64,000 bases of DNA from an uncultured Clostridia bacterium (GCA_947597925.1 CANQFA010000003.1:91689-155688), one strand, 5' to 3'. Counted from the first letter of the stretch, positions 1 through 64,000 are shown. A program made the numbers and translations. The notes: generated by a model not told the origin, from the sequence alone.

Positions 1-51
1 CATCCCTTCGAAAAAATTTTTATAAACCGCAATAAAATTTGCCGCATTCTA

Positions 52-78
52 TTGACAGAAGCACAAAAAAGTTATAAT
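52..78 (+). promoter_or_regulatory. sigma70-type promoter for the ABC operon (TTGACA ... TATAAT, short 15-nt spacer or shifted -10)
   Basis: TTGACA at 52-57, TATAAT at 73-78, upstream of the 155-3548 operon. Confidence 0.55.
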
Positions 79-154
79 ATATTTATGGTGCCTTTTTGGG
101 GCCGCGCGGACGGCAAAACCGAGGGCAACTTGTCATATTTTTCGGGGGAAGTCG

Positions 155-838
155 ATGATCAGCATTTGCGATGTCAAAAAGAAGTACTCTTCGGGCAGAA
201 AGGCCTTTTATGCGCTCGACGGCGTGTCGCTCGAGATAGCGGAGGGCGAATTTGTCGCCATCACGGGAAAGTCGGGAAGCGGCAAGTCCACCCTTCTCAA
301 CATGATCGGCACGCTCGACTCGGTGACGTCGGGCTCCATCTTCGTGGACGGGGAGGATCTGTCCAAATATTCGGGCAAGAAGATCGCCGAGTACCGCAAC
401 AAGAAGGTGGGCTTCGTCTTCCAGAGCTTCTATCTCGAGCCCAGTTATACCGTATATGACAACGTGGAGCTTCCCCTCGTGCTCGCGGGCAAGACGGGGA
501 AGCAAAACAGAAAGCCCGTGGAGGCGGCGCTCGAAGAGGTGGGCCTCCTGTCCAAGATCAAGGAGCGGGCGCGCAATCTCTCGGGCGGCGAACAGCAGCG
601 CGTCGCCATTGCCCGCGCCATCGTCAATCGTCCCGCCTATCTCCTCGCGGACGAGCCCTGCGGCAACCTCGACACCGCAAACAGTGAGAATATCATGCGC
701 ATCCTCGCCTCCCTCCACGCCCTCGGTAAGACCGTGATCATGGTCACCCATGACCCCGAAGACGCCGAAAAGGCGGAGCGCGTCGTCACCATGTCGGACG
801 GGAAGATCGTCTCCGACCGCCGCAACAAGCAGAATTGA
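155..838 (+). CDS. ABC transporter ATP-binding protein (MacB/LolD-like)
   Basis: Walker A GKSGSGKST, signature LSGGEQQR, Walker B LLADEP; followed by two FtsX-like permease genes. Confidence 0.95.
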   Translation: MISICDVKKKYSSGRKAFYALDGVSLEIAEGEFVAITGKSGSGKSTLLNMIGTLDSVTSGSIFVDGEDLSKYSGKKIAEYRNKKVGFVFQSFYLEPSYTVYDNVELPLVLAGKTGKQNRKPVEAALEEVGLLSKIKERARNLSGGEQQRVAIARAIVNRPAYLLADEPCGNLDTANSENIMRILASLHALGKTVIMVTHDPEDAEKAERVVTMSDGKIVSDRRNKQN

Positions 839-850
839 CGGAGGAGCGCC

Positions 851-2095
851 ATGCGGACTGTCTTGCATCTCATACGCACCGAGGCGTGGTTTCTGAGAAA
901 GACCATCCTCGTGATCGGGATCATCCTCATCGCCTTTGTGGCGGCCCTCCTCTCGGTCATCTCCGTCTTTCTCGACGTCCCCGACGGCATGTACGAGGGG
1001 CTCAACGAATACAACGACCTCTTTACCCTCACGGTGATGAACTCTGAGGAAAAGCCCCTCGCGGGCGGCACCCCCTTCGGCGGACGGCTCAACGGCATCT
1101 CGCGCTACACCATCCTGACGGGCAGCGCGTCCTATGCGACCAACCCGCACAACGCCCCCTCCAAGGACGAGGACGAGGAAGAGGGCGAAAAGACGGACGT
1201 CGCCATCGCCATCACACTTTCCGGGTTTGCCGTGCTCCCCTCCCGCGCGGAGGAGACCTTTGCGCTCTACGAGGACACCACGAAGGACTTCGCCTTCCCA
1301 AAGCATGTCGGGGAGCTCGCCATCAATAAGGATGTCGCCAAGCTCGCGGGGGTCGAAATAGGAGACACCATCACCCTCTCGCCCGACTCCTTCTTCGACA
1401 GCGAAGAGATGGACCTCTCCAAGGTCAAGGCGCAGACCTATACCGTCGTCGGCTATGTGAACACCACGCGCATCACCACCCTGAATGCAAAGAATGCGGG
1501 CGCCGTGTATCTCCCGAGCTGTCACTTCTACTTCTGCCCCGAAGAGGGCACCGTATATGACGAGCTCCTGTACGTCTTCGACAACGCCAAGACCCTCCAT
1601 GCCCGCTATCTCGACATCGTGCGCAGCGGAAAGGAGGCAAAGATGGCCACCGTCGTCGCCGATCAGGTGGAGAATATCGCCATCGCGCAGGCCTTCTTCC
1701 TCGCCGTCTCCTTCGTGCTCGGGCTCATGGTGCTCTTCATCCTCTACTCCCTCATCGCCATCTTTTTCCGCCAGCGAAAGAAGATGATCTGCCGACTGAA
1801 ACTGCTCGGCGCGCGGGGACGAACGGTTGCGGGCGTCTATTGCCTCATCGCGATCTGTCTCGTCGTCGCAGCCGTCGTCTTCGGGGCGATGTTCTCGATG
1901 GCCTTCAATGTCTACTTCATCAATCTGTGCGGGCAGCTCTTCAGGACATTCAGCGCGAACTTCGTCTCGCACTTCCGTCCCATCGTGCCCGCGACTGTCC
2001 TCGCAGGGCTCATCCTCTTTACCATCCTGCTCTACTTCCACGTCAACCGCAAGATCAAAGATGCCACCGTCGCACAGGAGGTCCGCCATGAGTAA
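851..2095 (+). CDS. FtsX-like ABC transporter permease
   Basis: N-terminal TM, large extracytoplasmic domain, C-terminal TM helices; directly follows the ATPase gene. Confidence 0.85.
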   Translation: MRTVLHLIRTEAWFLRKTILVIGIILIAFVAALLSVISVFLDVPDGMYEGLNEYNDLFTLTVMNSEEKPLAGGTPFGGRLNGISRYTILTGSASYATNPHNAPSKDEDEEEGEKTDVAIAITLSGFAVLPSRAEETFALYEDTTKDFAFPKHVGELAINKDVAKLAGVEIGDTITLSPDSFFDSEEMDLSKVKAQTYTVVGYVNTTRITTLNAKNAGAVYLPSCHFYFCPEEGTVYDELLYVFDNAKTLHARYLDIVRSGKEAKMATVVADQVENIAIAQAFFLAVSFVLGLMVLFILYSLIAIFFRQRKKMICRLKLLGARGRTVAGVYCLIAICLVVAAVVFGAMFSMAFNVYFINLCGQLFRTFSANFVSHFRPIVPATVLAGLILFTILLYFHVNRKIKDATVAQEVRHE

Positions 2096-3548
2096 GCGCA
2101 TCGTCCGCCGCATTGTCCGCAAAAAGCCGCAGGAAGGGAATACGGCTCCCGAGGTAAATGAGGCCGAAAAAGAGGAGGCCGCACCCGTCGATCCCCTCCT
2201 CGCCCTCGCCGATGTGGGTGAAGAGCTCGAAAAGGGCTTCAGTCTCTTCGGGCTCGCCTGGAAAAATGTCTTCACCTACACGTGGATGAACCTCAAGATC
2301 TGCTTCACCTTCGCCTGCCTTGCCTTCCTCATCTGCCTCTTTACGGTGTACAATGCCGCCATCAACGAGCGGGAGGAGGCCTTTACCCGCGGCTCGGCGT
2401 CCGCAAACCTCATCATCACACAGAGCAGCAAGACATTGGACTTCTTCCATGAAGAGCTGAAGACATTTGCTCTCGAGGACGTGTACTACGGCAGAAGTTA
2501 TAACACCCTCATCTCCGAGCGCTACGGCGTGGGCGGGAAATATTCGGGCGACACCAGTTTCTATACCCTCGAAGTGGACGGAAAGGCCTACAATGCGAGC
2601 AAGGTGATCAACTTTACCTCCATCGTGCACCCCGAGGACAAGTACTTCACGGAGGCCGACCGCATAGAACTCAAGGAGAACTTCGGCAAGGACAGCTTCT
2701 TCTCCATGGGGCATTATCCCGCAACACCCGAGGAGATCGCGGTGAGCCCCATCATGCTCGAGGCTTACGGTCTGGAGGGGAAAGATGTGATGGGGAAGAT
2801 GCTCACCGTCTACCTGAAGGACCCGCGCGAAGGATACGATCCCCTCTATAAACTATACAGCTATACGGTATGCGGAATAATCGACGAGGACGTCTATTCC
2901 CTCACGGGGCACGCAAGCAATACGAACACCCGTCCCGTCGTGCTCTTCCAGCATGAAAACGAACACGCCGGCGGCTCCCACTTCGTCCGCTACCGCCTGT
3001 ATCTCAAGGATTGGCCGGATGCGGACAAGATGATAGAATGGAGAGAACACTTCGCGGGCGTGGACGAGAGCTACAGCTATTTGGGCTTCGGCTATGTGCA
3101 GAAGGCAAATGCGCTCGCCCGCATCCAGATCCTCGCGACAAATCTCTATATCATCGTGGGCGCGGCACTCATCGTGGGGCTCGTGCTCACCATCTTCCTC
3201 ATGATCGACAAATATATGAAGGTCTTTTCGCGCTCAAGCGGCATTCTGATGACGCTCGGCCTGCGGCGAAGTCAGCTCTACCTGATGCTCGGCATGCAGC
3301 TCTTTATCCTCTGCGTCCTCGCCGTGCCCGTCGCATTTCTCCTGACCGCGGGCGGGTACTATGTCATCAACCTGCTCGTCAAGTGGGTCACGAACGTCGC
3401 ACTCGGCATCTCGATAGGCAAGCTCATCTCCATGCTGCTTGCGGGGATCGCCACCGTCATCGCCCTCTCCCTCATCTTCTTTGTCTATGCCCTCTTCAAG
3501 TTCCGTGTCAAGACCATCAAGGACTACCTGACCACCGAAGTGGACTGA
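2088..3548 (+). CDS. FtsX-like ABC transporter permease (start MSKRIVRR; the 1827 ORF start is too far upstream)
   Basis: ATG at 2088 overlaps the end of the previous gene; TM plus extracytoplasmic plus 3-TM layout typical of MacB-type permeases. Confidence 0.85.
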   Translation: MSKRIVRRIVRKKPQEGNTAPEVNEAEKEEAAPVDPLLALADVGEELEKGFSLFGLAWKNVFTYTWMNLKICFTFACLAFLICLFTVYNAAINEREEAFTRGSASANLIITQSSKTLDFFHEELKTFALEDVYYGRSYNTLISERYGVGGKYSGDTSFYTLEVDGKAYNASKVINFTSIVHPEDKYFTEADRIELKENFGKDSFFSMGHYPATPEEIAVSPIMLEAYGLEGKDVMGKMLTVYLKDPREGYDPLYKLYSYTVCGIIDEDVYSLTGHASNTNTRPVVLFQHENEHAGGSHFVRYRLYLKDWPDADKMIEWREHFAGVDESYSYLGFGYVQKANALARIQILATNLYIIVGAALIVGLVLTIFLMIDKYMKVFSRSSGILMTLGLRRSQLYLMLGMQLFILCVLAVPVAFLLTAGGYYVINLLVKWVTNVALGISIGKLISMLLAGIATVIALSLIFFVYALFKFRVKTIKDYLTTEVD

Positions 3549-3576
3549 AATGCCCACATGGGGTCCGAAAACGTAC

Positions 3577-3621
3577 AAAAAAAGCGGGGCCGCCCACGCT
3601 CGGGCGGTCCCGCTTTTTCTT
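3577..3621. terminator. Bidirectional intrinsic terminator between convergent genes
   Basis: AAAAAGCGGGGCCGCCC-ACGC-TCGGGCGGTCCCGCTTTTTCTTTT. Confidence 0.85.
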
Positions 3622-3625
3622 TTCG

Positions 3626-3952
3626 TCAGTCGCTGTCGCAGAGCATCAGAATGCCCGCGATCAGATTGACAAAGAGCAAAGAGCAGATCTTGAATCCGAC
3701 GGACACGGGCTGACGGTCGCGCACATGGTTAAAATAGCTGATCGTCATGGGGATACATCAGCAGAGCGGGAAAAGGGCAATTCCGTTCGCGATGCAGCCG
3801 AGGACCATAAAGACCTTGGCGATCGTCTTTAAGACGGACTCCTTCTCGTTCCCGCGGACGGCGGGCACATTGCTCTCCACGGCACAGCCGCAGCCGGGGC
3901 AGATGACGGCCTCGTCGAGGAGCTCCCGCCCGCACTTGGTACAGTATTTCAT
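3626..3952 (-). pseudogene. Zinc-ribbon membrane protein gene interrupted by one in-frame TGA (3758-3760)
   Basis: RBS AGGAGGTCAC; MKYCTKCGRELLDEAVICPGCGCAVES...GIALFPLC-TGA-CIPMTISYFNHVRDRQPVSVGFKICSLLFVNLIAGILMLCDSD-stop; same frame continues 43 codons to a stop just before the terminator. Confidence 0.75.
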
Positions 3953-4164
3953 CTTGTGACCTCCTGAGATTTTTTCCATAAGTATTATACTCTCCCTCGT
4001 CTTTCCTGTCAACCCCTTCCGAAAATTTTGCTTGGGGAAAGTTTGGGGCGCGGACGGTAAGGCAGGACGAGGGCGATTTTTCAAGTCCCTTTGACGAATT
4101 GCATTGTGTCTCATAAAAATCCGGAATGGCGGGCAAAATTTCGCTCCGGAACTGTTTTCTTCGA

Positions 4165-4193
4165 TTGACAAAATGCCCCTCGCATGCTATAAT
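4165..4193 (+). promoter_or_regulatory. sigma70-type promoter
   Basis: TTGACA 4165-4170, 17-nt spacer, TATAAT 4188-4193. Confidence 0.8.
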
Positions 4194-4252
4194 AAACCAT
4201 CTTCTCCGCGACTTGCGGAGGACCCCGCGGAGTGCGGGGTCATGGGAGCTCT

Positions 4253-7200
4253 ATGAAAAAACATCTCATCATCTTCTCCATCCTGTCCCTTCTCCTCGTA
4301 TTCGGCGCCGCCGCTTGCGTCGGGGACGGCATCCACCGCCATGACTACGATGTCGTCGTGACGGCGGCGACCTGTACGGAGGGCGGATATTCCACCCGTA
4401 TCTGCAAGACATGCGGATATTCGGAAAAATTCGACTTCACCGATCCCACCGATCATGACTATGCGCAATGCATTCCGAATGACGACGGCACGCACACCCT
4501 CATCTGTGCCAATGACCCGCAGTATACCCTCTTAGAGGACTGCGAACTCTCCGACCACGTGATAGCGCCGTCCTGTCTGAAGGGCGGCTACACCGAGCAC
4601 ACCTGCGAAAAGTGCGGATATGCCACGCAGGATACCCCCACCGATCCCCTCGAGCACGAGTTCGGACCGTGGACCTCTCTGCAGGGCGACCTTCCCTCCC
4701 ATGAACATGTGTGCACGCGGGAAGGATGCGGCTTCCGCGAGACGATGCCCTGCGCCCATGTCGCGGGTGAGACCGTAAAGCCCACCTGCGAGACGGACGG
4801 ATATACCGTATATACCTGTCCCGACTGCGAGGCGGAGTATCACGCAGATCCCGTCCCCGCCACGGGGCACATCATGGGGCCCGCCGTCTCGGACAATCAG
4901 GGCAAGCACACGAGCACCTGCACCGTCTGCGGGACCGAGGAGACCGACGTGTGCTCCTTCCGCGAGGAAGAGGGCAAGCTCCCCTCCTGCACCGAGGACG
5001 GATATACCCTCCGCGCATGCGAAGTCTGCCATTTCGAAGAGCGGACCAATCTCGCCCGCACGGCGCACAGCTACGGCGCCTGGCACTATGACGGCGGGGA
5101 GACGCATACCCATACCCGCACCTGCGAAGAGTGCGGCGGGGAAGAGCAGGCGGCCTGCTCCTTTACCTCGGTGACCCATACCCCCACCTGCACCGAGGCG
5201 GGATATACCGAGCATACCTGCGACGAATGCGACAGTACCCATACCCACGAGGGAGCGCCCGCCACGGGGCACTCCTACGGCGCATGGGAGGACGACGAGA
5301 CCGCGGGGCAGCACAGCCATGCCTGCCTCAACGGCTGCGGCGAAATCGAGACGGAACCCTGTGACTATGCCGCCGTCACCCATTCCCCCACCTGCACCGA
5401 AGACGGCTCCGTGGTCTACACCTGCCCCGTCTGTAAGGACAGCTACACCGAAAAGGGTGCAGACAGGCTCGGACACGACTTCCCCGCCACCTGGGACTAT
5501 GCGGGCAAAGTGGACGGCAAGGACACCCATGAGCACGTCTGCCGCAGGGAAAATTGCAATGAAAAGGAGAGTGGCGAGTGCAGCGTGAAGCGCATCGAAG
5601 ATGTCCCCACCTGCGACGCGCCCGCCGACATCCACGATGTCTGTGAGGAATGCCATCACACCGAGGACGTGGGCGATATCGAGAAGCTCGACCACGACTG
5701 GGGCACGGGCTGGAGCTATGCCGGCACCGACGAAGAGGGCCGCCATATCCACCGCCGCGTCTGCACCCGCAACCCGGAGCACGTCGAGACGGAGGTCTGC
5801 AACTTCGACATCAGCGTCATCGATGCGACCTGTGAGGCGGGCGGAAAGACCGTCCATACCTGCCCCACCTGCAATAAGATCTACGAAGACAATGCGACGG
5901 ATGCGCTCGGACATCACTATGGAAACTGGGTCTATGACGAGAAAGGGCATACCCATGTCCAGAGGTGCCTGCGCGAAAACTGTGAAAACAGCGTTTCGGG
6001 AAGCTGCACCTTTGCCGATGCCGTGACGGAGGCCACCTGCGACGAGGGCGGCTTCACGACGCACACCTGCGAGACCTGCGGCGGGAGCTATACCGACGCC
6101 GTGACCGAAAAGCTCGGCCATCTCTGGGGCAAGCCCGCCTATAACGGCGAGGGCAAGCATCAGCAGATCTGCGAGCACGACAGCGCGCATGTGCAGACGC
6201 TCGACTGCAACTTTACCCCCGAAGTGACGGAGGCGACCTGCGAGAGCGGCGGCTACACGACCTACACCTGCGAGGACTGCGGCGGATCTTACAAGAAGGA
6301 TGAGACGCCCGCCAAGGACCACACCTGGACCCTCTACCAAAGCACGGGCACGGGCGACGGGACGCACGGCACCCATTTCCGCGAATGCACGGCCTGCCAT
6401 ACCCGCGAAGAAGCGCCCTGCTCCTACGACGAGAAGGTCACGCCCGCGACCTGCACGGAGGACAGCTTTGCCACCCATACCTGCACCGTCTGCGGCGAAC
6501 AGCACACTCACATCACCCCCTCTTCCGCGCTCGGCCATCGCTACGGCGCCTATACCTGCGACCGTGCGGCGGGCACCCATTCCCGTCAATGCCTGAATGC
6601 GGGATGCCGCGAGGTGGAGACCTCCGCCTGCGAATTTGACGAGGTCATTTTCCATCGCGATGCGACCTGCTCCTCCTACAGCCACACGACCTCCAAGTGC
6701 GTCTGCGGCAACACGCAGACGGTCTACGGCAGCCGTCTCCCTCACGAGATGACGGGTTGGATCACGGGGAAATATAATGACGGGCGGTACTATCACCTCG
6801 ACAAGTGCAAGAACTGCGACTACAATGTCGGCGGGCTGTGCTCCTTCGTCGAGACGACGCACGACGCGATCTGCGAAAAGGGCGGATATATCGAGACCAA
6901 GTGCACGATCTGCGGACGTGCGCTCGAAAACAGGCTCTCCGACCCTCTCGGCCACGACTGGTCCGATTACGAATACACGGGCGAAGACGGGCACAACTGC
7001 CATACCCGCACCTGCCGCCGCGCGGAATGCGATGAAACGGAGACGCACGACTGCACCATGGTAGAGGTGGGCTCTGCCGCCACCTGTCTCACGCCCGCCG
7101 ATGCGAAGACGGTGTGCTCCGAATGCAGCCATACCGACGACGTGGACGAGACGCCCGCCCTCGGGCATGCCTACCCCGAAAAGTGGGAATATATGGGCGT

Positions 7201-8848
7201 GAGCGACGGCGTGCACATGAACCGCCGCGTCTGCGCAAACGATCCTTCTCACTTCGAACTGCAGCCCTGCGTCTTCACGGTGCACACCACCGACCCCGAC
7301 TGCACGCATGTGGGAACGGCGACCTATGTCTGCGATCTGTGCGTTCACGAGTACACCGAGCAGACCTCCGACTCCCTCCACCATGTCTGGGAAGAGGAAT
7401 TCGAATGCAATGAGACGGGGCATCTCGGCACCTGTACCCTCTGCGGCTTCCATGAGTTCCTCCCCCATGATTATCACGAATCCAACCTCTGCGCCGCATG
7501 CGGCTACGATGGACTCACCTACCGCTTTATCGCAAAGTCGGACAGCTACGAGGTCGTCAGCGACAGCCGCGTGCCCAATGCAAAGCGCATCGTCATCCCT
7601 GCGGCCCATGAGGACCGCCCCGTCACCTCTGTCAGCTACTATACCTTCGACCGCCATGCCGCGGTGACCGAGGTCGTACTGCCCGCCTCGCTCGAGACCA
7701 TCGAGATAGGCGCCTTCTACCGCTGTGCAAATCTCAAGAGCGTGACCTTCTCGGGAGAGGAGCCCGCCCTCCGCACCATCGGCTACAATGCCTTTATGGA
7801 CTGCACCGCGCTCGCCGAGTTTGCCCTTCCCGAAGGGCTCGAGGAGATTGGCGACTCCGTCTTCCGCGGCTGTGCGAAGTATACCCCCGTCCTGCCCGAC
7901 GGCGTCACCTCCATCGGTGCAAACGCCTTTACGGGGTGCAAGGCCTACCTCGAAGAGAGCTGGGCGGACGGCGCCTTCTATCTCGAGCATCACCTCATCG
8001 CGGTCAAGGCGGAGACCGAGGGTCCCTTCGCCATCCGTGCAAATACCCTGCACGTCGCGGCGGGCGCCTTCGCGGGATGCAAGGGAATCACCCGCCTCGA
8101 GATCCCTGCCTCCGTCCTCTCCTTCGGAAAGGCTGCCTTTGACGGATGCACTTCCCTCGCGGAAGTCGAATATCACGGCAAAGTGGCCGAGTGGTTCGCC
8201 ATCCGCTTCGTCGACGACCTCTCCTCCCCCATGCACTATGCGAGCGGCCTGCACATCGAGGGCGCGGTAGGAAACATCGTGCTTCCCGAAGATCTCCACA
8301 TCACCTATATCCCCGCGGGGACCTTCCGCGGCACGCAGATCACCGGCATCACCATTCCCGCCTCGGTCAAGGAGATCGGCGCGAATGCCTTCCTCGGCTG
8401 CGCGAGCCTCATGACGATAGTCCTGCCCGACAGCGTGGAGCGCATCGGCGAAAATGCCTTCAAGGACTGCGGCTATGCCCTCGACCCCGCGAGCTGGACG
8501 GGCGACGTCCTCTACATCGGCAATCACCTCATCGAGGCGAAGAAGGACGGGACCTTTGAGGACGGCATCTGTACGGTAAGAAAGGGAACGCTCACGATCG
8601 CCCCGCGCGCCTTTGCGGGCTGCAGCGGGCTCAGGGGCATCATCTTCTCCGATGAACTCGTGCGCATCGGCGCCTATGCCTTCGAAAATACCAACCTCGC
8701 CACGGCGCGCTTTGCCTCGCACGAGAGCTACACCTACAGCTGGTTCTGCCAGGGCATCATAGGACGTCAGCACGCCCTCGGCAACTTCTCCGCGGCACAG
8801 TTCGCCTCTCAGTTCAAGTTCTACTATCTCGAGTGGAGAAGAGTCTGA
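4253..8848 (+). CDS. Giant lipoprotein: about 15 Cys-rich CxxC repeats followed by a BspA-like LRR_5 domain
   Basis: Lipobox-like LVFGAAAC; repeats of the type TCxxxGYTxxTCxxCxxxY...GHxYG; C-terminal LRR_5 signatures such as IGAFYRCANLKSVTF and IGANAFLGCASLMTIVLPDSV. Confidence 0.9.
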   Translation: MKKHLIIFSILSLLLVFGAAACVGDGIHRHDYDVVVTAATCTEGGYSTRICKTCGYSEKFDFTDPTDHDYAQCIPNDDGTHTLICANDPQYTLLEDCELSDHVIAPSCLKGGYTEHTCEKCGYATQDTPTDPLEHEFGPWTSLQGDLPSHEHVCTREGCGFRETMPCAHVAGETVKPTCETDGYTVYTCPDCEAEYHADPVPATGHIMGPAVSDNQGKHTSTCTVCGTEETDVCSFREEEGKLPSCTEDGYTLRACEVCHFEERTNLARTAHSYGAWHYDGGETHTHTRTCEECGGEEQAACSFTSVTHTPTCTEAGYTEHTCDECDSTHTHEGAPATGHSYGAWEDDETAGQHSHACLNGCGEIETEPCDYAAVTHSPTCTEDGSVVYTCPVCKDSYTEKGADRLGHDFPATWDYAGKVDGKDTHEHVCRRENCNEKESGECSVKRIEDVPTCDAPADIHDVCEECHHTEDVGDIEKLDHDWGTGWSYAGTDEEGRHIHRRVCTRNPEHVETEVCNFDISVIDATCEAGGKTVHTCPTCNKIYEDNATDALGHHYGNWVYDEKGHTHVQRCLRENCENSVSGSCTFADAVTEATCDEGGFTTHTCETCGGSYTDAVTEKLGHLWGKPAYNGEGKHQQICEHDSAHVQTLDCNFTPEVTEATCESGGYTTYTCEDCGGSYKKDETPAKDHTWTLYQSTGTGDGTHGTHFRECTACHTREEAPCSYDEKVTPATCTEDSFATHTCTVCGEQHTHITPSSALGHRYGAYTCDRAAGTHSRQCLNAGCREVETSACEFDEVIFHRDATCSSYSHTTSKCVCGNTQTVYGSRLPHEMTGWITGKYNDGRYYHLDKCKNCDYNVGGLCSFVETTHDAICEKGGYIETKCTICGRALENRLSDPLGHDWSDYEYTGEDGHNCHTRTCRRAECDETETHDCTMVEVGSAATCLTPADAKTVCSECSHTDDVDETPALGHAYPEKWEYMGVSDGVHMNRRVCANDPSHFELQPCVFTVHTTDPDCTHVGTATYVCDLCVHEYTEQTSDSLHHVWEEEFECNETGHLGTCTLCGFHEFLPHDYHESNLCAACGYDGLTYRFIAKSDSYEVVSDSRVPNAKRIVIPAAHEDRPVTSVSYYTFDRHAAVTEVVLPASLETIEIGAFYRCANLKSVTFSGEEPALRTIGYNAFMDCTALAEFALPEGLEEIGDSVFRGCAKYTPVLPDGVTSIGANAFTGCKAYLEESWADGAFYLEHHLIAVKAETEGPFAIRANTLHVAAGAFAGCKGITRLEIPASVLSFGKAAFDGCTSLAEVEYHGKVAEWFAIRFVDDLSSPMHYASGLHIEGAVGNIVLPEDLHITYIPAGTFRGTQITGITIPASVKEIGANAFLGCASLMTIVLPDSVERIGENAFKDCGYALDPASWTGDVLYIGNHLIEAKKDGTFEDGICTVRKGTLTIAPRAFAGCSGLRGIIFSDELVRIGAYAFENTNLATARFASHESYTYSWFCQGIIGRQHALGNFSAAQFASQFKFYYLEWRRV
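4340..7500 (+). repeat. Protein-level repeat array, about 15 units of roughly 65 aa
   Basis: Units counted by eye from TCTEGGYSTRICKTCGYSE through DCTHVGTATYVCDLCVHEYTE. Confidence 0.85.
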
Positions 8849-8863
8849 TCTTTCCCAAATATC

Positions 8864-8901
8864 AAAGGCGGCGGCAAATGAATTTGCCGCCGCCTTTTTT
8901 T
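8864..8901. terminator. Bidirectional intrinsic terminator
   Basis: Perfect 16-bp arms AAAGGCGGCGGCAAAT-ga-ATTTGCCGCCGCCTTT followed by a T run. Confidence 0.9.
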
Positions 8902-8921
8902 GTATTTTGATGACATGGGGT

Positions 8922-11591
8922 CTATTTTCTTTTCATGACGATGCGCTCAATGAGCTTTCCGCACTCCACGATGGGCAGGGGCGCGAGGGCCAGCGCGGCG
9001 CAGACGAGGTAGGCATCCCAGCTCAGGTACGTGAGGTCGAAGAAGGCCTGAAGGGGCGGTACGAAGAGCAGGAGCACCATGATGAGGGCGGACGCCGCGA
9101 TCGTCAGGAAGAGCACGGGATTGTGCCCATTCCCCCGCGCGAAGAAGGACTCGGTGTCCGAGCGCTGGTTGAGGGCATGCACGAGCTGACTGAAGGAGAT
9201 GACCGCAAAGGTCATGGTCATGGCGGCCTGCGGCCCGCACTTCACGAAGACCTTGAGCCCGAGGAAATAGGCGGAGAGCGAGATGGCGGAGAGCATGGCC
9301 CCATGCAGGAGGATGCGCACGACGAGGCTCCTCTCGAAGAGGGTGCCCGACTTGACGGGCGGGCGGCGCATGAGGTCCTTTGCCGCGGGGTCGACGCCCA
9401 GTCCCAGCGCGGGCAGGGTGTCCGTCACGAGGTTGATGATGAGCACATGCACGGCTGCAAGGGGCGCGGAGAGCCCGAAGAGGGTCGCGATGAAGAGGAC
9501 AAGCACCTCGGCGATATTGCCCGCGAGCAGGTAGCGGATGACCTTGCGGATGTTCGCATAGACCCGCCGCCCCTCTCTCACCGCACTCTCGATGGTCGTG
9601 AAGTTGTTGTCGAGCAGGACGACGTCGGAGGCATTCTTGGCGACATCGGTGCCAGCGCCCATGGCGACGCCGATATCGGCCGCCTTCAGTGCGGGAGAGT
9701 CATTGACGCCGTCTCCCGTCATGGCGCAGACCTCGCCCTGCCGCTGCAGGGACTTGACGATGCGCAGCTTATCCGCGGGCGAGACGCGGGCATAGACCGA
9801 AGTCGTCCCCACCACGCGGTCGAGGTCGTCATCGGTCATGGCGGCGAGCTCGGAGCCCGAGACCACCGTATCTCCCTCGCGGAAGATGCCGAGACTGCGC
9901 GCAATGGCGACGGCCGTCGTCTTGTGGTCGCCCGTGATCATGACGACGCGGATGCCCGCCGTGTGACAGCTCTCCACCGCGAGTGCGACCTCTTCGCGGG
10001 GCGGGTCGATCATGCAGGTGATGCCGAGGAAGATAAGTCCCTCCTCCACGTCGTCCCCCTCTCGCGGGACCTCGCGGGCGGTGCGGGCGGCATAGCCGAG
10101 GACGCGGAGCGCCTCCTCCGACATGCGCTCGGAAAGATGCAGGATCTCCTCCCTCTCTTTCTCTGTGAGAGGGCGCACATCTTCGCCGTCGAGAATGCGG
10201 TCACAGTGCGGGAGAAGTTCGTCAATGGCCCCCTTGGTATAGACATGGTATGCCCCTTCGTGGTCTACGAGGACGGACATCCGCTTTCTGTCCGAGTCGA
10301 AGGGCTGCTCGAAGAGGCGGGGATTCTGCTCCTTGAGCGCAAGGGGCGGGAGGCCGCATTTTTCCGCAAGGTCGAGGAGGGCGCCCTCGGTGGGATCGCC
10401 GAGACACTGCCCGTCCGCCCCCACGGCGGCGTCGTTGCAGAGCGCGGCGGCATAGAGGAGGGCCTTCCGCTCCCGCGTCACCTCCATCCCCTCCGTGACC
10501 TCCGCAGGAGTCCCCTCTCCGAGCTCCCTTGCCGTCGCGAGGCGGGTGACGGTCATCTTGTTGAGGGTCAGAGTCCCCGTCTTGTCGCAGCAGATGACCG
10601 TGGCGCTCCCCAGCGTCTCCACGGCGGGAAGGCTCCTCACGAGCGCCTGCTGCGTGGCCATGCGCCTCACGCCGAGTGCCATGACGATGGTGGCGGTCGC
10701 GGGAAGCCCCTCGGGGATCACCGAGATGGCGAGCGCGATGGCGGTGAGAAGGGGCTGTACCCAGTTATTCGCCACGCTCCAGTCGGATACGCGGATGAAG
10801 CTGATCGCGAGCACGACGAGGGCGATGACGATGCCCGCCACCGAGAGCGTCTTGCCCACGCCGTTCAATTTGCGCTTGATGGGCGTCTCGAGTTCGTCGG
10901 TCGCATCGAGCATATCGGCGATCGAGCCCACCTCGGTGCGCATGCCCGTCTCCACGACGAGCCCATATCCCGTCCCCGCGACACTGACGGAGGACGAGAA
11001 GGCCATATTCACGCGGTCGCCGAGCGGGGCGTCTGCGGGGAGGACGGTGGGCGCATCCTTCTCTACGGGGACGCTCTCCCCCGTGAGCGCGGACTCCTGC
11101 ACGGCGAGGTTGGCCTCCTCGAGCAGGCGAAGGTCCGCGGGAATGATGCATCCGTCCCCCAATACGACGACATCGCCCGGGACGAGTTCCTCGGCGGAGA
11201 GGACGCACTCCTTCCCGTCGCGGAGGACGCGTGCGGTGGGTGCACTGAGTGTCGCGAGGGCGGCGAGCGCATCGGCCGCCTTCTTCTCCTGCACGACGCC
11301 GATGACGGCATTGATGATGACGATGGCGAAGATGACGACGGCCTCTGCCCAATCTTGAAAGATGAGGGAGATGACCGCCGCAATGAGCAGGATGATGACC
11401 ATGACGTCCTTTACCTGCTCCCAGATCATGCGGAGGAGCGTCTTCGGCTTGCGTTCCCGCAGGACATTTTTGCCGTACTGCGCCCTGCGCGCCTCCGCCT
11501 CCTCGGTGGTGAGCCCCTTCGGCGAGCTCCGAAGCTCCTCGAGGGCCTCTTCGGGAGAAAGGGCATGCCATGCCCGTTTTTGTCCGTCCAT
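8922..11591 (-). CDS. Cation-transporting P-type ATPase, probably P2-type Ca2+ ATPase
   Basis: TGES, CDKTGTLT, TGDGVNDSPALK, PEGLPA in M4, NLVTDTLPALGLGVDP in M6; RBS AAGGAGACAGT before ATG at 11591. Confidence 0.93.
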   Translation of the reverse strand: MDGQKRAWHALSPEEALEELRSSPKGLTTEEAEARRAQYGKNVLRERKPKTLLRMIWEQVKDVMVIILLIAAVISLIFQDWAEAVVIFAIVIINAVIGVVQEKKAADALAALATLSAPTARVLRDGKECVLSAEELVPGDVVVLGDGCIIPADLRLLEEANLAVQESALTGESVPVEKDAPTVLPADAPLGDRVNMAFSSSVSVAGTGYGLVVETGMRTEVGSIADMLDATDELETPIKRKLNGVGKTLSVAGIVIALVVLAISFIRVSDWSVANNWVQPLLTAIALAISVIPEGLPATATIVMALGVRRMATQQALVRSLPAVETLGSATVICCDKTGTLTLNKMTVTRLATARELGEGTPAEVTEGMEVTRERKALLYAAALCNDAAVGADGQCLGDPTEGALLDLAEKCGLPPLALKEQNPRLFEQPFDSDRKRMSVLVDHEGAYHVYTKGAIDELLPHCDRILDGEDVRPLTEKEREEILHLSERMSEEALRVLGYAARTAREVPREGDDVEEGLIFLGITCMIDPPREEVALAVESCHTAGIRVVMITGDHKTTAVAIARSLGIFREGDTVVSGSELAAMTDDDLDRVVGTTSVYARVSPADKLRIVKSLQRQGEVCAMTGDGVNDSPALKAADIGVAMGAGTDVAKNASDVVLLDNNFTTIESAVREGRRVYANIRKVIRYLLAGNIAEVLVLFIATLFGLSAPLAAVHVLIINLVTDTLPALGLGVDPAAKDLMRRPPVKSGTLFERSLVVRILLHGAMLSAISLSAYFLGLKVFVKCGPQAAMTMTFAVISFSQLVHALNQRSDTESFFARGNGHNPVLFLTIAASALIMVLLLFVPPLQAFFDLTYLSWDAYLVCAALALAPLPIVECGKLIERIVMKRK

Positions 11592-11764
11592 ACTGTCTCC
11601 TTGGGTAAAAGCTGATAGTTCCACTATATTATACCACGCCGCCGCCTCGGGAAAACCGCCCACGGAAAAAATTCCCCTCCCCACCCGAAAAAAGTTCGGA
11701 GATCCCATGCGAAGACGGGCCCCGATAACTCGGAGCCCGTCTGCATTTCATTGAGGTTTTTACG

Positions 11765-14700
11765 TCAGACGCGACGGGTGATATCTGCCGTGCGCGAGCC
11801 GTCTGCGTTTTCCGTGATGGTGATGTCGAAGACCATGCCGTTCGTGGTCGTGACGGTATGCAGCTCGGAACCCTCCTCGTGCACATCGCCGTCCTCGCCC
11901 ACATAGTACTGTCTCCTGCCGTAGTTGACGGAGTAGATCTTTCCGTCCGTCCGCGAGACGTCGACGAAGGACCCGCTGAGGTCATAGACCGTATCCATGT
12001 CCATCTTCTCGACGGTGCAGCTCTCGAAGTAGGGAATGGTGACCTGCGGCACGGGATCTGCTTCTTCGTCTCCGCCCTCGCCTTCGCTCTCGTCGGGGTC
12101 GGGATCGTCCGCCCCGCCGACCTGCTCGGGAGCACGCTCGACGAAGTTCATGACATAGTAGGTCGTGGTAAGGATGCGTCCGCTGTCCACGCCGTCCGCA
12201 TCGGTATCGAGATGCTCGCGGGTACGGACGATGTAGTACAGCTTGTTCTGGAAGATGACAGCACTGTCGTAGACAAGCTCCGTCTCGCCCTGCTTCAGCG
12301 ACACATTCCAGATGTCGCCCGCGCTGCCGCTCTGCCCCGCGACGGTACACTCGACCGTCACCTCATAGCCGCCGTCTGCCTGAAGGGTCTGGATGCGCGC
12401 ACAGGAGGCAAGGAGGAAGGCCATCGTATTTTGATAGACCTGGCTGTCCGAGATGAGGAAATAGAACTTGTAGGCGGTTCCTTCGTTGTCCTCGTAGTCG
12501 ACGATATAGTAGCCGCTGCGGTCGTCGAACTCATACTTCGCATGTTCGAGCGAGGTGATCGTGGTGCCGTCTCCGAAGGTGACGGGCACGGCGCCGAAAG
12601 TGACGTCGATGAACTGCTCCGTGACCTCACCCGTCTTGTCGTACTCTGCCGTGACGGTGATAAAGCCGTAGGCATTCGCATCGAGGTTGGGCGTGCCGCC
12701 GCCGAAGAGCTGCATGAGCATGCTGAGGAAGTAATAGTCGCTGTAGTAGGCGTCATTGACGACGGAGACCATGTAGCGCATGCGCGTGACTTTGTAGCTG
12801 TTGCCCGTCTCGCCCTTGTAATCCACCTCGATATCGAAGCGGTAGTTTCCGATCAGGACATAGAGCTCGGTCGCCGCATCCTCTCCCTCGCCGACGTTTT
12901 CGCGCACGACCGTGCAGGGCACGGGGCTCGTGAGTCCGTCGAGCACGACGGAGCCGGACACGGTGAATTCCGCTGTACCCGTGGGCTGGAAGTTGAGGCC
13001 TCCGAAGGGCTCCTTCACTTGCGAGCCGTCATCCAATTCCGTGAGCACGGGGTAGTCGTTCTCGGTCCCTGCTTCGCGGTCAAATCTGATGGGATAGCCG
13101 TTGTTGTTGAGATAGGTCGTCCCCTCGAAGAGGATGGTATCCGCAAAGGTGCCGATGTTCTGGGAGACGAATCCGTATTTGTTCGCATCCTCGTTTTCGG
13201 TGTCGCGGAGGTAGACCGTGATCTCGCCCGCGCTGTTGAGGGTGTAGTAGTAGCGCGTCTCCCCGTCCATGATCATGAAGCCGTAGCGCGAGAAGCGCAG
13301 CGAGCGAAGGTCGGGGGTGTAGTAGCCGTGCTCGGAGTAGGAGAGCCGCTCAATGGTCCCATTCTCCGCGTTCCCCTCCTTGTCGTAGCTGTAACGGAAG
13401 ATGGAGGCGTCGGTACCCGCGCTGTTGGCATAGTAGAGAAGGTCTTCGGTGATGATGATGTACTGGCCCCGCTCGACCGTGCCCGTCTTCGTGTACATGG
13501 TGGCGTTGCCGTACGCATCGGGGATGAGGACGGACCAGTCGGCAGGATTGATATAGCTGCGGACGATCTCTTCCTTCTCCACGACGAAGACATAGTATCC
13601 CGTGGTGCTCGAGACGGTATAGATGCTGAGCCTGCCCGTGAGGACCGTGCCGCCCTTGCCGTCGTCATAGTTTATGATGCACCTGCTGCCGTCTTCGAGA
13701 CGATAGGGGCCCGTCCCGACCTGCGTGCGCTCGCCGTCGATGACTTCGTACGCGGTGACTTTGCCGTATCCGTCAAGTTCGAAGATGAGGCCCGTCATCT
13801 CCATGTTGTTGAGGTAGAGATAGCTCCTCGCCTCGTATCCGCGGAGGGTAAAGGTCGAGCCCGTGACGTCGAAGATGTGAGAGACATTGTCGTCGCCCGT
13901 GAACTGGATCTCGTTTTCGGCGGAGACGATGTATCTGCCCGTCACCTCGTTGCCCTCGGCATCGACATAAGTAGCCTCATAGGAGTAGCCGTCGAGGGTG
14001 AGGCTGCCGTCCTTTTCGGAGGTCAGCTCGGTGGGCATCGCGGTATTGTAGCGGGTAAAGTAGCTTGTGCTCGAGGTGGAGAGGATCAGGAAGTCGAACT
14101 GCACGGAGCCGTCGGATGCCTTGAAGGTATAGACCGTGGGAGCGCCCTCTTCCGTGCCTGCCTTCTCTTCATAGGTGCCCGCCACGACGATGGGCTCTGC
14201 CTCTTCCTCGGCGGGAGTCGTGGTGAGCGTTGCGCCGCCCTTGCCGTCGAAGGAGAGCTGCACGGAGCTGTCCGCAGCGCCTGCGGCGGTGCGCTCCCTG
14301 AGAGAGCCGAAGAGCTTTTCGAGGACTATGAAGGACTTCGCGTCCTCATTGATCTCGAAGTAATAATATCTCGTGTCGCCCGTGAGACGGATGGTGTTAT
14401 CGGACCCATTGACCGCATTGTAGGCGCCCGTCACGGTCGTGCCCTCGGCGTCCTTATAGACTGCGAAGCCGCCGACGAGGGTCAGCGTCGCGCCCCCTTC
14501 GCCCTGATACTGCACGTCGAAGGTCTCGGGCTCCTCCTGCTCTTCATAGGTCACGGAGTACCAATAGGTGACATTCAGATCGGAGGACACGCCCGTGGAG
14601 TAGACAAAGGACTTCACGGTGAGCACGTCGATGGGCCCGACGAGTTCCTCTTCGGTCGTGAAGCGTTCGGTGACCGTGAACTGATACATCCCCGTCTCGC

Positions 14701-16816
14701 CGCTGAGGACAACGGTGCCCTCCGCGACCTTCACGTAGACGCGCTGAGAGGTATAGCCGTAGAGCGAGGCGCGGCCCGCCTCTGCATCGTCGATGACGAG
14801 CATGGGCGTATAATAGTTGCTTTCGCTGTTGTTGTAGTAGTACTCCGCATATCCCACCTTCTTCTCCTCAAAGGCAAGGGAATCGGCCGTGGAATAGACG
14901 CGGAAGACGCGCTTGGTGCGGTTGTTCCCGTAGAAGGTGACGAGGGTGCCGCCGAACACGGAGGAACCGGACTCGACATAGTAGCCCGTCACCGTGGAAC
15001 CGGAATCGGAGTAGGTGGCATTGCAGGCACCGTCGAGGGTGAGCGTTGCCCCGTTTGCGGCGGTATAGGTGTTATTGAGGTTGGCATTGTAGTTGATATA
15101 CCCCATGCCCGAACCGAAGTCAATGAGCTTAAAGGAGCCTGCAAGCCTTCCCGTCGATGCATTATAGAGATCGAGGATATTCTCCGTCACGCGATACATG
15201 TAGCCCGCCGTGCCCGAATCCAACCTTATGGTCGCATTGCCGAAGCCGTCGAGGGTGAGCTGATAGTAGGCATACTGGAGGAGCGATCCCTCGGCGTAGC
15301 CCCCTATCGCCTGCGGATTGACGACATAGCGATTCATCTCGCCGTACCCGACTTCTGTGTCGTTGCGCGCGAGGAACACTCTGACTTGCCCGCCGGTGGT
15401 CAGGCTGACATAACCGAGGAGGTAGCACACCTCGCCCGTCGCGGCCCCGGAGGTATAGGTCACCCTGTAGTACCCGTCTTCATCGACGCGGTAGGTACCC
15501 GTGCTCTGGCCGTCGAGGCTGCTGGTGAGGGTGGCGCCGTTGAATGCGTCGAACCTGAGCGTCACATCTCCGTAGACGCGTCCGCTGCCGACCACATATT
15601 GATAGTAGATCCTGCCGTCGCGCGTCTCGTCGTAGTAGACGAAGCCGTCGTTGACAAATTTTCCCATCAGCGTGTCGTCGTTTGCGAGGGCGAAGCTGAA
15701 GGAACGTGCATTGGCGTTATACTGCCCCTGATAGTAGAGCCCGCGGCGGAGCAGGATGACGTGCGCGGGATCTCCCCCGAGCTGATAGATGATGTCTTCG
15801 CCGCCGATGAGGTCGGTGTAGCCCTTGCTCCAGACGGCATAGAGGATGCCGACATTGCCCAGCGTAAAGGTATCCTCGGCGGACTCGCCTTCTACGTTCT
15901 CAAGCATCCCGTCGATGGCGTGGGAAGCATACTCCACCGTGCCGTTCGCACTTCTCGACCAACCCGCGAGGAGGTATCCCTCGGCGTGGAAGCGGTCGTA
16001 AGGAAGGGTCACTTCGGTCCCATAGACAAACTGGAGGATCTCCCGCTCCTCTGCGCCCCCGTCGGGATAGTTGGAGCGGAGGACGACGGTGAGCTGCCGC
16101 CTGTTGAGGTAGAAGGTATACACGTTCTTCGCGGGGTCTTCGCCGAGCGCGTGCGTCGTGTCCTGTCCCTCGTGCGAGGCAGCCGTTTCGAAGCCCTCGA
16201 TGCTTACGGAAGGCGTATAGTTGGCCGCGGGATAGTCATATCCCGTGATCGTGTCGGCGGCCTCATAGCCGTCGAGCGTGGCCTTCTGCGTCCAGACATT
16301 CACGGTATAGCCGACCTTGTAGCGGGCGGTGAGCGTGACGTTGCTCTCGGGCATCTTTGCCGTGGAGGTGAGCGCGGTCCCGTTCAGGAGCCATTCGCCG
16401 AACTGCCAGCCCGTGCGCGTGGGGATATATCCCTCGACCGCGGCGGAGATATTTTCTCCCGCCTTGAGACGGATCGCGGGAGCAGAGACCTGCCCTGCGC
16501 CGACGTCGAGCGTGACCGCATAGGTCTTGGTCCATTTTGCATAATAGGTCTTGCTCTCCGATGCCACGACCGAAGAGACCGCACTGCCGGTGAAGTCGGC
16601 ATTGTCGAACCAACCTTCGAAGGCATAGCCCTCCCGCTCGGGCGTGGGCAGGGTGACCTCCTCCCCCTCTGCGGGGGTCATGGCCTCGATGGGGGTCCCG
16701 CCATAGGTCTCGAACTTCAGGCGGATGCCCGTCGTGCATGCGGCAAATGCCACACAGAGCACGGTCATCAGGGCAAGCAGGAAGCAAACCACAAGATCAC
16801 GTTTCAGTTTTTTCAT
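11765..16816 (-). CDS. Giant lipoprotein with N-terminal InlB/Listeria-Bacteroides-type repeats and a long repetitive extracellular region
   Basis: MKKLKRDLVVCFLLALMTVLCVAFAACTTG signal/lipobox; FETYGGTPIEAMTPAEGEEVTLPTPEREGYAFEGWFDNADFTG; RBS AAGGAG 8 nt before ATG; ORF extends to 16840. Confidence 0.88.
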   Translation of the reverse strand: MKKLKRDLVVCFLLALMTVLCVAFAACTTGIRLKFETYGGTPIEAMTPAEGEEVTLPTPEREGYAFEGWFDNADFTGSAVSSVVASESKTYYAKWTKTYAVTLDVGAGQVSAPAIRLKAGENISAAVEGYIPTRTGWQFGEWLLNGTALTSTAKMPESNVTLTARYKVGYTVNVWTQKATLDGYEAADTITGYDYPAANYTPSVSIEGFETAASHEGQDTTHALGEDPAKNVYTFYLNRRQLTVVLRSNYPDGGAEEREILQFVYGTEVTLPYDRFHAEGYLLAGWSRSANGTVEYASHAIDGMLENVEGESAEDTFTLGNVGILYAVWSKGYTDLIGGEDIIYQLGGDPAHVILLRRGLYYQGQYNANARSFSFALANDDTLMGKFVNDGFVYYDETRDGRIYYQYVVGSGRVYGDVTLRFDAFNGATLTSSLDGQSTGTYRVDEDGYYRVTYTSGAATGEVCYLLGYVSLTTGGQVRVFLARNDTEVGYGEMNRYVVNPQAIGGYAEGSLLQYAYYQLTLDGFGNATIRLDSGTAGYMYRVTENILDLYNASTGRLAGSFKLIDFGSGMGYINYNANLNNTYTAANGATLTLDGACNATYSDSGSTVTGYYVESGSSVFGGTLVTFYGNNRTKRVFRVYSTADSLAFEEKKVGYAEYYYNNSESNYYTPMLVIDDAEAGRASLYGYTSQRVYVKVAEGTVVLSGETGMYQFTVTERFTTEEELVGPIDVLTVKSFVYSTGVSSDLNVTYWYSVTYEEQEEPETFDVQYQGEGGATLTLVGGFAVYKDAEGTTVTGAYNAVNGSDNTIRLTGDTRYYYFEINEDAKSFIVLEKLFGSLRERTAAGAADSSVQLSFDGKGGATLTTTPAEEEAEPIVVAGTYEEKAGTEEGAPTVYTFKASDGSVQFDFLILSTSSTSYFTRYNTAMPTELTSEKDGSLTLDGYSYEATYVDAEGNEVTGRYIVSAENEIQFTGDDNVSHIFDVTGSTFTLRGYEARSYLYLNNMEMTGLIFELDGYGKVTAYEVIDGERTQVGTGPYRLEDGSRCIINYDDGKGGTVLTGRLSIYTVSSTTGYYVFVVEKEEIVRSYINPADWSVLIPDAYGNATMYTKTGTVERGQYIIITEDLLYYANSAGTDASIFRYSYDKEGNAENGTIERLSYSEHGYYTPDLRSLRFSRYGFMIMDGETRYYYTLNSAGEITVYLRDTENEDANKYGFVSQNIGTFADTILFEGTTYLNNNGYPIRFDREAGTENDYPVLTELDDGSQVKEPFGGLNFQPTGTAEFTVSGSVVLDGLTSPVPCTVVRENVGEGEDAATELYVLIGNYRFDIEVDYKGETGNSYKVTRMRYMVSVVNDAYYSDYYFLSMLMQLFGGGTPNLDANAYGFITVTAEYDKTGEVTEQFIDVTFGAVPVTFGDGTTITSLEHAKYEFDDRSGYYIVDYEDNEGTAYKFYFLISDSQVYQNTMAFLLASCARIQTLQADGGYEVTVECTVAGQSGSAGDIWNVSLKQGETELVYDSAVIFQNKLYYIVRTREHLDTDADGVDSGRILTTTYYVMNFVERAPEQVGGADDPDPDESEGEGGDEEADPVPQVTIPYFESCTVEKMDMDTVYDLSGSFVDVSRTDGKIYSVNYGRRQYYVGEDGDVHEEGSELHTVTTTNGMVFDITITENADGSRTADITRRV

Positions 16817-16836
16817 GAAAGTTTCTCCTTTTTTGT

Positions 16837-19644
16837 TCATTCTGCATCGGGTATGTCGCTTTCAGAGGGCGCATAGACTGCATAATACACCGCATCCTCC
16901 GTAAGAGTCATGAGATCGGACATCATCAGTTCAGCCGCGCCGCCCTCTGCCGTAGCCCAGCCGAGGAAATCGTATCCTGCGCGGTAGGGAGCGCCGCCCA
17001 CTGTGGGGGTCGTGACGTTTTCGAGCTTCGCCGTATCCACAGAGAGGACATAGCCCTCCTCCGAGATCTCCGCGCCCCAGAATACGGGACGGAAGGAGGA
17101 ATTCCAGTTGATGCCCCAGCCCTCGGGGGCCTCCTCGAGTGGCGTATAGAAGTTCACGGCCGTGCAGCCGAAGAAGGTATGGCGGCCGAGGGTCTCGAGC
17201 GTCTCGGGCAGGACGACAGAATTGAGAATGGTGCATCCGAGGAAGGCATAATCGCCGATCTGCTTGAGGGAGGCGGGGAATGTGACGGAACGGAGCGAAC
17301 TATTGTACGCGAAGGCAAGCATCGCGATCTCCTGCAGGTTGCTGCCGAAGCGGACTTCGCTCAGCCCGCAGCCCAAGAAAGCACCCGTCTTGATCCTCTC
17401 GACGGACTCCGGGATCTCCAAAGTCCCGAGCCGACAATAGCAGAAGGCATAGTTCGTGATCTCCTTGAGCCCCTCATGAAGGGTGAGCTGCTGCAACGCG
17501 ACGTTCAGTCCGAATGCGCCTACGCCGATGGTCGCGGAGGCGGGAATATCGAGCGTCGGGATGCCGTTGAGATAGAAGGCCAAGTCGCCGATGGTCTCGA
17601 GTCCCTCGGGAAGGCGGAGATCTCTGATCGCGCAGCTGAAGAAGGCCTGCGTACCGATCGTCTTCACCTGCGTGGCAGAGAGGTCGACGACCGACAGACG
17701 GTCGCACTGGAAGAAGGCTTCATCGCCGATACGGGTGAGTGAATCGGGGAAATTGATACTGCTGAGTGCCATGCACTGGAAGAAGGTAAGGTCCTCGATC
17801 GCGGAGAGATTCATATTGAGGCTCGCCGCCGTGAGCTGCTGGCAGTTCATGAAGGCCGCGGTGCCGATATAGCGTGCCTGTGCGAGGCCGTCGATCATCT
17901 GGAGATTCTGGTTGTCGTAGAAACAATAGTCGGCGACACCGCGCACCCCATCCCTGAGGGTGATGGCAAGGATCTGGCGGGAATCGTCGAATCCGACCAC
18001 CCAATTCCCCGCATAGATGACGCCGTAGGCATCGGATGTATTGTAGAGTGCCGTCCCACGGAAGGCATATGCCCCGATGTGCGTCACGCTCGCGGGCACG
18101 AGATACTCGGGGTTGAGCGTGTTATTGTCGAGGGTGATGCAGTTATTGAACGCATAGTCCCCGATACTCTTGAGCTTGCTTCCGAGGTTGACGACTCTGA
18201 GGAAACCGCACTCGTAGAAGGCGCCCTCGCCGAGGATCTCGAGGTCGGAATTTTCGGGAACGGTGAACCGATAGAGCCCGGGGCAGCCGTAGAAGGCATA
18301 GGACCCGACATATCGGATGGATGCGGGAAGGTCCACCTGCACCAGATTGGGACAGCCCGCCGCCGCGGTCGTATCGGTCGCTGCCGTCGTGGCGAATACC
18401 CGCGTGCCGATGCCCACGGTCCCCTCTCTGATGTTCTGCCCTACCGCAGTGAGCTCGGTGAGCGTATCCTGATCGACCGAGATGAGCCATTTGTCCGCAT
18501 AGGCAAAGCCCTTCGGCTGCCCTTCGAGCAGGGCCGTGCCGACGAAGGCGCCCGCGCCGACATCCGTCACGCTGTCGGGGATGGTGACCTCGGCAAGTGC
18601 GGTGTCATACTGGAAGCAGCCCGTGGGGATGGTCTCCGTCCCTGCGGGAAGGTCCATCTTCGTGAGCATATCGCATGAAGCGAAGCACTGGCTGCCCAGC
18701 GTCAGGCTCTCATAGGGCCCTGCAAAGGTGACCGTCTCGAGCTTGGGGTCGTGTAAGAAGGCATAGGCGCCGATGGAGGTAAGCCCCGCGCCGAGGGTGA
18801 CGGAAGTGAGTTCGGAATTGCGCGTGAACGCATTGATCCCGATCGTCTCCACGCTGTCGGGAATGGTGACCTCCTTGAGCGCGATGCAGTTGGAAAAGGC
18901 CGACGTGCCGATCTCCACGACCCCGTCGGGGATGTCGATCTCCTCGATGGAGGAGCAGTAGGCATACAGGTAGTCGGGGATGACATTCATATCCTCGGGA
19001 TCGGGGAAATAGGCCTCCTTCAGGAGCGTGCACCCCTGGAAGGTCGCCTCGCCGATCGAGGTGACCGACTCGGGGACGGAGACCGACGTCAGGGAGATAC
19101 AGCTCAGAAAGACGCTCGCACCGATGCTCTGCACGCCCTCTTCGAGGACGACCGAGGTCACCTGCTGATTGTTACGGAAGGCGCCGTCCCCGATCTCGAG
19201 CACGGGCTTGCCGCGATAGGTCGACTCGATGACGACATCGCCCACCGAGGAGCGCGCGGAGGAGAGCAGCCATGCCGTCCCGTCGTTGATGCGGGTATAG
19301 AGATAGCCGTAGTCGGCGGGCTTATAGTAGGAGAGGGTCTCCGACCAATCGGAGTAGAGCCCCTGCACCCCCACCGCACGGATACGGATATCGTAGTCCC
19401 CTTCGTCGAGCGCCGAGAGCGAGTACGTGGCGCGGCGCGAACCGCGGGTCACGATCTCGCCGATGGAATTCGTGATCTCGATCTCATAACTGCGGGCATC
19501 ATCCACCTCCGACCAGTAGAGATCGTCCTGATCGTCCACATAGCAATATGCGGGCGTCGAGAGACGGACCTCACCGCACGCCGACACGAGGAAGGTCGTG
19601 CCAAGGAGCAGGATCGCCGCTAAAATTGCCGTTATCTTTTTCAT
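16837..19644 (-). CDS. BspA-like LRR_5 lipoprotein with N-terminal Fn3-like segment and C-terminal InlB-like module
   Basis: LGTTFLVSACGE lipobox; repeated IGxxAFxxCxxLxxVxIPxSV; C-terminal YRAGYDFLGWATAEGGAA. Confidence 0.9.
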   Translation of the reverse strand: MKKITAILAAILLLGTTFLVSACGEVRLSTPAYCYVDDQDDLYWSEVDDARSYEIEITNSIGEIVTRGSRRATYSLSALDEGDYDIRIRAVGVQGLYSDWSETLSYYKPADYGYLYTRINDGTAWLLSSARSSVGDVVIESTYRGKPVLEIGDGAFRNNQQVTSVVLEEGVQSIGASVFLSCISLTSVSVPESVTSIGEATFQGCTLLKEAYFPDPEDMNVIPDYLYAYCSSIEEIDIPDGVVEIGTSAFSNCIALKEVTIPDSVETIGINAFTRNSELTSVTLGAGLTSIGAYAFLHDPKLETVTFAGPYESLTLGSQCFASCDMLTKMDLPAGTETIPTGCFQYDTALAEVTIPDSVTDVGAGAFVGTALLEGQPKGFAYADKWLISVDQDTLTELTAVGQNIREGTVGIGTRVFATTAATDTTAAAGCPNLVQVDLPASIRYVGSYAFYGCPGLYRFTVPENSDLEILGEGAFYECGFLRVVNLGSKLKSIGDYAFNNCITLDNNTLNPEYLVPASVTHIGAYAFRGTALYNTSDAYGVIYAGNWVVGFDDSRQILAITLRDGVRGVADYCFYDNQNLQMIDGLAQARYIGTAAFMNCQQLTAASLNMNLSAIEDLTFFQCMALSSINFPDSLTRIGDEAFFQCDRLSVVDLSATQVKTIGTQAFFSCAIRDLRLPEGLETIGDLAFYLNGIPTLDIPASATIGVGAFGLNVALQQLTLHEGLKEITNYAFCYCRLGTLEIPESVERIKTGAFLGCGLSEVRFGSNLQEIAMLAFAYNSSLRSVTFPASLKQIGDYAFLGCTILNSVVLPETLETLGRHTFFGCTAVNFYTPLEEAPEGWGINWNSSFRPVFWGAEISEEGYVLSVDTAKLENVTTPTVGGAPYRAGYDFLGWATAEGGAAELMMSDLMTLTEDAVYYAVYAPSESDIPDAE

Positions 19645-22436
19645 TCTTGATGTTCCGCCTTTTTCGCCCTGTATTCTCGGATGATCTCATGCGGCCACTT
19701 GAACTTGAACTTGCGCACGAGGATATCGATGAGGAAGAGGACCATTGCCGTGATCATGAAGGCGAGCCGAGGGTCATAGACTCTCTGGATCACGGGGATG
19801 AGCCCTTCGATGGCGCCCCAAGGCTCCTCTTCGGGGATGACCCGTCCGCCGCCGTTCTCCGCGATCTCCGCGAGCAGTGCGCCGTTGTCCGTAGAGCCGT
19901 CGGTGTCCTGCCATTCGGTATATTCGGCGGAATAGGCAAAGCCCTTATAGATCTCCGCTTCGGCGGTGACTTCGCCCGCCGCATTGCGCCGTCTCACCTC
20001 GATGCGGTAGACGCCGCTCGTCTTGATCACGAAGTTGCAGCGCGAATAGCCGTTGTCCGCACCGAGATAGGTAGTGACATAGACATCGCTGCGCACTTCC
20101 TCTTCGGGGACATTCAGAGAGATCCTCTGCTCTCCCCCTTCGGACAGGAGGACGATCTCGCCCTCCAATACATCGCCCTCTTCGAGCGGAGCCGAGATGC
20201 CGAGCTGGTTCATGTAGTTCTCTTCGCGCAGGTTGAGCTTGATCTCCTGCGTGCGGATGCTCTCGAGGGGCATGAGGCCCGCGACGACATTCTGGATAAA
20301 GCGCTTGCCGCAGGCGTCCGCGAGGAAGGCCTCCGACCAATCGCCGTAGACGTCGCACATGAAGCTGCCCACTTTGCCCATGCCGAATTTCCACTCCGAA
20401 TAGATGGGTACGCCGAACTCCCCTACCATGAAGGTGTCGGCGGTGACGCGGGCGCGCGTGCCGAAGTAGCCGTCGAGGGTGGTCTTCATCTGCCAGCGCG
20501 TGGAGATGCCGCTCACGTTCTCGACGCCGTTGGGGTCAAACCCCGCCGCGAGGTTGGAGAGCGGGTCATTGATGATGGGATGGAACTCCTTCTGTGCGGA
20601 TTCCTTGATGGCCTCCGCACGCAGGTCGTCCTGCATGACGATGGAGAGCTGGGAGAGGTCGTCGACGAGATAGGTCTCGCCGCCCGTGGGCACCGAAATG
20701 CGGTCCATGCGGTCAAATCCGTCCGCATCCATGCCGATCGCGATGATGGAGATGGAGATGTCATTCTCCTCGTGGTAGTTGAGCGCGAGGGGAAGATATT
20801 CCTCCTCGGGCTCGGTGGGCGCACCGTCGGAGACAATGATGATGTGCTTCTTGTCCACCTTATCGCTGATGGACTTGAGCGCATCGCCCGCACGGCGGAT
20901 GGCGCTGGAATAAGTCGTGTTACCCTGCGCCCTGACCGAATTGATCGCCTCCTTGATGATGGCGTCCTGTGTACGGGGAGTCGGGGACAGCACATTGCCC
21001 GTGGTCGTGGACAGCGTGACGATGCCCACATAGTCGCGCTCGTTGAGCACGTCGAGACAGTCGAGCGCACCCTCCTTGGCGGCCTCGAGCTTTTCCCCCG
21101 CCATGGAGCCCGAGACGTCTATGACGATCTCGACGCCGACGGGAGGCGTATAGTTGATGGCCTGCACGGGCAGCATCTGCTGCAGGAGGGTATTTGCGAG
21201 GTCGCTGCGCTTGTAGGCATGCGCCTGCCCCTCGGCCGTTCCGCCCGTGGTAAAGAGCCCGCCGCCCGCATTGTACACATAGTTATAGAGCAGGGCGTCG
21301 AATCCCGCAGGCAGGTCGGAATTTGCGATGTTGTTGAGGATGACCTGATCGTAGTTGCACAGGGCTTCGAGTGTCTTGGGCAGGCTCTCGGCGTCCGTCC
21401 TGACATTGACGACGGTCGGCTCATAAGGGACCTCCGCGTCGCCGAGGATGGAGGTGAGCTTGTCGGACTGCCCCTCTTCCTGCTGGAGGATGAGCACCCG
21501 CGTAAAGACCTCTACGTTGAAATAGGAGCAATAGCTGTTGTTCTCGGCGAGGCCGTCGTTTACCGTCTCCACGCGCACGACCACCTCGTGGACACCTTGC
21601 TCGGTGAAGGACTTGCGAAAGGTGACGCTCTGGCTTCCCGCAATGAGAGGCACTTCCTGCACCCCCGTCTCGGTATCGAGGGAGCCGTTGTCATAGAGCT
21701 CCACGGTCGCCATGCGGTCGCCCTGCGTACTCACGAGCTGCACGTCGAGGGAGAACTCCTCGTTGATGCCGATGTGATAGTCGGGGAAGACGATATCCTG
21801 CACGCGGAGGCTGTCCCCGGGGTCCGCTTCGGTGATATTCACGGTGTCCACGCGGATGCCCTGCGCCGCGATCGAGCGGACGATGGTGCGGGCGTTTTCA
21901 TCCGTCTGTTTTCCGTCCGTGATGAGGATGATCTTGGCGGATTCGGGATAGTGGAAGAGGGATGCGCCGTAGCGGAGCGCCGCGGCGATATCGGTCGCCG
22001 TCGTGTCGGGGTAGTCCGTCGTCGCATAATAATCGTTCAGAAGGCGGTCGGGATCGGACGTGAAGGGTACGACATAGCGCTGATCGAAGCCGAAGGTGAC
22101 GATGCCGATATTGTACCCGTCATACGAGCTCTCCTGCACGACCTGCTCCACAAAGCGGTCACGGCGGTCCGAACAATAGTCCTCGGTGTCGGAGACATCG
22201 ACGAGGAGGAGGACCTCGTTTTCATCATTGTGGATGGAATAGTGGAAGGTGATGCCCGAGAGCGCCAGAATGGCGAGCAGCATGACCAACCCGTGCATGA
22301 TCATGGAGATGATGCGGTTGCGGGTGCGCCTGTACCGCTTGGAGAGCAAGAAGTACGGAAGCACCGTGAGGACGGCTGCGGGGATGAGGAGCAGAAGCAG
22401 CCAGGGATATGCAAATTGAATGGAAAATCCTTGCAT
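19641..22436 (-). CDS. Membrane protein with two VWA domains
   Basis: N-terminal TM helices, VDVSDTED (variant MIDAS) and IDVSGSMAG (canonical DxSxS), C-terminal TM helix. Confidence 0.88.
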   Translation of the reverse strand: MQGFSIQFAYPWLLLLLIPAAVLTVLPYFLLSKRYRRTRNRIISMIMHGLVMLLAILALSGITFHYSIHNDENEVLLLVDVSDTEDYCSDRRDRFVEQVVQESSYDGYNIGIVTFGFDQRYVVPFTSDPDRLLNDYYATTDYPDTTATDIAAALRYGASLFHYPESAKIILITDGKQTDENARTIVRSIAAQGIRVDTVNITEADPGDSLRVQDIVFPDYHIGINEEFSLDVQLVSTQGDRMATVELYDNGSLDTETGVQEVPLIAGSQSVTFRKSFTEQGVHEVVVRVETVNDGLAENNSYCSYFNVEVFTRVLILQQEEGQSDKLTSILGDAEVPYEPTVVNVRTDAESLPKTLEALCNYDQVILNNIANSDLPAGFDALLYNYVYNAGGGLFTTGGTAEGQAHAYKRSDLANTLLQQMLPVQAINYTPPVGVEIVIDVSGSMAGEKLEAAKEGALDCLDVLNERDYVGIVTLSTTTGNVLSPTPRTQDAIIKEAINSVRAQGNTTYSSAIRRAGDALKSISDKVDKKHIIIVSDGAPTEPEEEYLPLALNYHEENDISISIIAIGMDADGFDRMDRISVPTGGETYLVDDLSQLSIVMQDDLRAEAIKESAQKEFHPIINDPLSNLAAGFDPNGVENVSGISTRWQMKTTLDGYFGTRARVTADTFMVGEFGVPIYSEWKFGMGKVGSFMCDVYGDWSEAFLADACGKRFIQNVVAGLMPLESIRTQEIKLNLREENYMNQLGISAPLEEGDVLEGEIVLLSEGGEQRISLNVPEEEVRSDVYVTTYLGADNGYSRCNFVIKTSGVYRIEVRRRNAAGEVTAEAEIYKGFAYSAEYTEWQDTDGSTDNGALLAEIAENGGGRVIPEEEPWGAIEGLIPVIQRVYDPRLAFMITAMVLFLIDILVRKFKFKWPHEIIREYRAKKAEHQE

Positions 22437-22448
22437 TCTTCTACCTCC

Positions 22449-24467
22449 TTACGATTTTTCGCGCGAATGGAGCGCCCATTCGGCAAAGAGCAGAGCGACG
22501 AGTGCCGCCGCGAACCAGACGAGCAGATCGTCGATCCGGTCTGTGGCCTCCTGCTCCGCGAAGGGATCGGCGAGAGCCTCGTCCTCGGCATTGATGTTGC
22601 TTTCCTCGGCGGGCGTGCGCACATAGATCTTCTGCTGTGCACGCTTTCCGAAGTAGGTCGTCACGTCGAAGGTATACGTCCCGGGCATGTCGAAACTGCG
22701 CACGACGGGAAGATCTTCGTCGGTAAACTCGACGGGTTCGAAGACGCCCTGCTCGCTGGAGAGAGTCGCCTTGGGCCCGCGTCCGTTGATCGTGACGTTT
22801 TCATTGACATTGAAGGTATTCCCCACCACGGTAGACGGAAGGAAATAGTCGAACATGTTGTACCACAAGCTGACCCATTCGATGGGCTGCAGGGCGAGGT
22901 TGGAGTCGTGGATGCTGAAGCACATGACCGCCGTCTTGATCTCCTTGTCGTTGCGGACGAGGAGCATGGGCGCATTGTTGCAGGTCATGAGGACATCGTA
23001 TTCTTCGGAATAGCTGACCTCCACATAGCTGCTGATCTGGATCTCGCCCGCGGACACATTGCGAAGGAGTGGATGCTCGGGCATCTCCGCATTCAGCGAC
23101 ACCATGCGGCCGTCGCCGAAGGGGACCTGACGCATCGCCGTGATGCCCGATCCCGCGGGAGAGCCCAAGGGATCGAGGAGGATGGATACGCCGTCCACGG
23201 GGAGCAGGTCGGGCATGTAGTGCTCGAAGATGTACACGTCGTAGCCCTCGGTCTCGGGGTGCCACCCCTGCTGGACTTCGGTAACCTGGATATCCCAACG
23301 GTCGGAAAAGGCATCCTGAATGACGGGCAGAATCCCATAGACGAAGGGGTTGGGACCGACCATATTCGTATGGCCGCTCGAGTACTGCACCTTGATGACC
23401 TCTTTGAGCCCGCCGTAGAGGTAGAAGCTGTTGTCGACCTTCAGGCTGTCCGCTTCGTCCACAAAGACCTCGATGGAGTTGAAGGTATAGAAGCGATTCG
23501 AGTCCGAAAGTCTGCAGTAGAGGACATCCTGCGTGTCCTGGGGTTCATCCCCTCCCCCATCTTTAGGAAAATAGCGGAAGATGACCGTCTTGGTGCGGTC
23601 GCCGTCGCAGAATACGGAGAAGGGCTCGATGGTCAGTTCGCGTCCGCCCTGCTCGGCGTCGATGGCGTTCGCCCCGTGGACCTGCACATTGAGGTCCACC
23701 TGTCGGTCGGTGCCATAGCACGCGAGCTCCACGGTGAGCTGATAGAAGCCGTCGTCGAGTTCGGCGTGGGCATTGAGGATGGCGACATTCCACTCCCCCG
23801 TCGCCCGCACGGGGACCACGGTGATATCCTCGGGCGTATACTGGAACGTCTTGTCCGTATAGACGCGGATGCGCGCGTAAGGATTGGCGGCGAGCGTCTC
23901 CTCGCTCAGGCGCATGGCGGCATCGAAGTCGGCGCTGCCGTAAGAGCAGTGATAGACCTCCTCCCCTCCCTCTTTGAGTTCGGTAAGTGCCGAAATCGCG
24001 CCCGCGGGCGACACGCGCGTGCGATAATAGAAGGGCGAATCATCCGCGATAATGACGGACACACGCCCGCCCGCGGCGATGATGTCGCTGTTGCGGAAAT
24101 CGGCGGCGGCAAGGTCGAGTGCGCGGTCGAAGCGGGTCTCCCCTTCCGTCGTCTCCGTGTACATGCTCATGGAAGAGTCGATGATCGCGATGAGTTCATT
24201 TTCATCTCCCGCCGCCTGATAGACGATGGCGGGCTGGGTCATGATGAGGGACATGGCCGTGAGAATGAGCACCTGACAGAGGAAAATGAGGATATTGCGG
24301 AGCTTGCTCGTGGGAAGCCGCCGCTTCTTGTACTTGAGGCTCAGCTTCCAGACAAAGGTACTGTTGATGTGCCGCGTCTGGTAGTTGGGCCGTATGATAT
24401 AGATGATGATGAGCGCCAGGACGCCGAGAAGCCCCAAAAGTCCGAGCGGCAAAAGTAACTGCATCAT
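22449..24467 (-). CDS. BatA-like membrane VWA protein
   Basis: N-terminal BatA-like TM pair, MIDAS IDSSMSM, C-terminal TM helix. Confidence 0.82.
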   Translation of the reverse strand: MMQLLLPLGLLGLLGVLALIIIYIIRPNYQTRHINSTFVWKLSLKYKKRRLPTSKLRNILIFLCQVLILTAMSLIMTQPAIVYQAAGDENELIAIIDSSMSMYTETTEGETRFDRALDLAAADFRNSDIIAAGGRVSVIIADDSPFYYRTRVSPAGAISALTELKEGGEEVYHCSYGSADFDAAMRLSEETLAANPYARIRVYTDKTFQYTPEDITVVPVRATGEWNVAILNAHAELDDGFYQLTVELACYGTDRQVDLNVQVHGANAIDAEQGGRELTIEPFSVFCDGDRTKTVIFRYFPKDGGGDEPQDTQDVLYCRLSDSNRFYTFNSIEVFVDEADSLKVDNSFYLYGGLKEVIKVQYSSGHTNMVGPNPFVYGILPVIQDAFSDRWDIQVTEVQQGWHPETEGYDVYIFEHYMPDLLPVDGVSILLDPLGSPAGSGITAMRQVPFGDGRMVSLNAEMPEHPLLRNVSAGEIQISSYVEVSYSEEYDVLMTCNNAPMLLVRNDKEIKTAVMCFSIHDSNLALQPIEWVSLWYNMFDYFLPSTVVGNTFNVNENVTINGRGPKATLSSEQGVFEPVEFTDEDLPVVRSFDMPGTYTFDVTTYFGKRAQQKIYVRTPAEESNINAEDEALADPFAEQEATDRIDDLLVWFAAALVALLFAEWALHSREKS

Positions 24468-25363
24468 GACATGATACCTACCTTCAGAAGCTCGCCAAAG
24501 AGAACGTGCTCAATGGGCTTCTCCGTGTCGACAGAGAGGAAAGTCGCCCCTCTTCGCTTGCAGAAGGAGCCGATGCCCTCCACGAAATCATGGAATGCCT
24601 CGGCATAAGCAGCCAGCATGCTGCGCGTGATGCGGATGCGCATGTTGCGCGTATCGGACGAGTCGACGGCCTCCGAGTCGATGAGGTTGACGCGGCCGTC
24701 GTAGGAGGGATCCCGCTCGTCGGGCGTCAGGATCTGCAGGAGGAGGACCTGCCGCTTCTTATAGAGCAGATAGTCGACCGCCTTTTTCCAGTCGCTCTCG
24801 GTAAAGAAATCGGATATGATGACGGAGAGGCCGTTGTTGTCCCCCGTCCCCGTGCAGCTCTTTACGCATTTTTCGATATTCGTCTCGCCCGAAAAGGTCG
24901 TTGCCTCGAGCTCGCCCATCGCGCGGAAAAAGGCGTTCTTCCCCACCATCGTGCCGAAGGGATCGTCCGCAGTCTCTCCCCGCATGAAGTTGATGGAGAG
25001 CTTATCCATGTTCTGAACGGCCAAAAAGCCGAGCGCCGCAGTCGCGGCGACGGCATAGGCAGCCTTGCGCGGATCCTCACTGCCCATGGAGGCAGAACAG
25101 TCCAAAAAGATCTGGACCTGCATCTGTCTCTCATCGGTATAGAGTCTCAAAAAGTATTTTTCGAACCGGCTGAAGAGATTCCAGTCGATGCGGCGGATAT
25201 CGTCGCCGAGCTGATATTCTCTGAAATCTGCAAACTCCACCGTCTGCCCATAGGTTTTGACGAGGTGCTTTCCGCCGAAGTATCCCGCAAGGCTCGTTTT
25301 CAAATTTAACGACATCGCCTCCAGCCTGCTGAAGAACGCGTCGTTCAGAAGAGAACCTTTCAC
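24464..25363 (-). CDS. DUF58 domain protein (VWA-like)
   Basis: FREYQLGDDIRRIDWNLFSRFEKYFLRLYTDER and MIDAS FLDCSASMGSE. Confidence 0.93.
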   Translation of the reverse strand: MKGSLLNDAFFSRLEAMSLNLKTSLAGYFGGKHLVKTYGQTVEFADFREYQLGDDIRRIDWNLFSRFEKYFLRLYTDERQMQVQIFLDCSASMGSEDPRKAAYAVAATAALGFLAVQNMDKLSINFMRGETADDPFGTMVGKNAFFRAMGELEATTFSGETNIEKCVKSCTGTGDNNGLSVIISDFFTESDWKKAVDYLLYKKRQVLLLQILTPDERDPSYDGRVNLIDSEAVDSSDTRNMRIRITRSMLAAYAEAFHDFVEGIGSFCKRRGATFLSVDTEKPIEHVLFGELLKVGIMS

Positions 25364-25387
25364 TGATCGGTACCTGTACCCGCGATA

Positions 25388-26380
25388 TTATTTTTTCTGC
25401 TTTTTATCCACCTCGGCGATGACCATGCGAATGACCTCGTCCGTCGAGATGCGGTCTGCGACAGCCTCGAAATTGAGCTTGATGCGGTGACGGAGCACGG
25501 GGTAAGCGAGCTCGAGAAGGTCGCTGTATGCGACGTTGAAGCGCCCCTTGATGAGGGCGAGGACCTTTGCGGCGGAGATGATCGCCTGTCCCGCACGGGG
25601 GCTGGCGCCCACGCGGATGTACTTTTTCGCCGCTTCCGTCGCGCACTCCCCTTCGGGGTGGGTGGCGGCGACCAGCACCATGGCGTACTTCATGACATCT
25701 TCGGCGACGGGGATCTGGTTGGCGGTCTCGCGCATCTTGAGGAGCTCTTCGCCCGTGCAGGCGGCGTCGGCGACTTCGGCCATCGTCTTCTGCGTCAGGT
25801 TGACGATCTGCATGAGCTCGTCGAGCGAGGGATCGGGCACGATGAGTTTAAACATGAAGCGGTCCATCTGCGCCTCGGGCAGCGGATAGGTACCGTCCTG
25901 CTCGATGGGGTTCTGCGTGGCGAGCACGAAGAAGGGCTCATTGAGCTTGCGCGATACACCCATGACCGTGACGGTGTGCTCCTGCATCGCCTCGAGGAGG
26001 GCCGACTGCGTCTTGGGCGTCGCACGGTTGATCTCGTCCGCGAGGATGATGTTCGCGAACACGGGGCCGGGCTGGAAGGAGAACTTGGAGTTGCCCGTCT
26101 CATCCTTGATGATGATGTTGGTACCCGTGACGTCCGCGGGCATGAGGTCGGGCGTGAACTGGATACGAGAGAAGGGAAGGGAGAAAACTCTGCCCAAGGT
26201 TCTGACAAGTCTCGTCTTGCCGACGCCGGGCACGCCCTCCAAAAGGACGTTGCCGCCCGCGATCATCGCGATGACCGTTCCGCGCACGACGTCTTCCTGT
26301 CCGATGACGTCGCGGGAGATCTGCTTGAAGATGTTGGCACACTGTTCGCTGAACTGGCTGATGTCTTTTTCTGTTACCAT
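25388..26380 (-). CDS. MoxR-family AAA+ ATPase
   Basis: Walker A GVPGVGKT, Walker B ILADEINRA, LATQNPIEQDGTYPLPEAQMDRF. Confidence 0.96.
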   Translation of the reverse strand: MVTEKDISQFSEQCANIFKQISRDVIGQEDVVRGTVIAMIAGGNVLLEGVPGVGKTRLVRTLGRVFSLPFSRIQFTPDLMPADVTGTNIIIKDETGNSKFSFQPGPVFANIILADEINRATPKTQSALLEAMQEHTVTVMGVSRKLNEPFFVLATQNPIEQDGTYPLPEAQMDRFMFKLIVPDPSLDELMQIVNLTQKTMAEVADAACTGEELLKMRETANQIPVAEDVMKYAMVLVAATHPEGECATEAAKKYIRVGASPRAGQAIISAAKVLALIKGRFNVAYSDLLELAYPVLRHRIKLNFEAVADRISTDEVIRMVIAEVDKKQKK

Positions 26381-26419
26381 TTTTTGTATCTCACTTTTAT
26401 ATTGATTTTTGCATCTTGA

Positions 26420-27625
26420 TCAGCCGCCGAGGGCTTCGTGGGCGGCATCGGTGACCCTATCGGCGGCACCGGACGAACCGTCGTCGTCTTCATCTTCCCC
26501 TTCTTCCGAGGCCTTGGTGCCGATATTGTCCATGTAGTCGGAGATATACCCCTTCATCTCGTCGCTGATGCTGCTGTCCGCATTGAGACGGTCCTGCATG
26601 GAATCGTAGGCGTCATTGAAGAAGTCCCCGTAGTAGTGGTTGCTGTCGTAGATCTGCGCGTTGCTCATGTCATGAGGCACGTCGTTCTCCGGCGTCTCCT
26701 GGTCGGGATCGGGCTCGGGTTCGGGCTGATCTTCGAGCCAATCGGGGTAGTTGGGCTTTCCGCCCCCGCCGCCGCTGAGATCGAGATAGAGGTCATCCAC
26801 AAAGCCATAGCCGTAGAAATCTCCGATATAGGCAAAGGTCGCCGAGACGTCGATCGTGCCATTTACATCGAGGTCTTCGCGGTAGGGCGAGCGCACGCCG
26901 TCCGACCAGCTGACGAAGATGAACCCCTCGGAGGGAAGGGCATACACGGCGGGAGCGTCTTCCCCTTGCGTGACCTCTATGGCCCCGGTCACGGGAACGG
27001 CTTCTTCCTTCCCGTCGGCCCATTCGCGCGTCCAGTACACGATGTACCCCGTGTCATAGCCCGTGCCCACGCTGTAGGTGCAGGTATAGGTGAAGCGGAA
27101 CTCCTCCCCTCTCACGAGTGCAATGCCGCTCGGAATCGCGCCCGAGTAGTAGAGCGAAGAGATGGTGGTGCCGCCCGCAAGTCCCACGACCAGGGAGACG
27201 ACGAGCGCCACGATGAGGGAGATCGAGATCACGATCTTCAGAAGCATGGAGTCGACCGACTGCATGGCGTGGATGGCGTCCTCGCGCTGACGGGAGGCGA
27301 TGTACGAGTCGTCCCCCTCGAGTTCGAGCATGGTGAGCAGACGCTCTTCAAGCCCGAGCGCGTCCACGCGGACGGCGATCTCCTTGCTCGTGGGGCGGAA
27401 CTTCAGGAAGTACAAAAGGAGGCTCGTGGCGGTGACGCCGAGGACGAAGAGCCCTATCGCGAGCCACAGCCCGCCCTTGAACCCGAAGAACCAACTGAGG
27501 AGTGCAGAGACGAGGAGCGCGCAGCTGCCTGCGATGAGCCCGTAGAGCAGAGACTTCACGATCCCTTCCCGCGCGATGCGCCTGTGATACTTGCGGAACA
27601 ACGTATCGTTTTTCATAGTTTTCAC
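26420..27625 (-). CDS. Membrane protein with an extracytoplasmic InlB-like module
   Basis: Two N-terminal TM helices plus one further TM, then EGFIFVSWSDGVRSPYREDLDVNGTIDVSATF; 39 nt upstream of moxR. Confidence 0.7.
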   Translation of the reverse strand: MKTMKNDTLFRKYHRRIAREGIVKSLLYGLIAGSCALLVSALLSWFFGFKGGLWLAIGLFVLGVTATSLLLYFLKFRPTSKEIAVRVDALGLEERLLTMLELEGDDSYIASRQREDAIHAMQSVDSMLLKIVISISLIVALVVSLVVGLAGGTTISSLYYSGAIPSGIALVRGEEFRFTYTCTYSVGTGYDTGYIVYWTREWADGKEEAVPVTGAIEVTQGEDAPAVYALPSEGFIFVSWSDGVRSPYREDLDVNGTIDVSATFAYIGDFYGYGFVDDLYLDLSGGGGGKPNYPDWLEDQPEPEPDPDQETPENDVPHDMSNAQIYDSNHYYGDFFNDAYDSMQDRLNADSSISDEMKGYISDYMDNIGTKASEEGEDEDDDGSSGAADRVTDAAHEALGG

Positions 27626-27753
27626 TCCTTTTTCAAATTTTATTTTTGATATGCAGATGCCCTCCGCGAAGATCCGTGAGGAAATCCGCGGGGGGACTGC
27701 ATTTTCGTCAGGTAAATTTTACCGACATGTGGGGGGAAGCTCCCCTTTCGGCA

Positions 27754-30700
27754 TCATGCCTGCGTACCGTAGTCAAAGACCACCTCGGCGGCGATATCTC
27801 TCAGCCATGCCACACCGCAGGAGGCGCAGGTCTCGAAGCGGCTGTTGCGCACGAGGATCCGCTGGGTCGCGGTCCAACCTGCAAACACGGTGTTCGCGAT
27901 GGTGCCGACGCCTGCCGAGAGCTCGATGCTGGGGATATTCACGCAGCCATTGAAGGCATTTGCACCGACCTCGACGATGGACTCGGAAAGCACGATACTC
28001 TTCTTAAGGCTCGTGCAATCCTGGAAGGTAGCTGAGCCGATCCTGGTCAGCGTGTCGGGAAGGTTGACTTCCTGCAGACTCGTGCAGCCCTTGAACCAAT
28101 GGTTGCCCATGCCGACGAGGTCCTCGGGAAGATGTACCGTCCTGAGCGACGTGGCATTCTGGAACACGTAGTTGGGCATGGAGCTTGCGCTGTCAAACGG
28201 GTTGCCCTCGAAGTCGATCTCCTCAAGTGCCGACTCGCTGAAGACATAGCCGCCGTCCATTTTCGTGATCGTTTCGGGGATGGTGAGCGTCTTTAAGCCG
28301 CAACCCCTGAACTCGTTCGCGTAAATCGTAGTGCGCGGTCCGAAATCGACGGATGTGAGTTTGACGCACTTGTTGAAAAGATACGAATTGACAATGCTCG
28401 GTACGTCGCCCTTATTATCGATGATCTGAGGATCGCTCTCGAACGCGACGGAGGTCACTTCACTCTCCGCGAAGGCATATTGGCCGAGCTGCGTCACCCA
28501 TGCGGGGACCGTGAACTTCGACAGCTTGCTGAGCTGGAAGGCATATGCGCCGATGACGGTGACCTGTTCGGGGACATCGAATTCGGTGATGCCGGCGCCC
28601 TTGAACGTATACGCCGGAATGGACGTGAGCGTCTCGGGATAGTCGACTTCCTGCAAGCTCTCGCAGTTCTGGAAGGTGTAGTTCCCCATCTTGGTGAGTT
28701 CTTTGGGAAGATGCACGGTGGTGAGGTTCGGACAGTCGGAGAAGGTGTAGGTCCCGAGTGTCTTCACAGTGTCGGGAAGAACGATCTCCGTGAAGGGAGC
28801 ACCTGCAAACGCATAGTTGGGGAAGCTTTCGACCGTCATTTCGGAGAGGTCGAGCTTGGTGACGCCCTCGAGCTTCAGATTCTGGAAGGAATAAGCAGCG
28901 ATCGTGGCGTTCCCGGTGATCTTGAGGGTGTTATCCGTGATGCCCGAGCCGTAAGGAACGCCGTAGATGATGACCTCCTGCGTATCGAGCTTGGTCGCGA
29001 CGAGCATGCCCGTCGAGACGTCGAACCTGGCATATCCCTGGTCGGGCTTGCTGGTGCTGGTCGAGGCGACGGTGACCTTTTCGATCGTCGTGCTGCCGTC
29101 CGCGAGGCGGAACCCGGTGATCCCGGGGCATTCGAAGAAGGCATTTTCGCCGAGGACCTGCAGCTGGCTGTTGAGCGCCACACTGCCCGTGACATAGGCG
29201 CAGTTGCGGAAGGCTTCCTTGCCGATGTGCGTGAGCTGAGCGATGTTGAGGTTCTCGATCTCCGTGAGGCTCGTGCAGTTCAGGAATACCTGGCCGCCGA
29301 CCTGCGTGATGCCCGCTGCGGGCAGACTCAACTTCTTGAGGTCGGTGCAGCCCTCGAAGGTGTGCACTGCCAAACTGTAGGTGACATTGCCCGTTGCCGT
29401 GGAAGCGAAGCGGCCGATCCCGGTCCCCGAAAGGTCGAGGGTCTGAAGGCTCGTGCAGTTCTGGAAGGTGTAAGTTCCGGCCGTCTTGATCGTTGCGGGT
29501 ACGGTGATATCTTTGAGGTTCTCGCAGCCCGCAAACATGTAGTTTCCAAGCGCCGTCGCCGTAGAGGACGAGAGGTCGATGCTCTGAAGCGCGACGCAGT
29601 TCTGGAAGAGGTTGGTCCCGAGCGCGGAGACTTTGGCGTCGTTGAAGTTGACGGTCTCGAGCTGCGAGCAGCCGCGGAACATGTAGTTGGGCAGAGCGCC
29701 CTTATAATCCTCTTCGATATTGACCGTACGGAGCGATTCGCATCCGTCGAACATATAGGTCCCGGCAGAGGCGGTGAGGTTGACGGTCGAGGGGATCGTC
29801 ACTTCGGTGAGGTTGAGGCACTTCTGGAACATGTAGTTGCCCCACGAGGTGAACTGAGCGAAGTCGCCGAGGTCGACGGAGGTGAAGCCGGTGCCCATGA
29901 AGGCGTAGTTGCCGACCTTGGTCACGCCCTCGGGCAGGGTGATCTTCGTGAGGTTCGCGCACTCTGCGAAGGTGTAGGTGGCCGACATGAAGGTGGCGCT
30001 GCCCTTGCACTTGCTGAGGTCTACCTCGGTAAATCCGCATCCGCGGAAGGCGTCTTGCCCGATCGTGGCGAGGTTCTTGAGCTGGTCAAAGTTCACGGTG
30101 GTGAGATTCGTGCAGCCCTTGAACATCGAGCGCGGGATCTCAGTGAGGTTGGCTCCGCCGACGAACTCGACCGTCGTCAGTCTTTCGCAGCCCTCAACGA
30201 TTCCGTAATATGTGGTACTGGACGAAGGAGACTTTGTGTTATAAGTGATGGTGCCGGGGAGCTTGACATTGGGGATACCGCTGTGCTGCAGGGCGCCGCA
30301 CTGGAAGCTTGAGAGCGAAGACAGGTCGTTTGGCTCATTGTCCCCGATAATGATCTCATTGAGGTTGGTGGCACCATTGAAGGCGTTGAGGCCGATGGAC
30401 TTGAAGCCCGCAGGCAGTTTCACGGTCTCGAGGTACTCGCAATCGAAGATGAAGAGACCCGTGTTTCCTGTCTGCGCCTGATCTCTCGTTGCGGAGAGGT
30501 GGTACACCTTGGTCTGGGAGAGGTCGATCTCGCTGATATTGTCGCTGCCGCGGAAGGTGTTCGTGCCAAGGAAGACAAGGCTTGTAGGGAACGTCACGGA
30601 CGTGAGCGAGGTGTCGTAGGCCAGCGCATAGTTCGCAAGGTCGGTGAGCGACGTGCACCCGGACAGGTCGAGGGACTGAAGCCCGGTGTATGCGAAGGTG

Positions 30701-33700
30701 TAGGTCCCGATCGTGGTGAGCGAAGCGGGAAGCTCAAGCGAGGTGAGCGCATCGCAGTACTGGAAGACATAGCCGGTGCCGTCCGTTCCGAGAGTCGTAA
30801 GGCGCGCGCATGCCTCGAGGTTGATGGAGGAGAGCTTATAGCAGTTCTGGAAGGCGTACGACCCGATCGAGGTGAGCACGCTGCCTGCCTTGAAGGTGAC
30901 CGACTCGAGGTTGATGCAGTTCGCAAACGCGTACGAATCGATCTCCTGCACGGACTGTGCAATGGTGATCTTCTCGAGGTCTACCTGGCTGTTGAAGGCG
31001 CCCTGACCGATACGGGTACCGCCGAGGATCTCAAACTCGCCCTTGACGGCCGCATACACGAAGAGGACGGAATTCCCCTCTCCATCGTAGAGCACGGGCA
31101 GCTTTCCCTTGTCGACGGAGAAGAAGCTGCTGCCTTCGGCCACATTGACGGTCTTGAGGCTGCCGCAGCCCGTGAACACGTTGTCGATATTGCGGATGGA
31201 CTTGGAGATGGTCACGGTCGTGAGCTTGGAGCAGAAGTTGAAGAGCTTCTCGCCCAGATCGATGCCGTCTGCCGCCGTGGATTCGGGGAAGCTGAAACTC
31301 GTGAGCGCAGTCTTCTCAAAGACGTTGTTGCCAATGCTCTCGAGCTTGCACTTGCCCGCATTGTCGCCCGTCTTATAGGTCCCGAAGGTGAAGGTGTCGA
31401 GGGCATAGTTCTGCTTGAAGGCAGTATTGCCGATGGAGATGACGTTCGCGGGAAGGGTGACATTGTTGAGGTTGTTGCAGTTGAAGAAGGCGCTGAGACC
31501 GATGGTGAGGTCGGGCGATTCTTCCGTAGCCTCGGCAAATTTCACGGTCTGGAGCTGCTTCAGGCCATAGAATGCGTTGTTGCCTATCTCCGTGAGCCCG
31601 GTCGCCGCCGAGAGGTCTACTTCCTTGAGCTTGAAGTTGTTGTAGTAGTCATAGAACGCGCTGGCTCCGATGGACGTGACACTCGCGGGAATGACGAGCT
31701 TATCCTGCGGCTTGGCGAGTTTCGCATAGTAGAATGCGCTGGGGCCGATCGTCACGAGCGATTCGGGAAGTTTGATCTCGGGAAGGACCGCATAGTAGAA
31801 TGCACTTCCCAGGATCCCTGTCGTGCCCTCGGGGATCTCGAAGTTTTCGAGCTTATCGCAGTAGCCGAAGGCATAGCTGCCGATCTCGAGATCGGAGATC
31901 TCTCCGTCGTCATCGAAGGTGACGGACGTCAGCGGCTGATGGTAGAAGGCATAGTTCCCGATATACTTCGTACGGGCGGGAAGCACGATGGACGTGAAGT
32001 TGAATTCCACGGTCGTGGTAGTGTAGCTGGACACGTAGGTGAATGCACCGGTGTAGTAAGCCCCCATGCTCTCACTATCGATCGTGCCGTCTTCGATGCG
32101 GAGCCCTTCCGTACCGCCCTTTTCGAAGGTGACTGTCTTGATGTTGTAGCTGCCGTAGAAGGTCCCTGCCTCGATGCTCGTCACCGTGTTGGGGATGATG
32201 ATGGAGGTGAGGCCCTTCCAGTCGTAGATGAAGTTCTTCGACATCGTCTTGAGGCCCTTAGGCAAGACGATCGATTTGACACTCTCGTTGTAGGTGCCAT
32301 AGGTGGTGTCCAGGTTGTACCCGTAGAGGGCATAGCTCTGGATCTTGAGTTCCGTCTCATCGAGCTCGCCCGTCTCTGCGTCATAGAGATCCACGAGATC
32401 GGTAAAGGTGATGCCGGTGACATTGTTGATGTCGCGGAAGGCATAAGTACGCACGGTACGGATGGTGCCGGGGATCGTGATATTACCCGTAGCACCGGGC
32501 GAAGTGAAGAGCACTTCGTAGGGCTCGTAGGTCACATCGGCATCGGCAGAAAGTTTGACTGCCTTGACCGCGTAGAGCACGCCGTCGATACCGGTATAGT
32601 ATTGGTTCTCTTCGTCGACCGTGACTTCCTTGAGCTTGTCGCATCCCTGGAAGATATCGAAATAGGTACCGCCGCCCATGTAGGAGGAGTTCTCGGCCTG
32701 ATCGATGACCTTGAGGTTCTTGGGGAACTTAATTCTCTCGAGCGCGTCGCAGTTATAGAAGACATTCTTGCCGAGGTGCTCGAGGCGCTCGGGAAGCTCG
32801 ATGTCGGAGAGCTTCGAGCAGAGGTAGAAGGCACGCTGCTCGATCTCAAGCGCTGCCGCCTCTTCCCCTTCTTCAGGTGCGCGGAAAATGACGGTCTGGA
32901 GTTTGCCGCAGCTGTTGAAGGCATTCTCACCGACGACCGTGACGGACGCGGGGATGGTGACCTTCACGAGTTCTTCTCTGTCTGCGAAAGCGGAAGGCGC
33001 GATCGCCACGACGCCGTCGGGGATATTGAACTCGCCGCCCTTATCTACAGGGAAGAAGAGGATGTTTGCGCCCTCGATATCGTAGATGACGTCGTCATCC
33101 GACTTGACGTAAAGGTTGTCGGGATCGACCTCGATGGTAGCGAGCTTGCTGCCGAAGAAGCCGGAGTAGCTGAATGCGGGCACCTTGGGACCGATGTGCG
33201 CAGTCGTGACATAGGAGATGTGGGTGGTACCATTGTCGGCGCCGAAGGCATAGTCGCCGAAATCTACCGTCTCGCGGTCGGTATCGACCCAGACCTCGGT
33301 GAGCTTGGTGTATTTCCCGAAGGCATAGTCGCCGATCATCGTGACGTTGGCGGGAAGGTGGAGCTCGGTGACCAAGGTGTTGGTGCCCGAATCGCTGCCC
33401 GTCGTGCCCTTATAGCCCGCGTAGAAGGCCCGCTTGGCGATCACGAGGTCTTGGTCGTCCTTGGTGCCGCTGAACGTGATGGTTTCAAGCACCGTGATGT
33501 GGCCGAAGGCTTCCTCGCCGATGTTGCGGACATAGCCCGGGATGGTGATGCCGGTGAGCTTGGGATGCTCATAGAAGGCGCGCTCGCCGATGGAGACGAT
33601 GTTCGCGGGGATGGAGTAGTTGCCGAGATCCTTGCCCTTCGGGGCGAAGATGACCTCGTATTCCGTCGCAGCGCCGCCATCGACGTTGGTGCAGAGCAGG

Positions 33701-36700
33701 CCGTCGATCGCGACATACTTGCCGCCGACATCTGCCGTGACGGCCTCGAGATTGGTGAGCTTGGAGAAGGTCTCTGCCGTGATGTTGTCAAGTCTCGTGG
33801 GGATGTGGATCCTCGTGATGGAATCGCAGCCCGTAAATGCGCCGTCGCGGATGTCGAGCGGGGTAGGATTCTCACCGCCGGGCGTGGGAAGGAAGTCGAG
33901 TTCCTGAAGGGACGTGCAGCCCTTGAATGCATCCTGCTGGATCTGTGCCACGGTATAGCTGATGGAAAGCTTGATGAGGCCGGTGACATTGGCAAAGGCA
34001 CCCGTCGGGATGGTGGTCACGCCTTTGGGAATGGTGTAGTCGCCGCTCTTGGCCGCGGGATAGTAGCGGAGCATCACCTGGCCGTTGTTGGTGTCGATGA
34101 GGACACCGTTGTCGGAGGAGTAGCGCACCTCTTCGGTGTTGTCCTCCACCTTATAGACATTGACCGCACGAAGCGCCGTGCAACCCGAGAAGGTATTATC
34201 GTTGTTCAAGTCGATGAGGGTGACCGTGTCGGGGATATTGAGGACTTCGAGCGAGGTGCTGCTCTTGAAGTCGATGACACGCGTGACGGGCTTGCCTTCG
34301 ACACATGCGGGAATGGTAGCTTCGGTCACGATGCCCTGCGTGATGCCGGGGCCCTTCGAGACGAACTTGCCCTTCGACGGGGCGTCGTCGCCAAACACGA
34401 AGATCTCGACATAGGAGGCGTAGAGCGTGACATCGGCATCCTGAAGGAATCCGCCGCCGACGATCTGCCCTTTGAAGTCGGAAAGACGAGAGGCGAGGTT
34501 GGCATCGAGATACCAGCCTGCGAAGGCGCGGGTCTGATCGTTGGATGCGGGAACGGGAAGGTTCTTGCCGTCGACCGTCGCCTTTTCGCCGAAGCGGACC
34601 TGCACGGACTCGACATCGAGGTCTTCGCCGTACTGGCCGACGTTGAACTTGACAGTGTGCTCATTGGCCGTCCAACCGGCATAGAGCGTGCGCTCCTGCC
34701 TGTCGCGGAAGGTCTTATCGTCGTAGACCGTGCCCTCGCCCTTGATGCCGTCGGGTGCGGTATACCACTTGTCGAAGGTATAGCCGTAGAAGGTGGGATC
34801 GTCGGGATAGGGAATGGTGTCGTTATCTGCTACATAGACGGAAGGAATGGGATCTGCGCCCTCTCTGTCCATCTCGAAGTTGATCTTGTAGACCTCGACG
34901 GTGAGTTCCTTGGGCACGGAGAGATTGCCGCCCTCGAGCCTGGAGCTGACGGTGAAGGTGTAGTTGCCCTCGTGGGTAAAGGTGATGTCGTAGCTCGTCC
35001 CCTCCACTTCGATGGGATCGCCGCCGTCGATGGTGATGACGTATTCGGTGACGCCGGTCACGGCATCCCAGCTGAGCTTGCCGTCGGCATAGCGGATGTT
35101 GCCGAGCGTGGCGCGGAGGAGAACTTCATCGGAATCGATGGAGTTGACGCTGCCCTTGACGGCACGGACGGTGACCGCGATGGCCTCCTTGGCGCCGTTG
35201 AACTCGATGCCCTCGAGAGAGAGGGACGCCGTAGTGCTCTCGTAGGTCTGCCCGTCGATGGTGACGATGTACTTGTCTGCACCGTCGACTGCATCCCACG
35301 TGAAGCTGTTGCCCGTATAGGTGAGGCCTGACGGCGTAGCGATACGGGTCTTCTCATAGGTGCACTGCACGTCTGCAGGCGAGCTCCAGCCGCGGGCGAC
35401 GGGGCGGACCTTTACGGTGTAGCTGCCCTCGGCATAATACTTGAGGTCAAAGGAAGTCGCTTCGCCGATGTTGTCAGCGAAGATCTCTTCCGTCCCCTTG
35501 AGAACGGTGACAAAATAGGAAGTAGCCCCGGAAACCGCATCCCATGTCGCCTTTTCGGTCTCGCTGCTCACGGTGACCTTGGTCACAGCGGGAAGAGAAC
35601 GAGTGTAGACGTAGGGCTCGGAAACGGAGGTAACATAGCCATCGGCCATGGCCTTGACGACGAACTTGAGGCCGCCCGCGGGCATGTCGCAGTTCGCAAA
35701 GGACCAGCTGCGGTCGCTCGTGATCTCGATGTCCTCGTGGGTATGGCCTTCCGTACCGCAGGTCACGGTAAGGAGGTAATTGGTAGCGTCGGGCACCCCG
35801 TTGAAGAGGATCGTGGATTCCTCGACCTCGAAGACGGAGACGCGGGCAAGCGCCTTATTATTATAGTAGCGGGTGGTGGTCTTGCCGCCGAGCGTCACTT
35901 CCACCTTATACTCGCCCTCTTTCTGGTTGGCGAAGTTATAGTCGTAGTGTGCGGCAGAGCTCGAAACGCCGTTTACGACTGCGGTATTGTCGGGCGCGGT
36001 GATGGTGATCGTGTAGCGTTCACCGATGGCAACTTCGACATCGACGCCGTCCTCCTCTACGGACACGACGGGGTTGCCGTCATTCCAGAGGGCATAGAGC
36101 GTGATATTCTCCGCGATGGGCTGCTCATTGTAGCGATAGGAGAGCTTGTCGGCGGTATAGGACCCGGAGACATACCAACCCATGAACTCCGCGCCGTCCT
36201 TGGAGGGCACGGGGAGATCGGGATTGTAGAGCTTGCCGCCCGTCGTCGTCATGGGGTCGACATTCGAGGCGCCTGCGCCCGCGTCGAACTTGACGGTGAA
36301 CTCGGGGTCGATGGGTGCCACAAAGCGGGCATACAGCTTGAGATCGCCCGTCACGGGACGGCTGAACTCATAGAGATTGCGGAAGGCCTCGTCGGTATAC
36401 CAACCGATGAACACTTCGCCGTCCTTGGTGGGTTCTGTGGGTTCGGCGACCGTCTTGCCGTTGCGGACCTTGGCCTCGGAGACGGAGGTGCCGCCCTTGG
36501 AATCGAACTGAACGGTGTAGTCGACCTTCAGACGGAAATTATACGCAACTTCATTATATGTGAGATTGAGGACATTGCCGGAGAGCGTGGCAATGATCTC
36601 CCCGCCCTTATTGTCGAGCGTGAGGGTCATCGCATTGTCTTCCAGGACATATTTGCCCTGCACTTCTTCACCTGCAATGGAGAGCGTAAAGAAGTCTTCG

Positions 36701-36870
36701 GAGTACAGCGTAAACAGATACTCGGATCCATTGGCGTCATAATAGTATTCCTCGACCACTTCGTGATCCTCAGGCTTGAAATCTTCCTTCGGAGTGCACG
36801 CAATGCCGATCAACAATATGCCGATCAATGAAAGCAAGAGGCTGAATACCGTCAAGAGCTTGCGTTTCAT
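27754..36870 (-). CDS. 3038-aa lipoprotein: InlB-type repeats, Fn3-like modules, very long BspA-like LRR_5 array
   Basis: LIGIACTPKED lipobox; VDYTVQFDSKGG...FIGWYTDEAFRN; TWDAVSGATSYFVTV; dozens of AFxxCxxLxxVxLP repeats; RBS AAGGAG. Confidence 0.92.
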   Translation of the reverse strand: MKRKLLTVFSLLLSLIGILLIGIACTPKEDFKPEDHEVVEEYYYDANGSEYLFTLYSEDFFTLSIAGEEVQGKYVLEDNAMTLTLDNKGGEIIATLSGNVLNLTYNEVAYNFRLKVDYTVQFDSKGGTSVSEAKVRNGKTVAEPTEPTKDGEVFIGWYTDEAFRNLYEFSRPVTGDLKLYARFVAPIDPEFTVKFDAGAGASNVDPMTTTGGKLYNPDLPVPSKDGAEFMGWYVSGSYTADKLSYRYNEQPIAENITLYALWNDGNPVVSVEEDGVDVEVAIGERYTITITAPDNTAVVNGVSSSAAHYDYNFANQKEGEYKVEVTLGGKTTTRYYNNKALARVSVFEVEESTILFNGVPDATNYLLTVTCGTEGHTHEDIEITSDRSWSFANCDMPAGGLKFVVKAMADGYVTSVSEPYVYTRSLPAVTKVTVSSETEKATWDAVSGATSYFVTVLKGTEEIFADNIGEATSFDLKYYAEGSYTVKVRPVARGWSSPADVQCTYEKTRIATPSGLTYTGNSFTWDAVDGADKYIVTIDGQTYESTTASLSLEGIEFNGAKEAIAVTVRAVKGSVNSIDSDEVLLRATLGNIRYADGKLSWDAVTGVTEYVITIDGGDPIEVEGTSYDITFTHEGNYTFTVSSRLEGGNLSVPKELTVEVYKINFEMDREGADPIPSVYVADNDTIPYPDDPTFYGYTFDKWYTAPDGIKGEGTVYDDKTFRDRQERTLYAGWTANEHTVKFNVGQYGEDLDVESVQVRFGEKATVDGKNLPVPASNDQTRAFAGWYLDANLASRLSDFKGQIVGGGFLQDADVTLYASYVEIFVFGDDAPSKGKFVSKGPGITQGIVTEATIPACVEGKPVTRVIDFKSSTSLEVLNIPDTVTLIDLNNDNTFSGCTALRAVNVYKVEDNTEEVRYSSDNGVLIDTNNGQVMLRYYPAAKSGDYTIPKGVTTIPTGAFANVTGLIKLSISYTVAQIQQDAFKGCTSLQELDFLPTPGGENPTPLDIRDGAFTGCDSITRIHIPTRLDNITAETFSKLTNLEAVTADVGGKYVAIDGLLCTNVDGGAATEYEVIFAPKGKDLGNYSIPANIVSIGERAFYEHPKLTGITIPGYVRNIGEEAFGHITVLETITFSGTKDDQDLVIAKRAFYAGYKGTTGSDSGTNTLVTELHLPANVTMIGDYAFGKYTKLTEVWVDTDRETVDFGDYAFGADNGTTHISYVTTAHIGPKVPAFSYSGFFGSKLATIEVDPDNLYVKSDDDVIYDIEGANILFFPVDKGGEFNIPDGVVAIAPSAFADREELVKVTIPASVTVVGENAFNSCGKLQTVIFRAPEEGEEAAALEIEQRAFYLCSKLSDIELPERLEHLGKNVFYNCDALERIKFPKNLKVIDQAENSSYMGGGTYFDIFQGCDKLKEVTVDEENQYYTGIDGVLYAVKAVKLSADADVTYEPYEVLFTSPGATGNITIPGTIRTVRTYAFRDINNVTGITFTDLVDLYDAETGELDETELKIQSYALYGYNLDTTYGTYNESVKSIVLPKGLKTMSKNFIYDWKGLTSIIIPNTVTSIEAGTFYGSYNIKTVTFEKGGTEGLRIEDGTIDSESMGAYYTGAFTYVSSYTTTTVEFNFTSIVLPARTKYIGNYAFYHQPLTSVTFDDDGEISDLEIGSYAFGYCDKLENFEIPEGTTGILGSAFYYAVLPEIKLPESLVTIGPSAFYYAKLAKPQDKLVIPASVTSIGASAFYDYYNNFKLKEVDLSAATGLTEIGNNAFYGLKQLQTVKFAEATEESPDLTIGLSAFFNCNNLNNVTLPANVISIGNTAFKQNYALDTFTFGTYKTGDNAGKCKLESIGNNVFEKTALTSFSFPESTAADGIDLGEKLFNFCSKLTTVTISKSIRNIDNVFTGCGSLKTVNVAEGSSFFSVDKGKLPVLYDGEGNSVLFVYAAVKGEFEILGGTRIGQGAFNSQVDLEKITIAQSVQEIDSYAFANCINLESVTFKAGSVLTSIGSYAFQNCYKLSSINLEACARLTTLGTDGTGYVFQYCDALTSLELPASLTTIGTYTFAYTGLQSLDLSGCTSLTDLANYALAYDTSLTSVTFPTSLVFLGTNTFRGSDNISEIDLSQTKVYHLSATRDQAQTGNTGLFIFDCEYLETVKLPAGFKSIGLNAFNGATNLNEIIIGDNEPNDLSSLSSFQCGALQHSGIPNVKLPGTITYNTKSPSSSTTYYGIVEGCERLTTVEFVGGANLTEIPRSMFKGCTNLTTVNFDQLKNLATIGQDAFRGCGFTEVDLSKCKGSATFMSATYTFAECANLTKITLPEGVTKVGNYAFMGTGFTSVDLGDFAQFTSWGNYMFQKCLNLTEVTIPSTVNLTASAGTYMFDGCESLRTVNIEEDYKGALPNYMFRGCSQLETVNFNDAKVSALGTNLFQNCVALQSIDLSSSTATALGNYMFAGCENLKDITVPATIKTAGTYTFQNCTSLQTLDLSGTGIGRFASTATGNVTYSLAVHTFEGCTDLKKLSLPAAGITQVGGQVFLNCTSLTEIENLNIAQLTHIGKEAFRNCAYVTGSVALNSQLQVLGENAFFECPGITGFRLADGSTTIEKVTVASTSTSKPDQGYARFDVSTGMLVATKLDTQEVIIYGVPYGSGITDNTLKITGNATIAAYSFQNLKLEGVTKLDLSEMTVESFPNYAFAGAPFTEIVLPDTVKTLGTYTFSDCPNLTTVHLPKELTKMGNYTFQNCESLQEVDYPETLTSIPAYTFKGAGITEFDVPEQVTVIGAYAFQLSKLSKFTVPAWVTQLGQYAFAESEVTSVAFESDPQIIDNKGDVPSIVNSYLFNKCVKLTSVDFGPRTTIYANEFRGCGLKTLTIPETITKMDGGYVFSESALEEIDFEGNPFDSASSMPNYVFQNATSLRTVHLPEDLVGMGNHWFKGCTSLQEVNLPDTLTRIGSATFQDCTSLKKSIVLSESIVEVGANAFNGCVNIPSIELSAGVGTIANTVFAGWTATQRILVRNSRFETCASCGVAWLRDIAAEVVFDYGTQA

Positions 36871-36899
36871 GGATACTTCTCCTTGTTACATTTTTATAT

Positions 36900-36929
36900 A
36901 TTATACCATCTGCATATTTTATGTGTCAA
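36900..36929 (-). promoter_or_regulatory. sigma70 promoter of the 3038-aa gene
   Basis: On minus strand TTGACA (36929-36924), N18, TATAAT (36905-36900), with TGG before the -10. Confidence 0.85.
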
Positions 36930-36960
36930 GCAAATTTTCTCTGCTGTAATATAATATTTT

Positions 36961-36988
36961 CTTATAGCAGCTATAAGCTCAGCTTATA
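36961..36988. promoter_or_regulatory. Operator-like overlapping palindromes
   Basis: CTTATAG-CAG-CTATAAG overlaps TATAAGCT-C-AGCTTATA, so three alternating half-sites. Confidence 0.45.
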
Positions 36989-37283
36989 CCTTACGGCAAA
37001 ATTAGGCAAATTTTGAGCGTTTTTTGAGAAAATTTTTCGGTCGCGGCGGCATGGAACTATTTTCCTGACTTATACCATATTTTGCCGCAAAAAGTCAAGG
37101 ACGCTCAGCAAGTTATGAAATTTTTGAAAAAACGGTGAATATTTTCCAAGAATATACAGAATTTATTCAAAATCCGCGCAAATCAAGTTCGTTACGATCA
37201 CGATTTGTGCGAAAGCGTCAATTATATATGTACACGCGTGAAGGGCGGGAATGAAATTTTCGGAGAAATTTTTCCGAAACCTC

Positions 37284-37312
37284 TTGACAAGAGCGCGGAG
37301 ATGCGTTACAAT
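37284..37312 (+). promoter_or_regulatory. sigma70 promoter for GntR/ABC operon
   Basis: TTGACA 37284-37289, N17, TACAAT 37307-37312. Confidence 0.8.
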
Positions 37313-37339
37313 TGATACAGATAATACATCAGGTGGACT

Positions 37340-37690
37340 ATGCGGTTCGGTTTTGGAAAGAAAAACGTCTATGAGGGCATCATGGAAAAGATCAGGCACG
37401 AGATCGCGCTCGGGATCCTCGCGGCGGGAGAGAAGCTCCCCTCTTGCCGCGAACTCGCCATGGAGCTCGGCATCAATCCCAACACCGTGCAGCGCGCCTA
37501 TACCGCGCTCGAGGAAGAGGGACTGCTCGCCGCCATTCCGAAGAAGGGCGTCTATGTGACGGGCAGCGCGGAGCAGGATACCATGTCCGAGGCCAAGGCG
37601 CAGATATCCCTTCTCAAGAGGGCGGGCATGACGCAGGAACAGCTCAAAAAACTCATCGAGATCATCTACACGGAGGACGGAAATGATTGA
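37340..37690 (+). CDS. GntR-family (YtrA-like) transcriptional regulator
   Basis: GEKLPSCRELAMELGINPNTVQRAYTALEEEGLLAAIPKKGVYV; short C-terminus; precedes ABC genes. Confidence 0.93.
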   Translation: MRFGFGKKNVYEGIMEKIRHEIALGILAAGEKLPSCRELAMELGINPNTVQRAYTALEEEGLLAAIPKKGVYVTGSAEQDTMSEAKAQISLLKRAGMTQEQLKKLIEIIYTEDGND

Positions 37691-38558
37691 AGTCTCAGAC
37701 CTGTATAAAAAGTTCGGCGCGACCGAAGTACTCACGGGGGCGGAGCTCACCGTGAGAGACGGAGAGATCTTCGGGCTCGTGGGCATCAACGGAGCGGGCA
37801 AGTCCACCCTCCTGCGCCTTCTCGCCGGTGTGCTGCGGCCCGACCGCGGGCGCATCCTCATCGACGGCGAGGAGGTCTATGAAAACGAGAAGATCAAGAA
37901 AAAGCTCTTCTTCCTGCCCGACGACCCCTACTATACCGTCAACCTGACGGGAAAGCAGCTCGCGGCGTTTTACTCCGCCTTCTATTCCTTCGACGGGGAG
38001 ACTTTCCGTACCTACACGGAAAAATTTTCCCTCGACCTCACCAAGCCCATCCGCAACTTTTCGAAGGGCATGAAGCGGCAGCTCTTCATCTCCGCCGCCC
38101 TCGCCGCCTCTCCCCGCTATCTCCTCCTCGACGAGGCGTTTGACGGGCTCGACCCTCTCGCGCGGCTGGAATTTAAGCGGGGGCTCATAGAACTCGTGGA
38201 GGGCGGGACCTCGGTAGTCATCGCCTCCCACTCCCTGCGCGAACTCGAGGACATCTGCGACAGCTTCGCCCTCCTCGACGGACACACGGTAAGGGCCTCG
38301 GGCAAGCTCGAGACGGAGCTTCGCCGCATCAAAAAATATCAGCTCGTCTTCGAGAAGGACACCGATCGGGAGGACTTCCCCTTCGAATGTCTTCAGTTCG
38401 AAAAGACGGGACGGGTCCTCAGGATCGTCGTGCGCGGCGAGGAAGAGGATATCCGCGCCGCCATCGACAGCATGCACCCGCTGATCGTGGATGAGATCCC
38501 CATGGACTTCGAGGACCTCTTCCTCAGCGAGGCGGGCGAAAGGGGGTATCTGAAATGA
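37683..38558 (+). CDS. ABC transporter ATP-binding protein
   Basis: GINGAGKST, FSKGMKRQLFISAAL, YLLLDEAFDGLDP. Confidence 0.94.
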   Translation: MIEVSDLYKKFGATEVLTGAELTVRDGEIFGLVGINGAGKSTLLRLLAGVLRPDRGRILIDGEEVYENEKIKKKLFFLPDDPYYTVNLTGKQLAAFYSAFYSFDGETFRTYTEKFSLDLTKPIRNFSKGMKRQLFISAALAASPRYLLLDEAFDGLDPLARLEFKRGLIELVEGGTSVVIASHSLRELEDICDSFALLDGHTVRASGKLETELRRIKKYQLVFEKDTDREDFPFECLQFEKTGRVLRIVVRGEEEDIRAAIDSMHPLIVDEIPMDFEDLFLSEAGERGYLK

Positions 38559-39652
38559 AAAACTACTTTCTCCATCTTCTGAAGAAGAACGCCCTGCCCT
38601 TCGTCATCTTCACCCTGCTCTGCGCACTGGCCTATGTCGTGCCCCTCGCGGTGGAAAACTACAACTACTGGAACTCTCAGGCGGCGGGAGATATCTCCTA
38701 TGGCATGCCCTATCTCTACCTCGGCGAGCTCTCGACGGTGCTCGGCATCCTCGCCGTCTTCATCCCCATCTTCCTCTTCTCGTATAAGATGAACAGGCTG
38801 AGCGTGGATATGCACTTCTCCCTGCCCATCAGCAGGACGAAGCTCGTCGTCGCGAACTTCCTCGTGGGGCTCATCCTCCTCTACGGGTCCTATACCATCG
38901 CCTATTGGCTGGGATTTATCGTCGCCGCGATGAAGATCAGGCGCCTCTACCTCATCTACTATCTCTACCAATATCTCGCCTCCCTCCTCCCCGCCTTTAT
39001 CCTCTATGCGGTCACCGCATTCCTCTATACGCGGGCAAATACGGAGGCAGACGGCGTCCTCGCCGTCCTCGGCGGGCTCTTCATTGCCATGACGGCAGCC
39101 GCCGCCCTCAGTCTCGTGTCCGGCGCCGTCGTCACGCTCGACTTCCTCCCCTTCTGGAGCCTCAATGAGGCGACGATCAGCTTCCGTCAGGCGATCGTAC
39201 TGGGCCGCGCAGATCTCTGGTTCTCGGCAAATTCATATGGCAGCCCCTTCTATAACCGCGCCTTCTGGGATGACGTGTGTCTGCTGGTCGGCGGAATCCT
39301 GTGGACACTGGCGGCGATCGCGGCGACGATCGGGCTCATCCGAAGCGAGAAGAACTGCAAGGCGGAAAACTGCGGGCAGATCTCCGAGAGCATCTTCTGC
39401 TACAGGGGCCAGCTCCCCGTCTATGCCTTCCTCCTGTCCACGCTCTGCATCTCGATGGACTTCAACATCGCGGATCTCGCCCTCCTCCTGGGGCTTGCCT
39501 TCCTCGTGTATGTCATGGCCATCGTCTACAAGCGCAGCCTGAAGATAGGCTGGAAATTTGCCGTCGTCCTTGGCCTCTGTCTCTTCCTGCCCATGCCCCT
39601 CTACTACCTCTACTGCATTTTGCACTTTATGAGCATAGGGGTCTGGTTCTGA
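38555..39652 (+). CDS. ABC transporter permease
   Basis: Multi-TM protein with ATGA overlap to the ATPase gene. Confidence 0.75.
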   Translation: MKNYFLHLLKKNALPFVIFTLLCALAYVVPLAVENYNYWNSQAAGDISYGMPYLYLGELSTVLGILAVFIPIFLFSYKMNRLSVDMHFSLPISRTKLVVANFLVGLILLYGSYTIAYWLGFIVAAMKIRRLYLIYYLYQYLASLLPAFILYAVTAFLYTRANTEADGVLAVLGGLFIAMTAAAALSLVSGAVVTLDFLPFWSLNEATISFRQAIVLGRADLWFSANSYGSPFYNRAFWDDVCLLVGGILWTLAAIAATIGLIRSEKNCKAENCGQISESIFCYRGQLPVYAFLLSTLCISMDFNIADLALLLGLAFLVYVMAIVYKRSLKIGWKFAVVLGLCLFLPMPLYYLYCILHFMSIGVWF

Positions 39653-39695
39653 CCTGTCACAGAAAAAATTTCCGAAAATCAACGGAGGTATCATC

Positions 39696-40154
39696 ATGAA
39701 ACGGAATCCGATATTTCTGATCTTTGCGATCGTCTTCCTCGCGGGCGCCCTGCTTCTCGGCTTGAGTGTCGCAAGGATGCAGGAAGCCCTGCCCTTTGCG
39801 GTCGGCTGTCTCCTCATAGGAGTTCCTCTCCTCATCTCCTATTTCCTGCAGCCGTCCCGTCCCGCGCTCATCCTGCCCCTCTGCGGCCTCTGCCTGTCCC
39901 TCGCCGCACCCGTGTGCCTCGTCTACGCCCTGGCTTCGAAGCTCGCGGGCGTCGGCGCGGCGTCCCTCTTCTTCATCCTCATGTCCGTGGTGGGGCTGAT
40001 CCTCGGCGCGGCCTCGCTCTCCCGCCGCAAGGAGAACGGAAAAGTGGGAATGGGGCTCGCAATTACGGCCATTGTCCTTCCCCTCCTCGTCGCCATAAGC
40101 GTGCTCGTCATGATCCTGCTCCTCTTCACGGGCGCCATCGCCATCTACATGTGA
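39696..40154 (+). CDS. Hypothetical four-helix membrane protein
   Basis: Hydrophobic segments throughout; in operon; RBS AACGGAGG. Confidence 0.6.
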   Translation: MKRNPIFLIFAIVFLAGALLLGLSVARMQEALPFAVGCLLIGVPLLISYFLQPSRPALILPLCGLCLSLAAPVCLVYALASKLAGVGAASLFFILMSVVGLILGAASLSRRKENGKVGMGLAITAIVLPLLVAISVLVMILLLFTGAIAIYM

Positions 40155-40161
40155 GGTGATT

Positions 40162-41361
40162 ATGAAAAACGGCATTCTCAAGTGGGTCTTCCTGTCCCTC
40201 CGCATCCTGCTGACGGCGGGGATCCTCGCGCTCGCCATATGGCTCCTGTGGCGGTATGAGTACTTCTCTCAATTCGCTGCGGTGGACAACATCGTGGGCA
40301 TGCTCCCCGTTGCGCTCGTCCTGCTCTTTGCAGGCGGCGCCGTCGTCCTCCTCTGGATGAAGCACTCCAAGCGGCTCATGGGCCTCTCTGTCTCCCTTGC
40401 CATCGTCGTGCTGCTCTCGGCCGCCCTCTTCCCCAATTCCCTCCGCGGCAATTGGTGGATCGCCCCCAAACTCGATCTGCAGCCCGAGAACTTTGACCTC
40501 ACCCCCTATGCCCCCTTTACGGGCGAAAAGACGGCGCGGCTGGACGGAGAAGCGGAAATCACCTTCACCGAAGATCTCCCCGTCATGGACGGCGCGCTCG
40601 CCCTCTACCCCGTGTATGCCGCCGTCGCGGAGGCCGTCTATGACCGTACGGCCTACGGCGAGGGAGAGAGCACGCCCTTCACCAATACCTTGCGCGCCTT
40701 CGACAACCTCATCGCGGGGGAGCGGGACGTCATCTTCTCCTCGCATGCCTCCGAAAAACAGATGCAGGCAGCGAAGCAGGCGGGTGTGGAACTCGTGCAT
40801 ACCCCCATCGGCAAGGAGGCCTTTGTCTTCCTCGTGGGAGATGAGAATCCGACGGAGGGTCTCACCCGCCAACAGATCTACAATATCTACTCGGGCAAGA
40901 CCGCCTTTTGGCGCACCCTCGGCTGGGAGGAGGGCGGACCCATCGTCGCCTTCCGCCGTCCCGAAGGTTCGGGGAGCGAGACGGGCATTCAATCGGTCAT
41001 GAAGGCCGCAAAGCTCCCCCTCATCGCGGTACAGCCCGTCCCCGACAAGAGCATCCTCGTCTCCGACAGCCTCATGGACCAGATCTCCGTCGAGTGGCGG
41101 GGCGTGCAGCCTGTATTGGGGTATTCCTACCGCTTCTTTGCGACGACGATGCACCCCAACCCCCACGCAAAGCTGCTCCAAATCGACGGCGTGGCGCCCG
41201 ATCCCGAAAATATCGCGAGCGGGACCTATCCCTTCACGGTGGAGTTCTATGCCATCACGCGGGGCGCGCCCACGGGAAATACCGCGCGCCTCATCGAGTG
41301 GATCCTCTCGCCCGAGGGGCAGGAGCTCATAGAGCGCACGGGGTACTCAAAACTCCATTGA
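40162..41361 (+). CDS. Membrane-anchored PstS/PBP-like substrate-binding protein
   Basis: Three N-terminal TM helices then FIFSSHASEKQ-type PBP2 fold segments, GLTRQQIYNIYSGKTAFW and RPEGSGSETGIQSVM. Confidence 0.8.
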   Translation: MKNGILKWVFLSLRILLTAGILALAIWLLWRYEYFSQFAAVDNIVGMLPVALVLLFAGGAVVLLWMKHSKRLMGLSVSLAIVVLLSAALFPNSLRGNWWIAPKLDLQPENFDLTPYAPFTGEKTARLDGEAEITFTEDLPVMDGALALYPVYAAVAEAVYDRTAYGEGESTPFTNTLRAFDNLIAGERDVIFSSHASEKQMQAAKQAGVELVHTPIGKEAFVFLVGDENPTEGLTRQQIYNIYSGKTAFWRTLGWEEGGPIVAFRRPEGSGSETGIQSVMKAAKLPLIAVQPVPDKSILVSDSLMDQISVEWRGVQPVLGYSYRFFATTMHPNPHAKLLQIDGVAPDPENIASGTYPFTVEFYAITRGAPTGNTARLIEWILSPEGQELIERTGYSKLH

Positions 41362-41376
41362 CCTCTTAAAACACAT

Positions 41377-41403
41377 AAAAAGACGGGGCACCCCGTCTTT
41401 TTT
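41377..41403 (+). terminator. Intrinsic terminator
   Basis: AAAAAGACGGGG-CA-CCCCGTCTTTTTT. Confidence 0.9.
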
Positions 41404-41567
41404 CATGCACTTCGAAAGAGGAAAAAGACATGATTTTCGGCTCTGGAGCTCAAAGAGGCATATCATGTCGCGAAAGAGCCTCTCAAAATCGCTCGGAAGA
41501 CACAAAAAATCGGGGACTTTTGCCTCCGACTGTGACGGCCGTCTATTTGATATGCGCTTGAAAAGAG

Positions 41568-42209
41568 CTACTGAAGGAGCTCCGAAAGTTCGGGAACGGA
41601 GGAGACGACGGCGACGTGGGGAAAGGCGGAAAACTCCTCCCTCTTCGTCGTCCCCGTGAGGACGGCGGCGAAATCCACCCCCGCCCGCGAGGCCGCCTCG
41701 GCATCGACGAGGCCGTCGCCCACATAGAGCACCTCGCGCAGGTCCGCCCCGAGCAGGTCCGCCGCGCGCAGCAGTCCTTCGGGATGAGGCTTCTCGTTTT
41801 CCACGTCCTCATTGCCCACGACGGCGCGCACCGCATGCTCGAGAGAGAACTTTTTGAGGATGGCCTCGATGCGGTAGCGATGCTTGGTCGAGAAGACGGC
41901 GATGGAATATTTCGACCCCCATGTGCGAAGTTTCTCCTCCACATCGGGGTAGAGACGGGCGTCCGCGGTCATCACTTCGTCCGCCTTCACTTGAAAATAG
42001 TCGAAGAAGAGCCCCTCCTCCCTCTCGTCCCTTTTCCCCGTCAGCATGCGAAAGGCGAGCTCGAGGGAGAGCCCCACCGTCCTGCCGATCTCCTCCTCGG
42101 AGTGCGGGGGATAGCCCAGCCGCGCGAGTGCATAATTCACGCTTGCCGCAATGGCATGCGTCGTGTCGCCGAGGGTATAGTCGAAGTCAAAGATGAGCGC
42201 CCTGTACAT
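41568..42209 (-). CDS. HAD-family hydrolase (phosphoglycolate phosphatase-like)
   Basis: LIFDFDYTLGDT, VFSTKHR, KPHPEGLL, YVGDGLVDAEAA. Confidence 0.9.
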   Translation of the reverse strand: MYRALIFDFDYTLGDTTHAIAASVNYALARLGYPPHSEEEIGRTVGLSLELAFRMLTGKRDEREEGLFFDYFQVKADEVMTADARLYPDVEEKLRTWGSKYSIAVFSTKHRYRIEAILKKFSLEHAVRAVVGNEDVENEKPHPEGLLRAADLLGADLREVLYVGDGLVDAEAASRAGVDFAAVLTGTTKREEFSAFPHVAVVSSVPELSELLQ

Positions 42210-42215
42210 GCGCCC

Positions 42216-43751
42216 TCACTCCCACTCGATGGTTGCGGGCGGTTTGGAGGTGATGTCGTAGACGATACGGTTGGCGTGCTTTACCTCGTTGGTGATGCGG
42301 TTGGAGACCTTCTCGAGTACGTCATAGGGAATGCGCGCCCAGTCCGCCGTCATGGCGTCGACACTTGTGACGGCGCGGAGGGCTATGACATTTTCATAGG
42401 TGCGGAAGTCGCCCTGTACGCCCACCGTCTTGCTGTCGGTGATCACGGCGAAATATTGCCAGATGTCCCGCATGAGGCCCGCCTTTGCAATTTCATCGCG
42501 GAAGATGAAGTCGGCCTCGCGCAGCGTCGCGAGCTTCTCGCGCGTCACCTCGCCCATGATGCGGATGGCGAGGGCGGGACCGGGGCAGGGCTGCCGCCAG
42601 ACGATCCCGTCCGAGAGACCGAGCTCGGTGCCCACCTTGCGCACTTCATCCTTAAAGAGATCCCTGAGGGGCTCCACGATCTCCTTGAAGTCGACGACGG
42701 AGGGAAGTCCGCCGACATTGTGGTGGCTCTTGATGACCGCACTCTTCCCCTTTCCGCTCTCGATGACGTCGGGGTAGATGGTCCCCTGCACGAGATAGTC
42801 CACGGCTCCTATCTTTTTCGCCTCCTTCTCGAAGACGTCGATGAAGAGTTTTCCTATGATATGCCGCTTCTCCTCGGGATCGGTGACCCCCGCGAGGGCA
42901 TCGAGGAAGAGGTCGGCGGCATCTGCCTTCACGAGGTTCATGCCCAGCCCGTCGCGGAAGACGGACATGACTTCCTCGGGCTCATCTTTGCGGTGCAGGC
43001 CGTGGTCGACGAAGACGCAGATGAGGTTCTTCCCCACCGCCCTGTGGACGAGGGTCGCGGCGACGGCGGAATCCACCCCGCCCGACATGGCGCAGAGCAC
43101 CTTTTTGTCCCCGATCTTTTCCTTGAGGCGGGCGACCTGCTCGGCGACGAAATTTTTCATCGTCCAGTCCCCCCTCGCCCCGCAGACGTGGTAGAGGAAG
43201 TTCTTGAGGAGTTGATTTCCGTACTCCGAATGCACGACCTCGGGGTGGAATTGCACGCCGTAGATGCGCCTCTCGCTGCTGCCGTATGCGGTCACGGGGC
43301 AGCTCTCGGTGGAGGCAAGGACCTCGAAGCCTGCGGGCACGGCGATGATGCGGTCGGTGTGGCTCATCCAGCACACGCTGCGCGCGGGGATGCCCTCCGA
43401 GAGCGGGCTCTCCTTGACGAAGGAGAACTCCCGCTTGCCGTATTCACTCTTCTCGGCGTGCTCCACCTCGCCGCCCAATGTGTGGGCGATGAGCTGTGCG
43501 CCGTAGCAGATGCCGAGCACGGGAATGCCGAGCTCTAAGACCCTTTTGTCGATATGGGGTGCGTTTTCATCGTAGACGCTGTTGGGTCCGCCCGTGAAAA
43601 TGATGCCGACGGGGGCATATGCCGAAATCTCCTCCACCGTCATGTCGCAGGACTTCAGGTCCGAGTAGACGCCGAGGTCGCGCACTCTCCGCGCGATGAG
43701 CTGATTGTACTGCCCGCCGAAATCGAGCACGAGAATTTTCTGATGTTCCAT
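42216..43751 (-). CDS. guaA: GMP synthase (glutamine-hydrolysing)
   Basis: [41 protein letters not shown]-terminal KPPATIEWE. Confidence 0.97.
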
Positions 43752-43760
43752 ATCTTTTCC

Positions 43761-44675
43761 TCAAGTTCTGTGAAGTTTCGTAAGTTCTATAGTGCCCATG
43801 GGGTCGCCGTCTGCCGCCGCCTGTCGGAACCACTTTACCGCCGTCTCGGTGTCGCCGCGCTGCAGATATTCCTGTCCCAGCGACCATGCATGGCTGCACG
43901 CGACGCCCTTTTGCTTGGAGGTGCGGTAGAGCCGCAGGAGCTCTTCGAGATATTTATCCCCCATCTTTGCGGCCATTGCGGGGTCCTTGGGAAGCCCCTC
44001 TCCGAAGAGGTATGCATGGCGGAAGGCCGCATACATGCCCGCGATATCCCCCGCCTTGCGGTAGAGCGCCTCTGCCTTTTCGGGGCTGTGCTCGAAGCCG
44101 TGGGATCCCTCGAGATGGCACTTTGCCGCCGCCCGCATGGCCTCCTTGTCGCCCGCCGCGACGGCATCGCCGAGATATTTCGCCGCGAGAAAGTCATTTT
44201 TCTTGACACCGCGGCCGATGAGGTAGTACCAACCGAGCATATACATGCAGCGCGCATGGCCCATCTTGGCGCCCGCCGCGAAGAGAGGGGCCGCCTCCGC
44301 GGGCGTGCCGCCGAGCGAACTCCAGATGATCTCGGCGTTATTTTGCATCATGCCCGCCAGATAGTATCCCTCCGCACAGCCGCAGCGCGCGGCGCACATG
44401 AACCACTCGTAGGCATAGGAGAGGTCGCCGTCGGCGCCCTCCTCTCCCGCACGGAGCAGCTGCCCGTATTCGCACATGGCCTCCGCGTCGCCCGCATAGG
44501 CCCTCTCGTAGATCTTCCTGCCCTTGGGCGTGAGGTGTGCGGCCTGCGCCTCGCTGTAGAGCGGGAGATACTCGGCCACCATGTCGGAGAACTGCTGTCC
44601 GCCGCACTCGCTGCAGAACTTCGCGGAGATCTCCGCCATGTGCCCGCATTTTCGGCACTTCTTGAATTTCGCCAT
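43761..44675 (-). CDS. SEL1-repeat protein with N-terminal zinc ribbon
   Basis: CRKCGHMAEISAKFCSECGGQQF; repeats such as YMLGWYYLIGRGVKKN and LGQEYLQRGDTETAVKWFRQAAADGDP. Confidence 0.85.
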   Translation of the reverse strand: MAKFKKCRKCGHMAEISAKFCSECGGQQFSDMVAEYLPLYSEAQAAHLTPKGRKIYERAYAGDAEAMCEYGQLLRAGEEGADGDLSYAYEWFMCAARCGCAEGYYLAGMMQNNAEIIWSSLGGTPAEAAPLFAAGAKMGHARCMYMLGWYYLIGRGVKKNDFLAAKYLGDAVAAGDKEAMRAAAKCHLEGSHGFEHSPEKAEALYRKAGDIAGMYAAFRHAYLFGEGLPKDPAMAAKMGDKYLEELLRLYRTSKQKGVACSHAWSLGQEYLQRGDTETAVKWFRQAAADGDPMGTIELTKLHRT

Positions 44676-44689
44676 AGCCCCTCTTTTTC

Positions 44690-44715
44690 AAAAACGCCCG
44701 TATGTGCGGGCGTTT
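44690..44715 (-). terminator. Hairpin terminator downstream of a rightward read or upstream of guaB region
   Basis: AAAACGCCCG-TATGTG-CGGGCGTTTT. Confidence 0.6.
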
Positions 44716-44727
44716 TCGCTTTGAAGT

Positions 44728-46798
<2,071 letters not shown>

Positions 46799-46909
46799 TC
46801 GCGGTCATCTTCGTTGATATTTTATCTATTTTAACACAGGCGCAAAAAAAATGCAACCGAATCTCACCAAAATGTCATCATCAAATGCGGAATTTCATAT
46901 TTCTATGAT

Positions 46910-47560
46910 ATGAAAAAGTTTCTCTCTGTGGTCTTTCTCCTTCCCCTCCTGCTCCTGCCCTCCGCCTGTGCCCGTCCCTATGACTACACGAAGCACCTCT
47001 CCGAGGTCCGCAGCGACGTCTTCCGCGCCGAGACGGAGGCCTTTGTTCTCACCCTCTCCTGCCTCACGCGGGAGCACCCCTATGCCTCGGACACCGTCGT
47101 CTGTCCCCTGACGCGGCTCATGGAGGCCGTCATCGTGTCGAAGGACAAATCGGTCACCGAGTACACCCTCCGCATCGACGGCACGGACTGGGGCGGCGAG
47201 ACCTCCTACCGCACCGTGGAGGATGACTGCTACTACTCCGAAAGCACCGACGTCTTCCCCGAAAACAGCGTCTCCATCCATGTGGAGTGGGCGGGCGGCG
47301 CCGTCGATGTCGCGGCGACTTCCGTGAAAAACGAGCATACCATGTCCGCGGAAGAGGCCCTCGAAATCGCTGTCGGGCAGGAAGAGGAGCTCATTGCGCG
47401 CAACACCGCAAACGGAGAATTTTGCGGCGAATTCCGCGTGCGTCTCCTGCGGCGGGACGCGAACTACTACTATGTGGGCATCGTCACGAAGGAGGGCGTC
47501 CTCTCCCTCCTCCTCGGCGCCGAGAGCGGCGAAGTGCTGGCGCGGCGGGAAAACGGCTGA
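46910..47560 (+). CDS. Hypothetical lipoprotein
   Basis: MKKFLSVVFLLPLLLLPSACARP lipobox. Confidence 0.65.
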   Translation: MKKFLSVVFLLPLLLLPSACARPYDYTKHLSEVRSDVFRAETEAFVLTLSCLTREHPYASDTVVCPLTRLMEAVIVSKDKSVTEYTLRIDGTDWGGETSYRTVEDDCYYSESTDVFPENSVSIHVEWAGGAVDVAATSVKNEHTMSAEEALEIAVGQEEELIARNTANGEFCGEFRVRLLRRDANYYYVGIVTKEGVLSLLLGAESGEVLARRENG

Positions 47561-47577
47561 GTCCCCCCTCGAAAAGA

Positions 47578-47606
47578 TTGACAAACGCCGCTTTGCGGAG
47601 TATACT
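47578..47606 (+). promoter_or_regulatory. sigma70 promoter
   Basis: TTGACA 47578-47583, N17, TATACT 47601-47606. Confidence 0.75.
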
Positions 47607-47626
47607 GTATCCGTTGGGAGGCGGAT

Positions 47627-48496
47627 ATGGCACTCAAACGAAAGACAATTTTGCACCTGAGGCGGGCGGCGATCGTCGCGCTCACCATCCTTCTCGTGCT
47701 CTTTTTCCTCCTCGGCGGGGTGCTCGCGGCAAACCTCATCACCGACGCAAATATCCGCAAGCTTCCCTCCTATGCCCGCGAAGATCTCGACCCCATCCTC
47801 GCAAAAGACCCCGCTTCGCGCACGGAGGAGGAGAAGAGGACGCTCTTTCTGCAGACGGGCGTCTCCCCCTCCGAACTCGAAAAGATGTCGCCCGAGGAGG
47901 TCCTCGCCTTTCAGGATGCCCTCTTCTTCGAGGGGCACTGCGTGCACGAAGAGTACTATCGCGGGCTCGTCTATCACGATGCCATGGAGAACTTCTCCCC
48001 GCCCATCGTCGACCTGCAGCCGGGGGATATCCTGCTCACTTCGTCGACGCATACCTTGGGTTGGGCGCATGGGCATGCCGCGCTCGTCATGGAAAACGGC
48101 GACTTGCTGCAGTCCTACCTCATAGGCTATGCCAGCGGCACCACCGGCTCGTCCAGCTCCAACGGCGTGCCGCTCTTTCAGAACGCGGCAAATTTCCTCG
48201 TCCTGCGCCTCAAGGATGCCGATGCGGCGACGCGGCTCGCCATTGCCCAAGCCGCCGAGAAGCAGCTCGTGAACGTCATGTATGACCTCACCGTGGGCAT
48301 CTTCTCCCCCAAAGATCAGGGGGAGACGCCCAAGTCGACGCACTGCTCCCATCTCGTGTGGCAGGCCTATAAAAATTTCGGCTACGACCTCGACTCCGAC
48401 GGCGGACCCGTGGTGACCCCGCGCGACCTCGCGCGCTCCCCCCTCCTCGAGGTTGTGCAATGTTACGGTTTTGACCCGCTGAAGGGATGGGAATAA
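47627..48496 (+). CDS. Membrane-anchored YiiX/permuted NlpC-P60-like hydrolase
   Basis: LQPGDILLTSSTHTLGWAHGHAALVMENGDLLQ and later KSTHCSHLVWQAY. Confidence 0.75.
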   Translation: MALKRKTILHLRRAAIVALTILLVLFFLLGGVLAANLITDANIRKLPSYAREDLDPILAKDPASRTEEEKRTLFLQTGVSPSELEKMSPEEVLAFQDALFFEGHCVHEEYYRGLVYHDAMENFSPPIVDLQPGDILLTSSTHTLGWAHGHAALVMENGDLLQSYLIGYASGTTGSSSSNGVPLFQNAANFLVLRLKDADAATRLAIAQAAEKQLVNVMYDLTVGIFSPKDQGETPKSTHCSHLVWQAYKNFGYDLDSDGGPVVTPRDLARSPLLEVVQCYGFDPLKGWE

Positions 48497-48510
48497 GAGA
48501 AAAAAATTTT

Positions 48511-48542
48511 CCGCGCCGCGAAAGATCGCGGCGCGGTTTTTT
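48511..48542 (+). terminator. Intrinsic terminator
   Basis: CCGCGCCGCG-AAAGAT-CGCGGCGCGG-TTTTTT. Confidence 0.9.
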
Positions 48543-49653
48543 ATGACTGCATGAATTCGGTCAAAATTTGGTTCTGGACGTAGAGGTATTCGTCCTTTAT
48601 TTTCGTCGTGTCGCCCGTCTCCTCGAAATAGCCCTTCATGCGCTCGTAGGGCTCGCGGAAGTCCTCCTTCCAGTCCGTCCCGAAGGCGCGGCGGTAGGCC
48701 GCGGCGGAGATGCCGAAGACGGTGCGCAGGGCGAGCATCAGGAACTCGAACTTCGCGTCCTTCTCGCTCACCTCCTCGCTCTCGATGACGGGGAAATGTC
48801 CCGAGAGGATGCACTTCATATACTCGTCCAGATCGAAGGTATTCGTAAAGCGCTTGCCGTCCATGAAGGAACTCGCCGAGACACCGAGACCGATATATTC
48901 GCCCCGCTTCCAATAGTTCATGTTGTGGCGGCTCCCATAGCCCGATCTGCAGAAATTGCTCACCTCGTAGCGGAGATACCCGTACTCCCCGAGGAGGGCG
49001 CGGCCGTAGTCGTAGAGCGCCGCCACCTCGTCGCCGTCGGGCAGTTCGCCGTTCAGATAGTCGGTGTAGATGGGCGTCCCGTCCTCGGGCGTGAGAGCAT
49101 ACATCGAGACATGGGTGGCACCTTTTTCATGAACGAGGTCGATCGTCGCCCTGACATCTTCCTTGGTCTGCCCCTTTAGTCCGAGCATGACATCGGCGGA
49201 AAAATTCTCCCCCTTCAGAAGATCGGCACAGGCGAGAAAGTCGGCGGTGGTGTGGATGCGCCCGAGCTCCGCGAGCTGTGCGTCGTTCGCCGTCTGCAGT
49301 CCCACCGAGAAGCGATTGATGCCCGCCTGCCTGTACACGGCGAGTTTGTGCGCGTCCACCGTGCCGGGGTTCATCTCTATGGTGACCTCGGGGTCGGAAG
49401 TGAGGTGAAAGGAGGCGCGGATCTGCCGCATGAGGCCCAAAATGTAGTTGGGATCGATGACCGAGGGCGTGCCGCCGCCGATGTAGACCGTGTCAAAGGT
49501 CCTCTTTTCGTACATGCGCCCGCGTTCGGCGACCTCCTTATAGAGGCACGCCATGTACGCCTCCGCGAAGTTCAAGCGATTCGGAAAACTCGTGAAATCG
49601 CAGTAGGTACACTTGTGTTTACAGAATGGTATGTGAACGTATACCCCGGACAT
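48541..49653 (-). CDS. hemW: HemW-like radical SAM protein
   Basis: YVHIPFCKHKCTYCDF (CxxxCxxC), YIGGGTPS, NPGTV, RFSVGLQT. Confidence 0.92.
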   Translation of the reverse strand: MSGVYVHIPFCKHKCTYCDFTSFPNRLNFAEAYMACLYKEVAERGRMYEKRTFDTVYIGGGTPSVIDPNYILGLMRQIRASFHLTSDPEVTIEMNPGTVDAHKLAVYRQAGINRFSVGLQTANDAQLAELGRIHTTADFLACADLLKGENFSADVMLGLKGQTKEDVRATIDLVHEKGATHVSMYALTPEDGTPIYTDYLNGELPDGDEVAALYDYGRALLGEYGYLRYEVSNFCRSGYGSRHNMNYWKRGEYIGLGVSASSFMDGKRFTNTFDLDEYMKCILSGHFPVIESEEVSEKDAKFEFLMLALRTVFGISAAAYRRAFGTDWKEDFREPYERMKGYFEETGDTTKIKDEYLYVQNQILTEFMQS

Positions 49654-49663
49654 GGATGGTCTT

Positions 49664-50084
49664 TTTCACGAATTTTGTCTTTCAGAAACCCCCTGCGGGG
49701 CAAGCTGTGGGCGACAAAATTCCGTGAGCGGAGAGCTGCTCCGTCTTTTCATACTCTTAGCCGCACAGACTTACTGTTCTCTCAAACAACAAGCCGCATG
49801 CGGCTAATTGGGGCGCGCAGCGAAGAAGCGTGCTTCTTCTCGCGCAAGTGATTTGGTTTCACGAATTTTGTCTTTCAGAAACCCCCTGCGGGGCAAGCTG
49901 TGGGCGACAAAATTCCGTGAGCGGAGAGCTGCTCCGTCTTTTTCATACTCTTAGCCGCACAAACTTACTGTTCTCTCAAACAACAAGCCGCATGCGGCTA
50001 ATTGGGGCGCGCAGCGAAGAAGCGTAGTCCTTCTCGCGCAAGTGATTTGGTTTCACGAATTTTGTCTTTCAGAAACTCCCTGCG
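49664..50084. repeat. Tandem 193/194-bp intergenic repeat, two copies plus a partial third
   Basis: TTTCACGAATTTTGTCTTTCAGAAAC at 49664, 49857 and 50051; copies differ by few substitutions. Confidence 0.93.
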
Positions 50085-50089
50085 GTTTT

Positions 50090-50413
50090 TCAGGCGTCGT
50101 TCCAGAAATATTTTTCCATGTCGACATAGCCGTCCCGCACCTCGACCCCTTCGGCTTCGAGGAGCTTTTTCTGCATGTCGATGCCGCCGAAGGCAAAGGC
50201 GGGCGCAAGCCGTCCCTCACGATTGACGACGCGGTGGCAGGGGATGACGACGGGCGTGGGATTGCGATGCAGGGCATTGCCGACGAGACGGCTCGCCCGC
50301 GGTCTGCCGATGGCCCGCGCGATCGCCCCATATGTCGTCACTCTCCCCCTCGGCACCCTCTTCAGATATTCATACACGGCTTCATCAAAGGTCATATCTG
50401 ATTTCCCTATCAT
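50090..50413 (-). CDS. MGMT-family (Ogt/ATL-like) DNA alkyltransferase domain protein
   Basis: PRGRVTTYGAIARAIGRPRASRLVGNALHRNPTPVVIPCHRVV with PCHR motif. Confidence 0.9.
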   Translation of the reverse strand: MIGKSDMTFDEAVYEYLKRVPRGRVTTYGAIARAIGRPRASRLVGNALHRNPTPVVIPCHRVVNREGRLAPAFAFGGIDMQKKLLEAEGVEVRDGYVDMEKYFWNDA

Positions 50414-52845
50414 TTCTTCCGCGATGCAAGGATCCCCGCACAGATTTTGTTTTGCGGGTATATTTTGGCGAGCTTTAGGGCTCTTTTGTGAGCCGCTTTT
50501 GCTTCCCTGTGCCGCTTCATATTTTCGTACAGGTCCCCGAGGTTGTTGTATCCCCTTGCCAAATCGGGTTCAAATGTCGCGGGATTCTCTTTTGCAAGTC
50601 GTTCGCGGATCTCGATCGCTTCCCGATATGCTTCCTCCGCTTCCTCATACCGCTGTGTATCCTCGTAAAGGACCCCGAGGTTGTTGTAGCTCCGTGCCAA
50701 GTCAGGCTCAAACGCCGCGGGATTCCGTTCTGTCAATCGTTCATAGATTTCGAGTGCCTTCCGATATGCTTCCTCCGCTTCCTCATACCGCTGTGTATCC
50801 CCATAAAGAACCCCGAGATTATTGTAGCTCATTGCCAAATAGGGTTCAAACGCCGCGGGATTCTCTTTTGCAAGTCGCTCGCGGATCTCAAGCGCCTTCC
50901 GATGTGCCTCCTCCGCTTCCTCATATCGCTGCGTTGCCTGGTAAAGATTCCCGAGATTATTATAAATCATAGCGAAAAAGAACTCAAACGTCAAGGGATT
51001 CCGCTCTACCAGCCGCTCGCAGATCTCAAGCGCCTTCCGATATGCTTTTTCCTCTTCTTCATATCGCTGTGTATCCGCGTAAAGATTCCCGAGATTGTTG
51101 TAGCTTATCGCCAAGTCGGGCTCAAACGCCGCGGGATTCCGCTCTGCTAACCTCGTAAGGATCCCCAGGGATTTTTTATACGCTTCCTCCGCTTCCTCAT
51201 ACCGCTGTGTATCCTTGTAAAGGAGCCCAAGATTGTTGTAGCACATCGCCAAATCGGGCTCAAACGCCGCGGGATCCTCTTTTGCAAGTCGCTCGCGGAT
51301 CTCAAGCGCCTTTCGGTACACTTCCTCCGCTTCCGCATACCGCTGTGTATCACGGTAAAGAACGCCGAGATTATTATAGATCATTGCCAAGTCGGATTCA
51401 TACATTGCGGGATCCTGCTCCGACAATCGCGCATAGACTTCGAGTGCCTTCCGATATGTTTTCTCCGCTTCCTCATATCGCTGCGTGCCCTCGTAAAGGA
51501 TCCCGAGATTATTGTAGCTCGTAGCCAAGTCGGGTTCGTGCTTCGCGGGGTCCTCCTTTGCAAGCCGCTCGCGGATCCCGAGCGCCTTTTTATACACTTC
51601 CTCTGCTTCTTCATATCGCTGCGTATCCCCATAAAGGATCCCCAGCAAATTCCATACCATTGTTTTATTTCGCTCGGGGGTGGGCGCTTTGGGGTCGGAA
51701 TAGTAATAGCTTAACTGCTCCGCGATCTCTATGGCCTTTTCATGGTCGTTTTGGTCGCGTAAAAAGCATACGTAATCATAGAGCGGCCCTTTTTCGAGGT
51801 TGTGTTTTTCGATCTGCTTTACTGCCGTTTCATAAATTTCCGCGATCTCGACCGCTTCGTCTCTGTCGACGCCGTCCGCCTCCATGACTTCGATGCGCTG
51901 CAGGAGTTCATTTACATTGGTCTGGATGCGCTCCGCGTACCCCTCCGACATCGTCTCGTTGCGGGAGAGTTCCGCCATGATCTCGCCGAGGTCCAAAATC
52001 TCGAGCGCGTCGTCGTAATCGCCGCGCTCAAATGCACGATACGCCGCGACTTGCCGCGCAGAGAGCTGCCCCTTGGCCGTGTTTTCCAACATCCGCCTTG
52101 TCGCTTCGAGCACCTTATTCTCTTCTTCCGCGAGCTTCTCCTCGAGTTCCGCCTTCTCGCTTGCGACTTTGGAATAGGCGAGATGCAAGTCGTCGTTCCC
52201 GAGATCGTTTTTATACTGTTCGCGGAGAGAATAGTATTCCTGCGTGATGTGCTGCAGGCGTGCCTTGAGCTCCGCGAGCGTATGGTTGCTCGAGAATACG
52301 GGGAGATTTTCCGTCTCGGCGACCGTCATCCCGCCGAAGGTCACTTTGCCGCCCTCGACCTTGGGCTCCTCGGCGTCGAGCTTCAGCAACTTGATCTGCA
52401 TGAGGATCCCGAGTTTCAGCGTATCGATGTTTTGATAGATATTATAATAGTGCTTGATCTCGTCGTCGAGCATCTGCATAAATGCCCTCACGTCTCCCGT
52501 CGCCTCTTCGGGCGTATCGACGTACTTGAAATAGGTGACGATCTTGGGCCTTTGGCAGGTGCGGAAGGCCTCGAGGGCGATCTCGAATTCGTGGCGGATG
52601 TAATCCCCCACCTTTTTGAAGAAGAGAAAGAAGCACAGCTCGCTGTCGCAAATCTCCCGATCCAATTCGGCCTGTTTCCCGCCCGCCGCGATCGCATTGT
52701 CGTAGTCGTCGCATTTGATGAGGGAAAACTGCACGCCGCGGTCGAAGTAGATATCATTGAGCTGACGGACAAAATCGCCCACTTCGAGGCGGTCAAACTT
52801 TAACTCGGTGATCGATGAAGCGAGAAAGATCTTGATCTTTTTCAT
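50410..52845 (-). CDS. TPR-array protein with N-terminal TIR/DUF4062-like domain
   Basis: KIKIFLASSITELKFDRLEVGDFVRQL...LCFFLFFKKVGDYIRHEFEIALEAF; then nine TPR units of 46 aa (YNNLGxLYxDTQRYEEAEEAYRKALEIRERL). Confidence 0.85.
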   Translation of the reverse strand: MKKIKIFLASSITELKFDRLEVGDFVRQLNDIYFDRGVQFSLIKCDDYDNAIAAGGKQAELDREICDSELCFFLFFKKVGDYIRHEFEIALEAFRTCQRPKIVTYFKYVDTPEEATGDVRAFMQMLDDEIKHYYNIYQNIDTLKLGILMQIKLLKLDAEEPKVEGGKVTFGGMTVAETENLPVFSSNHTLAELKARLQHITQEYYSLREQYKNDLGNDDLHLAYSKVASEKAELEEKLAEEENKVLEATRRMLENTAKGQLSARQVAAYRAFERGDYDDALEILDLGEIMAELSRNETMSEGYAERIQTNVNELLQRIEVMEADGVDRDEAVEIAEIYETAVKQIEKHNLEKGPLYDYVCFLRDQNDHEKAIEIAEQLSYYYSDPKAPTPERNKTMVWNLLGILYGDTQRYEEAEEVYKKALGIRERLAKEDPAKHEPDLATSYNNLGILYEGTQRYEEAEKTYRKALEVYARLSEQDPAMYESDLAMIYNNLGVLYRDTQRYAEAEEVYRKALEIRERLAKEDPAAFEPDLAMCYNNLGLLYKDTQRYEEAEEAYKKSLGILTRLAERNPAAFEPDLAISYNNLGNLYADTQRYEEEEKAYRKALEICERLVERNPLTFEFFFAMIYNNLGNLYQATQRYEEAEEAHRKALEIRERLAKENPAAFEPYLAMSYNNLGVLYGDTQRYEEAEEAYRKALEIYERLTERNPAAFEPDLARSYNNLGVLYEDTQRYEEAEEAYREAIEIRERLAKENPATFEPDLARGYNNLGDLYENMKRHREAKAAHKRALKLAKIYPQNKICAGILASRKK
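50440..51660 (-). repeat. In-frame DNA repeat array (138-bp TPR units)
   Basis: Recurring GCTTCCTCCGCTTCCTCATACCGCTGTGTATCC on the + strand. Confidence 0.9.
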
Positions 52846-52948
52846 TGGAAGTACCTCTTCCTTTTCGTCTGTAAACGGCGAGAAATGGATATCGACATGC
52901 GTTCCGACGGGGGCATGTCCGAAACATGGCTTTCAAAAAGACATTTCG

Positions 52949-54760
52949 TCACTTATCCTTATTGGTCTTTAAGATCTGCATGAAGACTTCGGAGGGGACC
53001 TCGACAGTGCCTATTTTTCGCATCCGCTTCTTGCCCTCTTTCTGCTTTTCGAGGAGCTTTTTCTTGCGCGTGATGTCCCCGCCGTAGCATTTGGCGAGCA
53101 CGTCCTTCCGCACGGCCTTCACCGTCTCGCGGGCGATGATCTTCCCGCCGATCGCCGCCTGCACGGGGATCTCGAAGAGCTGGCGGGGGATGGCGTCCTT
53201 CAGGTTTTCGCACAGCATCCTGCCCCGCGCATAGGCCCTGTCCTCGTGCACGATGACGGAGAGGGCATCACAGATCTCGCCGTTCAGGAGGATGTCGAGC
53301 TTCACGAGCCTGCCCTTTTCATACCCCGCGAGTTCATAGTCAAAGGAGGCGTAGCCCTTGGTGCGCGACTTGAGCTCATCGAAGAAGTCATAGACAATCT
53401 CATTGAGGGGAAGGAGGTACTCGAGCTTGACCCTGCGCGTGTCGAGGTAGGTCATATCCTTAAAGACGCCCCGCTTGTCCTGACAGAGTTCCATGACGGA
53501 GCCGAGATAGTCGGGCGGGGTATAGACCTCCGCCTTGACCATGGGCTCCTCCATCCACTCGATCTCGGACACGGGCGGCAGGTGCGAGGGATTGTCCACG
53601 AAAAATTCCTCGCCGTTCGTCTTGTGCACCTTATAGGAGACGGAGGGCGCGGTGGTGATGATGTCGAGGCCGAATTCCCGCTCGATGCGCTCCTGCAGGA
53701 TCTCCATGTGGAGGAGGCCCAAAAATCCGCAGCGGAAGCCGAAGCCGAGCGCGACCGAGTTATCGGGCTCGAAAGTAAGAGAGGCGTCATTGAGCTTGAG
53801 CTTCAGAATGGCCTCCTTGAGGTCGAGAAATTTGCTGCCGTCGAGGGGGTAGATGCCGCAAAAGACGACGGGCTGGACATGCTTATACCCCGGGAGCGGT
53901 TCGGCCGCGGGACGGAGGGCATCTGTGACCGTATCGCCCACGGCGACATCTTCTATGGACTTGATGGATGCCGCGAGATAGCCCACTTCCCCCGCAAAGA
54001 GCGCCTCTTTGGGCTGGAGATAGGGCGCGAAGGCCCCCACCTCGGTGACCTCGTAGGTGCGCTCGGAGAGGAAAGTTTTGACCGTGTCCCCCACCTTTAC
54101 GCTCCCATCGCGCACGCGGATGAAGAGGATGACCCCCTTATAGTTGTCATAATAGCTGTCGAAGATGAGGGCCTTCAGGGGAGCCTCGGTGTCCCCCTCG
54201 GGCGGCGGGACAAACTTTACCACCGCCTCGAGAATGTCGCGGATATTCGTCCCCTCCTTCGCCGAGACACAGGGCGCCTCGGAGGCGTCGAGTCCGATGA
54301 CGTCCTCGATCTCCGCCTTGGTCTCCTCGATGCGCGCGGACTTTAGGTCTATCTTATTGATGACGGGCACGATCTCGAGGTTGTTCTCGAGGGCGAGGTA
54401 GACATTTGCGAGCGTCTGCGCCTCCACCCCCTGCGTGGCATCGACGACGAGGATGGCCCCCTCGCAGGCCGCGAGCGAGCGGGAGACTTCGTAGGTGAAG
54501 TCCACATGCCCCGGGGTGTCGATGAGGTTCAACTCATATTCCACGCCGTCGAGGGCGGTATAATACATGCGGACGGGCGCGAGCTTGATGGTGATGCCGC
54601 GCTCCCGCTCGATGTCCATGGAGTCGAGCAGCTGCTCCTCCATGTCGCGCTTGGAGACCTGACCGGTGAGCTCCATGATGCGGTCGGCAATGGTGCTCTT
54701 GCCGTGGTCGATGTGCGCGATGATACAGAAATTTCGCAGATTCCGATTGGGTTTTGCCAT
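52949..54760 (-). CDS. lepA: Elongation factor 4
   Basis: [83 protein letters not shown]. Confidence 0.97.
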
Positions 54761-54884
54761 GACTTTATTATACCGTCTTTCGCCGCAGAATGCAAGTATT
54801 TTGCACCTCTTGCTGTCCCAAGCGAGATCCTTGCTGTCCCCTTGAGGGTGAGATTCCTCACGTTCGTTCGAAATGACGTGTCCT

Positions 54885-54957
54885 GTCATTTCGACGACCG
54901 AAGGGAGGAGAAATCTCAAGCCCGAGATTCCTCGTCGCTCCGCTCCTCGGAATGACG
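54885..54957. repeat. REP-like imperfect hairpin repeat, copy a
   Basis: GTCATTTCGACGACCGAAGGGAGGAGAAATCTCAAGCCCGAGATTCCTCGTCGCTCCGCTCCTCGGAATGACG. Confidence 0.85.
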
Positions 54958-55306
54958 TATTGGGACCGACACGGCGCGATAAGGTGCACCGACGAGGCGC
55001 TATAATCATGTCACCCTGAGCGAAGTCGAAGGGCCGCCTTAGCCTTCTGTTCCCCTTTTTTCTTAAGACTGCGGCGATTCTTCGACCATGCTACTTCGTC
55101 GCTACGCTCCTCGTGCCGAGCCTGGTTCACAATAGAAGCCTCGCGCGGGGCAGAATGACATTATCAGAATGCCTTCGTCGTCGCCCTTACTCTCGCTGTC
55201 CCCTTGAGGGGAAAGTCCCCGAAGGGGAATAGGGGTGTCGCTATAATTATGCCCCACGTCATTTCGAGGCGAAGCCGAGAAATCCCGTCCTTCAAAAAAC
55301 GTAAAA

Positions 55307-55345
55307 AAAGAAGTCCATAGATTACGTTAATCTATGGACTTCTTT
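55307..55345. repeat. Perfect 18-bp-arm hairpin
   Basis: AAAGAAGTCCATAGATTA-CGT-TAATCTATGGACTTCTTT. Confidence 0.95.
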
Positions 55346-55423
55346 ATTGTCATTATAGCACCGTTCGGTGTATTCGTCAAGCGAATTGCCCGATTTTTTT
55401 AAGAAATTTTTAATTACAAGCAA

Positions 55424-55543
55424 AGCATGCGCCGCCTCCTCCCCCGACATGGTACACGGATTAACGTATTCTATGTACATCTGCCTCGGGTAGTGGCGCC
55501 GTAACGTCCCTGCGGCGAATGCTATAAAAAATCATGATTTTTT
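55424..55543 (+). promoter_or_regulatory. Structured leader upstream of pilin-like gene
   Basis: AGCATGCGCCGC (55424-55435) pairs with GCGGCGAATGCT (55512-55523), then palindrome AAAAAATCATGATTTTTT (55526-55543) just before RBS AAGGAG. Confidence 0.5.
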
Positions 55544-55556
55544 AAGGAGAAGAACA

Positions 55557-55967
55557 ATGCAAAGAAAGAACAACAAAAAAGGCTTCACGCTTGCCGAGCT
55601 CCTGATCGTCGTCGCGATCATCGCCGTCCTCGTCGCCATCGCAGTGCCCCTCTTCGTAGGCGCTCTGAACAATGCGAAAGAAGCCGCAGAAGATGCGAAT
55701 ATCCGTTCGCTTCGTAGCTATGGCGCGACTTATATCTTGATGATGCAGGACGATGACAAGTTTTATGCTACTTGCTACGATGAAGAAACCGGCCTGCTTG
55801 TGAGCGCGGACAAGGGCTTCCAGCTTGAAGCAACTATGAGCGATGAGGGCGCTTTCACGATTACCAATATTACGAAGGTGTCTACCACGGGCGAAAACAA
55901 AGTAGAGGGCACAACAGTCAAAGCAGTAATTATGCCGAGCGCCCTGCATACTGCAAAGGCAGGCTAA
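55557..55967 (+). CDS. Type IV pilin-like protein (orphan)
   Basis: KKGFTLAELLIVVAIIAVLVAIAVPLF prepilin methylation/TM motif. Confidence 0.93.
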   Translation: MQRKNNKKGFTLAELLIVVAIIAVLVAIAVPLFVGALNNAKEAAEDANIRSLRSYGATYILMMQDDDKFYATCYDEETGLLVSADKGFQLEATMSDEGAFTITNITKVSTTGENKVEGTTVKAVIMPSALHTAKAG

Positions 55968-55974
55968 AATTCTT

Positions 55975-56142
55975 TATCCCGACCGTTAGGGACAAACGGC
56001 CAAAGGGATGGCATGAAATGCATGCCGAAAAAACGAAGCAAGGCGGATGTTCAGGCAAGGGTGTCCGCATTGCATAGTCCGCACCCGACAGGGATGTAAG
56101 GATGCGGAGAAACAGCGAAACGATTTCGTTCCGCTGTTTTTT
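55975..56142 (+). ncRNA. Candidate structured RNA ending in an intrinsic terminator, unassigned
   Basis: CCGTT/AACGG, GGCATG/CATGCC, GCGGA/TCCGC, TCCGCAT (56064-56070)/ATGCGGA (56102-56108), then AACAGCG...CGCTGTTTTTT; no ORF. Confidence 0.5.
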
Positions 56143-56277
56143 CATGGTTTTGTGATGGGAGGGACCGACAAGATGTTATAATCGTGTACCGACACGACGC
56201 TATAATCATGTCATGTTGAGCATAGTCGAAACATCGCCTTAGCCTTCTGTACACGTCATTTCGCCCCGCACCTTTTA

Positions 56278-56346
56278 CGTCATTTCGACGACCGAAGGGA
56301 GGAGAAATCTCAAGCCCGAGATTCCTCACGTTCGTTCGGAATGACG
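56278..56346. repeat. REP-like hairpin repeat, copy b
   Basis: CGTCATTTCGACGACCGAAGGGAGGAGAAATCTCAAGCCCGAGATTCCTCACGTTCGTTCGGAATGACG. Confidence 0.93.
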
Positions 56347-56580
56347 AAAAGGAAGACTAATGCGATTCTTCGACTGGCTCAGAATGACATATTGGAATGC
56401 TTTCGTCGTTCCCTCTTGCTGTCCCCTTGAGGGGAAAGTCCCCGAAGGGGAAAAGGGGTGTCGCTATAATTGTGCCGTTCCGCAAGAACACCCCCTCAGT
56501 CGCTCTCGTCATGCTTCGTCGTCACCCACCCCCTCAGGCGCTGCGCGCCAGCTCCCCCTCGAGGGGGCGCCAAGGGTTCA

Positions 56581-56649
56581 CGTCATTTCGACGACCGAAG
56601 GGAGGAGAAATCTCAAGCCCGAGATTCCTCACGTTCGTTCGGAATGACG
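56581..56649. repeat. REP-like hairpin repeat, copy c (identical to copy b)
   Basis: Same 69-bp sequence as 56278-56346. Confidence 0.93.
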
Positions 56650-56659
56650 TAAGGAAGGC

Positions 56660-58141
56660 CTACCTTGTCCAGGGGGTGGGGAGGCTTGTCGCGGGGTCGT
56701 AGTGCCACCAATTGGCATACTCCACCCATTGCTCCTCGGTGGGCGTCTCGGCCGAAAAATAATATACGGCAGCGGAAGTGAGGGCGTCATTGTAATCGCC
56801 CATCTCGATCCCGCTGCGGTCCTCCGCGGTCCCCTCATAGTAGACGGTCTTCACGGGGCAATCGGCAAAGGCTCCCGTCCCGATCGAGGTCATGCACGCG
56901 GGGACCACGATCGTCGTCAGGCCATAGCACTGATAAAATGCACCGTTCTCCAATGCCGTCACGCCGCTTCCGATCGTCACGCTCGTGAGCCCGCTGCAGC
57001 CCGAGAACGCCTCGTATCCGATGGAGGTCACGCCGCTTCCGACCGTCACGCCCGTGAGGTCCCTGCGCCCATAAAATGCATATTGATAGATGGCGTAATC
57101 GCTCCCCGTCGGGCTCTTTTCGGGAAGCGTCAACTCCCTCTCGCTGCCGACATAGCCGAGAAGGAAGTGCTCCTCGCCCTCTTCATAAAAGAGATATCCC
57201 TCCTCCGTCGCCGTCTGATACCCCTTCTCCCGCCTGTCATAGACATGCTTTGCGTATTGTGCGATCCCGCCGTATTCTCCCGATCCCGCCGAGAAGGGCA
57301 GTGCGGAATGATTCCAAACCTCGATGAGCTTATAGCATCCCCCGCCGAACGCCGCATTTCCGATGGAGATGACGCCGCTCCCGATCGTCACGCTCGTGAT
57401 CCCGCTGCAGTTGTAGAAGGCATATGCCCCGATCTCGGCAACTTCCTCGGGGATCTCAAGCGCCGTGAGTTCCGCCTCGCTCCCCTTCATGTAGAGATGG
57501 CGCGCGCAGTAGAGCGGATTGGCACTGAAGTCCGCAAAGTCGATGCTGCACCACGCGGCAAGGTCGGAGATGATGACTTTTTCAAGCGCATGGCATTGGT
57601 AAAATGCGCGCCCGCCCATCTTTCGGACGGTACTCGGGATCTCGATGCTCTCGATCCATCCGCAGCTCTCAAACGCCGCCATTGCGATTTCGGTGACGGG
57701 CTTGCCCTTGTACTCGGACGGGATCACCACGTCGACGCCCTCAAAGGTGCCGATCCCGACCACCGTATAGCTCTGTCCGTCGTGACTGCGCGCGAACTGC
57801 AGCCTGCCCTCCTCGGACGCCGCTTCGCCGCGGAGCCACGCGAGGAAGTCCTCTTCGGTGGAATCAGCCTCCCCGTAGCGCTCTTTCCAGATGTCAAAAG
57901 CCGACTTGCCGTCCTTGCCATTCTCGCCGTCTTTGCCGTTTTGGCCGTCTTCACCGTCTTTTCCGTCCTTACCGTCGGTGCCCTCGGCCTTGATGCCCGT
58001 ATCCTTTTCTCCGATGAACCAATTTCCGTTCTCTCCGACATGGGGCGTGTCCGCGTCTTGGTCCGGCGCACAGGCCATCATGCCGAATAGCATGCACAGT
58101 GCGGCCGCAAGGGCGATCGCCGTCCGAAAGAATTTCTTCAT
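56660..58141 (-). CDS. Lipoprotein with collagen-like GXY stretch and BspA-like LRR_5 repeats
   Basis: MLFGMMACAPDQD lipobox; GTDGKDGKDGEDGQNGKDGENGKDGKSA; LRR_5 repeats; start MKKFFRTAIA at 58141. Confidence 0.88.
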   Translation of the reverse strand: MKKFFRTAIALAAALCMLFGMMACAPDQDADTPHVGENGNWFIGEKDTGIKAEGTDGKDGKDGEDGQNGKDGENGKDGKSAFDIWKERYGEADSTEEDFLAWLRGEAASEEGRLQFARSHDGQSYTVVGIGTFEGVDVVIPSEYKGKPVTEIAMAAFESCGWIESIEIPSTVRKMGGRAFYQCHALEKVIISDLAAWCSIDFADFSANPLYCARHLYMKGSEAELTALEIPEEVAEIGAYAFYNCSGITSVTIGSGVISIGNAAFGGGCYKLIEVWNHSALPFSAGSGEYGGIAQYAKHVYDRREKGYQTATEEGYLFYEEGEEHFLLGYVGSERELTLPEKSPTGSDYAIYQYAFYGRRDLTGVTVGSGVTSIGYEAFSGCSGLTSVTIGSGVTALENGAFYQCYGLTTIVVPACMTSIGTGAFADCPVKTVYYEGTAEDRSGIEMGDYNDALTSAAVYYFSAETPTEEQWVEYANWWHYDPATSLPTPWTR

Positions 58142-58172
58142 ATTTTCCAACCCCATCTGCACAAAACGGCGG

Positions 58173-59189
58173 TCATGAGCCCCGATACCCGTCCGGGTTT
58201 TTGCTCTGCCAATTCCATTGGTCGCGGCACATCGTCTCCAAGTCATACTCCGCGCGCCAACCGAGCTCCCTTTCGGCCTTCTCGGCAGAGGCATAGCAGG
58301 TGGCGATATCCCCCGCACGGCGCGGCTTTATCTCGTAGGCGAGCTCCTTTCCGCATGCCTTGGAAAAGGCCTTTATCATGTCGAGCACGCTGTACCCCCT
58401 GCCCGTGCCAAGGTTATAGATAAAGACTCCGGGCGAGGCGAGACGCTCTATGGCGGCAGCATGTCCGCGAGCGAGGTCCACGACGTGGATATAGTCGCGC
58501 ACGCCCGTGCCATCCGGCGTGGGATAATCATTTCCGAAGACGCCTATCTTTTCCAGCTTCCCGCTCGCCACCTGCGCCACATAGGGCATGAGGTTATTGG
58601 GAATGCCCTTCGGGTCCTCGCCGATGAGTCCGCTCGGGTGCGCGCCCACGGGATTGAAATAGCGAAGGAGGACGACCGTCCATTCCCCGTCGGCGGCATA
58701 GAGGTCCTCGAGGATGCGCTCCTGCATGACCTTGGTCGCGCCGTAGGGATTGGTGGCGGGATTTTGGGGAGAGGTCTCGCGGAGAGGAAGCTCCGCGGGG
58801 TCGCCATAGACCGTGGCCGAAGAGGAAAAGACGATCTTCTTCACACCGAAGCGCTGCATGGTCTCGAGGAGGACGAGCGTGGAGGTGAGGTTATTGTCGT
58901 AGTAGGCAATGGGCTCCCGCACGCTCTCCCCAACCGCCTTGAGCCCGGCGAAGTGGATGACCCAATCGATGTCGTGCGCGGTGAAGATGAGCTCGAGCGC
59001 AGCACGGTCGCGGACGTCATTTTCATAGAAGATGACCTCTTTCCCCGTGATCTGTTCGATCCGCGCGATCGCCTCGCGGTTGGCATTGGAGAGATTGTCG
59101 ATGATGACGACCTCGTAGCCCTTTTCCAGAAGTTCGACGGCGGTATGCGAGCCGATGAAACCCGCGCCGCCCGTGACAAGTACACGCAT
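58173..59189 (-). CDS. galE: UDP-glucose 4-epimerase
   Basis: MRVLVTGGAGFIGSHTAVELLEKGYEVVIIDNL, YGDPxELP, NPYGATKVMQERIL. Confidence 0.96.
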   Translation of the reverse strand: MRVLVTGGAGFIGSHTAVELLEKGYEVVIIDNLSNANREAIARIEQITGKEVIFYENDVRDRAALELIFTAHDIDWVIHFAGLKAVGESVREPIAYYDNNLTSTLVLLETMQRFGVKKIVFSSSATVYGDPAELPLRETSPQNPATNPYGATKVMQERILEDLYAADGEWTVVLLRYFNPVGAHPSGLIGEDPKGIPNNLMPYVAQVASGKLEKIGVFGNDYPTPDGTGVRDYIHVVDLARGHAAAIERLASPGVFIYNLGTGRGYSVLDMIKAFSKACGKELAYEIKPRRAGDIATCYASAEKAERELGWRAEYDLETMCRDQWNWQSKNPDGYRGS

Positions 59190-59217
59190 AAATGCCTCCG
59201 AAAATTCATTTGAGACC

Positions 59218-59246
59218 ATTGTAGCATGTTTTCCCGCACTTGTCAA
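59218..59246 (-). promoter_or_regulatory. sigma70 promoter of galE
   Basis: Minus strand TTGACA-N17-TACAAT. Confidence 0.75.
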
Positions 59247-59282
59247 GCCTCCGTGGGATGAGAGCGCAAGCCCTCCGTCCTT

Positions 59283-59460
59283 CCTTACGTCATTCCGAGG
59301 CGCAGCTTACGTCATTCCGAGGCGCATATCCAATTCGCGTCATTCCGAGGCGCAGCCGAGGAATCTCGTCCTTTGAGATCTCCTCCCTTCGCTCATACTT
59401 CGACGCCAACGCTCCTCGTGCCGACCCCGGAGCACAATTGAAGCCTCAGTAGGGGCGAAA
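59283..59460. repeat. Degenerate cluster of the same intergenic repeat family
   Basis: Three TCATTCCGAGGCGCA segments and GAGGAATCTCGTCCTTTGAGATCTCCTCCCTTCG. Confidence 0.75.
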
Positions 59461-59469
59461 TGACATATT

Positions 59470-59546
59470 TACCACCACCCCACGAAGAAAACGGCCCCTG
59501 TCGGGTGCCGTCTTCTTGGTGGAGCATTGATAACCTAAAACGAATA
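59470..59546. repeat. 3' hairpin repeat, copy 2 (downstream of the LRR gene)
   Basis: TACCACCACCCCACGAAGAAAACGGCCCCTGTCGGGTGCCGTCTTCTTGGTGGAGCATTGATAACCTAAAACGAATA. Confidence 0.88.
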
Positions 59547-59551
59547 TTTTT

Positions 59552-60814
59552 TCAATTCCAAGTCGGTGTTGCGGTATTTTCGAACGCCTTCGTGCCGACA
59601 TTGTTTTGCGCCGCTTTGTTGATTGTAATAGATTGGAGCATGGAGCAGTTTTGGAATGCACCATGGCCCACAACGGTTTCATTTGTGATTGTCACAAGTC
59701 TTAATGTCGAGGGGATATAGTAATAATCGCTATCATTAATACCATACCCCTCTCTAAAATATTGTAAGACCCTTGTTCCACCTTGATATGAACTCGTACC
59801 AAAAATGTATCCGAAACAAGCCGAGGTTGTATTGCTATTCCCTTTTTGACTGCCGACAAAGGGCAAAGTGATGCTCCGAAGGGAAGAACAGCCATTGAAG
59901 GCAGCCTCTCCAATCGAAGTAACAGCATTCGGGATGACGAAAGTCCCCGCTGTTTCAGAATTGATTTGTGATAGTGCGCTACAACCTTTGAAGGCTTCTG
60001 CGCCAATAGTATTTACGGAAGCATTGATGATGAACTTACTCAAGCCTATACATCCATTGAACAATGACGAAGGAATGATCGAGATGCTCGGCAAATTGAT
60101 TTCTTCGATTTTTGAGCAACCGCTAAAACTGCTTACGCCGACTTGGATAATTTTATCGTTTAACTCGATTTTTGTCAGCATAGAGCAATTTTGGAATGCG
60201 CCGCGATTGATGATCGTTTCATTTGTGATAGTCACAAGTCTTAATGTCGAAGGGATATAGTAATAATCGCTATCAGAAGTGCCATACCCCTCTCTAAAAT
60301 ATTGTAAGACATTTGTTCCACCTTGATATGAACTTGTTCCAAAAATATAACCAAAACAAGCCGAGGTTGTATTGCTATTCCCTTTTTGACTACCGACAAA
60401 GGGCAAAGTGACACTCCGAAGGGAAGAACAGCCATTGAAGGCTCCCGCGCCAATCGTTGTCACGCTCTCGGGGACGATAATGGACGTAATCGCGTTGCAC
60501 CCTTTGAATGCGTCTGCGGGGATCGTGTCAATGGATACGCCATTGTGAGTCGAGGGAATCGTTACATCGCCCGAAATGGACGTGCTTGCCGCTTTAATGG
60601 AAGCGCCCGAATAGATAAAGGTGCCGTCGCTGTCCTCTTGAGGTTGCGAACTCCCGCCGCTTGAGCCGGAGCCGCTGCCCGATGAACTCCCACCGGAACC
60701 GCTGCTCCCTCCGCTCGTTCCCAATCCGAAAAGTCCGCACGCCGCGAGTCCGAGGCAGCAGCAGATGGCAAAGGCAAGAGACAAAATCATTATCAACCAT
60801 TTTTTCATCATCAT
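59552..60814 (-). CDS. LRR_5 (BspA-like) lipoprotein with Ser/Gly-rich linker and internal duplication
   Basis: CCCLGLAACGLFG lipobox; GTSGGSSGSGGSSSGSGSGSSGGSS; AFNGCSSLRSVTLPFVGSQKGNSNTTSACFGYIFGTSSYQGGT occurs twice; any of three tandem ATGs at 60814/60811/60808 may be the start. Confidence 0.88.
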   Translation of the reverse strand: MMMKKWLIMILSLAFAICCCLGLAACGLFGLGTSGGSSGSGGSSSGSGSGSSGGSSQPQEDSDGTFIYSGASIKAASTSISGDVTIPSTHNGVSIDTIPADAFKGCNAITSIIVPESVTTIGAGAFNGCSSLRSVTLPFVGSQKGNSNTTSACFGYIFGTSSYQGGTNVLQYFREGYGTSDSDYYYIPSTLRLVTITNETIINRGAFQNCSMLTKIELNDKIIQVGVSSFSGCSKIEEINLPSISIIPSSLFNGCIGLSKFIINASVNTIGAEAFKGCSALSQINSETAGTFVIPNAVTSIGEAAFNGCSSLRSITLPFVGSQKGNSNTTSACFGYIFGTSSYQGGTRVLQYFREGYGINDSDYYYIPSTLRLVTITNETVVGHGAFQNCSMLQSITINKAAQNNVGTKAFENTATPTWN

Positions 60815-60834
60815 TTCTCCTTATAAAATAAAAA

Positions 60835-60859
60835 GTGCGCCAACCGAAGTTAAGCGCAC
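60835..60859 (-). terminator. Leader intrinsic terminator just upstream of the LRR gene RBS
   Basis: Minus strand GTGCGCTTAAC-TTCG-GTTGGCGCAC-TTTTTATTTT. Confidence 0.8.
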
Positions 60860-60866
60860 TACAAAA

Positions 60867-61052
60867 CGCAAACTCCGATTGTCGCCAAACAAGTTTATAT
60901 AGGGTACAGATTTACATACCGATATATAGGAATTTGCAATTTTGCCAATTCTAATATCGGTATGAAAGGGGCAGGATATACCTTCCCTGTCAAATCAAAA
61001 TTACATGAAAAAAACTGTACGCCTCCTTGAAAAGAATATAAACTTGTTTGGC
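60867..61052 (-). promoter_or_regulatory. Nested inverted-repeat leader of the LRR gene
   Basis: 17-bp arms 60884-60900/61036-61052, 6-bp 60904-60909/61015-61020, 11-bp 60915-60925/60954-60964; antiterminator strand 60867-60877. Confidence 0.75.
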
Positions 61053-61058
61053 ATAATC

Positions 61059-61088
61059 AGTATACCACAAAATAGGCTGTCTTGTCAG
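61059..61088 (-). promoter_or_regulatory. Promoter of the LRR gene
   Basis: Minus strand CTGACA-N18-TATACT preceded by TGG. Confidence 0.6.
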
Positions 61089-61160
61089 GAGCAGAAAAAA
61101 ATTTTTTCGTGAAGAAAACCACTCCTCGCGCGAACTACCGAGGAATATCGGGTTTCTTTT

Positions 61161-61236
61161 TACCACCTTCCACCAAGAAGACGGCACCCTGTCGGGTGCC
61201 GTCTTCCTGGTGGAGAAGTGATAACGTAAAACGAAT
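61161..61236. repeat. 3' hairpin repeat, copy 1 (downstream of exonuclease gene)
   Basis: CCACCAAGAAGACGGCACCC-TGTC-GGGTGCCGTCTTCCTGGTGG (19/20 bp stem) plus flanking GTGATAACGTAAAACGAATA. Confidence 0.9.
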
Positions 61237-61245
61237 AATGTAAGT

Positions 61246-62622
61246 TTATTTTATTTGCGTATAGAAATCTTCTTCCTTAATAATAAGAATAGAACAGCCT
61301 TGCTCGATAAGTTCTTTTGCCCTTCTGAATTTTGTGCCGTAGTTATCGTGAGCATACGCATCGCATCCCATATCTCCCACTATAAGGATGTTCAGCTTTT
61401 TTGAAACACTGCCTACAATTATACCCCCTCGTTCCTTGATATATTCTTCTACTTTGGACTTTGATCCATGGGAAAATGTTCCACTCAAACATATAGTCAT
61501 CCCTTTGACAGAGCAAATTTGCGTTTTGAGCGAAGCAACTGGATTCAGAATTTTATCAATTTCTGAAAGCAAATATTGACTTTCTTCATCTGTTACATGA
61601 TTGTCCTCCAGAATATCATCCAGCAATTCCATTATCTTGTCAAACGGATAATGTCCTCTTAAATAGTCGTGCTCATATAGCCATTTGCTTAGCGCGTTGC
61701 ATTCCTGCAAAGTGATGACACCATCGCTTCTAATGCCTTTCAAAATTCCAGATAATATTTGCGTCGAGATAGTTACTTCCGATGATGAAATATTTTGGTA
61801 ATATTTTGTCATTGCCCCATGCAGATTCTGTAATTCGTCGGGAGTTATTATGCTATCTCTTGTAATACGCTTTATCAAAGCAAAAATTTCTGCAACATCA
61901 TCGTGCTCCGCGAATTGCTTATGTTCCGCTTCCCAATTTTTGATATATTCTAATTCTTTGCTTGAAACTTCGCAATCCATACCAATACCTTGAATTGTTC
62001 CATAAAATTCGCCGATAGACTTCCGAAGTTGCGGATTGGAAACATACTCTACAAATCTAAAGTTTTCACTCGCATCATAACGATGTACATATTGATCCAA
62101 AGAAAAATGATACGCTTTATGTAAAGCCAAAAATAAATCTTTACAGGCACACGCATCATCGAAAGCGTCGTGCTCATTGTCTATTTCAACTCCAAAAAGT
62201 TTGCACAAAGTACTCATTTCGTAATTTTGAATTGCAAACGATGGCACAAATTCTCTCGCAATTCTAAGTGTATCAACATAATACAGTGTAGGAATATCAA
62301 TGTTGTACCTTTGAAGATTTTTTGTAAGTGCATCCAAATCTGCTCCCGCCACATTGTGTCCTATTATGATGGAGTTTGTAAAGCATGGCTCAACTTCACG
62401 CCAGACTTCGGGGAAAGTAGGCTCATGAGCAACTTTTTCCGCTGTAATGTGATGTACCCTAACACACCCGTCTTCAAACCTATCTTCGGGATTGACATAC
62501 ACATTTTTTTCGGGATAAATAGGCTCTCCGTCTTCGAAGTTCTCACACATAATTCCCATTTGACAAATTGACTTGTTTTTGTTATTTGCCCATTCGACAT
62601 CAAAATAAGTTACTTTTTTCAT
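61246..62622 (-). CDS. DnaQ-like 3'-5' exonuclease with C-terminal BRCT domain
   Basis: YFDVEWAN, GHNVAGADLDALT, HDAFDDACACKDLF (DEDD family motifs); C-terminal GMTICLSGTFSHGSKSKVEEYIKERGGIIVGSVSKKLNILIVGD (BRCT); RBS CGAGGTGATATTG. Confidence 0.85.
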   Translation of the reverse strand: MKKVTYFDVEWANNKNKSICQMGIMCENFEDGEPIYPEKNVYVNPEDRFEDGCVRVHHITAEKVAHEPTFPEVWREVEPCFTNSIIIGHNVAGADLDALTKNLQRYNIDIPTLYYVDTLRIAREFVPSFAIQNYEMSTLCKLFGVEIDNEHDAFDDACACKDLFLALHKAYHFSLDQYVHRYDASENFRFVEYVSNPQLRKSIGEFYGTIQGIGMDCEVSSKELEYIKNWEAEHKQFAEHDDVAEIFALIKRITRDSIITPDELQNLHGAMTKYYQNISSSEVTISTQILSGILKGIRSDGVITLQECNALSKWLYEHDYLRGHYPFDKIMELLDDILEDNHVTDEESQYLLSEIDKILNPVASLKTQICSVKGMTICLSGTFSHGSKSKVEEYIKERGGIIVGSVSKKLNILIVGDMGCDAYAHDNYGTKFRRAKELIEQGCSILIIKEEDFYTQIK

Positions 62623-62655
62623 CAATATCACCTCGTAAAAATTTTTAATAAAAAG

Positions 62656-62678
62656 ATGCGCCTCATAGAGAGGCGCAC
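62656..62678 (-). terminator. Leader intrinsic terminator upstream of exonuclease gene
   Basis: Minus strand GTGCGCCTC-TCTAT-GAGGCGCAT-CTTTTTATT. Confidence 0.82.
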
Positions 62679-62784
62679 GAAAAATGCACCTCTCAATGTT
62701 GCGACACATTTTCCTATTTTAGGGTGAGAGAATACACTTTTACCGAGAGTATTCCCCTAAAATAGGCTATTAAAATGTGTCGCA
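62668..62784 (-). promoter_or_regulatory. Nested inverted-repeat leader with antiterminator of exonuclease gene
   Basis: TGCGACACATTTT/AAAATGTGTCGCA, CCTATTTTAGGG/CCCTAAAATAGG, GAATAC/GTATTC; antiterminator 62668-62677 with 62685-62694. Confidence 0.78.
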
Positions 62785-62789
62785 TGGTT

Positions 62790-62818
62790 ATTATAGCACT
62801 TCGTGCGCCAATAATCAA
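62790..62818 (-). promoter_or_regulatory. Promoter of exonuclease gene
   Basis: Minus strand TTGATT-N17-TATAAT. Confidence 0.7.
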
Positions 62819-62862
62819 GTCATCAGTAAGTATTTTTCGATAAAAAATCAAAATAGCACTTT

Positions 62863-62918
62863 GGCGGGTGCTTGACTAAAACGAGCGCGCCGCTACGCGG
62901 CGCGGTCAAGCACCCGCC
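62863..62918. repeat. Large GC-rich cruciform
   Basis: GGCGGGTGCTTGAC / GTCAAGCACCCGCC outer arms (14 bp) with inner CGCGCCGC-TAC-GCGGCGCG. Confidence 0.93.
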
Positions 62919-62997
62919 CTGCCGACCTACAAAACCGAAAAAAGAAAATCAATCAAAGCCGCGCGAAGCGGCGGCCGCCGCTGAACCGCTTGGCAAT

Positions 62998-63024
62998 CCG
63001 CCGCTTGGTCGCGGCGGTCTTTTT
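62998..63024 (+). terminator. Intrinsic terminator (rightward)
   Basis: CCGCCGC-TTGGTC-GCGGCGG-TCTTTTTT. Confidence 0.7.
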
Positions 63025-63344
63025 TGATTGTAACTTTCTTTGCATTGTTTTTATGCCGGTCGCGGCAGCGGGCAGTCCGCTTGCTTCCGCGGCTTTTTCT
63101 TTTTGCCTAAAATTTTTTCGGGGAAATACCCTGTCAAACCGCTTTTCCCGTGGCTATCTTATGGAGGGCTGTTGACGATTGCCCGTCGGATTGGCTTATA
63201 AGTGGAGAGATTTTTACGGAAAGACAAAGATTTTTCGCAAAATACCCTAACGAAAAGCAATTTTCACCGCTTATAAGTGAGGGGCATTCTGGAAAGCGGG
63301 AAAAATCTTTTATGAAATACCCCGCCAAAAGGCAATTCCCGTGG

Positions 63345-63938
63345 CTAAGCGCAAGCTAAATTATGTAAAGAAGCTAATGTGCTTGGATGTCTCTTCCCTA
63401 ATACCATACATCGGAGTTTATATACCTTTTTATGCAATTCCATAGCTTTAGAATAACTTTCTATATCGCCATAAGCACATGCCAAATTGTCTAAAACGGC
63501 CAAAGTATTGGCATGCTTTTTCCCTAATGCCTTGCAATGGAGCTCAAACGCCTTTTTAAATAATTCCAAAGACTTGGCGCAATCTCCTGATTCACCAAGT
63601 GCGCTTGCTAGATTAAATAGAGGCTTCGTCTTGACTTCATTTGAGTCCTCATTGTAGCACAATTGTTTGATGGGGGCAATTAATGCGGTGATATTTTGTA
63701 TGTGATAAAATTGTACATTCGTTAATAAATATCGATATGTTTCATTTAAGGAAATACCTTCTAAAAGGACAGGAAATATCGGCAAAGAGTTTTCATCCGC
63801 TATGACGACCGAATTGAAATCTATTTCAACAGCCCTGCAAGAAACCCTGACGACAACGGTCAGGGCTTTTCTTTTACCTCGAAAACGGTCAAGGTCGCCT
63901 ATAAGATACCGCAACGCAGACAGATAAAGAAACTGCAA
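63345..63938 (-). CDS. TPR protein, possibly truncated (start uncertain)
   Basis: LFNLASALGESGDCAKSLELFKKAFELHCKALGKKHANTLAVLDNLACAYGDIESYSKAMELHKKVYKLRCMVLGKRHPSTLASLHNLACA-stop; stops mid-repeat. Confidence 0.65.
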   Translation of the reverse strand: MQFLYLSALRYLIGDLDRFRGKRKALTVVVRVSCRAVEIDFNSVVIADENSLPIFPVLLEGISLNETYRYLLTNVQFYHIQNITALIAPIKQLCYNEDSNEVKTKPLFNLASALGESGDCAKSLELFKKAFELHCKALGKKHANTLAVLDNLACAYGDIESYSKAMELHKKVYKLRCMVLGKRHPSTLASLHNLACA

Positions 63939-63956
63939 TTTACGGTAGAGATTTAT
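63765..63956 (+). pseudogene. C-terminal remnant resembling a site-specific recombinase
   Basis: Open frame after a stop: KDRKYRQRVFIRYDDRIEIYFNSPARNPDDNGQGFSFTSKTVKVAYKIPQRRQIKKLQFTVEIYV-stop. Confidence 0.35.
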
Positions 63957-64000
63957 GTGATTTGAAAGCGGCTATTTATTCCACATTCCGCTTGACACGA

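What the first reader, a model, noticed from the sequence alone, without database searches (positions are those of the whole stretch)
60656..62784. Twin attenuator-type leaders on two adjacent, unrelated genes
Seen: both the LRR gene (start 60814) and the exonuclease gene (start 62622) have a promoter, then at the predicted +1 a long-range inverted repeat (17 bp closing arms at 61052/60884; 13 bp at 62784/62700), then an intrinsic terminator directly before the RBS, plus an upstream strand able to form a competing antiterminator. Exonuclease: terminator 62656-62678 versus GAGAGGTGCA/TGCGCCTCTC (62685-62694 with 62668-62677, 10 pairs). LRR gene: terminator 60835-60859 versus CGGAGTTTGCG/CGCTTAACTTCG (60867-60877 with 60845-60856, 10 pairs). 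The two leaders are not alike in sequence. No T-box core (TGGNACCGCG) is visible. Inference: riboswitch-like or protein-controlled attenuation, possibly a new leader class in this island.
Basis: partly seen in the sequence, partly recalled or inferred. Interest (0 to 1): 0.75.

Follow-up and report, generated by a model that had tools for sequence, protein, structure and literature searches.

The report
Portable RNA switch before accessory genes
Two neighbouring genes in this gut bacterium start with related RNA leaders that can fold into either a 'stop transcription' or a 'keep going' shape; the same kind of leader, absent from the RNA family database, sits in front of many unrelated, mostly surface or unknown genes across uncultured gut Clostridia, so it looks like an unrecognised shared on/off switch whose signal is unknown.

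Summary
Both genes have a promoter, a closing stem P1 starting at the predicted +1, an intrinsic terminator just before the ribosome-binding site, and a competing antiterminator. Both leaders fold far better than shuffles (z about -7.5). A scan of the 64-kb window for this layout finds only these two, and none in reversed controls.

The leaders are distant members of one superfamily, not two unrelated ones. The LRR-type leader occurs in at least 119 contigs of gut Clostridia MAGs, in front of unrelated genes, and matches no Rfam family. In 97 dereplicated relatives the P1, terminator and antiterminator pairings show compensatory changes.

An apical strand (D) pairs with the 5' strand of the antiterminator (A). 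D and A co-evolve: own pairs beat swapped pairs (0 of 10,000 permutations; 1 of 20,000 in members found by P1 alone). In folding calculations the window leaders form the antiterminator. Blocking the 5' half frees D, which captures A, and the terminator forms (93 of 97 leaders; only 22 if D is shuffled).

Best reading: a cis-acting three-way transcription attenuator controlling accessory genes. The signal is unknown and no expression data exist.

The parts
61083..61088 (-). -35 box (CTGACA) of the LRR-gene promoter
   Evidence: sequence; 18 nt before the -10
61059..61064 (-). -10 box (TATACT) of the LRR-gene promoter
   Evidence: sequence; P1 starts 6-7 nt after the -10 in 132 of 139 candidate relatives
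61036..61052 (-). LRR leader, P1 5' arm, begins at predicted +1
   Evidence: 17 bp with 60884-60900; helix pairs 99.9% (outer) and 91% (inner) of cells with double changes in 97 relatives
60884..60900 (-). LRR leader, P1 3' arm; its end can alternatively pair with the start of A (Q)
   Evidence: columns 232/243 pair in 93 of 97
60969..60988 (-). LRR leader, middle hairpin (AGGGAAGGTATATCCTGCCC; relatives often GGGATAxTATACCCTTTTT)
   Evidence: alignment A1; TATACCC in 20 of 136 against 1.4 in shuffles
60929..60951 (-). LRR leader, apical D hairpin (GAATTGGCAAAATTGCAAATTC) with D strand 60929-60946
   Evidence: D:A pairing
60862..60881 (-). LRR leader, A strand (CAATCGGAGTTTGCGTTTTG): 5' half of antiterminator (60871-60881) and target of D (60862-60876)
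   Evidence: antiterminator 99.0% of cells paired, 49 double-change cells vs 19.7 shuffled; D:A 97.9% paired
60841..60851 (-). LRR leader, B strand (AACTTCGGTTG): 3' half of antiterminator, overlapping the terminator loop and 3' arm
60830..60859 (-). LRR leader intrinsic terminator (UUCG loop) and T-run
   Evidence: hairpin -12.2 kcal/mol; 98.9% of cells paired, 6 pairs with double changes
60817..60822 (-). ribosome-binding site of the LRR gene
   Evidence: sequence
59552..60814 (-). BspA-type LRR lipoprotein gene, 420 aa
   Evidence: LRR_5 1.1e-41
62813..62818 (-). -35 box (TTGATT) of the exonuclease-gene promoter
   Evidence: sequence
62790..62795 (-). -10 box (TATAAT) of the exonuclease-gene promoter
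   Evidence: sequence
62772..62784 (-). exonuclease leader, P1 5' arm from predicted +1
   Evidence: pairs with 62700-62712; P1 sequence recurs in distant genomes
62700..62712 (-). exonuclease leader, P1 3' arm
62713..62766 (-). exonuclease leader, P2 (12 bp) enclosing the apical D hairpin 62730-62754; D strand 62726-62741 (AAAAGTGTATTCTCTC)
   Evidence: D:A swap test
62680..62694 (-). exonuclease leader, A strand (GAGAGGTGCATTTTT), pairs with D or with B
   Evidence: D:A -16.8 kcal/mol; co-evolution in the exonuclease-type leaders 0 of 10,000 permutations
62668..62677 (-). exonuclease leader, B strand (TGCGCCTCTC), 3' half of antiterminator
   Evidence: antiterminator hairpin -17.5 kcal/mol
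62650..62678 (-). exonuclease leader intrinsic terminator and T-run
   Evidence: hairpin -16.4 kcal/mol
62628..62634 (-). ribosome-binding site of the exonuclease gene
   Evidence: sequence
61246..62622 (-). DnaQ-like DEDDh exonuclease + BRCT gene, 458 aa
   Evidence: RNase_T 2.8e-20, BRCT 4.3e-06; PRK06195 6.9e-36 below its cutoff

Best explanation
Both leaders are members of one superfamily of cis-acting transcription attenuators with four competing parts. (1) The first nucleotides of the transcript form a long stem P1 that closes over an apical hairpin holding strand D. (2) Strand A follows P1 directly. If D stays in its hairpin, A pairs with B (antiterminator) and the gene is transcribed. 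(3) If the upstream 5' half of the leader is unavailable, D (helped by the P1 3' arm) captures A. B is then free to pair with C, the terminator forms, and transcription stops before the ribosome-binding site. Shown by sequence comparison: the layout, both alternative helices, and the co-evolution of D with A. Inferred: that the structures act during transcription, that D:A means OFF, and that the trigger is something occupying or opening the 5' half (a protein, RNA, ribosome or ligand).
For: P1, D hairpin and terminator: 96.1% of cells paired vs 86.6% shuffled, 17 pairs with double changes, slid controls 31-44%. Antiterminator: 99.0% paired, 49 double-change cells vs 19.7. D:A: 97.9% paired; own D:A -17.4 vs swapped -10.1 kcal/mol over 18 leaders of four sequence classes, 0 of 10,000 permutations; out of sample -17.2 vs -11.3, 1 of 20,000. 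P1 sits 6-7 nt after the -10 in 132 of 139 candidates. The start codon follows the T-run by a median of 21 nt. The conserved block runs from the -10 to the T-run; the genes attached are unrelated. Computed switch: 5' half masked gives terminator > antiterminator in 93 of 97 leaders; with D also shuffled, 22 of 97; with D also masked, 15 of 97.
Against: No RNA-seq, start-site mapping or termination assay exists here. With no mask the antiterminator wins in only 66 of 97 leaders, so the resting state is not uniform. Masking P1-5' alone does not flip the fold, so the whole 5' half has to be unavailable. Within the LRR class D:A varies mostly by one-sided (G-U) changes; the compensatory evidence comes from comparing classes. 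Related sequences inflate covariation counts. The energy model ignores pseudoknots, so D:A with P1 intact was judged only by geometry.
Confidence: 0.8

Rival explanations
1. Classical riboswitch: a small molecule binds a folded aptamer in the 5' half and shifts the balance between D hairpin and D:A; the wide range of genes would fit a second messenger rather than a pathway metabolite. (A sub-reading of the best explanation: it differs on the sensor.)
For: Switch layout and position are typical; exported or membrane proteins dominate downstream (90 of 128), as for known second-messenger riboswitches (own knowledge).
Against: Conservation lies mostly in strands that pair. The P1-D core is shared by all types, while the middle region is variable or absent in the short leaders. 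No Rfam class matches.
Confidence: 0.3
2. Protein- or RNA-controlled attenuator: a trans factor recognises the constant P1 end (GCNAMACA...TGTKTNGC + RACA) or the 5' half, while the D/A/B code drifts freely. (Also a sub-reading of the best explanation.)
For: P1 sequence is the part kept across classes and distant genomes when the D/A/B strands are completely different.
Against: No candidate factor identified; P1 conservation could also reflect start-site or RNA-stability constraints. The P1 pattern was used to find these members, which biases this point.
Confidence: 0.35
3. Leader-peptide control: a ribosome on a tiny ORF in the 5' half changes the fold (trp/erm-like).
For: Some leaders close to the LRR one carry AAGGAGG followed by AUG-stop or 2-4 codons; 20 of 136 leaders have SD+ATG ORFs vs 6 in shuffles. 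Masking the 5' half flips the fold.
Against: Absent from most members, including the exonuclease leader; the G-rich strand also belongs to helix P2; no codon bias visible.
Confidence: 0.12
4. Unregulated fixed-ratio terminator: the two folds split transcripts to give low, noisy expression of accessory genes, with no signal.
For: Folds are nearly balanced in part of the family (antiterminator > terminator in 66 of 97).
Against: A weaker promoter would do the same; long co-evolving D:A and P1 would be unnecessary.
Confidence: 0.15
5. Mobile DNA or recombination element, or a stand-alone small RNA, rather than a leader.
For: Near-identical copies sit before unrelated genes; one copy on a faecal phage contig.
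Against: Conservation stops at the -10 and T-run with no flanking repeats visible; compensatory changes in RNA helices; fixed short distance to an RBS and start codon.
Confidence: 0.05

Closest known systems
PyrR-type attenuators of pyr operons (terminator / antiterminator / anti-antiterminator)
   Same: Three mutually exclusive helices decide between termination and readthrough; an upstream element acts as anti-antiterminator (own knowledge).
   Different: Here the anti-antiterminator is a long-range D:A helix whose D strand is enclosed by a P1 stem from +1; genes are not pyrimidine genes; no Rfam match.
T-box leaders
   Same: Long leader with terminator/antiterminator choice before the RBS.
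   Different: No TGGNACCGCG core in any of 136 leaders; genes are not tRNA synthetase or amino-acid genes.
c-di-GMP riboswitches of Clostridia
   Same: Control many unrelated, often surface-exposed genes through terminators (own knowledge).
   Different: No Rfam match to any riboswitch family; shared conservation is in pairing strands and no aptamer core common to all types was recognised.
Leader-peptide attenuators (trp, erm)
   Same: Relay of alternative hairpins in a leader.
   Different: No conserved leader ORF across the family.

Membership tests
Transcription attenuator (intrinsic-terminator type) | Intrinsic terminator between promoter and start codon | tested here: met
Transcription attenuator (intrinsic-terminator type) | Mutually exclusive antiterminator supported by covariation | tested here: met
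   99.0% cells paired, 49 double-change cells vs 19.7 shuffled; shares strand B with the terminator
Transcription attenuator (intrinsic-terminator type) | Readthrough changes with a signal | not testable with these tools
   needs transcription assays
PyrR-type three-way attenuator | Anti-antiterminator element upstream | tested here: met
   D:A co-evolution; D needed for the computed flip
PyrR-type three-way attenuator | Located before pyrimidine genes / PyrR site | tested here: not met
   downstream genes are LRR, lipoprotein, membrane, methyltransferase etc.
T-box | TGGNACCGCG core / Rfam T-box match | tested here: not met
   0 of 136; no Rfam hit
Riboswitch | Match to a known riboswitch family | tested here: not met
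Riboswitch | Conserved ligand-binding core | tested here: inconclusive
   strongest conservation is in pairing strands; middle hairpin conserved only in part of the LRR class
Riboswitch | Direct binding of a small molecule | not testable with these tools
   biochemistry needed
Leader-peptide attenuator | Conserved short ORF with RBS in the leader | tested here: not met
   20 of 136 vs 6 expected, absent in most members
Stand-alone small RNA (6S-like) | No fixed linkage to a downstream coding sequence | tested here: not met
   ORF start a median of 21 nt after the T-run; 97 of 128 within 5-45 nt

The most novel reading that the evidence does not exclude
A previously undescribed, widespread regulon-forming leader in which a constant stem made from the first nucleotides of the transcript is read by one global signal, while the terminator-controlling code (D, A, B strands) drifts freely. 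The A strand mimics the 5' half of the leader, so the RNA measures whether its own 5' half is occupied. Hundreds of unrelated accessory and surface genes of gut Clostridia would be switched this way.
Probability: 0.35. Interest if true: 0.85.

Novelty: new variant of a known kind. Interest (0 to 1): 0.72.

Why it matters
Attenuators and riboswitches usually sit before genes of one pathway. Here one RNA architecture, absent from Rfam, precedes unrelated and mostly uncharacterised genes (LRR surface proteins, lipoproteins, membrane proteins, EcoRI-type methyltransferases, an exonuclease) in many uncultured gut Clostridia. It marks a candidate common signal for accessory and surface genes, gives a handle for predicting co-regulated genes in bacteria that cannot be cultured, and offers a clean test case for how a free-drifting strand code keeps a switch working.

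Tried and rejected
Rfam at gathering and permissive thresholds: nothing. Leader as mobile unit: ends and flanks do not support it. Defence-gene regulon: PADLOC hits are sporadic. Conserved start-stop mini-ORF: seen by eye in the LRR subgroup, not conserved. Masking only the P1 5' arm as trigger: does not flip the fold. Other copies in the own genome: the LRR-type model finds one copy and a P1 pattern none more; the R1 model applied to a phylum-wide sample scored only 8 candidates per genome and found nothing else, so pattern search was used instead. Four of five viral hits to the P1 pattern are chance: no promoter, D:A only -5 to -7 kcal/mol. Literature: no description found in the held library; the supplement of PMC8040213 (3161 candidate RNAs from human microbiomes) could not be read, so overlap with an unnamed candidate there is not excluded.

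Full report
WHAT WAS CHECKED. The two leaders lie on the minus strand. The LRR leader runs from the predicted +1 at 61052 to the T-run at 60830; the exonuclease leader from 62783/62784 to 62650. Both fold much better than 200 dinucleotide shuffles (z -7.54 and -7.59, none as good). A scan of the whole window for a -10 box followed 5-8 nt later by an arm whose reverse complement comes 50-230 nt further on and is followed by RACA (or RACNR) returns exactly these two places, and none in the reversed sequences. The genes are a BspA-type LRR lipoprotein and a DnaQ-like exonuclease with a BRCT domain.

A FAMILY, NOT A PAIR OF ODDITIES. The LRR leader is found in 41 of 101 related genomes, including other families of the order; the exonuclease leader mainly in the same genus, with a few weak matches elsewhere in the order. 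In an even sample of the bacterial class the exact pattern occurs in 32 of 391 genomes and 23 of 222 genera, with no hit for the reversed control. No Rfam family matches the window or the relatives.

STRUCTURE. From 139 candidates (136 of plausible length), 97 dereplicated leaders were aligned. P1 starts 6-7 nt after the -10 box in 132 of the 139, so its 5' arm is the very start of the transcript. P1, D hairpin and terminator together: 96.1% of cells paired against 86.6% in shuffles and 31-44% in slid controls, 17 pairs with changes on both sides. The antiterminator A:B: 99.0% paired, 49 double-change cells against 19.7.

THE MISSING STRAND. An apical strand D (GGYAAAAxTGCAAATTCC in the LRR class, GGTAAAAGTGTATTCTCTC in the exonuclease class) is complementary to A over about 14-16 nt. 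Within the LRR class it is 97.9% paired but mostly through conserved or one-sided changes. Across 18 leaders of four sequence classes, own D:A pairs average -17.4 kcal/mol against -10.1 for swapped pairs (0 of 10,000 permutations; the exonuclease class alone also 0). As an out-of-sample test, a pattern made only from the P1 ends of the exonuclease type was run over 391 genomes and the viral collection. All seven genomes with a hit (the window's own among them) carry a complete element with promoter and long D:A pairing, including distant families with entirely different D and A; a terminator was found in six, the seventh being cut off by the contig end. One viral hit is real and four are chance. 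Their own D:A is -17.2 against -11.3 swapped (1 of 20,000). The 3' arm of P1 can also pair with the first bases of A: columns 232 and 243 form a pair in 93 of 97 leaders with 44 double changes. This may partly reflect shared ancestry, because B varies in step.

HOW IT PROBABLY WORKS. In nested folding the window leaders form P1 + D hairpin + antiterminator. With P1 and P2 closed, A starts at the base of a 24-bp (exonuclease) or longer rod and cannot reach D at its top with a linker of about 6 nt (geometric inference). If the 5' half up to D is masked, D:A forms (mean probability 0.88) and the terminator wins in 93 of 97 leaders, and in the exonuclease leader too. If D is shuffled or masked as well, the terminator wins in only 22 or 15 of 97. 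Masking the P1 5' arm alone does not flip the fold. So the computed logic is: intact upstream half, ON; upstream half unavailable, D captures A, OFF. That this happens in cells, the direction of the switch, and what the signal is are inferences. The unmasked antiterminator is favoured in only 66 of 97, so the resting state may differ between members.

WHAT IT CONTROLS. The start codon follows the T-run by a median of 21 nt, which argues for a cis leader rather than a stand-alone RNA. Of 128 downstream proteins, 40 look like lipoproteins, 50 others have membrane or signal segments, 38 look soluble (rough sequence criteria). Of 106 scanned, 15 have BspA-type LRRs, 5 zinc ribbons, 2 are EcoRI-type methyltransferases, and most Pfam families occur once. 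Leader pairs more than 80% alike have unrelated neighbours on both sides in 112 of 170 cases, and similarity stops at the -10 and the T-run. The leader is therefore a portable control unit on accessory genes. A faecal phage contig (MT835503) carries one before an EcoRI-type methyltransferase.

VERDICT. Observation confirmed; the attenuation reading and the 'new leader class' reading are supported and widened. It works like a three-way attenuator with an anti-antiterminator, but it is not a member of the T-box or PyrR families or of any Rfam class. The signal is unknown. It counts as a new variant of a known kind, of high interest because one architecture governs many unrelated accessory genes in poorly known gut bacteria.

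Noticed in passing
window 61000-61030 (minus strand), and L018, L020, L021, L023, L026, L048, L049, L170: Leaders close to the LRR one carry a Shine-Dalgarno-like AAGGAGG followed by a minimal ORF (AUG-stop, or 2-4 codons such as MFF or MFT). Enriched over shuffles (20 of 136 vs 6) but not conserved family-wide; start-stop ORFs could be a ribosome sensor in this subgroup.
   Followed up: partly
L075, L089, L212, MT835503.1 (L255: 336-650): EcoRI-type adenine methyltransferase genes repeatedly carry this leader, once on a faecal phage contig; its P1 (GTCACAC..GTGTGAC) resembles the second class while D/A resemble the LRR class, so the modules recombine or drift independently.
   Followed up: partly
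L065 (G072:C37), G404:C37, G071:C7, G014:C2, L051: Leaders of this superfamily often lie within 0.3-5 kb of each other, as the two in the window do, hinting at clusters of attenuator-controlled accessory genes.
   Followed up: no
window 62855-62925: Large GC-rich inverted repeat (GCGGGTGCTTGAC ... GTCAAGCACCCGC) upstream of the exonuclease promoter; looks like a strong bidirectional terminator or a repeat element.
   Followed up: no
window 61170-61222: Strong palindromic terminator (ccaccaggaagacggcaccc/gggtgccgtcttcttggtgg) between the exonuclease gene and the LRR leader, isolating each gene as its own transcription unit.
   Followed up: no
window 59552-60814: The LRR protein contains two nearly identical stretches of about 80 residues (FVGSQKGNSNTTSACFGYIFGTSSYQGG...LQYFREGYG...), suggesting recent internal duplication or recombination.
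   Followed up: no
L087, L088, L093-L095 and L090-L092, L096, L098-L102 leaders: Second and third sequence classes of the same leader (P1 GTCACACAAG and GCCACACAAT) mostly precede large lipoproteins with repeats such as HTHTFASTWTSDEEFHWHAATC; not analysed separately beyond the D:A swap test.
   Followed up: partly
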